Shown piece after piece: positions 1-27,608 of a DNA stretch of 27,608 bases. The first letter of the stretch is position 1; each line of letters begins with the position of its first letter. Both the position numbers and the translations under genes were made by a program. Source of the stretch: a virus; the IMG/VR virus record IMGVR_UViG_3300009082_000053, positions 1 through 27,608 of that record. One strand, written 5' to 3'. Under the pieces are notes generated by a model that made no database searches, was not told where the DNA came from, and worked only from the letters and a program-made list of their open reading frames with translations.

Positions 1-91
1 CGATAAGCTAAATATTAGTGATGTATATCGAACCATCAATTTATCCGCAATAATCGATACTCTTGTACAAAGGTTCTGGAAATGGCGATAA
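1..91 (+). CDS. C-terminal fragment of a gene cut by the window edge
   Basis: The frame beginning at base 2 is open for 29 codons and stops with TAA at 89-91. The tail ends LVQRFWKWR. The start lies outside the window and the stretch is too short to assign a family. It is called only because the following gene has the same orientation; an open run of this length can also occur by chance. Confidence 0.35.
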   Translation, partial: DKLNISDVYRTINLSAIIDTLVQRFWKWR

Positions 92-181
92 AGATGTAAG
101 ATAAAAAAGTCTGTCCTTTATATGAGTGTGTGACTTGTCCATTTTGTGTTGACCGTAAGATATTTGGAAGGTACAGTCCAT

Positions 182-406
182 ATGTGTCTCAATTTGGCGC
201 CAAGCTTTAAATCCTTATTGGATTTGGTTGACACTCTAAATATATATAAACATCATGAGCCTTGGTTCATGTCTATTAACTCTCGATGTCGCCAACATAC
301 GTTGTGTTTTGACTGTAAACTGTCACTTAGGCAATGGTATACTATAGACGAAAGAAACGACATGACTAAATGGGATAGCAATGAAAAATGTTATGTGGAC
401 GAATAA
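182..406 (+). CDS. hypothetical small cysteine-containing protein (74 aa)
   Basis: I chose the ATG at 182 because GGAAGG (167-172) lies about 9 nt upstream. An in-frame GTG at 146 has no ribosome-binding site. The protein has clustered cysteines and histidines (CRQHTLCFDC around residues 37-46), which could bind a metal, but I recognise no family. It is the first complete gene of a run of small plus-strand genes. Function unknown. Confidence 0.55.
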   Translation: MCLNLAPSFKSLLDLVDTLNIYKHHEPWFMSINSRCRQHTLCFDCKLSLRQWYTIDERNDMTKWDSNEKCYVDE

Positions 407-419
407 GTGTATAGTTGTA

Positions 420-536
420 ATGGATATATTAGTAAAAATAGGTTTTGAAGTAGATTATACCACTTCGCAGAGTTTTTACAATAGATGTTATAGTTCGTGT
501 TACGGTTGTATATTTTACCGCAGTATATACACGTAG
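420..536 (+). CDS. possible 38-aa cysteine-rich peptide
   Basis: ATG at 420 to TAG at 534-536 gives a 38-residue peptide with a CYSSCYGC cluster near its C-terminus. It fills most of the gap between the 74-aa gene and the PQ-loop gene. There is no good Shine-Dalgarno sequence, so this may be only an open frame in a non-coding spacer. Confidence 0.3.
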   Translation: MDILVKIGFEVDYTTSQSFYNRCYSSCYGCIFYRSIYT

Positions 537-553
537 ACTAAAATGAGGATTTT

Positions 554-811
554 ATGATAGAGGCTTTTGGTATAGCTGGAGCTATCTTATTGGCGTTGTG
601 TGCTGCTCCTCAAGCTATTTTATCTTATAAGCAAAAGCACTCTAGTGGAGTTTCATCAACTTTTTTATCAATGTGGTTTTTCGGTGAGATATTGATGTTA
701 GCATACGTTGCTATAGTATCTCCTGATTGGATTTTGATATCTAACTATATATTGAATATAGTTTTAGTGGGTGTTATTATATACTACAAAGTTTTTGGGG
801 TAGAACCATGA
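554..811 (+). CDS. PQ-loop (SemiSWEET-like) membrane protein
   Basis: This 85-residue protein has three predicted membrane helices (about residues 3-20, 38-58 and 61-80), the size and topology of a single triple-helix bundle. The first helix ends in the diagnostic Pro-Gln pair (P19-Q20 in LCAAPQAILSY), followed by the loop SSGVSSTFL, typical of PQ-loop proteins. Known bacterial SemiSWEETs form homodimers that move sugars; other PQ-loop proteins carry other solutes, so the substrate here is unknown. GAGG lies 7-8 nt before the ATG. The stop overlaps the next start (ATGA), suggesting coupled translation. The family call is firm; transport function in a phage is inference. Confidence 0.78.
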   Translation: MIEAFGIAGAILLALCAAPQAILSYKQKHSSGVSSTFLSMWFFGEILMLAYVAIVSPDWILISNYILNIVLVGVIIYYKVFGVEP

Positions 812-1290
812 ATCCTTTAACTGTATTTTGCATAGGAATAGTTGGTAATGTACAGGTAATAGAGATTAATCATCAGAAAGTTTTTTTAAAAGATCAAGTC
901 GTGCCATGTGAATGGCGACATCTATATAGCGACGATGAACAGCTGGAAGGGTATTTAGTGGAAGAAGAAAATATAGTGCAAGATGACTCGCAGCTAATTT
1001 TTACCGAGAGCGACTACCCGCCCAACGCAAATGGTGACCATACTCAAGATCAAATTAACGACATGATGAACCGTTGGATTGACTATAAAAATAGCCATGA
1101 TCCGGATTATTTTTCACGTGGTTATGATTCGATTTTTAATGAATATAGAATGGAAGTTTGTTGGTTTACCAGCAATATAATACCAGATAGTTTGTTGAAT
1201 TTATTTACATACGATGCCTGCACATCTTATGTGGTTACGAAATGTAAATATACTCATAATTCCGTAGGTAAAGAAATACCTTGCGAATAA
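808..1290 (+). CDS. hypothetical acidic protein (160 aa)
   Basis: The gene starts inside the ATGA overlap with the PQ-loop gene. The protein is acidic and rich in aromatic residues, with a DYPPNANGDHTQDQ segment near the middle and several cysteines toward the end (VCW, DACTSYVVTKC). The first 15 residues are hydrophobic (PLTVFCIGIVGNV) but not a convincing signal peptide. No family recognised. Its coupling to the membrane-protein gene suggests co-expression only. Confidence 0.6.
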   Translation: MNPLTVFCIGIVGNVQVIEINHQKVFLKDQVVPCEWRHLYSDDEQLEGYLVEEENIVQDDSQLIFTESDYPPNANGDHTQDQINDMMNRWIDYKNSHDPDYFSRGYDSIFNEYRMEVCWFTSNIIPDSLLNLFTYDACTSYVVTKCKYTHNSVGKEIPCE

Positions 1291-1304
1291 CGATAGGTTA
1301 ACTT

Positions 1305-1574
1305 ATGAATACTATGGTTGTAGTACTGATAATATCTAACTTTTGGGTGCAAGCTCATGAGATAGATAATGGCAAGCATAATTACCTTTTAAAAGGATGG
1401 ATGAACTTAACTGAGAACGATTGCGGAGTTACGCATCTAGTATCTTACTCAGGACCAGCATTACCCGTAGATGATAGTAAGAAGTTCTATGCAGAGATTC
1501 TAGCAGAATGTACCATGGAAGATAGTACAGATGTGAGATACCGACTGTGCGAAGCGGTGTCTATATCCTTTTGA
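1305..1574 (+). CDS. hypothetical protein, possible signal peptide (89 aa)
   Basis: The N-terminus MNTMVVVLIISNFWVQA is hydrophobic and ends in a plausible signal-peptidase site (VQA before HEID), although the usual early positive charge is absent. The rest is acidic with three cysteines (NDCGVTH, AECTMED, RLCEA), which would suit an exported disulfide-containing protein. AGG lies 7-9 nt upstream of the ATG. No family recognised; export is inferred from composition alone. Confidence 0.55.
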   Translation: MNTMVVVLIISNFWVQAHEIDNGKHNYLLKGWMNLTENDCGVTHLVSYSGPALPVDDSKKFYAEILAECTMEDSTDVRYRLCEAVSISF

Positions 1575-1585
1575 CGGGGTGAGTT

Positions 1586-1843
1586 ATGGCTCAAATAACT
1601 ATGGTAACATACTCGGTAGATGTTACAGATCCAGATGGTGTAATACATTCAGCAGCAACTACCGACTCGTTCGAAGAAGCTATTATAGCTTTGATCGATA
1701 ACCTAGATACCATAGAGGTTGGGTATTCAGTTAAGTTAAACGCAACCTTAAAGAACTATGTAAAGTTGTCGGACATTTTATCTACAAACTTCACGACTAC
1801 TGCAAATAAGCCACATAGATCGAAACTTCGCCTAGTTAGATGA
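1586..1843 (+). CDS. hypothetical protein (85 aa)
   Basis: A GGGGTGAG ribosome-binding site precedes the ATG. The first part looks like a small beta-rich domain (ITMVTYSVDVTDPDG), followed by a helical segment (SFEEAIIALIDNLDTIE) and a basic tail (HRSKLRLVR). It resembles small phage accessory proteins of unknown role. Its last 8 bases overlap the 3' end of the convergent phosphoesterase gene. Confidence 0.6.
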   Translation: MAQITMVTYSVDVTDPDGVIHSAATTDSFEEAIIALIDNLDTIEVGYSVKLNATLKNYVKLSDILSTNFTTTANKPHRSKLRLVR

Positions 1844-2582
1844 TATCTACAACCATATACTTAGGTTTGCAATAGTCAGAGTCTACACAGTAATGATTCG
1901 ACTCTTTGGTTAGTCTGTGAGTGTGTCCCCATAGAAAATAAGTGAAGTTAAATTCTTCCTTTAAGACTTTGTACATACCTTCTGGTCCGGCGAACTGCCA
2001 GTCTCTCGCATTATCTGTTGGCCGCACAGGAAAATGAGACACAAATACACGTGTGGTGTCCTCTGGTGTTAGTAGTTGTAATGAAGTGTCTAGTTCGTAA
2101 TATAATGCATGGCTAAGATAGTGATGAAACATCGAACCGTTTATATAGTTTGGTATCCAATTCCCGTCGTTCGTAGGAGGATTAGTACTTTGGTACCACA
2201 TAGTGTGTCCTACGATGGTAACACCATCATCAAATCTATACGGACCATCGAGATCCAAGAAATGTATTTTGTTGCTTTGTAGAACTTCCACTATCTTAGC
2301 ATAATTCAGTTTGAAGTCCTGTCGCTTACGGTTTTTACCGCACCAATAGTCGTGGTTTCCGAGTGTAACCAAAATAGGTAAGTTAGGTATATACTGTCGA
2401 AACATATTGGTTATAGTGCGTACTGAGCGGTATCCATTTTGGCCCCCGCAAAAATCGCCAGCAAACACCAATGCTTTTATATCTTGTTCTACTATATTTA
2501 AAGCTATTTGTTTAATTAGCTTTTCGATATGCTTCGGGTTAGTTAGACCAATATGCCAATCGCTTGCGAGTATAATTTTCAT
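1836..2582 (-). CDS. calcineurin-like metallophosphoesterase
   Basis: The 248-residue protein carries all metallophosphoesterase metal-binding motifs in order: SDWH near the N-terminus, GDFCGG, GNHDYW, a histidine in VSHFP and the final GHTH. Members hydrolyse phosphomono- or phosphodiesters with two metal ions. The phage substrate could be nucleotides, nucleic-acid ends or phosphoprotein. I start at the ATG reading MKIILASDWH because the fold begins there and AAAGG lies upstream. A longer reading to 2681 would run into the exonuclease gene and adds no family sequence. It is divergent from the exonuclease and convergent with the preceding small gene. Confidence 0.85.
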   Translation of the reverse strand: MKIILASDWHIGLTNPKHIEKLIKQIALNIVEQDIKALVFAGDFCGGQNGYRSVRTITNMFRQYIPNLPILVTLGNHDYWCGKNRKRQDFKLNYAKIVEVLQSNKIHFLDLDGPYRFDDGVTIVGHTMWYQSTNPPTNDGNWIPNYINGSMFHHYLSHALYYELDTSLQLLTPEDTTRVFVSHFPVRPTDNARDWQFAGPEGMYKVLKEEFNFTYFLWGHTHRLTKESNHYCVDSDYCKPKYMVVDII

Positions 2583-2637
2583 GATATAGGGTACCTTTAT
2601 ATAAGCTATTTGTAATTCTACCCAGCAGGACATTAAT

Positions 2638-3564
2638 ATGGCCAGTAAAAAGTTCTTCGTAATAGATGCAATGAACCTCATATATAGGTGCTACCACGGA
2701 TTTGGAGCTCAGAAACTATCCACTTCTAGTGGTATACCGACTTCCGCTATCTTAGGTTGCACAAAATTCCTGCTTAAACTTATAGCAACTGAGAGACCAG
2801 ATTATCTTGCTATAGCATCTGATCCGTCGACTGTAACTTTTAGACATGATCTGTATGATGGATATAAAGCGACTCGCAGTGCTATGCCGGACGATCTTTC
2901 ACCGCAAATCCAATACGTTTACAGACTTTTCGAAGTACTCGGTTGTCCAGTTATAAAATCTGATTCACTTGAAGCCGATGATATTATTGGAAGTCTTGTC
3001 ACGCAGTTTAAAGGCGCGGATGTGGAGTGTTATATAGTTTCTGGAGATAAGGACTTTATGCAGCTGGTAGATGATAAGGTAACCTTATATAGAACCAAAA
3101 CTGGTGGTCAAGTCGACCTGTTAGATCCTGCGGGTGTCTATGCTAAGATGAGCTGTAATCCAGATCAGATAGTGGATTACTTGGCTATAGTAGGCGATAC
3201 CTCTGATAATGTTCCCGGGGTTAAGGGAATAGGTGAGAAAGGCGCGGTATCTCTTATAAAATCATATAGTAATCTACAGAACATATACAACAACTTGGAA
3301 AAGATTACCAGCAAAAGATATCACCAAGCGCTAGTTGATAATAAAGATATGGCGTTCTTATCTAAAGAGTTAGTAACTATAAAACTAGACGCAGTACTTC
3401 CGTTTACGCTAGACGAGATGAAGTGTAACCCGGACGAAGTTCTATCTAGTATCGAGCTGCTAGAATTTCTTGAAGAATTGGAGTTTGATAGTTGCACCGA
3501 TTCTATAAAAAGCAATATAGCTAGACGAACTAATTCTGCTGCTGTTAAACTTAGATTGGACTGA
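2638..3564 (+). CDS. 5'-3' exonuclease / flap endonuclease (PIN plus H3TH)
   Basis: The 308-residue protein matches stand-alone phage flap endonucleases and the N-terminal domain of DNA polymerase I. Visible features are the first metal-binding aspartate in FVIDAMN (D10), the arch region with RHDLYDGYKATR, SLEADDIIG (about 110-117), SGDKDFMQL (135-143), and the helix-hairpin-helix DNA-binding segment GDTSDNVPGVKGIG (186-199). The acidic residues needed for two-metal catalysis are present. Such enzymes remove RNA primers and trim 5' flaps during replication. AGCAGGA lies 7 nt before the ATG. It works naturally with the ligase at 13651. Confidence in the family is high. Confidence 0.92.
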   Translation: MASKKFFVIDAMNLIYRCYHGFGAQKLSTSSGIPTSAILGCTKFLLKLIATERPDYLAIASDPSTVTFRHDLYDGYKATRSAMPDDLSPQIQYVYRLFEVLGCPVIKSDSLEADDIIGSLVTQFKGADVECYIVSGDKDFMQLVDDKVTLYRTKTGGQVDLLDPAGVYAKMSCNPDQIVDYLAIVGDTSDNVPGVKGIGEKGAVSLIKSYSNLQNIYNNLEKITSKRYHQALVDNKDMAFLSKELVTIKLDAVLPFTLDEMKCNPDEVLSSIELLEFLEELEFDSCTDSIKSNIARRTNSAAVKLRLD

Positions 3565-3580
3565 TAAATACTGAACTTCG

Positions 3581-3608
3581 TTGGCGAGTTTTTAAAACAT
3601 TGTATAAT
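3581..3608 (+). promoter_or_regulatory. sigma70-like promoter for the 3661 gene
   Basis: TTGGCG (3581-3586) and TATAAT (3603-3608) are separated by 16 bp in the only sizeable gap (96 bp) between the exonuclease and the next gene. Expected initiation is about 3615, leaving a leader of roughly 45 nt. It is the best-formed two-box promoter seen in the window. Confidence 0.6.
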
Positions 3609-3660
3609 ATATCCATGAGATGTTACGTTTTTATGTTTAATGTTTGTTAAGGAGTTTAAG

Positions 3661-4179
3661 ATGAAACAGAGAGATGCAGTTTTCGAAGCCATTAAATCGA
3701 TTCTTTCCGATGAGGACATGGTCGGTGCAGTGACGTTAACCAAAGATCAGCGTGAGCAAGTTGTTGCGAACATCATTTCTGGGTTGCAATCAGGTTCTAT
3801 CGATTTGTCAGATAAAGCCCAAGGCAAATATAACAATGATCTAGCACAAATCAAGAGTTATGCCGTTGGTCTAGTTAACAATTGGCTTCGCAAAGATCCA
3901 CGTTTAAACGGTGGAACTAAGCCGGAAGTTAAGAATCCCGGTTCTAGGACTGGTCAAGGCGATGCACAGCTCAAAGCGCTTAAAATTCTACGCAATCAAC
4001 TTGTTAAGTCAGGTGAAAGCGAGAAACTGGAAGATGTTGATCTAGCTATCAACGAGCGCTTGCTAGAGATCAAGCAGGTGAAAGCGACTAGCAAACCTAA
4101 GAAAGCTCCTACTGTCAAAGAAATCGATATGAGTCAAGTGCCCAACGATCTTAAAGAGATGCTAGGAATCGCATCGTGA
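3661..4179 (+). CDS. hypothetical lysine-rich protein, probably well expressed (172 aa)
   Basis: I start at 3661 because AAGGAG sits 6 nt upstream; an upstream GTG at 3640 lacks a site. The protein is helical and charged, with a flexible Lys/Gly/Pro segment in the middle (RLNGGTKPEVKNPGSRTGQG) and a second one (ATSKPKKAPT) before a distinct tail EIDMSQVPNDLKEMLGIAS. That tail resembles the C-terminus of the 20581 gene product. Its codons favour ATC, CGT and CGC over ATA and AGA, unlike most neighbours, and its promoter is the best in the window, so it is probably abundant. No family recognised. Confidence 0.75.
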   Translation: MKQRDAVFEAIKSILSDEDMVGAVTLTKDQREQVVANIISGLQSGSIDLSDKAQGKYNNDLAQIKSYAVGLVNNWLRKDPRLNGGTKPEVKNPGSRTGQGDAQLKALKILRNQLVKSGESEKLEDVDLAINERLLEIKQVKATSKPKKAPTVKEIDMSQVPNDLKEMLGIAS

Positions 4180-4289
4180 GTTTGGTGATATTATCCTTGC
4201 TGATCGTAGTGATAATTGTTTTCACTACGACAGCAGTTGGTTTGGCATTGAGCAAATGCGATTTTCGTAACCATGATGATAGGTTATAG
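4176..4289 (+). CDS. 37-aa single-pass membrane peptide
   Basis: A GTG start at 4176 overlaps the previous stop (GTGA) and the frame ends with TAG at 4287-4289, directly against the next ATG at 4290. The peptide is a hydrophobic helix (residues about 3-25, VILSLLIVVIIVFTTTAVGL) followed by a short hydrophilic tail with one cysteine. TAGGA lies upstream. Tight coupling on both sides and clean membrane-helix composition support a real gene. Function unknown. Confidence 0.6.
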   Translation: MSLVILSLLIVVIIVFTTTAVGLALSKCDFRNHDDRL

Positions 4290-4823
4290 ATGGAAAGTTT
4301 ATCGATTAATTTGGACGCTAGTTCAGTAACGGTTAAGGACCAACTACTCTTTATATTAAAAGAGTTAACTGGACAAACATGCACTACCATAATGACTTAT
4401 TTTATGGAATTAGCAACAAGCGCGGTAAACTCTCCTTCTAACTGTCATCGCATGCGCTTTAACTCACCTAGTGGCAAAATGAGGCGCGAAACATTAGCGG
4501 GTGAGATCTTCTCTCCTAAGGTATTAGTTATTAGAGGTTACTATCCCAATACGCCTATATCATATAAGTTGTCATTGTTTGTACATCATCTGCCTGCAAG
4601 TAATACCGTTACTGTAGATGCGTGGACTGACATATTATACGTTAAAAAAACACCCCATAGGCAAGCAAATACTTTCAAGTCTTTGGTGGAAAGTAGCTTA
4701 ACAGAGTCTATGTTAAGCCACGTCACTTATGATCCACCAGTAAAACAACCACGAATTTTAACTCCAACCGGAGTTAAATCACAACCATACCGCCGTAAGA
4801 AGGGCAAACGCGCGATAAGATAG
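4290..4823 (+). CDS. hypothetical protein with basic C-terminus (177 aa)
   Basis: The ATG follows the stop of the membrane peptide directly, with AGG 6-8 nt upstream. Residues 1-130 look globular with mixed alpha and beta character. The last 30 residues are proline- and lysine/arginine-rich (TGVKSQPYRRKKGKRAIR), suggesting contact with nucleic acid or a membrane. No motif identifies a family. Confidence 0.65.
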   Translation: MESLSINLDASSVTVKDQLLFILKELTGQTCTTIMTYFMELATSAVNSPSNCHRMRFNSPSGKMRRETLAGEIFSPKVLVIRGYYPNTPISYKLSLFVHHLPASNTVTVDAWTDILYVKKTPHRQANTFKSLVESSLTESMLSHVTYDPPVKQPRILTPTGVKSQPYRRKKGKRAIR

Positions 4824-4841
4824 ACCTTAGGGGGAAATCGC

Positions 4842-5030
4842 GTGGGTAAGGTCATCTACATCGAAGAATACAAAACCAGAAAAAGAACTAAACCTCTTGA
4901 TCCAGATCCTACCGTATACTGGGAACTAGTAATGCAGTTTCTTAAACGGCGACGCGAACGGCTGGATAAAGAGCGTAAAAGTAAAAACTTATCACTTGCA
5001 TCCAAACTAAAGCCAAAGAAGAAAAAATGA
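4842..5030 (+). CDS. hypothetical very basic small protein (62 aa)
   Basis: A GTG start at 4842 is preceded by AGGGGGAA. The protein is strongly basic, with an RRRERLDKERKSK helix and a KLKPKKKK tail, suggesting nucleic-acid binding or electrostatic association. It overlaps the next gene by 4 nt (ATGA). No family recognised. Confidence 0.6.
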   Translation: MGKVIYIEEYKTRKRTKPLDPDPTVYWELVMQFLKRRRERLDKERKSKNLSLASKLKPKKKK

Positions 5031-5305
5031 ACCCTTATATCAAGACCGAGATATACTTAGACGGTTTGAGCCGTTACGGATGTTGCGGTCATTTTCTAGA
5101 GGTATTTTGCTTACTGGATATAGTAGAAGATGATTACGTGAAGAGTTCACTTGCGACAATTGCAGATGGAGAATACGAATGGTTTGGCGAAAAAGTAAGT
5201 CGAATGATGATGGCAGCTTGCGCGATGCTTGTAATAACGTCTATCAAGATACGAAAAACGGTATCGCGGAGAACGACGTGGAAGAAACAAGAGTCGGCAA
5301 GTTAA
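5027..5305 (+). CDS. hypothetical protein, 3' part doubtful (92 aa as read)
   Basis: The start lies in an ATGA overlap with the previous gene, within a lysine-rich end that may also serve as its ribosome-binding site. Residues 1-55 look like normal coding sequence (IYLDGLSRYGCCGHFLEVFCLLD). From about 5185 this frame becomes unlike a protein (SRMMMAACAM), while the -1 frame reads as a plausible acidic protein to 5442. Either two genes overlap by 127 bp, or one gene of about 138 codons has shifted frame near the A run at 5190-5194. Confidence 0.5.
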   Translation: MNPYIKTEIYLDGLSRYGCCGHFLEVFCLLDIVEDDYVKSSLATIADGEYEWFGEKVSRMMMAACAMLVITSIKIRKTVSRRTTWKKQESAS

Positions 5306-5442
5306 AATTATCTTATGTTCCTGCAGATGTTTTGATACTTCTGTTTGGAGATTCTATAGACGACATGACTATGTTAAATAGTTTTGAAGCTCAAAAGTTA
5401 ATCGAGTTTCTTCAAAAATATATAGACTCGTTCAAAAAATAA
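5179..5442 (+). CDS. hypothetical acidic protein, overlapping or frameshifted (87 aa)
   Basis: ATG at 5179 has GGAGA 6 nt upstream, so independent initiation is possible. The protein is acidic with a helical C-terminus (FEAQKLIEFLQKYIDSFKK). Its first 42 codons overlap the 5027 gene in another frame. It could be the second half of the 5027 gene after a -1 shift near 5190. Its TAA stop (5440-5442) touches the left copy of the 25-nt repeat beside the HNH gene. No family recognised. Confidence 0.55.
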   Translation: MVWRKSKSNDDGSLRDACNNVYQDTKNGIAENDVEETRVGKLKLSYVPADVLILLFGDSIDDMTMLNSFEAQKLIEFLQKYIDSFKK

Positions 5443-5465
5443 AACTACGTGATTTTACCAGGACT
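5441..5465 (+). repeat. left copy of 25-nt direct repeat flanking the HNH gene
   Basis: The sequence starting AAAACTACGTGATTTTACCA and ending GGACT is identical to 6277-6301, and the match extends to 28 nt with one mismatch. Read on the minus strand it equals the last codons and stop of the 84-aa gene (SPGKIT, stop), so this copy looks like a duplicated gene end left beside the inserted HNH unit. Confidence 0.85.
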
Positions 5466-5475
5466 AACAACCATA

Positions 5476-5535
5476 AGACATATGGATATAGTACAATCGT
5501 TATTACAGGTATAATAACGGAGTATCCATATGTCT
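5476..5535 (+). promoter_or_regulatory. hairpin covering the HNH ribosome-binding site and start codon
   Basis: Two nested inverted repeats occur: AGACATATGGATA (5476-5488) pairs perfectly with TATCCATATGTCT (5523-5535), and CGTTATTA (5498-5505) pairs with TAATAACG (5512-5519) around a 6-nt loop. The ATG (5530-5532) is inside the outer stem and the ACGGAG site lies between the stems. RNA read in from upstream would hide the start. A GTATAAT box (5509-5515) sits in the inner hairpin; initiation from it would give a short leader lacking the left arm. Confidence 0.75.
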
Positions 5536-6288
5536 ATTCTAGAATTAGCTTTATCTCATCGTATATTATCTAAAGAGAAAATATTTAATAAACATGGAGT
5601 TTGGAAATTAACTCGATATACTTGCAAATGTCCAACAGAAAATTGTAATAATTCTGTGTCGGTAGAAAAAATAAAACATATAAATAATAAATGTCGACAT
5701 TGTGCCATGGTCAACAAACCTAAAGGTCATCCGCGATCATATATCATTCATACAACTGATATTAATAATACACACTTAGCTATAAGTAAAGCTAATCCTA
5801 AGCTTTTTATACGTGAAGAGAAGACTATAGATGGAAAGTCATATGTATCAGTTATGAAATGTAAAAATGACGGCTGTAATAATGAAATACGTTTACAGAA
5901 CACGGACATCGTTAGAATGTGTAAAAAGTGTTGTAACAAGAAGAAGCCGCATGAAGGTACTTTTAATAGAGCACAATGTACGCGGAATAAAACTAAATCA
6001 AACGGTATAACTATTAAGTGGTTAATATCATACGAAGAATTCGTTTCATTATGTAAAATCTCTAATTGTCACTACTGCAATGTAAAGTTAAATAGAAACA
6101 CACACCGCAGTGTAAATATAAATACTGCGGTGCTGTTAGATCGAGTAGATTCAAATAAAGACTACACTATAGATAATTGTGTACCGTGTTGCGTAAAATG
6201 CAATATCACAAAAAATGAACATCTCTCTTATGAAGAGATGATTTTAATAATGAAACATCGTGGATTATGGGTTGACAAAACTACGTGA
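5530..6288 (+). CDS. HNH homing-type endonuclease with zinc ribbons
   Basis: The 252-residue protein has an N-terminal Cys4 cluster (CKCPTENC with KCRHC, about residues 32-58), a second one (CKNDGC with MCKKC, 111-134), and a C-terminal HNH fold: CHYC (180-183), LLDRVDSNKDYTIDNCVPC (202-220) and CVKCNITKN. The first catalytic His position reads as Asp, as in many phage members of this class. Such free-standing enzymes cut DNA lacking the gene and spread by repair copying. The unit lies between 25-nt direct repeats and under a start-codon hairpin. Its last three codons and stop lie in the right repeat, which also encodes the end of the convergent 84-aa gene. Confidence 0.87.
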   Translation: MSILELALSHRILSKEKIFNKHGVWKLTRYTCKCPTENCNNSVSVEKIKHINNKCRHCAMVNKPKGHPRSYIIHTTDINNTHLAISKANPKLFIREEKTIDGKSYVSVMKCKNDGCNNEIRLQNTDIVRMCKKCCNKKKPHEGTFNRAQCTRNKTKSNGITIKWLISYEEFVSLCKISNCHYCNVKLNRNTHRSVNINTAVLLDRVDSNKDYTIDNCVPCCVKCNITKNEHLSYEEMILIMKHRGLWVDKTT

Positions 6289-6301
6289 TTTTACCAGGAC
6301 T
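6277..6301 (+). repeat. right copy of 25-nt direct repeat flanking the HNH gene
   Basis: This copy is identical to 5441-5465. It holds the stop of the HNH gene (TGA 6286-6288) on the plus strand and the stop plus last codons of the 84-aa gene on the minus strand, so both convergent genes end in it. Confidence 0.85.
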
Positions 6302-6535
6302 GACGGACGTTTGCGCAGACGGCGAACCAGCTGTAGCTATGCCTGGCGATACTTGAGCTGAAGCTAATAATTCTTCAACTATCACTAAAGCTATGTCACT
6401 GATGGCAGCTGCTTGTTTTTGATAACTAGCAACTGCACTTGGATTTTGAGCTACCGCATCGGGAAACTCACGGTTAAAAGCTGCTATAAGAGCAGCTTCC
6501 ATCTTCTTCTTCATTACTGCTGGTACTAAAGGCAT
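6281..6535 (-). CDS. hypothetical alanine-rich small protein, possibly structural (84 aa)
   Basis: AGGAG lies 6 nt upstream of the ATG and a GTATAAT box at 6567-6561 (minus) suggests its own promoter. The protein is an alanine-rich helix (KKKMEAALIAAFNREF, then AAISDIALVIVEELLASAQ) followed by a Gly/Pro/Ser/Thr tail ending SVSPGKIT. The composition resembles small virion or tail accessory proteins, but I cannot name a family. Its 3' end is the sequence duplicated on the far side of the HNH gene, so it is probably the original neighbour into which the HNH unit moved. Confidence 0.68.
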   Translation of the reverse strand: MPLVPAVMKKKMEAALIAAFNREFPDAVAQNPSAVASYQKQAAAISDIALVIVEELLASAQVSPGIATAGSPSAQTSVSPGKIT

Positions 6536-6560
6536 ATCTAACTCCTATGTTAACTATAGT

Positions 6561-6567
6561 ATTATAC
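6561..6567 (-). promoter_or_regulatory. GTATAAT -10-like box for the 84-aa gene
   Basis: The minus strand reads GGTATAAT overlapping the nrdJ stop codon, about 26 nt upstream of the 84-aa start. There is no clear -35. It belongs to a set of GTATAAT boxes just upstream of genes in this window. Confidence 0.4.
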
Positions 6568-8436
6568 CAGCTCGCAACGATCGCCTACGCATGCGTAACT
6601 TTTAGCACCCTCAGTATTATCTTCCATCTCATACTTACTAAGTTGTGTATAGTCTATTTTAGGCATTTTTTCTTCAATAATCTTGTATGTTTGCTCCGAT
6701 ATCTCTTCGTACGGAGCAAGCTCATATTTATGGTCAGAATAGTTTAAGAAGCTTACACCCTTTACTATCCCCCAATTATTGTATAACCACTGACCTACTG
6801 CTTCCCACTCATGTGTGCGGCAATACACCGTTAAACTACAGTTATGTTCACTCCATTTTTGCTGCATTAATTTATACAGTTTTAACTGATCGATTGCTGA
6901 CACTGCTTCGCGGGTAATGGCGTTACTGGCTGCTGCAACGGGAAACTCAACTACCCAAGTCTTAGCATCTGGACCTTGGCCAACTTCAGGAACAAACGTG
7001 AAACCTTGATAACACATCATTTTAAACAAAGGATCCATGCTTGAGATACGGTATCTACGGATATAGTGTTTAGCAAACCTAGGATGCATACCGCTCGCTG
7101 AGTTAGTTAGTTGACTTACCGTACCCGAAGGTTTTCCGCAAGTTATGGCCGCTGGGACATTGATATTTAATAAGGCAGCCATATCTACTGCAGTATCATA
7201 TGCCACACGTTTCATCTTGGTTAAATTTTCATCAGTTGTCAAATTTACGGCATCCATTATTCCAGTAAGCGATACCCCTAATAGTCTTTCTTCTCTGCAA
7301 TTATCGGCCCACTCTGATCTTAGATACGGAAAGTAAGTAAACGTTGACTGTATAGTTCCTATAATAGTAGCCAGCCTAACCTTCCTTGATAATGATATAA
7401 AGGTATCATTTTCTCTGATTACTACTTCCGAAAGATTACACAGTTCACGATTGCGCAACAGTATCTCGGCGCATGGATTTATTCCCTGTATAAATTGAGC
7501 TTTTCGTCTCTTAGGTGCGTGTCTACGAGCGGCTTCTAGATTAAAAAACCCTCTTTCGCCTGTGCCCGATTCCTCTAATGCTTTCCATTCTTTTTGAAAA
7601 TCTTCTAAGCTCGGTTTAGCATTATATACTACTGAGTTGTTGGCCATAGAGCGATATTCTGGAAAAGGCCAGTTCTTAGCATTGCGCATCTCTTCATCAT
7701 CTATATCTGATAAACTGATTTCGCTAGATCTACGAACGCCTCCAACAATTACTATCTCCGCGATCTTATTACAGATATCATGGCATTCTATGGGTTTAAG
7801 ACGTCGTCCTGGTGCGTTTCTAAACATCTCTCTAATGAAATCGTGTAAAGACATCAACGGTTCTGGACCAGATGCTCTGCCTCCCATAGTTTTCAATCTG
7901 GCACCTTTTGGTCTAACTCTTGAATAGTTAAAAGTTATATCTTTTCCGTCATACAGATTTCTCATCAGAGCTTTAACGGAGTCAGCCCAACCTTCGCGGT
8001 TGTCAGCCACTATATGAACATCGTTAGATGTAGAGATTAATTCTGGAACTACAGGAAGTTTAGATACTGATTCTTTGGTAACGTCAAAGCCAAAACCAGC
8101 ACCACACATCAACACGTACAAACACTCTGCAAAAGACTCTATCGAATCTATAGCAGAATAACTGCAATTATACATAGTTAGATTATCTGCTTCCGCTGCT
8201 TCGCCCGCAGCCCAAAGCGCACGCATACTGGGCATAACTTCGAAGTTCAATATGGCATTTTCTATATCTCTAAACATATAGTTTGGTACCACGTCACCGC
8301 GATGTTTGCGTAAGAAATCTACATATCGCTTTACAGTTTCCGGCCAAGTCTCCCGGCGATTTTCTTCTGGGATCCAGCGTGAATAAGATCGTACGTATAC
8401 GAATTCGGCGGCATCATTTTCAAAATAATTATGCAT
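6562..8436 (-). CDS. nrdJ: adenosylcobalamin-dependent (class II) ribonucleotide reductase
   Basis: The 624-residue enzyme would reduce ribonucleotides to deoxyribonucleotides using a B12-derived radical. Visible catalytic residues are C91 (MYNCSYS), the radical-site segment NPCAEI with C322 and E324, and C333 in ELCNLSE, 11 residues after C322, the spacing known for the monomeric Lactobacillus-type enzyme. The C-terminal redox pair is C616 and C621 (CVGDRC), again the CX4C of class II monomers. PSGTVSQL is also family-typical. It needs no separate NrdB and no oxygen, but depends on host cobalamin. TAGGA lies upstream of the ATG. It is divergent from thyX; together they supply dNTPs and dTMP. 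Confidence 0.93.
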   Translation of the reverse strand: MHNYFENDAAEFVYVRSYSRWIPEENRRETWPETVKRYVDFLRKHRGDVVPNYMFRDIENAILNFEVMPSMRALWAAGEAAEADNLTMYNCSYSAIDSIESFAECLYVLMCGAGFGFDVTKESVSKLPVVPELISTSNDVHIVADNREGWADSVKALMRNLYDGKDITFNYSRVRPKGARLKTMGGRASGPEPLMSLHDFIREMFRNAPGRRLKPIECHDICNKIAEIVIVGGVRRSSEISLSDIDDEEMRNAKNWPFPEYRSMANNSVVYNAKPSLEDFQKEWKALEESGTGERGFFNLEAARRHAPKRRKAQFIQGINPCAEILLRNRELCNLSEVVIRENDTFISLSRKVRLATIIGTIQSTFTYFPYLRSEWADNCREERLLGVSLTGIMDAVNLTTDENLTKMKRVAYDTAVDMAALLNINVPAAITCGKPSGTVSQLTNSASGMHPRFAKHYIRRYRISSMDPLFKMMCYQGFTFVPEVGQGPDAKTWVVEFPVAAASNAITREAVSAIDQLKLYKLMQQKWSEHNCSLTVYCRTHEWEAVGQWLYNNWGIVKGVSFLNYSDHKYELAPYEEISEQTYKIIEEKMPKIDYTQLSKYEMEDNTEGAKSYACVGDRCELV

Positions 8437-8667
8437 ATACTTTTCCTAGCATGGTCGTCGATAAATTGTCTTGATTTTTGACGTTAGACTAAAATACTGG
8501 GATAACTTTTAACAAACAGATATATGTGGATAGGTAGCTGTTTTAAAGTGTTACAAGTCATCGTAGGCTCCGGTATCATTGGTGATGTACCTATAATAAT
8601 ACCAAGATGATGCCTTTAACTACGATATAAAATATTTTAGTATAATGTAACGAAAAGGAGGAATAAT
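8437..8667. other. 231-bp divergent intergenic region between nrdJ and thyX
   Basis: No gene is seen here. The region must contain promoters in both directions. On the plus strand TTGACG (8478-8483) is followed after 17 bp by GATAAC, a weak candidate, and GTATAAT lies just before thyX. An imperfect hairpin spans 8572-8614: GGTATCAT pairs with ATGATGCC with one wobble, and TGGT pairs with ACCA with bulges. The hairpin could be an operator or a leader structure. Confidence 0.5.
8640..8646 (+). promoter_or_regulatory. GTATAAT -10-like box for thyX
   Basis: GTATAAT lies 9 nt before the AAGGAGG site of thyX. Expected initiation near 8653 gives a very short leader. No convincing -35 is visible at 16-18 bp. 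Confidence 0.45.
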
Positions 8668-9321
8668 ATGTCTGAAATTAAAGTAACTTATATAGATCAT
8701 TGTGGCAGCGATATTTCAACGGTGAACGCAGCACGGGTAAGTTTCGGAAAGAAGACAAATACCCTTAAACAAAAGGATATTGAACTAATAAAATACCTAG
8801 CCGATAACCAACATCTCTCGCCTTTTGAACATCTTACGTGCACTGTAAAGATAGATTGTCCACTTTACATACGTTCGCAGATCCACCGGCATAGAACCTT
8901 TTCTTATAACGAAATTAGTCGGCGGTATACCTCGGAAAACATTACCTTTTATGTGCCACCAACATCAGATGTCCGATCGCAAAGTACAGATAACAAACAG
9001 TGCAGCGGTAGTATACTCGACGACGAAGAGGCATTCAAAGCTCTAGAAATGATAGACTCACACAATACAGAATCTTTGAATACTTACAACAAACTGTTAA
9101 AAATGGGCGTAGCTCGAGAGCAAGCCAGATCCGTTCTACCAATGTGTACTATGACTTCTTTTTATATGACTGGTAACTTGCGAAACTATGCTCACTTTCT
9201 CAAGTTGAGACTACACTCTCACGCGCAAAAAGAAGCCCGTATGGTAGCAGAACAACTATTAGAAATACTAAAACAGCAGTTTCCCGTTTCAATGGAAGCT
9301 TTAATGAGTTGCAAGACTTAA
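8668..9321 (+). CDS. thyX: flavin-dependent thymidylate synthase
   Basis: The 217-residue protein has the ThyX signature RHRTFSYNEISRRY (residues 74-87), matching RHRxxSxNExSxRY, plus the upstream SPFEH (51-55) and a downstream FLKLRLHSHAQKEAR segment that binds dUMP and FAD in known members. ThyX methylates dUMP to dTMP using FAD, NADPH and methylenetetrahydrofolate. Length matches the family. AAGGAGG lies upstream of the ATG. Its TAA overlaps the stop of the convergent 9318-9893 gene. With nrdJ on the opposite strand it forms a nucleotide-synthesis pair. Confidence 0.96.
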   Translation: MSEIKVTYIDHCGSDISTVNAARVSFGKKTNTLKQKDIELIKYLADNQHLSPFEHLTCTVKIDCPLYIRSQIHRHRTFSYNEISRRYTSENITFYVPPTSDVRSQSTDNKQCSGSILDDEEAFKALEMIDSHNTESLNTYNKLLKMGVAREQARSVLPMCTMTSFYMTGNLRNYAHFLKLRLHSHAQKEARMVAEQLLEILKQQFPVSMEALMSCKT

Positions 9322-9893
9322 ACTGTTTTCGGTTTGTGTACGGTTATTGCGGGATCTCCAACCCTACCAGGATACGTGAGCGTTGCTGCTGGTTCTTGCT
9401 GGGGTTTTTCGAACTTAGAGTAATCTAATGGTGTAGATTCTTTTGCTGGAGCTGGTTGATTTATCTGCTGATAATTTAATGGTTTGGGCTCTACTGTCGG
9501 ACGGGGTGTTTGTACTGGTTTATCGTTTATAGCCGCTGGTTCATCCAAGTGGCGTTCCTTTAGAGCTCTAGCTATATTCAATGCTACACTTTTTAACTTG
9601 TGATCATTCGGTAGGGTAGTTAATTTATTAATATGGTCTACAACTATTTGTCGCTCAGGATGTCCCTCGGGTAAATATCCTTTACCCGTTACGCCTTCTA
9701 TTTTATAGTTAAAGCCTTTAGCGGCCTTTTCTAACGTGTCAATCCTGTTCTTAATGGCTTTTTCACTTATCTTTTCTAAGCACATAGAAACTTCATCCAT
9801 CTCAGCTTTTGATAAATTTTGTATAATAGATTGTGTGGGTTGTGCATTATCCAACAACTTAGTAACTATATCTTTAAGCTTTGAGATATCCAT
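9318..9893 (-). CDS. hypothetical protein with proline-rich tail (191 aa)
   Basis: AAGGAGA precedes the ATG by 5 nt. Residues 1-115 are a charged helical domain (KLKDIVTKLLDNAQ, KAEMDEVSMCLEKISEKAIK). Residues 116-191 are a low-complexity proline-, glutamine- and lysine-rich tail (KPVQTPRPTVEPKPLNYQQ). This layout, a folded head with a disordered linker, is common in phage adaptor or scaffold-like proteins, but no family is recognised. The stop overlaps that of thyX. The upstream GGTAATAT at about 9918-9925 (minus) is a weak promoter candidate. Confidence 0.68.
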   Translation of the reverse strand: MDISKLKDIVTKLLDNAQPTQSIIQNLSKAEMDEVSMCLEKISEKAIKNRIDTLEKAAKGFNYKIEGVTGKGYLPEGHPERQIVVDHINKLTTLPNDHKLKSVALNIARALKERHLDEPAAINDKPVQTPRPTVEPKPLNYQQINQPAPAKESTPLDYSKFEKPQQEPAATLTYPGRVGDPAITVHKPKTV

Positions 9894-9988
9894 GTAAGTC
9901 TCCTTTGTCTAACTATATATTACCACGTGTTAAGGATAATACAGTGAATGCCATCAGTAAATAACTTCGAACTGCAAGGTGGTTAGCG

Positions 9989-10687
9989 ATGAAAAACAGA
10001 GATGAAGATGATTCGGCGGAATCGAGCCAATTAGAACAAGGCGGAGAAATCTGGGTGCACGAGTTTACGGAAAAATCAGCCGCTGCTTTTCGTAGACAGG
10101 TTCTTAGTGAAGTTGAGCGTACAGGTCCCGAAAAACCGATAACAATCTATATTGATTCTTATGGTGGGTACGCAGATTCACTTGCCGTAATGTTAGCCAC
10201 TCTAGATGAAATTCCTAACGCAGTTATAACTGTAGCTGTAGGCAAAGCTATGTCTTGTGGAGCTATACTTCTTAGTCATGGAGATGGCCGATTTTGTGAA
10301 AAATATGCACGGGTTATGGTACATGAAATATCGTGCGGAACATACGGAAATATTAAAACCTTAGTTAACGATACTAAGGAAGCTGTTCGCCTCAACAAGT
10401 TACTTATGGAGCTGCTAGCTAAGAACTGCGGAATGAAATCGTACGAAGAACTTAAACAACGCTTGAAAGAAAACGACGCAGATGAAATATGGATGAGTGC
10501 AGAAGATGCTAAAGCGTTCGGTATAGTAGACCAAATCGGCATGCCTAAGATAGTATCAGTACATAACTGGCAATGCATGCTACCTGCTGCTAAACCACCT
10601 CGCTGGGAATCGGTTCCAGCTAATAAAAAAGAGGAAAAACCCAAACCGAAACGATCGATAAAGGGAAAGAAAAAGAAGTCTAAATAA
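9989..10687 (+). CDS. ClpP-like serine protease (first of two)
   Basis: The 232-residue protein has the ClpP/crotonase fold pattern: IYIDSYGGYADS (about 53-64, the SPGG-like turn), the nucleophile in GKAMSCGAILL (S89) and the catalytic histidine in MVHEISCG (H112). At the position of the third residue, ahead of WMSAEDAKAFGIVDQIG, the sequence is D165-E166, so the exact alignment gives Glu instead of Asp. ClpP-like peptidases in phages can be head-maturation proteases or degrade proteins with an AAA+ partner. The last 30 residues are lysine-rich (KPKPKRSIKGKKKKSK), an unusual extension. AAGGTGG lies upstream. A second ClpP-like gene lies at 19482-20276. Confidence 0.87.
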   Translation: MKNRDEDDSAESSQLEQGGEIWVHEFTEKSAAAFRRQVLSEVERTGPEKPITIYIDSYGGYADSLAVMLATLDEIPNAVITVAVGKAMSCGAILLSHGDGRFCEKYARVMVHEISCGTYGNIKTLVNDTKEAVRLNKLLMELLAKNCGMKSYEELKQRLKENDADEIWMSAEDAKAFGIVDQIGMPKIVSVHNWQCMLPAAKPPRWESVPANKKEEKPKPKRSIKGKKKKSK

Positions 10688-10717
10688 TAAGACCGTTTAT
10701 TTTTTGAGAGGTAAATT

Positions 10718-11065
10718 ATGAGCAAAGAAAACGATCTGTTCGATGAGAAAAAACTAAAAGAAGTTGTTCTAAACAACGACGATATCAAGAACTTGAGAGA
10801 ATTTTTTGTGCATTTTAAGGTCGAAATTATTCCCGAGTTAGAAGAAGTTTTAACTCGCTGGGAGTCCAAGAGAGAGAAAGTTACTCCACAAGATCAAGAG
10901 GATCTCAAGGTGGCACTTTGTGCTAATATGTTGGCCTCAGAACACCAGATGTTCAAAGATGAACTATTTAAACCGATTTTGGAGAACTCATCTAAGATAG
11001 TTTACGATGCTACTTTCGAGCGTGAGATTAAAAATCAACTGGCTGAAACTGAAGAAAGTAAGTAA
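10718..11065 (+). CDS. hypothetical acidic helical protein (115 aa)
   Basis: GAGAGG lies upstream of the ATG. The protein is acidic and almost entirely helical in appearance (LREFFVHFKVEIIPELEEVL, then TPQDQEDLKVALCANML). It follows the ClpP-like gene by 30 nt and may be co-transcribed with it. No family recognised. Confidence 0.68.
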   Translation: MSKENDLFDEKKLKEVVLNNDDIKNLREFFVHFKVEIIPELEEVLTRWESKREKVTPQDQEDLKVALCANMLASEHQMFKDELFKPILENSSKIVYDATFEREIKNQLAETEESK

Positions 11066-11078
11066 AAATCAACGATGA

Positions 11079-11085
11079 GTATAAT
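11079..11085 (+). promoter_or_regulatory. GTATAAT -10-like box
   Basis: GTATAAT lies in the 51-bp gap before the 11117 gene, about 20 nt upstream of its AAAGGAG site. No good -35 is present. Confidence 0.4.
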
Positions 11086-11116
11086 AATCTCGTAAACCTC
11101 TTAAAGGAGACACGAG

Positions 11117-11389
11117 ATGGTAGGTGGACCTTCGGGCGTCAAAAAGACGCAAAGCGTTAAGAAAAAGACCGTATTAGTTACAGTCACATCGTTTAACGGC
11201 GACGGTCCTTATCTGATCAATCCAAAGAAATTGGTCATGGTTAGTAAAGCTACTAGTATTCAAAAAAGTGAGATAGAGGGCGAACCGGACGTAGTTACGA
11301 TACTACCAGGTTCGTTTATTTGGCTTGAAGAAGGCAATGGGCGACATGTCCAAGAAGATATGTCTTACTTTGCTAATATCCTAGAATAG
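11117..11389 (+). CDS. hypothetical small protein (90 aa)
   Basis: A strong AAAGGAG site and an upstream GTATAAT box precede the ATG. The N-terminus is glycine/lysine-rich (GGPSGVKKTQSVKKKT), followed by beta-like segments (VLVTVTSFNGDGPYLINPKKLVMV and DVVTILPGSFIWLEEGNG). The whole may be a small beta-barrel. No family recognised. It ends directly before the structured stretch at 11392. Confidence 0.68.
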   Translation: MVGGPSGVKKTQSVKKKTVLVTVTSFNGDGPYLINPKKLVMVSKATSIQKSEIEGEPDVVTILPGSFIWLEEGNGRHVQEDMSYFANILE

Positions 11390-11391
11390 TT

Positions 11392-11581
11392 TACGCTGAT
11401 CCTCCCACAGCGTACCTCTGGTTAGGGTTTCACCCACCTCATGCCCCTAATTGTATAGGGAAGTAAGCTTGTACGGGTGCGTTGCAGGTTCAGAATAGTC
11501 CACCGTTACTATCTGAACATTCGTTAAAAGTAGACCAAATACGTGTTGACAGCTCGGAACAGACGAGCACCACAACTCACG
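11392..11581 (+). ncRNA. structured non-coding stretch upstream of the trypsin-like gene
   Basis: Five helices can be drawn by eye in a 204-nt gap. (1) TACGCTG/CAGCGTA, 11392-11414, with loop ATCCTCCCA. (2) GGT and GGGT pairing with ACCC and ACC, 11420-11438. (3) CCCTA/TAGGG, 11445-11460. (4) GTTCAGA-TAG/CTATCTGAAC with one bulge, 11488-11518. (5) CGTGTTG and GCTCG pairing with CGAGC and CAAC-ACG, 11542-11581. TTAGGG (11422-11427) can also pair with CCCTAA (11445-11450). The first loop contains CCTCC, complementary to a Shine-Dalgarno core. It could be a small RNA or the 5' leader of the protease gene. No known class recognised. Confidence 0.5.
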
Positions 11582-11593
11582 TTGGAAGCCAAA

Positions 11594-12364
11594 ATGTTCA
11601 AAATCCATTACGTCTTGGTAGCTTTGTTTAGTGTAGTACTATCCGTATATCTAACGCTCAAGCTAGTACAAGAGGAATATGGCCCACCTATACCATTCGT
11701 ATATGATAAAGTCTTAAACTCGGTTGTACGTCTTAGTGTACCTCGTGTCGGTAGCGGAACTGGTTTTTACATTGCTGCCAATGATCGCACTCTCATCATA
11801 ACTAATGGACATGTTTGTGATCTATCTTTAACCAATACACTGGTGGTAATACCAAATGAGTACGCTAGCAAAACCATTTATGCAAATATAATTGAAAAAT
11901 CCGATGCGTATGATCTATGCGCATTGGAGTTAGTCGATAAACCATACAACGACATAATGGCTATTAAATTAGCTGAAACATGGAAATATAGCGAACACAT
12001 CTATACAGCCGGTTATCCTCAAACTAATTACTTAACTGTGGTCGATGGTTATGTAACAGGTATTACAGAATTTTCGTTTGCCTATCCATTCAAAATAAGT
12101 AAAGATTGTGTCGGTAAGAAGTTCATGTTAATTACTCAAATAGGTGTTATGAATGACAATGGATCTCTTGAAGAGGTTTGCTACTTGCGTGGTGATATGC
12201 TAACTACAACTGCCAATTCAGCACCGGGTAGTTCTGGTTCTCCCGCTATAAACAGCGATTTACAAGTTATAGGTGTTGTTATGGCTGCGTACGGCAACAA
12301 TTCATACGCAGGAATTATTCCGGTAGAATATCTGCATGATTTTTTAGATAGCTTAAAGCTATAA
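11594..12364 (+). CDS. membrane-anchored trypsin-like (DegP/S1-type) serine protease
   Basis: The 256-residue protein starts with an N-terminal membrane anchor (about residues 6-24, YVLVALFSVVLSVYLTLKL), then a chymotrypsin-fold protease domain. The triad is visible: H73 in ITNGHVCD, D107 in SDAYDLCALE, and S214 in APGSSGSPA. No PDZ domain follows, so it resembles a single-domain trypsin-like peptidase rather than full DegP. The fold would probably lie in the periplasm. I start at the ATG with GGAAG 5 nt upstream; an in-frame GTG at 11543 lies inside a hairpin and adds 17 residues of non-family sequence. Both flanks are structured non-coding stretches. The target is unknown. Confidence 0.86.
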   Translation: MFKIHYVLVALFSVVLSVYLTLKLVQEEYGPPIPFVYDKVLNSVVRLSVPRVGSGTGFYIAANDRTLIITNGHVCDLSLTNTLVVIPNEYASKTIYANIIEKSDAYDLCALELVDKPYNDIMAIKLAETWKYSEHIYTAGYPQTNYLTVVDGYVTGITEFSFAYPFKISKDCVGKKFMLITQIGVMNDNGSLEEVCYLRGDMLTTTANSAPGSSGSPAINSDLQVIGVVMAAYGNNSYAGIIPVEYLHDFLDSLKL

Positions 12365-12538
12365 TACGTCGTTAAGACGTTGAACCTATAGAGGTAGTTT
12401 CGGGTGACTAGGGTGGGCGTGGTAAAGCCCGTAAGGATATGAGGACTTACCGTTCAAAGGAACTATCGAAAATTATAGCATAGCTTATCCAACGCTTAGT
12501 GTGGATTGACCGGGGGGAATAGACCCCTAGTCTTTTTT
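12365..12538 (+). ncRNA. riboswitch-like leader: pseudoknotted fold plus terminator/antiterminator
   Basis: Helices visible in this 185-nt gap are ACGTC/GACGT (12366-12380), GGTAGTTTC/GGAACTATC (12393-12401 with 12459-12467, two wobbles), GGGC/GCCC (12415-12430), GTAAG/CTTAC (12431-12450) and ATCCA/TGGAT (12487-12506). TGAAC (12381-12385) can pair with GTTCA (12452-12456), crossing the second helix and making a pseudoknot. GACTAGGG (12406-12413) is perfectly complementary to CCCTAGTC (12525-12532), the 3' arm of the terminator, so two exclusive folds exist. This is the architecture of a transcriptional attenuator or riboswitch for the genes from 12550. Purine, preQ1 and B12 consensus elements were not found. 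Confidence 0.55.
12508..12538 (+). terminator. intrinsic terminator/attenuator directly before the 12550 gene
   Basis: GACCGGGGG pairs with CCCCTAGTC (one mismatch, one wobble) around a short loop and is followed by six T (12533-12538). The GGAGG site of the next gene begins at 12539, so termination here would switch off the downstream genes. Confidence 0.7.
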
Positions 12539-12549
12539 GGAGGATTGAG

Positions 12550-12960
12550 ATGCAATACGTTGATAACCTGCTTAAATGTCAACCGGACGATATACTACCA
12601 GACTACACTCCCAATAAAATATTAGCAATAGTACCATTAAAAGAAAGAACACCATCAGGCATGGAAGTTGTTGTTGTTTGGGAAGACGGTCATTCATCAA
12701 CATACACAAAAGACGGTAGATGCGTATGTCACGGTAGACAGAACTTTGTGTATAAACCTCGCATAGTAAAACGGTTGAAGCCGCTGCATGTAATACTTGC
12801 GGAGAATACTTACTCTATTGAGAACGACTATGTACGTTTTGCGGATGGGCATATGGAACGAATGGAACCGTTATTTAAACAGCGAGGGAATGAGAAGAGC
12901 GAACTAGTACGCAGAGGTTGGTTCTATCTGGATTGCTTTTTCGATGAAGTGGAGGAATAA
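12550..12960 (+). CDS. hypothetical protein, tandem paralogue A (136 aa)
   Basis: GGAGG lies 6 nt before the ATG. The protein begins MQYVDNLLKCQPDDI and contains VVVVWEDG and VKRLKPLHVILAE; all three segments recur in the 13139 gene product, so these are paralogues. A compact beta-strand domain is likely. The C-terminus is DEVEE, whose codons GTGGAGGAA also form the ribosome-binding site of the next gene (TAATG overlap). Expression probably depends on the upstream attenuator-like leader. No outside family recognised. Confidence 0.75.
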   Translation: MQYVDNLLKCQPDDILPDYTPNKILAIVPLKERTPSGMEVVVVWEDGHSSTYTKDGRCVCHGRQNFVYKPRIVKRLKPLHVILAENTYSIENDYVRFADGHMERMEPLFKQRGNEKSELVRRGWFYLDCFFDEVEE

Positions 12961-13142
12961 TGAGTGACGCTCGAATTAGAGATTTCTTAAGAGAGCTTAG
13001 GGCATTGGAAGTTAAGTACGGGCTGGAAATAGATCACCACGGAGAGTACGTAGGATATCTTAGAGACACTACTGTATCTAACAACCATTACCCGGTAGTG
13101 GCAACCTTATATGAAGATTCTTGCGTAGAGGTTGAAGAATGA
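12960..13142 (+). CDS. hypothetical small protein between paralogues (60 aa)
   Basis: The start overlaps the stop of paralogue A (TAATG) and the end overlaps the start of paralogue B (ATGA). The protein begins with a charged helix (IRDFLRELRALEVKYGLE) followed by beta-like segments. It also ends in VEVEE, encoded by GAGGTTGAAGAA, which supplies a purine-rich site for the next gene. It is not clearly related to its neighbours. Function unknown. Confidence 0.68.
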   Translation: MSDARIRDFLRELRALEVKYGLEIDHHGEYVGYLRDTTVSNNHYPVVATLYEDSCVEVEE

Positions 13143-13540
13143 AATACGTAGATAACTTATTGGAATGTAAACCGGAAGAGATTCAGTGTTCTACATCGTT
13201 ATTAGAAATAGTTGCAATAGTTTCTACACCTGCTGCTCCATATGAATACAGCAAAGTAGTGATTGTTTGGGTAGATGGTTCAACTGGAAGGTTCTCATTG
13301 GATGGTAGGGCTTGTGATCGAGGCATACAATGGTTCATCTATCGCACAAAGAAAGTGAAGAGACTTAAGCCGCTGCATGTAATTCTTGCGGAGCATAAGT
13401 ATATCAACGACGGTGAGAACTATACCATTATTGATGGTAATAGCTTCAACCTATCCCGCATTGTTTATAACCAAGGGAGAACGATAAGTGAAACACACTA
13501 TCGATATCCCATTAGTTTTTACGAGGAGGTGGAGGAATGA
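13139..13540 (+). CDS. hypothetical protein, tandem paralogue B (133 aa)
   Basis: This is the second copy of the 12550-type protein: MKYVDNLLECKPEEI, VVIVWVDGS, KKVKRLKPLHVILAEHKY and YEEVEE align along the length with paralogue A. The KRLKPLHVILAE codons are nearly identical at the DNA level, while the region after it has diverged, as expected of an older tandem duplication. The GAGGAGGTGGAGGAATGA end overlaps the next start. Function unknown. Confidence 0.75.
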   Translation: MKYVDNLLECKPEEIQCSTSLLEIVAIVSTPAAPYEYSKVVIVWVDGSTGRFSLDGRACDRGIQWFIYRTKKVKRLKPLHVILAEHKYINDGENYTIIDGNSFNLSRIVYNQGRTISETHYRYPISFYEEVEE

Positions 13541-13650
13541 ATAGCTTAATACGAGGTATTATCGTTTTCTGTACTAATCCGCGCGTAGTTATAACAGTTG
13601 AGATAGCTGTATTAACTGTAATAGGAATCTTACTACTTACGGTGGTTTAA
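13537..13650 (+). CDS. 37-aa single-pass membrane peptide
   Basis: ATG at 13537 overlaps the stop of paralogue B (ATGA) and has a very strong GGAGGTGGAGG site. The peptide has a short amphipathic N-terminus (MNSLIRGIIVFCTNPR) and a hydrophobic helix (VVITVEIAVLTVIGILLLTVV). Its TAA is directly followed by the ligase ATG at 13651. Coupling on both sides and the strong site make it a credible gene. Function unknown. Confidence 0.68.
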   Translation: MNSLIRGIIVFCTNPRVVITVEIAVLTVIGILLLTVV

Positions 13651-14907
13651 ATGGCAGTTTTTGAAACTTTAGAAGCACTAGAAGTTATTACTGGATCTAA
13701 AGATAAAGAAGCTATGCTAAAGGGTAATCTTTGGGATGATGAACTTACATATCTGCTAGACGCAGCCTTGAACTTTAATCGCAAGTTCTTTATCAAGAAA
13801 CTACCAGAACTTGCAGAACCCGTTCCTTGTATAGGCGGACACCTACCCCAATTTAAAAATCTATTATATAGATTGGAAACTAGACAAATTACAGGTGATG
13901 CTGCGAAGAACGAAGTTAAGGCAGTTCTCGACCAGTGTACTTTCTTAGAACGTAAGTGGTTTTCTAGAGTATTGCTAAAGGATCTGCGATGCGGATTTGG
14001 TATTTCGACATGTAATAAAGCTGGGTTTGCTATTCCTGAGTTCGAAGTAATGTTGGCGAAGGATGGCAAAGAGTGTAAAAACATAGACAAGATAATTACT
14101 TCTGGGGTTTGGGTAAGTCGAAAATATGATGGTTATCGTTGCTTGGCAATAGTTAAGCATGGTGAAGCGACCTTATATAGTAGGAATGGAAAAGAGTATG
14201 TTAACTTCCCGACGATTCAGAAAGCTCTTAAGGCGTCGTGCAATGCTGAGACAACGTACATTTTCGATGGAGAGATATTATCCGATGACTTTCAATCTAT
14301 ACAGCGGTCCGCTTTTGCTTCAAAAAGGGGCACAACGGTCGGTGATGTTATTTACCGTATCTTCGATTGTATTGATTCTGTAGAGTGGGAAAAACAAAGC
14401 TTTAAACAACTGCCATCTGAACGATTTGTTAATCTTACTAAGTTTTTTACGTACAATAACATTGATAGCTCGTTATCTATGGTTGAACACGTTTGGTCTA
14501 CAAACAAAGAAGAGATATTACAACTAGAAAGAGATTATATAGTTGAGGGATATGAAGGTGCCATGCTACTGCCGGAGATACCCTATTATGTAGGTCGCAA
14601 GTCTAATGCAATGCTGAAGTTTAAAACCATGGTCACCATGGACTGCGAGGTAGTAGGTGTATATCAAGGAACCGGAAAATACGCTGGATCATTGGGAGGT
14701 TTACACCTTATACAGGAAAATGGATTACGGTGCGACGTCGGATCCGGCTTCGATGATACAGAACGCCGTTCAATCTTTAATGCTCCTGCTGCGGTATGTG
14801 GTCGTATCGCGGAAATTAAGTATCAAAACCTCAGCGATGATGGAATTTTACGTTTTCCAATATTCTTACGCTGGAGAGATAGTGGCAAAGATAGTGGAAA
14901 GATATAA
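13651..14907 (+). CDS. ATP-dependent DNA ligase
   Basis: The 418-residue protein shows the nucleotidyltransferase motifs in order: motif I KYDGYR with the adenylated lysine K158, SRNGKEY (177-183, motif Ia), FDGEIL (motif III), VEGYEGAML (motif IV) and MLKFK (motif V), then an OB-fold region ending in IAEIKYQNLSDDG and FPIFLRWR. The N-terminal 140 residues are a helical DNA-binding-like domain. It seals nicks using ATP. The ATG abuts the stop of the membrane peptide, and TTACGGTGG upstream is the likely site. It pairs functionally with the 5'-3' exonuclease and perhaps with the PNKP-like phosphatase at 18253. Confidence 0.93.
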   Translation: MAVFETLEALEVITGSKDKEAMLKGNLWDDELTYLLDAALNFNRKFFIKKLPELAEPVPCIGGHLPQFKNLLYRLETRQITGDAAKNEVKAVLDQCTFLERKWFSRVLLKDLRCGFGISTCNKAGFAIPEFEVMLAKDGKECKNIDKIITSGVWVSRKYDGYRCLAIVKHGEATLYSRNGKEYVNFPTIQKALKASCNAETTYIFDGEILSDDFQSIQRSAFASKRGTTVGDVIYRIFDCIDSVEWEKQSFKQLPSERFVNLTKFFTYNNIDSSLSMVEHVWSTNKEEILQLERDYIVEGYEGAMLLPEIPYYVGRKSNAMLKFKTMVTMDCEVVGVYQGTGKYAGSLGGLHLIQENGLRCDVGSGFDDTERRSIFNAPAAVCGRIAEIKYQNLSDDGILRFPIFLRWRDSGKDSGKI

Positions 14908-14909
14908 TC

Positions 14910-15098
14910 ATGATACACATTATCAAGTGCCCGCAAGAAGAGAATAATATATATCGTTGGTATCACGATAGGATGGATACCGTAGTTTTGTGCTTCTTGT
15001 TTAGCATGTTAAAACTAGGAATAGATCCTAATAAAGTAACTATTGACAGCGTAGATAGCACTTATGATTCGTTTGCAAAATATGAACCTAGAGGTTAA
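14910..15098 (+). CDS. hypothetical protein (62 aa)
   Basis: ATG lies 2 nt after the ligase stop with GGAAAG upstream. The protein has a hydrophobic centre (MDTVVLCFLFSMLKLGI) flanked by charged ends. It resembles small unknown proteins between phage enzymes. No family recognised. Confidence 0.6.
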   Translation: MIHIIKCPQEENNIYRWYHDRMDTVVLCFLFSMLKLGIDPNKVTIDSVDSTYDSFAKYEPRG

Positions 15099-15099
15099 A

Positions 15100-15333
15100 A
15101 TGAAAGATAAATTATTTTGTAAACTACCGATTTTTGCGTCGGCTACATTTTCTATTGATAAACCCAGCAACTGGGACATAATGAGCAAAGCTCAGCAAGA
15201 TGAATATTTCTTATCTGCTACTTCATTAAACAGAGAAGCTTCGTTATGTCATCAGTGTAGCGGACCTACCGAGACTGAGTACGAGATAGATACAATGCTA
15301 ATAGAAGGCGAAGAACTAGAGATATATGAATAG
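15100..15333 (+). CDS. hypothetical protein with CHQC motif (77 aa)
   Basis: I start at 15100, where AGAGG lies 5 nt upstream, rather than at an ATG at 15064 inside the previous gene. The sequence has one CxxC pair (LCHQCSGP, near residue 48) and an acidic C-terminus (IEGEELEIYE). The motif may bind a metal but a second pair is absent. Function unknown. Confidence 0.6.
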   Translation: MKDKLFCKLPIFASATFSIDKPSNWDIMSKAQQDEYFLSATSLNREASLCHQCSGPTETEYEIDTMLIEGEELEIYE

Positions 15334-15378
15334 AATTCGGTTAGTTTAGAAACTCATATTTGAGGGCTATAAAACACG

Positions 15379-15669
15379 ATGAACCATGACAACGATAAAA
15401 TAAAGTTTTTAGCTCGGTTTGAAGAATTAGATAACATACTGAGTGGATTACTCTCTCTATTTGTAAGTGAACAAATTATAACACAAGATGAAGCATTAAC
15501 TATAAATAGTAAACCCGCATCTCAAAAGATGCAATCTGTACACCTGCTACTGAAGACCAGTGATAAATTCATGATGGTAGATTGGGAATGGGTAGTATTA
15601 CCAGAAGAAAGATTGAAGTTAATAGTAGTAACGCATAACAGTGTTAAGGAGTTTACATACAGTGTGTAA
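15379..15669 (+). CDS. hypothetical protein (96 aa)
   Basis: The N-terminal half is helical (ARFEELDNILSGLLSLFVSEQIITQDEA) and the second half is beta-like (KFMMVDWEWVVLPEERLKLIVVTHN). The GAGGG site is about 12 nt from the ATG, which is long. It overlaps the next gene by 8 nt. No family recognised. Confidence 0.6.
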   Translation: MNHDNDKIKFLARFEELDNILSGLLSLFVSEQIITQDEALTINSKPASQKMQSVHLLLKTSDKFMMVDWEWVVLPEERLKLIVVTHNSVKEFTYSV

Positions 15670-15901
15670 TAGTGCAGAAAATCGTGTAGACTTCAATTCG
15701 CCGAGTTATCTGATAACTTGTCCGATAAAAATGCGTAGAGGAGATGCTTCAAACGCTAAGAAAATCCTAGTACACTGTGAGCATTGCTATCTTCGAGATT
15801 CACTGATGGAGTTTTACTGTAACTCGGTTCGTGGTGACCATAAAGCTGCAAGTAAGGAGCGTCTGGTCAACGGACATCAAGGATGGGTGACAGGTGATTA
15901 G
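15662..15901 (+). CDS. hypothetical cysteine-containing protein (79 aa)
   Basis: I chose the GTG at 15662 because AAGGAG lies 10 nt upstream; an in-frame GTG at 15641 overlaps the previous gene more and has no site. The protein has HCEHCYLR and other cysteines (CNSAEN, LITCPIK, FYCNS) that could form a zinc site. Its TAG is followed at once by the next ATG. Function unknown. Confidence 0.58.
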   Translation: MCNSAENRVDFNSPSYLITCPIKMRRGDASNAKKILVHCEHCYLRDSLMEFYCNSVRGDHKAASKERLVNGHQGWVTGD

Positions 15902-16192
15902 ATGAGCAACATTATTTCCAAATTCAAGAATAAGATGCGTAGATATGTGAACACCCTAAAAAAGGCTAGAAAAGATTCACTTACTAGATGGTACTATACT
16001 ACGCCTTATAAGATAATTAGAAATCCATCATATATTTGGAGTTCAAAGATTAATAGGTATCATAAACTAGTTCATTATGATGAAAAACAAAATTTAGCAG
16101 GCAGATGCGTCAACATAAGCACTGATAAAAGTGATACGTTGTTATCCTCCCAACGTGAGAGTGTCAATCTGAGAGATGATTTTATAGGCTAA
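15902..16192 (+). CDS. hypothetical basic protein (96 aa)
   Basis: The ATG follows the previous stop directly, with GGTGA upstream. The first 60 residues are very basic and aromatic (FKNKMRRYVNTLKKARKDSL, WYYTTPYKIIRNPSYIW), consistent with nucleic-acid binding. No family recognised. It ends before the promoter of the AAA+ gene. Confidence 0.6.
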   Translation: MSNIISKFKNKMRRYVNTLKKARKDSLTRWYYTTPYKIIRNPSYIWSSKINRYHKLVHYDEKQNLAGRCVNISTDKSDTLLSSQRESVNLRDDFIG

Positions 16193-16227
16193 TATGACTA
16201 GTAAATACTAACTTTTTAATATCGTTG

Positions 16228-16234
16228 GTATAAT
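16228..16234 (+). promoter_or_regulatory. GTATAAT -10-like box for the AAA+ gene
   Basis: GGTATAAT lies in the 66-bp gap before the AAA+ gene, 11 nt ahead of its AAGGGAG site. No clear -35. The gap begins with TAAATACTAACTT, similar to TAAATACTGAACTT in the leader at 3565. Confidence 0.45.
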
Positions 16235-16258
16235 TCTAATAGATATAAGGGAGTTTTC

Positions 16259-17257
16259 ATGGATGAGTCTAAAAATAAAGAGTTCTTTCGACTGAAGAAA
16301 TTAACTTCTTTTAAAGAGTTGGCTGATAATCCAGAAATGACCATCCCGCTCAGTGATTTATGTATGCAAAATCAGGAATATATTGCTCAATTTGAACATA
16401 TCACAGACGATAAAGACCAAAAAACAGATATAAAACCGGGTGTCTACTCTCTAGTAGATGCTGGTTCTGGGCTAGATCTAAAGAAAACTGAACCTCGTAA
16501 AAGAAATTTATTAACTACTGTATTAAATACACAAGCGATCTTGCAAGAAGCTAAGCTGTTTTTCAGCAAATTACACATATATGACGAGCTTGATCAACCA
16601 AAGAAAAGGGGAGTACTACTGTACTCAGATCCCGGACTCGGAAAAAGTGCCGCCATATCGCAATTTATACAAGACGCGGTTGCTGAAGATGCTGGAACCG
16701 TTGTAATGTTATGGCCTACGGCAGAAGTAGACGCTTCTGATGTATCTAAGTTTTTATCGATACAGTCTGAATATACTGCCGAATGTACTAGATTAATTCT
16801 AGTAATAGAAGATATCGGTGGTAAAGTTCACGAAGGTTATGGTGGACCTAGACAAACCGATGCTGCTATGTTAAATTTACTTGATGGTATAGACGTGACG
16901 TTTAAACTGCCGTCCTTTATCATAGCTACTACAAATTTCCCGCAGAACTTGCTTTCTAGTCTCGCTGATCGCCCGGGACGTTTTGATAGATTAATAAAAC
17001 TTAGTCCACCGTCATATATAGAACGTATCCAACTACTTGAATTTATAGCAAAAAGAGATTTAACTTCGGAAGAAAAGACAGCTTTTAAAGGTAAATCAAC
17101 TGATGACTTAAGCATAGCCCATCTTGAAGAGATTGTAGTTAGAAGTCGTCTGCACGATAAAACTCTTGTACAAACCCTTAAGGAAATCATAGAGCACCGT
17201 AAGATGTTTAAACAGTCTTTCGAAGATGATAAAAATGGCTTAGGCTTCAAGGATTAA
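16259..17257 (+). CDS. classic AAA+ ATPase
   Basis: The 332-residue protein has an N-terminal region of about 110 residues and one AAA module: Walker A SDPGLGKS (123-130), Walker B LILVIEDI (179-186), sensor 1 TTNFP (224-228) and the second region of homology with ADRPGRFDR (236-244, two arginine-finger candidates), then a helical lid. This is the FtsH/p97/katanin branch, not ClpX. Such ATPases work as ring hexamers that unfold or remodel proteins. The extreme C-terminus is NGLGFKD, containing the LGF-type tripeptide used by Clp unfoldases to dock ClpP, though in an unusual place. Partnership with the two ClpP-like proteins is speculation. Confidence 0.88.
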   Translation: MDESKNKEFFRLKKLTSFKELADNPEMTIPLSDLCMQNQEYIAQFEHITDDKDQKTDIKPGVYSLVDAGSGLDLKKTEPRKRNLLTTVLNTQAILQEAKLFFSKLHIYDELDQPKKRGVLLYSDPGLGKSAAISQFIQDAVAEDAGTVVMLWPTAEVDASDVSKFLSIQSEYTAECTRLILVIEDIGGKVHEGYGGPRQTDAAMLNLLDGIDVTFKLPSFIIATTNFPQNLLSSLADRPGRFDRLIKLSPPSYIERIQLLEFIAKRDLTSEEKTAFKGKSTDDLSIAHLEEIVVRSRLHDKTLVQTLKEIIEHRKMFKQSFEDDKNGLGFKD

Positions 17258-17258
17258 A

Positions 17259-17546
17259 ATGACTAAAAATTCACTTGGCGATTACATAATGCTCGATCCT
17301 AAAGAGGTTCCAACTGTTCAGCAAATAAGTGATGCAGTTGAAGTCCTTAAGAGGTGTGAAGCAGTATTTACTAGAATGAGAACTAAAAAGGATCCGCCGC
17401 CCAAATCAATGGAGATGGTCGCTAGTTTTTTAGAAAGTTTGGTTGATTCTTATAAGAACAAGTTGAGAAATGAACCGTATGTTGGACCTACAGAAGATGA
17501 TGGTAAGAAGAAACATTCGGAGTCTATTGATAAATGGCAGATTTAA
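17259..17546 (+). CDS. hypothetical helical protein (95 aa)
   Basis: The ATG lies 1 nt after the AAA+ stop, with AAGGA inside the AAA+ gene's last codons, so the two are probably translationally coupled. The protein is helical and charged (VPTVQQISDAVEVLKRCEAVFTRMRTKKD; MEMVASFLESLVDSYKNKL). It could be a small partner of the AAA+ ATPase. No family recognised. Confidence 0.65.
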   Translation: MTKNSLGDYIMLDPKEVPTVQQISDAVEVLKRCEAVFTRMRTKKDPPPKSMEMVASFLESLVDSYKNKLRNEPYVGPTEDDGKKKHSESIDKWQI

Positions 17547-17563
17547 GTTGACGTCGAGTCAAC
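17547..17563 (+). promoter_or_regulatory. 6-bp hairpin immediately before a Shine-Dalgarno site
   Basis: GTTGAC pairs with GTCAAC around GTCGA, and the GGAGG site follows with no gap (17564-17568). It may insulate the site from upstream structure, act as a cleavage point or bind a regulator. Confidence 0.45.
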
Positions 17564-17570
17564 GGAGGCT

Positions 17571-17825
17571 ATGTTGATACACGACAATAAGATGTTTTGT
17601 AAAGTGAGTGTATTGAATGAGGTTGTTACTATTTATAAATTAACTGTACCAAGTGGTTCGTTTACAGTTGGTTTAAATCGCTTGGCACGTGTAGTAGATG
17701 ATGGTGGAGCTCAGCTTTCTCAACCGATAAAAGGTTTAAACATATCTGAGCTATTTAAGATTTTGTATCGAGACTATAGAGGTAAGTTTTCCTGGGTACC
17801 AGTAGACTCAGAAGACGATAACTAA
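17571..17825 (+). CDS. hypothetical protein (84 aa)
   Basis: CGGAGG lies only 2-3 nt before the ATG at 17571; a slightly later start at the M of NKM (17592) would have no site. The protein has beta-like segments (MFCKVSVLNEVVTIYKLTVPSGSFTVGL) and an acidic end. No family recognised. Confidence 0.6.
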   Translation: MLIHDNKMFCKVSVLNEVVTIYKLTVPSGSFTVGLNRLARVVDDGGAQLSQPIKGLNISELFKILYRDYRGKFSWVPVDSEDDN

Positions 17826-17834
17826 GGAGGATAT

Positions 17835-18236
17835 ATGACTTTTAGATCTAGAAACTGGGAAACGTTGATCGCAACTCAAGATAACTTTAGGGTTGCGTAT
17901 ACTACCAGTTCTGTTGTTACTAAATACTTGGAAGTTACCCAAGTTCCTACAGTTGTAGTATCTATCATAGATGATGACAAAAGAAGGGTTTTTATAGGTG
18001 TATCGCGGTGTTCACCCAACGATATACATAATAAGAAACTAGGAAGAGAGATCGCTGCCGGACGAGCTCTCAAGATGTGGTGGGAGCAAGGTTCTGCATT
18101 AGAAGGATCATATCCAATGGTAGAGATAGATGAAGGCTCGTCATACGAGTTAGTAGCTGCATCTACTACAGATATAGAATTATTTTGTGATAAGTTCTTA
18201 GACAACGATGAGTCACTTGATTTTGTGGCTCAGTAG
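17835..18236 (+). CDS. hypothetical protein (133 aa)
   Basis: AAGGAGG gives a strong ribosome-binding site. The protein looks like an alpha/beta fold: VPTVVVSIIDDDKRRVFIGVSRCSPND, then a helix LGREIAAGRALKMWWEQGS and an acidic C-terminus. The layout is somewhat deaminase- or nuclease-like, but no catalytic signature is present. No function assigned. Confidence 0.65.
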   Translation: MTFRSRNWETLIATQDNFRVAYTTSSVVTKYLEVTQVPTVVVSIIDDDKRRVFIGVSRCSPNDIHNKKLGREIAAGRALKMWWEQGSALEGSYPMVEIDEGSSYELVAASTTDIELFCDKFLDNDESLDFVAQ

Positions 18237-18252
18237 TTAGGGGTTAGTATTT

Positions 18253-18714
18253 ATGAAGTTAAAAGCCGTCATAATCGATTTAGACGGGACTTTGGTCTCA
18301 AACCAAAGTCGGATGGCAAATCTTTATCAATTGCCAGATATATCTGGTATAGACTGGGATAAATGGAACGAAGAATCTCAGTATGATCCTCACGCTGTAT
18401 GGTGCATGGAATTAGTAGAAGCTATGGCTACTAAGGGCTATCATATAGTATTTTTGACTGGACGCTCTGATTTTCCTAAGAGCAGAGATATAACAGAAAA
18501 ATGGTTGCAGTCACATGTTGATGCCAATATAAAGTGGACACTTATAATGAGACCGGCAGGTGATCAAGCGGAGGACGCAGAAGCTAAATACCGTATATAT
18601 TGGGATACCATAGAACCTCATTTTGATATTTTGTTTGCTGTTGATGACAAGCTGTCTAATATAGCAATGTGGCGAACACTCGGTATACCTGCTCTACATT
18701 GTGCCGATTATTAA
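18253..18714 (+). CDS. HAD-family phosphatase resembling the PNKP 3'-phosphatase domain
   Basis: The 153-residue protein has all HAD motifs: DLDGTL (about 9-14), the motif II threonine in FLTGRSD, a lysine in EAKYRIYW and the acidic motif IV in FAVDDKLSN. The arrangement WMEL-type helix, GYHIVFLTGR, MRPAGDQAED, IEPHFDILFAVDD and MWRTLGI closely follows the phosphatase half of T4 polynucleotide kinase (PseT). That enzyme removes 3'-phosphates or cyclic phosphates so ligase can join ends. Here no kinase P-loop domain is fused. Together with the ligase it could heal nicks. The nucleotide or nucleic-acid substrate is inferred. Confidence 0.83.
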   Translation: MKLKAVIIDLDGTLVSNQSRMANLYQLPDISGIDWDKWNEESQYDPHAVWCMELVEAMATKGYHIVFLTGRSDFPKSRDITEKWLQSHVDANIKWTLIMRPAGDQAEDAEAKYRIYWDTIEPHFDILFAVDDKLSNIAMWRTLGIPALHCADY

Positions 18715-18730
18715 CTTTAAAGGTAACATA

Positions 18731-19030
18731 ATGAAAAATGTCTTGTTTACGAAATCAGGTCCCAAAGATTTAAAGTCGCGCGTTACAGTAACTTTAAAAC
18801 GTCTAAATGATTGGAAGTCCGAATATCATTTAAGTTGTGTCTTGTCTAGTAGAGTTGGAGTTACTATATTACATAAAGGAATAACGTTTGCTATTTTATT
18901 TACACAAAATCGCCATGGAGAATCAGCTACGTATTGGACTACATCTTGGCCAGTAGGTTTACCATCTCCAAAATATGGTAAGCAACACTCTATTAAGTAT
19001 GAAGTAATAGATATTTATAACTTATATTAA
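18731..19030 (+). CDS. hypothetical protein (99 aa)
   Basis: I start at the ATG at 18731, which has AAAGG 7 nt upstream; an in-frame GTG at 18701 lies inside the phosphatase gene. The protein is basic with beta-like segments (SRVGVTILHKGITFAILFTQN). A terminator follows 15 nt after the stop. No family recognised. Confidence 0.6.
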   Translation: MKNVLFTKSGPKDLKSRVTVTLKRLNDWKSEYHLSCVLSSRVGVTILHKGITFAILFTQNRHGESATYWTTSWPVGLPSPKYGKQHSIKYEVIDIYNLY

Positions 19031-19044
19031 TTAAATATAAACTT

Positions 19045-19066
19045 GGCCACCTAATGGTGGCCTTTT
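19045..19066 (+). terminator. rho-independent terminator
   Basis: GGCCACC pairs perfectly with GGTGGCC around TAAT and is followed by TTTT. It closes the transcript that includes the AAA+ and phosphatase genes. The next gene starts 17 nt later. Confidence 0.8.
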
Positions 19067-19082
19067 AGTATGTGGAGTATTT

Positions 19083-19310
19083 ATGGTTACTAACCGCGAA
19101 AAACAACTAAAAAAAGTTATAAGTACGAAAAAACAAGAAATTATAGATTTAAATAACGAGATAAATAAACTAGCGACTGACGCTGCTGAAATGGTGGAAA
19201 AGATACAAATTCTTATACAAGGGTTCGAGAAAGCTAATAAGGTTTCATTTCAAGAAGCTGCACAAGCATTAAAGATATGGGATATAGAGGATCAAGATGT
19301 TAGCGAATAA
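19083..19310 (+). CDS. hypothetical coiled-coil protein (75 aa)
   Basis: GGAG lies upstream of the ATG, just after the terminator. Nearly the whole protein has heptad-like spacing (QLKKVISTKKQEIIDLNNEI, then ATDAAEMVEKIQILIQGFEK), so it should form a coiled coil. It overlaps the next gene by 14 nt. Role unknown. Confidence 0.65.
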   Translation: MVTNREKQLKKVISTKKQEIIDLNNEINKLATDAAEMVEKIQILIQGFEKANKVSFQEAAQALKIWDIEDQDVSE

Positions 19311-19587
19311 TAATATGGAGTATTGGGTCGCTAGGAGAGTCTTATATAACTTCTTAGCTATGATATATAATATAGGTATAGACAACCAAGTATATTCTCC
19401 GTGGATGACTTGGGTTAATGATGAGACACTTGAATTACGTATTCAACAGTGCTTTCAAAAGATGAATATACCTTGGTTTTGTTATTCACTCTTAACTTCA
19501 GTTGGGGATTCCTCTACCACTATTACATTCGGATCATATTCTTCTTCAGGTACTGATATCTCAATCTTAGAGAGTCCAGATTTATAG
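19297..19587 (+). CDS. hypothetical protein overlapping clpP-like gene antisense (96 aa)
   Basis: AGAGG lies 6 nt before the ATG. Residues 1-62 read like a real protein (YWVARRVLYNFLAMIYNIGI, WMTWVNDETLELRIQQCF). The last 35 residues (TSVGDSSTTITFGSYSSSGT) are encoded opposite the 3' end of the ClpP-like gene, an overlap of 106 bp. The serine-rich end may simply mirror that gene's acidic tail. No family recognised. Confidence 0.5.
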   Translation: MLANNNMEYWVARRVLYNFLAMIYNIGIDNQVYSPWMTWVNDETLELRIQQCFQKMNIPWFCYSLLTSVGDSSTTITFGSYSSSGTDISILESPDL

Positions 19588-20276
19588 GATCGACGATATA
19601 ATTCTTTGGTTAATTTAAGAAGCGATTTCTTATCTGGGTGTTGACTTAGTTGAGCTACTCGCATTTTGCGCAAGTTACCGCGCTTACGGGGCTCTATGAT
19701 CTTGTCAGCCAATCCCAACGACACCGCTTCGCTGGCAGTTAGCCATACATCACGCTTAACTAGATCTGCCCAGAACTCCTTTGGCATGCGAGAGTTATCA
19801 GCAAACATCTGATTGCAGCGTTCTTGTATATGCTTTTCATGATCAGCAGATATATATACATCAGTTATGTGACCACCCATAGTGGTCTCGCCAGCATCAG
19901 AGTCGTGTACCAAAATATAGGTATTAGTATATAAATATCGCTCGTCACATATAGCCATAACCCATACTGCAGCTGAGCTTATATTACCTCCACCAAAAAA
20001 CTTAAACTGGCAAGGTGACGCAAGAATAGTATCTATCAAGCGGAACATGCGGTGGGGATCCCCACCATCTGAGTCCATATGAAGTTCTATAGGTTGAGAT
20101 GATTTAGATTCCATTATATGAATAGCTCGTACCGCTAGCTCAACAGTACGCCATGATATCTCTGAGTATTCGTCACTCTCAGATGAAGTAGTACTTCCAC
20201 CGAAATATATGCGACGATGAGCGATATCGATACCTTTATCTAGTATCTCTTCGACGTTGGTACTCGGTTTAGCCAT
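19482..20276 (-). CDS. ClpP-like serine protease (second of two)
   Basis: The 264-residue protein has the ClpP pattern: IELHMDSDGGDPHRM (about 63-77), nucleophile S101 in GGNISSAAVWVM, catalytic H124 in ILVHDSDAG and D176 in KRDVWLTASEAVSLGLADKI, which fits the E. coli triad spacing well. The C-terminus is extended by about 70 residues, first basic (EPRKRGNLRKMR) and then acidic (VPEEEYDPN), and overlaps a plus-strand gene. AGGAGGA lies upstream of the ATG and a GTATAAT box further up. It is diverged from the 9989 ClpP-like protein, so the two could form mixed rings or serve separate roles such as head maturation. Confidence 0.88.
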   Translation of the reverse strand: MAKPSTNVEEILDKGIDIAHRRIYFGGSTTSSESDEYSEISWRTVELAVRAIHIMESKSSQPIELHMDSDGGDPHRMFRLIDTILASPCQFKFFGGGNISSAAVWVMAICDERYLYTNTYILVHDSDAGETTMGGHITDVYISADHEKHIQERCNQMFADNSRMPKEFWADLVKRDVWLTASEAVSLGLADKIIEPRKRGNLRKMRVAQLSQHPDKKSLLKLTKELYRRSYKSGLSKIEISVPEEEYDPNVIVVEESPTEVKSE

Positions 20277-20303
20277 TATGTCCTCCTAACGCTTCTAGAA
20301 ACT

Positions 20304-20310
20304 ATTATAC
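20304..20310 (-). promoter_or_regulatory. GTATAAT -10-like box for the minus-strand ClpP-like gene
   Basis: The minus strand reads CGGTATAAT, about 18 nt upstream of the AGGAGGA site. No clear -35. Confidence 0.42.
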
Positions 20311-20348
20311 CGATGTATATGGTGACTAGTACCGATGATATGAGTTTA

Positions 20349-20365
20349 TATAATACAGCTATAAT
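20349..20365 (+). promoter_or_regulatory. two TATAAT boxes before the 20379 gene
   Basis: TATAAT occurs at 20349-20354 and again at 20360-20365 in the divergent gap. The first would place initiation near 20361 with a leader of about 18 nt. This gap must drive transcription of the rightward block. Confidence 0.35.
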
Positions 20366-20378
20366 AAGTTGATTTTAA

Positions 20379-20561
20379 ATGAAAAAACATAAATATCATA
20401 CTGATAAAGTTGATCAAGCGCTGAAACTAGCTAAAGTGACTACTACTTTATATGGTTTGTGTTACGGACACAACCAGTCGCTGTTAGCAGTCTTAATTTT
20501 TAAGATTTTTTACAAACTGGATGTTATCTCTGAAGAAGAGATAAATGGTTTAATACAGTAA
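20379..20561 (+). CDS. hypothetical protein (60 aa)
   Basis: This short helical protein (DKVDQALKLAKVTTTLYGL, then a hydrophobic LLAVLIFKIFYKLDV) opens the rightward block after the divergent promoter gap. No convincing ribosome-binding site is present, which lowers confidence. No family recognised. Confidence 0.5.
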   Translation: MKKHKYHTDKVDQALKLAKVTTTLYGLCYGHNQSLLAVLIFKIFYKLDVISEEEINGLIQ

Positions 20562-20580
20562 CTATAAAGTAGAGGATGAC

Positions 20581-20847
20581 ATGAGATCAGCGTACAAAAC
20601 AGAAACTATCGAAGAGTTCTTGGCTCGCGGCGGCGAAATCAAGAAATATCCAGCAGTTAAACCAGAAGAAAACGAGGAGTGCATCCGTGCTACTCCACAA
20701 TCGACTCAAAACTTGATGTCACTTGACGAAGGTGCGCATTTCTTTAGCGAGCGCAAAGAAAAGAAACTACGCAAGAAAAAAGATCCCCTTAAAGGCATCG
20801 ATGTATCTAAGTTGCCAGCTAATATCAAAGCTATGTTTAATCTATAG
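20581..20847 (+). CDS. hypothetical small protein with shared C-terminal tail (88 aa)
   Basis: AGAGGA precedes the ATG. The N-terminus TIEEFLARGGEIKKYP is a pattern I know from small proteins of many large phages (an EFLxxGG segment). A lysine-rich linker (SERKEKKLRKKKDPLK) leads to the tail GIDVSKLPANIKAMFNL, which resembles the tail EIDMSQVPNDLKEMLGIAS of the 3661 product. Codons favour ATC and CGC, as in that gene. Function unknown. Confidence 0.7.
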   Translation: MRSAYKTETIEEFLARGGEIKKYPAVKPEENEECIRATPQSTQNLMSLDEGAHFFSERKEKKLRKKKDPLKGIDVSKLPANIKAMFNL

Positions 20848-20856
20848 GTGTAGGAG

Positions 20857-21141
20857 ATGTACGAACAACCTAACTCACCATACTGTTTGCAGTACAGATA
20901 CCGGCAATATCTAGCGCTTATGGGTGTGGCCGATGAAATACCAAACGAAGTTTTTAGTATAGGCCACCTTCCTAAAATGAACCACTCTTATAAACATCGC
21001 AAACGAGTTTCACTAAACACACAAAATTTAGTGTATTTTATCAATATCTTATATACAATAGGAATTATAAAATGTCCAAGTTGGGATTCTCTAACGACAA
21101 TGAAGCTAATTCAGCAGACGAGCTATCGTCACTGCCGATAG
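20857..21141 (+). CDS. hypothetical protein (94 aa)
   Basis: GTAGGAG precedes the ATG closely. The sequence is rich in aromatic and basic residues (YCLQYRYRQYLALMG, HSYKHRKRVS) with a hydrophobic segment (LVYFINILYTIGII). The last 23 codons overlap the next gene in another frame (70 bp), so the true 3' end deserves checking. No family recognised. Confidence 0.55.
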   Translation: MYEQPNSPYCLQYRYRQYLALMGVADEIPNEVFSIGHLPKMNHSYKHRKRVSLNTQNLVYFINILYTIGIIKCPSWDSLTTMKLIQQTSYRHCR

Positions 21142-21350
21142 AGTTAAATACAGTAGAAGTTCAGCAACTATTAGCAATCTTAAAGTTTGCGGTTAACGCT
21201 GCTGAGTCATTGGGCAGTCATGAAACTCTCATTAATACCCCTACTTCTGAACGCATGATGGAGTATGCTAAAGTAGCTAACCAATTGAAAAACAAGATTG
21301 ATATGTTAATAATCATGGCTAACAAGCCGGATAAAGATAGTTTACACTGA
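21072..21350 (+). CDS. hypothetical helical protein (92 aa)
   Basis: TAGGA lies upstream of the ATG. The protein has an acidic N-terminus and two helices (TVEVQQLLAILKFAVNAAESL; ERMMEYAKVANQLKNKIDML). It overlaps the previous gene by 70 bp and the following endonuclease by 1 nt (TGATG). No family recognised. Confidence 0.62.
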   Translation: MSKLGFSNDNEANSADELSSLPIELNTVEVQQLLAILKFAVNAAESLGSHETLINTPTSERMMEYAKVANQLKNKIDMLIIMANKPDKDSLH

Positions 21351-22120
21351 TGTGGATAATATACAAAGTACAGTTTCCGAACGGCAAGGTGTATATAGGA
21401 CAAACCAAAGATACACTTGAAAAACGAAGGAAGAACCATTGGAACGATGCAAGCTATGAACTTAAGAAAAATATACACTATAAGTTCCATGATGCATTAC
21501 TTAAACATGGTTTTAGTCCGAATAACGACCAATTAGAGTGGTATATAATCGATAGCGCCAACTCTATAGAAGAAGCTCTTCAAAAAGAAGCTAGTTATAT
21601 CGAACAATATGACTCTATAAACAATGGATATAACTGTCGAACGTCGCAAAACGGTAAAGGTTTTGTGGATGACAATACTAAACAAAAAATAGCAAATAAA
21701 GTTGGTCCATTAAGCAAAGAGATGTGGGAAGAATCTGGAAGAAAAGAAGAAGCTTCAGAGCGCATGAAATTAAGGCACGCCAATGGCTTAATGGATGAAG
21801 CTAAGATAAAAAGTACAGAAGTTAGGAGTACGGAGGAGCAACGTAAACTTACATCTGAAGATAATGTTAAACGTTATTCTAACTTACAGAAACGCAACGA
21901 CATGGCTAGAAATCACGGTACAAAACCTTTTTTAGTTTATAAAGGCGATGTTTTTATAGGTCGATTTGAGAACATACACGAAGCTTATCGACAACTAAAC
22001 ATACCTAATAACGGACACATATCGACCATTTTAAAACGTGGTAAAGGCACTTTATACGGCTATAATTTTGTGTACGAAAACCGATCAGATGATACATCTA
22101 CAACAAGGGAGGAAACATGA
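21350..22120 (+). CDS. GIY-YIG endonuclease with NUMOD-like C-terminal domain
   Basis: The 256-residue protein starts with a GIY-YIG nuclease domain: IYKVQFPNGKVYIGQT (4-19), the arginine in KRRKNHW and the metal-binding glutamate in KEASYIEQYDS. A charged linker follows, then FLVYKGDVFIGRFENIHEAY with GHISTILKRGKGTLYGYNF, matching NUMOD1-type DNA-recognition repeats of homing endonucleases. It nests tightly: TGATG with the gene before and ATGA with the MoxR-type gene after, whose GGGAGG site lies in this gene's last codons. It is probably a free-standing homing endonuclease whose target is nearby DNA. Confidence 0.88.
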   Translation: MWIIYKVQFPNGKVYIGQTKDTLEKRRKNHWNDASYELKKNIHYKFHDALLKHGFSPNNDQLEWYIIDSANSIEEALQKEASYIEQYDSINNGYNCRTSQNGKGFVDDNTKQKIANKVGPLSKEMWEESGRKEEASERMKLRHANGLMDEAKIKSTEVRSTEEQRKLTSEDNVKRYSNLQKRNDMARNHGTKPFLVYKGDVFIGRFENIHEAYRQLNIPNNGHISTILKRGKGTLYGYNFVYENRSDDTSTTREET

Positions 22121-23280
22121 AAGCTAGTAGAATTCCAGAGATTTTAGATCTTGCAGTTGCTGCGAGAAAAAACAACATGCAGTTTAACCCGCTTTTTAAA
22201 GGCGGAGCTGGTGTAGGAAAGTCAGAAGTTTGTCAGCAGTGGGTTCGTAAAGAGCGCGAGGCTGATGAAAACTTCGGTTTCATCGATCTTCGTCTGGCAT
22301 ATTATGAAGCCCCAGACGTTATTGGATTTCCGACAACTGATAAAGATGCTAGTGGTCTTCTAAGAACACATCATTGTCTACCTGATTTCTGGCCTACAAG
22401 CGGCAGTGGTTTGATCCTTTTAGAAGAGATCAATCGTGCCACTACCGGCGTCACCAATACCATGATGCAACTTCTAACCGACCGTAAAGTCGGTCCATAT
22501 TATGAACTACCTCCAGGTTGGATCGTAGCTGGCTGTATCAACCCAGACGATGCAAACTACGACGTTAATGCTATGGATACCGCTCTTTCGGATCGCTTTG
22601 AGATCTTTGATATAGATTATGACCACATGACGTTCGTAGACTATATCGAATCTAAAAAGTGGAACGAGTGTGTTCTTCGCTATATCAAATCTGGTGCTTG
22701 GACATACAAATCTGCTGATTCGATCAGTAAAGACGGCAAGTATATCTCACCACGTACTTGGTCTAAGCTCAATGCTGCCGAAGTTTCCGGTGCACAAGCT
22801 AATCGTCAACTTCACCGCACGATCTGTCAGAGCATTCTAGGCAAACATGTTGGTAACGAGTATTGGAAATCGTGCTGGGACGACGCTCCAGTAACAGCGC
22901 AGGATATTCTTCGAGATCGTAAAGCGGCACTGAAGAAGTTGAAAACACAGAGTCAACCAGATACATATCAAGGCGATCGTATCGCAGTGACTGTAGAGAG
23001 TATCATTCAATACTACGGTGGATGGTTTAAAGGTCAAAAAGATGATAAAAACCAAGAACTACCGGAGAATAAAGAGTTGATCGATGAACCAACGATGGCA
23101 GAGATAGCTAGTATCATCCCATCTGATCAAGCTCTGGTATTAGTTAAAGGTTGTGGTTATGCTGCTTATAAAGGAGCTATCACTAACTTTTTCCGCGATT
23201 TTAGTGCTAGACATCCAGAGTGTGTCGATGTACTACGGTCAAATATTAGAGTTAACCGAATTGAGAAAGATAAGAAATAG
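22117..23280 (+). CDS. MoxR-type AAA+ ATPase
   Basis: The 387-residue protein has Walker A GGAGVGKSE (29-37), Walker B LILLEEINRA (99-108), a sensor-1-like CINPDD (140-145) and LSDRFEIFDID (157-167), the pattern of MoxR/AAA_5 ATPases. These ring ATPases usually act with a VWA-domain protein as metal-insertion or protein-remodelling chaperones. The HEXXH protein starting at 27166 looks like the partner class. Codons favour ATC and CGT, unlike most neighbours, suggesting strong translation. GGGAGG precedes the ATG. A GIY-YIG gene abuts the 5' end and an HNH gene the 3' end. Confidence 0.88.
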   Translation: MKASRIPEILDLAVAARKNNMQFNPLFKGGAGVGKSEVCQQWVRKEREADENFGFIDLRLAYYEAPDVIGFPTTDKDASGLLRTHHCLPDFWPTSGSGLILLEEINRATTGVTNTMMQLLTDRKVGPYYELPPGWIVAGCINPDDANYDVNAMDTALSDRFEIFDIDYDHMTFVDYIESKKWNECVLRYIKSGAWTYKSADSISKDGKYISPRTWSKLNAAEVSGAQANRQLHRTICQSILGKHVGNEYWKSCWDDAPVTAQDILRDRKAALKKLKTQSQPDTYQGDRIAVTVESIIQYYGGWFKGQKDDKNQELPENKELIDEPTMAEIASIIPSDQALVLVKGCGYAAYKGAITNFFRDFSARHPECVDVLRSNIRVNRIEKDKK

Positions 23281-23897
23281 TGAAACGCTGTAATAAATGT
23301 TTTATGTTAAAGGACGAATCTGACTTTAACAAGAGAACATCCAGCAAAGACGGTTTAAGAACTATCTGTCGCTCGTGCGACAATGCGAATTCCAAACTAT
23401 GGAAACAGAAGAATAGAGAGCACGAGCGACAGATAAATAAGAAATGGTATCAAGATAATAAAAAACACAAACTAGCCCAAGAACGTCAACGGAGAATAGA
23501 CAAACCAACATATTGGCGCGATCTAGAAAGAATCAAAAGAAAAACTAATATTAATTTTAAGTTACGCCAAGTGTTAAGATCGCGATTAAATCACGCTTTA
23601 AAAGCTGGTACGAAAGGTGGTTCTGCTGTTAGAGATCTAGGATGCTCAATCGAAGAACTTAAGCTATACTTAGAATCTAAGTTCTATCCGCATCCTCTTA
23701 CCAGAGAAGAGATGACCTGGAGTAATTGGGCTGGAAACGAAGCGGGATGGCAGATCGACCATATACAACCATTTGTTAATTTTGATGTTAGTGACCCTAA
23801 TCAAGTTAAGGTGGTGTGTCATTATACGAATTTACAACCGCTGTGGTACATAGACCACAGTGCTAAATCCAATAATGAACATACTAAAAAGGACTAG
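23280..23897 (+). CDS. HNH endonuclease with N-terminal zinc ribbon
   Basis: The 205-residue protein begins with RCNKCFMLKDESDF and CRSCDN (two CxxC pairs), followed by a basic helix and a C-terminal HNH domain: LRSRLNHALKAG, LGCSIEELKLYLESKF, then GWQIDHIQPFVNFD and HYTNLQPLW with NNEHTKKD. This layout is a frequent phage HNH type. The GTG start shares one base with the MoxR stop; no strong site is present, so translation may be coupled. It probably cuts DNA near the MoxR gene and spreads by homing. Confidence 0.87.
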   Translation: MKRCNKCFMLKDESDFNKRTSSKDGLRTICRSCDNANSKLWKQKNREHERQINKKWYQDNKKHKLAQERQRRIDKPTYWRDLERIKRKTNINFKLRQVLRSRLNHALKAGTKGGSAVRDLGCSIEELKLYLESKFYPHPLTREEMTWSNWAGNEAGWQIDHIQPFVNFDVSDPNQVKVVCHYTNLQPLWYIDHSAKSNNEHTKKD

Positions 23898-23899
23898 TA

Positions 23900-24247
23900 A
23901 TGAGTACGACCAATGATAGGTTAAAAGTTCATGCCTCTCAACTGGCTTTACTTAAAGTATTACTAAAAGATAACTTCGCAACAGAGTTTGGAGATGTAGT
24001 TTTAAACTTCAAGCAACACTTAGAGTCTAAACGCGCAAAAAATCAGAGATCTACCAGCAAATCTTATGTACTTTCATGCGGTTTAAAGGTTAAGTTCAGA
24101 GCTAATTTCTTCACTAGAAACATTGTCGAAAATAGCTTGATATCCTTAACTATAGATAAGTTTAACGAATATAAGGAATACGAATTTGACACGGTCCTTA
24201 GATGGTTCGAAACATCCATCATAGAAAAGACTTTGTTGAACGATTAA
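23900..24247 (+). CDS. hypothetical protein (115 aa)
   Basis: AAAGGA lies upstream of the ATG, 2 nt after the HNH stop. The protein is mixed alpha/beta (SQLALLKVLLKDNFATEFGDVVLNF; YVLSCGLKVKFRANFF). It follows the HNH gene and may originally have adjoined the MoxR gene. No family recognised. Confidence 0.63.
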   Translation: MSTTNDRLKVHASQLALLKVLLKDNFATEFGDVVLNFKQHLESKRAKNQRSTSKSYVLSCGLKVKFRANFFTRNIVENSLISLTIDKFNEYKEYEFDTVLRWFETSIIEKTLLND

Positions 24248-24330
24248 CCATAATTGTCTTTTTACATTAACCGATTATAGGAGTATATGTAATAAAGATT
24301 GCGACCCCCAACAAAGAAAAGGAGGCCACA

Positions 24331-25020
24331 ATGAAACGGCTTTTTATCGCAACAATCTTAATCATTAGTGCATGTGACCAAATCTCAAATTTTTCAAAGG
24401 CAAAAGAACAACCAATTAAACAAATACAAGGTGAAATTACCTTTGCAACAGCACAACAGCAACAACAAGCTTTAGACCAAGAGCTAGGTGATCATATCAT
24501 CCGCACCATGAACCATGTTAATTCTCCGTTAACCCCGATTAAGCGCCAGCTTCTCGCTCAGATGTTAGTACAAGTAGCCAACAATACATTTGAAACTATG
24601 GATCAAAAGAAAGATTGGATAAGAGTTTTGGGTATCGAGTCAAAATTCGATAATACAGCCAGATCACCAGTAAATGCTACAGGAATAGGGCAAATAATGC
24701 CTCAGTTTGTTCTAACTTTTGGAAAATACTGCGGCCTAAAAGGATTAGTAGAATCTGACGTTGAAGATGTATTGGTGAATACGACACTTAGTGCATGTGT
24801 TTGGAGACGTATGCTAGAGACCGTTCCCGATCACTCAGTTATACTTGCTTTGTCAGCTTATAACTCGGGACCATCTTCTTCATCTACGAAGAACATACAA
24901 AAGTTAGGTAGTGCAGTACCAGAAACAGCGAACTACATAACACGCTTCAGTTATTTAAAAGAAGTAACCGATAATCCAAAAGATAAAGCGAATGGCAAAA
25001 ACTCGTATCATGGCAAGTAA
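24331..25020 (+). CDS. lipoprotein lytic transglycosylase (SLT family)
   Basis: The 229-residue protein has a lipoprotein signal with lipobox IISAC (C15), a glutamine-rich linker, then an SLT domain: catalytic E103 in GIESKFDNTARSPVNATG, GIGQIMP (118-124) and AYNSGP (176-181). The enzyme cleaves peptidoglycan glycan strands to 1,6-anhydro ends. As a lipoprotein it would lie on the periplasmic side of a Gram-negative outer or inner membrane, suited to lysis or wall weakening rather than to a virion tip enzyme. AAAGGAGG is strong. Its 3' end overlaps the next HNH frame. Confidence 0.9.
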   Translation: MKRLFIATILIISACDQISNFSKAKEQPIKQIQGEITFATAQQQQQALDQELGDHIIRTMNHVNSPLTPIKRQLLAQMLVQVANNTFETMDQKKDWIRVLGIESKFDNTARSPVNATGIGQIMPQFVLTFGKYCGLKGLVESDVEDVLVNTTLSACVWRRMLETVPDHSVILALSAYNSGPSSSSTKNIQKLGSAVPETANYITRFSYLKEVTDNPKDKANGKNSYHGK

Positions 25021-25615
25021 AGTTATGAGAAAAAGTTACAAATATCCTGCGCTTACACCCGGATTAGTTATAAATGAATGGACTTTAATTAGTCCTGTTG
25101 TTAATCGTACAACTCATTGGTTATGTAGATGTTCATGTGGCAATAAACGAGAAGTTAACAAACAAACATTAGCTCGTGGTGATTCTAAAAGATGTTCAAG
25201 TTGTGTAGCTATTGAACTCAATAAGAGACGTTTATATAAGCGAAAGCCTTCTGGCGAAGCTGGTTTAAACAGATTGATAATAACTTATAGAGCTCAAGCT
25301 AAAAAACGCGGTTTATCTTTTTCCCTTTCTAAAGAAAATGTTCGTCTACTTACTGGACAGCCTTGTACATATTGCGGTTGTGAACCAAATAGAACTGTTT
25401 TTTCAAGTGATTCATCATGTCGCGAAGGTTTGAAAGAACATACTAGTTATTTATATAATGGTATAGATAGATTAGATAACAGTAAAGGATATGAACTCGA
25501 TAATTGTGTCTCCTGCTGCAAAGAATGCAACTGGGCTAAAAACAAAATGTCAGTAGATGAATTTACAGCGTGGATAAAGAAAGTTTTTATACATTTAAAC
25601 CTAGATAGCAAATAA
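24992..25615 (+). CDS. HNH endonuclease (second zinc-ribbon type)
   Basis: The protein (up to 207 residues) has an N-terminal zinc ribbon (CRCSCGN with RCSSC), a helix NRLIITYRAQAKKRGLSFSL, then HNH elements CTYCG, YNGIDRLDNSKGYELDNC and CCKECNWAKNKMS. It is related to the 5530 HNH but shorter. No clear ribosome-binding site marks the start: ATG 24992 overlaps the transglycosylase by 29 nt, and ATGs at 25010 or 25025 are alternatives that begin closer to the zinc ribbon. A terminator follows 27 nt after the stop. Confidence 0.85.
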   Translation: MAKTRIMASKVMRKSYKYPALTPGLVINEWTLISPVVNRTTHWLCRCSCGNKREVNKQTLARGDSKRCSSCVAIELNKRRLYKRKPSGEAGLNRLIITYRAQAKKRGLSFSLSKENVRLLTGQPCTYCGCEPNRTVFSSDSSCREGLKEHTSYLYNGIDRLDNSKGYELDNCVSCCKECNWAKNKMSVDEFTAWIKKVFIHLNLDSK

Positions 25616-25642
25616 CTTCTCCCCTGAAGTTGATATACGTAC

Positions 25643-25680
25643 GCCGATCGAGCCAAAACGCTCGATCGGCATTTAACTTT
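25643..25680 (+). terminator. perfect 11-bp hairpin, probable terminator
   Basis: GCCGATCGAGC (25643-25653) pairs perfectly with GCTCGATCGGC (25660-25670) around CAAAAC, followed by ATTTAACTTT. The U tract is interrupted, so termination may be partial. It ends the transglycosylase-HNH transcript. Confidence 0.7.
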
Positions 25681-25689
25681 GAGATACAT

Positions 25690-25914
25690 ATGAAAAGCTT
25701 CAATACAATGTTTAGATTTGCTATGATGGACTTTGGATTTTGTACATATGTTGATTTTAGCTGCGACGAGTGTCCATGTCCACATTGTTACGAAGTACAA
25801 CCTTCTGATTTTTTTCGCATGGCTAAATTAGCAACTAGCAATAACTATTCCGAATCACAATCGCACTACCTGTATCACTTATATGCGATTATCGACCGTA
25901 TGGAAATCAAATGA
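25690..25914 (+). CDS. hypothetical cysteine-rich protein (74 aa)
   Basis: I start at the ATG after the terminator because an in-frame start at 25630 would place the hairpin inside the gene. The protein has a tight cluster CDECPCPHC (residues about 25-33) likely to bind zinc or iron, then a helical C-terminus. The ribosome-binding site is weak (GAGA). It overlaps the next gene by ATGA. No family recognised. Confidence 0.58.
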   Translation: MKSFNTMFRFAMMDFGFCTYVDFSCDECPCPHCYEVQPSDFFRMAKLATSNNYSESQSHYLYHLYAIIDRMEIK

Positions 25915-26183
25915 CTAATAAAGATATTAAAACATTGAAGATAATACTAGCAGATAACGGTCGCTGTCTTAGTGTTCTATGCGAAAATTGTTTGTTTGCG
26001 ATAGGTGACAATAAAGCATGTAAAGCTGATTATATACCCGATAGTTGGTTTATCGCTTACATAGGTTCCTTTATGGATAAAAAGAGTCCTTGGATACATG
26101 ACATAGCTGAAGATATACATAATATAAGTAAATTGATGGTTGTGATAGGGCATATAGTCGATGACGAATATTCTTGGCATTAA
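25911..26183 (+). CDS. hypothetical cysteine-containing protein (90 aa)
   Basis: The start lies in an ATGA overlap with the previous gene. The protein has CENCLFAIGDNKACKADYIPDSW, with three cysteines that could bind metal, and a helical C-terminal half. Being coupled to another cysteine-cluster protein, the two may act together. No family recognised. Confidence 0.6.
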   Translation: MTNKDIKTLKIILADNGRCLSVLCENCLFAIGDNKACKADYIPDSWFIAYIGSFMDKKSPWIHDIAEDIHNISKLMVVIGHIVDDEYSWH

Positions 26184-26198
26184 CAGATAGGTTAATAG

Positions 26199-26489
26199 AT
26201 GTCTAACAAAACTATAAAAATAGCTTTCGACGTAGATGGTACTTTAATCCATCTTGCTGGAATGCTGGGTGACACACCCCGATATGAAATAATAGCAATA
26301 TACAGTAACTTCGAAAGGTTAGGGTGTGATATGTATGTATGGTCTGGCGGAGGTATAGATTATGCAACTAGATGGTGCGAGAAACTAGGACTAGTTCACG
26401 CCAAAGTTATAGCTAAAGGTTCTATGATAATGGACGTCGTGTTCGACGACGAAGCGGTGTCACTAGGCCAAACCAATATACAAGTGTAG
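26199..26489 (+). CDS. minimal HAD-family phosphatase (96 aa)
   Basis: The protein has the four HAD motifs in a very short chain: FDVDGTL (10-16), the motif II serine in VWSGGG, a lysine in VIAKGS and acidic DVVFDDE. There is no cap insertion, so large substrates such as phosphoproteins or nucleic-acid ends are possible. It is shorter than the usual HAD length of about 150 or more and unlike the 18253 phosphatase in detail. AGG lies 7-9 nt before the ATG. Confidence 0.75.
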   Translation: MSNKTIKIAFDVDGTLIHLAGMLGDTPRYEIIAIYSNFERLGCDMYVWSGGGIDYATRWCEKLGLVHAKVIAKGSMIMDVVFDDEAVSLGQTNIQV

Positions 26490-26497
26490 GAGTATAT

Positions 26498-26761
26498 ATG
26501 CGGTTCATAGGTGTTGTTCGAGGATACGACAAAGATAAGGGCACATTCGTACTTAGGCATTTAGCTGTTAATAGTATGAATATGTTTGAAGTTTATTGTA
26601 CTTTTTGCCCTACGAGCTTGCCGATCAACCATAAATTGATAATGTGCTCGTTTACTAATAGTACTTTACTATATATCGAGGGAGAGTTCCTTGTCAAAGA
26701 AGTGGATATCAATACACGCTTTTTAGTCTCATCAGTCAGTAAAAATGGTCTTGGATGGTGA
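26498..26761 (+). CDS. hypothetical protein (87 aa)
   Basis: TAGGAG precedes the ATG. The protein has a beta-rich pattern (RFIGVVRGYDKDKGTFVLRHLAVN; KLIMCSFTNSTLLYIEGEFLVKEV) suggesting a small barrel. No family recognised. Its last codons run up to the next gene's start. Confidence 0.6.
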   Translation: MRFIGVVRGYDKDKGTFVLRHLAVNSMNMFEVYCTFCPTSLPINHKLIMCSFTNSTLLYIEGEFLVKEVDINTRFLVSSVSKNGLGW

Positions 26762-26762
26762 T

Positions 26763-27149
26763 ATGGATATAATAGAAGAAGCTATAAACTGGGATCCAGT
26801 AGATTGTGCTCATTTTGCTCTATGGTTAGCTAGTACTTTTAGTAGTAATTCTAAGACTCTGATACATCGAGCTGAACGATATTTATCTAAACCAAACCCA
26901 TTAGAACATGATTTCTTGGTGAGAGAAGCTGAATCTCTATATGTGCCTGAATATGCAGTATATGCTGCAGTAATCACCGCAGTTAGTATATCTTCTGTAG
27001 ATAGATTGACATCATACCATAGTTTATTAAACTTGTTGCAAAGCATAATTTACTTCCGTAATGCCTCAGCCGAAGCATTATATACAGCATACACTAATGC
27101 TTTAGCGGAAAAATTACTGTTAACCGAAACCGATAATATTGTCCCCTAA
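26763..27149 (+). CDS. hypothetical helical protein (128 aa)
   Basis: I prefer the ATG at 26763, with GGATGG close upstream; an in-frame ATG at 26745 overlaps the previous gene and has no site. The protein is nearly all helix and alanine-rich (DCAHFALWLASTFSSN; YAVYAAVITAVSIS; AEALYTAYTNALAEKLLL). The pattern is seen in small host-interaction proteins of phages, but nothing allows a firm call. Confidence 0.6.
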   Translation: MDIIEEAINWDPVDCAHFALWLASTFSSNSKTLIHRAERYLSKPNPLEHDFLVREAESLYVPEYAVYAAVITAVSISSVDRLTSYHSLLNLLQSIIYFRNASAEALYTAYTNALAEKLLLTETDNIVP

Positions 27150-27165
27150 TCAACGGAGGCATAAC

Positions 27166-27608
27166 ATGGCTGGTTTTAAAAGTGATAAAGATGTTAGTAA
27201 TATTAATAAGTTAATGGCAGAAGAGGATGTTTCCGCAGAGCTGATGCAGCAATGTTTGCAGACTGCTATTTACAACGTCAGTACGACACATGTGTTTATT
27301 TCTGGCATTTTGCAGTGCTTAAACATCTATTATACCCACATGGTACCGACAGCTGGCGTTATGTTTAATGCAGACCAAAAACGGTGGGAATTGGGTATAA
27401 ATCCCCATTTCTTTTGCAAGAAACTAAATAAAGAACAAAGAAAAGCAGTACTTCTGCATGAGATTGCACACTTAACCAACAAACATCCCTTTCGTGTTCC
27501 TTTTCTAAAGATACATAAAGCCAAACGAACCCTAATGAACATAGCTGCCGATATGGCTATTAATCAATATATTAAAGATCTTCCAAAGGGTTGCAATGAG
27601 TGTCCTCC
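27166..27608 (+). CDS. HEXXH putative metallopeptidase, DUF2201/VWA-like (N-terminal part)
   Basis: CGGAGG precedes the ATG and the frame is open to the window end, giving 147 residues. The zinc-binding VLLHEIAHLTNKHPFR (HEXXH) is followed about 30 residues later by NIAADMAINQYI, the pattern of the N-terminal domain of DUF2201/VWA-like metallopeptidases (HE-H plus A-D-xx-N). Full-length relatives continue into a VWA-like domain with a MIDAS-type site, which would lie beyond the window. Such proteins are typically encoded next to a MoxR ATPase, here 22117-23280. Proteolytic activity itself is not proven for the family. Confidence 0.8.
   Translation, partial: MAGFKSDKDVSNINKLMAEEDVSAELMQQCLQTAIYNVSTTHVFISGILQCLNIYYTHMVPTAGVMFNADQKRWELGINPHFFCKKLNKEQRKAVLLHEIAHLTNKHPFRVPFLKIHKAKRTLMNIAADMAINQYIKDLPKGCNECP

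Follow-up and report, generated by a model that had tools for sequence, protein, structure and literature searches.

A putative promoter-proximal terminator in the leader of a small phage operon, and the statistically ordinary riboswitch-like folds around it

Processive antitermination at promoter-proximal terminators is an established phage strategy. At lambda pR'-tR', where read-through is Q-dependent and a short leader RNA is made, a promoter is followed by a leader of less than 200 nt, an intrinsic terminator and genes that need read-through. Strand-exchange riboswitches, e.g. of the xpt-type (OFF) and the ZTP-type, combine a leader, a terminator before the gene and a stretch complementary to one arm of this terminator, and switches of this kind normally sequester the early (5') arm. 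AlpA is a cellular example of processive antitermination (PMC9371919). Riboswitches are also carried by phages, as the marine phages Melnitz and Mosig harbor glutamine (glnA) riboswitches (PMC9004378), and HDV-like (theta) ribozymes of phages have been reported as well (PMC10879173).

The window, i.e. the whole stretch of DNA that was analyzed, is a 27.6-kb virus record of an unclassified phage. A 185 nt intergenic leader (12365-12549; plus strand, as all features below unless indicated) is located between a gene encoding a trypsin-like serine protease on its 5' side (11594-12364, likely start ATG at 11594, open frame from 11543) and three small genes, all lacking a known family, on its 3' side. 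With 46% G+C compared to 38% in the window, its composition is unusual for a plain spacer. The first gene 3' of the terminator described below (gene 12550; 12550-12960, 136 aa) and the second gene of the unit (gene 12960; 12960-13142, 60 aa) are without known family, while the product of the third (gene 13139; 13139-13540, 133 aa) is 40% identical to the 12550 product, the first and third genes being paralogues. The AlphaFold model of the 12550 product had a mean pLDDT of 42 and was set aside. Over a stretch of 44 nt (VKRLKPLHVILAE; 12765-12808 and 13354-13397) the DNA of these paralogues is 82% identical, against 40% overall identity of the proteins, which looks as if either recent exchange or strong constraint had acted here. 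A gene for an ATP-dependent DNA ligase (13651-14907) follows 110 nt past 13540 and perhaps belongs to the 12550-13540 operon.

Like lambda pR'-tR', the locus comprises a promoter-like site, a leader of less than 200 nt, an intrinsic terminator and genes that would need read-through. It differs in that the terminator sits directly at the Shine-Dalgarno (SD) sequence, and neither an antitermination factor nor a binding element for one was identified here. With the xpt- and ZTP-type riboswitches it has in common the leader, the terminator before the gene and a stretch complementary to a terminator arm; however, the complement here targets the 3' arm beside the U-tract, the folding is at chance level, the leader has no Rfam match and no homologous aptamer was found for it. 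The glnA riboswitches of Melnitz and Mosig belong to a known class, whereas the leader matches none. The original prediction regarded a phage-borne switch in control of a paralogue-ligase operon as new; since phage riboswitches are already known, a confirmed switch would be new as a class, but not as a kind. HDV-like ribozymes are pseudoknotted RNAs with the strand order P1 P2 P3 P3' P1' P4 P4' P2'. In this respect they resemble the fold proposed for the leader, whose strand order is different (A B C C' D D' A' B'), and because of this mismatch an HDV-like ribozyme was rejected; an Rfam match is also lacking.

An intrinsic terminator that touches the SD sequence of gene 12550 had been predicted at 12508-12538, and it was found as described. 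A G+C-rich hairpin (12508-12532, -11.9 kcal/mol) composed of GAC-C-GGGGG-loop-CCCCU-A-GUC is followed directly by a U-rich tract (T6, 12533-12538). On either strand of the window this is the sole hairpin of -11 kcal/mol or lower with a T6 run, and 0.11 are expected per window (mean of 501 shuffled windows). For every RNA start tried, the terminator helix was predicted with a probability of 0.58-0.91 after completion of the 3' arm. Judged from its sequence, the predicted terminator is real and above chance. The T-run is directly adjoined by the SD sequence GGAGG (12539-12543), and 11 nt lie between the end of the T-run and ATG 12550. Among 80 other phage loci and the window, an SD-led start was no more than 33 nt away in 11 cases out of 212 terminator-like hairpins, so a terminator at an SD sequence is infrequent but has precedents.

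At the 5' edge of the leader, the promoter-like -10 hexamer TATAAT (12360-12365) overlaps the stop codon of the upstream gene. Starting from this hexamer, RNA synthesis is predicted to begin at about 12372, which would yield a leader RNA of approximately 165-170 nt up to 12538. In the region from -80 to -11 of genes that are preceded by a gap, TATAAT was observed nine times compared to 2.7 times in shuffles (none of 500 shuffles equaled this number), and because of this enrichment it is probably the -10 element of the phage, defining a promoter type with no evident -35 box; the hexamer at 12360-12365, being 190 nt from gene 12550, is outside the nine counted sites. We infer a promoter function for it, yet it could be a chance occurrence, as no -35 box was seen and it overlaps the upstream stop codon. 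Elsewhere in the window, TATAAT without a clear -35 box was noted 19-76 nt before gap-preceded genes (3603, 5510, 8592, 8641, 11080, 16229, 20349 and 20360). Between the terminator and ATG 12550, no -10-like hexamer was found either by eye (at least 4/6 matches to TATAAT in a usable place) or by a pattern scan, and a promoter 3' of the terminator was rejected on these grounds. Nor is there a TATAAT-like hexamer 19-76 nt before ATG 12550, the distance at which the other promoter-like sites of the phage are located.

The explanation that we favor, with slightly better than even confidence, is a promoter-proximal terminator whose read-through would set the expression of the small operon. In this model, 12365-12549 would be the leader preceding an operon that spans 12550-13540 and perhaps extends to the end of the ligase gene. 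Transcripts would begin near 12372 at a TATAAT-type phage promoter or arrive from upstream, and most of them would halt at the terminator at 12508-12538. The output of the operon would then equal the share of polymerases that pass this terminator. Termination would be partial; an antitermination factor from the phage or its host might control it, or read-through might be kept at a fixed level. Expression by read-through is suggested because the terminator abuts the site at which ribosomes would bind for gene 12550, and since a -10-like hexamer is missing 3' of the terminator, read-through is also the simplest way to express this gene, whose transcription probably requires passage of the terminator. 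The attenuator-like position put forward in the original prediction is supported: the terminator adjoins the SD sequence, a promoter-like TATAAT lies where the leader begins, and no -10-like hexamer follows the terminator.

Processive antitermination as at lambda pR'-tR' (Q-like) is a specific form of the read-through explanation and is considered unlikely, although with an appreciable chance of being correct. Here, a short leader RNA would be made constantly, and read-through would occur once the polymerase had been modified at or near the promoter. The locus has the same anatomy, consisting of a promoter-like site, ~165 nt, an intrinsic terminator and genes. Of the Q-type arrangement, a promoter and then a terminator within a few hundred bases, the terminator is present, while the promoter is represented by TATAAT alone, without a -35 box. 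Elements resembling nut, qut or put were not defined, and the scanned proteins, which represent part of the proteins of the window, yielded no candidate similar to Q, N or AlpA; as the contig is a 27.6-kb fragment, the absence of a gene for an antitermination factor means little.

Small-RNA genes are carried by phage genomes, and the region from ~12372 to 12538 could be such a gene with its own promoter and terminator, in which case gene 12550 would be expressed by leakage only. TATAAT, a length of ~166 nt and a strong terminator are in line with this. However, no conserved copy was found, the fold is no more stable than those of shuffles, and the contact of the terminator with the SD sequence of the next gene is more natural for a leader, which makes a small-RNA gene improbable.

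Still less credit is given to the riboswitch or protein-sensing attenuator that had been proposed for the leader. In this reading, a ligand-bound pseudoknot of P1, P2 and P3 would permit the terminator to form, while in the unbound state GACTAGGG (12406-12413) would pair with the 3' arm and transcription would continue. All bases and pairings named in the original prediction are present at their positions. Helix P1 (12393-12401/12459-12467) can form 9 bp including G-U and has an ensemble probability of ~0.38 in 12365-12538, possible hairpin P2 (12415-12430, pairing 12415-12418/12427-12430) has a probability of 0.24, and possible hairpin P3 (12431-12450, pairing 12431-12435/12446-12450) one of 0.30. 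A competitor of P3, a hairpin at 12421-12451, reaches 0.79 in the RNA 12372-12467. The crossing pair, predicted as 12381-12385/12452-12456, is even 1 bp longer and comprises 6 bp (12380-12385 TTGAAC/12452-12457 GTTCAA), with a stacking energy of about -8.0 kcal/mol as computed without a pseudoknot energy model. The pseudoknot-capable fold can thus be drawn, but it is neither the optimum nor beyond chance. The named nested fold has -19.1 kcal/mol versus an optimum of -21.4 kcal/mol for the same stretch (a cost of 2.3 kcal/mol), and the combination of P1, the crossing pair and the inner fold (-34.1 kcal/mol) was equaled or bettered in 12% of the dinucleotide shuffles and reached by 3.9% of the other windows of the same genome. 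Compared to shuffles, the minimum free energy of the whole leader has a z of -0.9 and that of the stretch 12380-12470 a z of -0.5. The term riboswitch-like is hence not supported by these values.

The complementarity between GACTAGGG and the terminator 3' arm CCCTAGTC (12525-12532) is exact over 8 bp, as claimed, and both octamers occur once in the window. A perfect 8 nt complement to the 3' arm was obtained in 2.7% of the shuffles, and in 11% if G-U is allowed; the duplex energy has a p of 0.06 versus shuffles. In favor of a switch, the enclosing P1 and the antiterminator helix are not both nestable, and the forced terminator and antiterminator ensembles have -51.4 and -50.1 kcal/mol, respectively, a gap of ~1.4 kcal/mol. 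The octamer match (p 0.027) and the topology (p 0.12) would jointly be rarer than either one, given trust in this exact post-hoc combination. Pairing of GACTAGGG was said to be exclusive: it does rule out the terminator via common bases, but in the named fold GACTAGGG is part of a joining strand without a pairing partner, so that the 'aptamer' is excluded by topology only. When the terminator was kept and the leader was shuffled, pairing of the 3' arm with the leader amounted to 0.159 for the real sequence versus 0.152 for shuffles and the probability of the terminator to 0.75 versus 0.72, so that exclusive folds controlling the terminator do not go beyond chance. Moreover, the predicted GACTAGGG/CCCTAGTC pairing has a probability of ~0 for RNA ends up to 12530, and that of the antiterminator stays at ~0 until the RNA end reaches 12532; later it is at most 0.12. 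As the proposed 8-bp helix involves the 3' arm, which is transcribed late, and extends to the U-tract, it would form too late and would itself leave a helix at the termination point, i.e. it would occupy the site where terminator hairpins act. Terminator hairpins fold very rapidly inside the exit channel (PMC10907184). The exclusive antiterminator of the original prediction is therefore not supported.

If the leader has any antiterminator, a better and more conventional candidate appears to be a long imperfect helix (12399-12420/12492-12514), which includes the GACTAGGG strand and traps the 5' arm ahead of 3' arm synthesis. In the folding model it dominates at RNA ends 12520-12524 with a probability of 0.41-0.78; sequestration of the 5' arm by the leader is 0.61 for the real sequence versus 0.62 for shuffles. 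Rather than a ligand-sensing switch, the pseudoknot and the 8-bp pairing most likely represent folds that occur incidentally in a G-rich leader, and the riboswitch and exclusive-pairing parts of the prediction are unproven, statistically ordinary and not supported. An orphan class of phage cis-regulatory RNA, in which a pseudoknotted three-helix aptamer would act through the joining strand 12406-12413 to decide on terminator formation before the paralogue operon, has an even smaller chance of being correct. Least probable of all is translation-coupled attenuation, in which terminator formation would depend on ribosomes translating one short leader ORF or two: a possible GTG ORF of 12 codons (12404-12442, VTRVGVVKPVRI) is led by the SD sequence AGAGG, spans GACTAGGG with its first codons and overlaps by ATGA the start of a second possible ORF (12439-12483, ATG, MRTYRSKELSKIIA, weak SD) that stops 25 nt 5' of the terminator, and terminators are known to be weakened by a ribosome translating nearby (PMC4824070), but SD-led ORFs of at least 10 codons occur in 30% of shuffles, and no homologues that would show coding constraint were found.

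Searches for relatives of the leader gave no support for a known RNA class. A search against Rfam, as suggested in the original prediction, returned no match at the gathering threshold and at E ≤ 10 solely an unrelated CRISPR repeat model (E 6.5), and a known class was rejected on this basis. No DNA match was obtained in phages or plasmids, three phage matches at E 7 being chance. In IMG/VR, no close relatives were identified via peptide patterns from the 12550 product, the paralogue alignment, the protease, the ligase and the ribonucleotide reductase; the only match to the pattern KPLHVILAE (L002) is in an unrelated frame and was rejected. The core DNA pattern GTGACTAGGG...GTTCAAAGG had no match in viral contigs, and two bacterial matches carried neither P1 nor a terminator and were dismissed. 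With a single-sequence covariance model, no second copy was detected in the window and no copy in 83 loci, and the best match in 398 bacterial genomes (E 0.002 per genome), antisense in a polysaccharide-deacetylase-like frame, was taken as chance. Neither a homologue nor a second copy was thus found in the sequences searched; since records very near to the window may be missing from these sets, absent relatives are not proof of uniqueness.

The reductase used in these searches is a class II (B12-dependent) ribonucleotide reductase (6562-8436, minus strand) that is closest (49%) to those of marine Roseobacter phages. Its search gave 80 loci at 45-49%, in which the shared neighbors were ThyX or exonuclease homologues only and the leader was not present, and no further synteny of the reductase region with the loci found was seen. 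Nearby, a 28 nt direct repeat (5441-5468/6277-6304, 96%) flanks an HNH-endonuclease-like gene (5530-6288), an arrangement that resembles an insertion with target duplication.

Further structured sites were observed in the window. A second long intergenic leader (11390-11593) precedes the protease gene, has 46% G+C over 11390-11542 and carries TAGAAT at its 5' edge. Its fold is more stable than those of shuffles (z -2.2, 3/200). It neither matches Rfam nor resembles the leader at 12365, and of the two leaders it is the stronger candidate for a structured RNA. At 19045-19066, a perfect hairpin (GGCCACC-TAAT-GGTGGCC) followed by TTTT lies ~16 nt before ATG 19083 and is a second hairpin directly 5' of an SD sequence, with TATAAA slightly upstream. 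Another perfect hairpin of 11 bp (GCCGATCGAGC-CAAAAC-GCTCGATCGGC, 25643-25670) is located shortly 5' of a possible ATG at 25690.

In a G-rich leader without homologues, a drawable pseudoknot and one exact octamer complement are weak evidence for a switch; if the switch were true, it would constitute a new phage RNA class. With respect to the favored read-through at a promoter-proximal terminator, this terminator, if conditional, would provide the phage with a simple control point for an operon that encodes proteins without known family and perhaps a DNA ligase.
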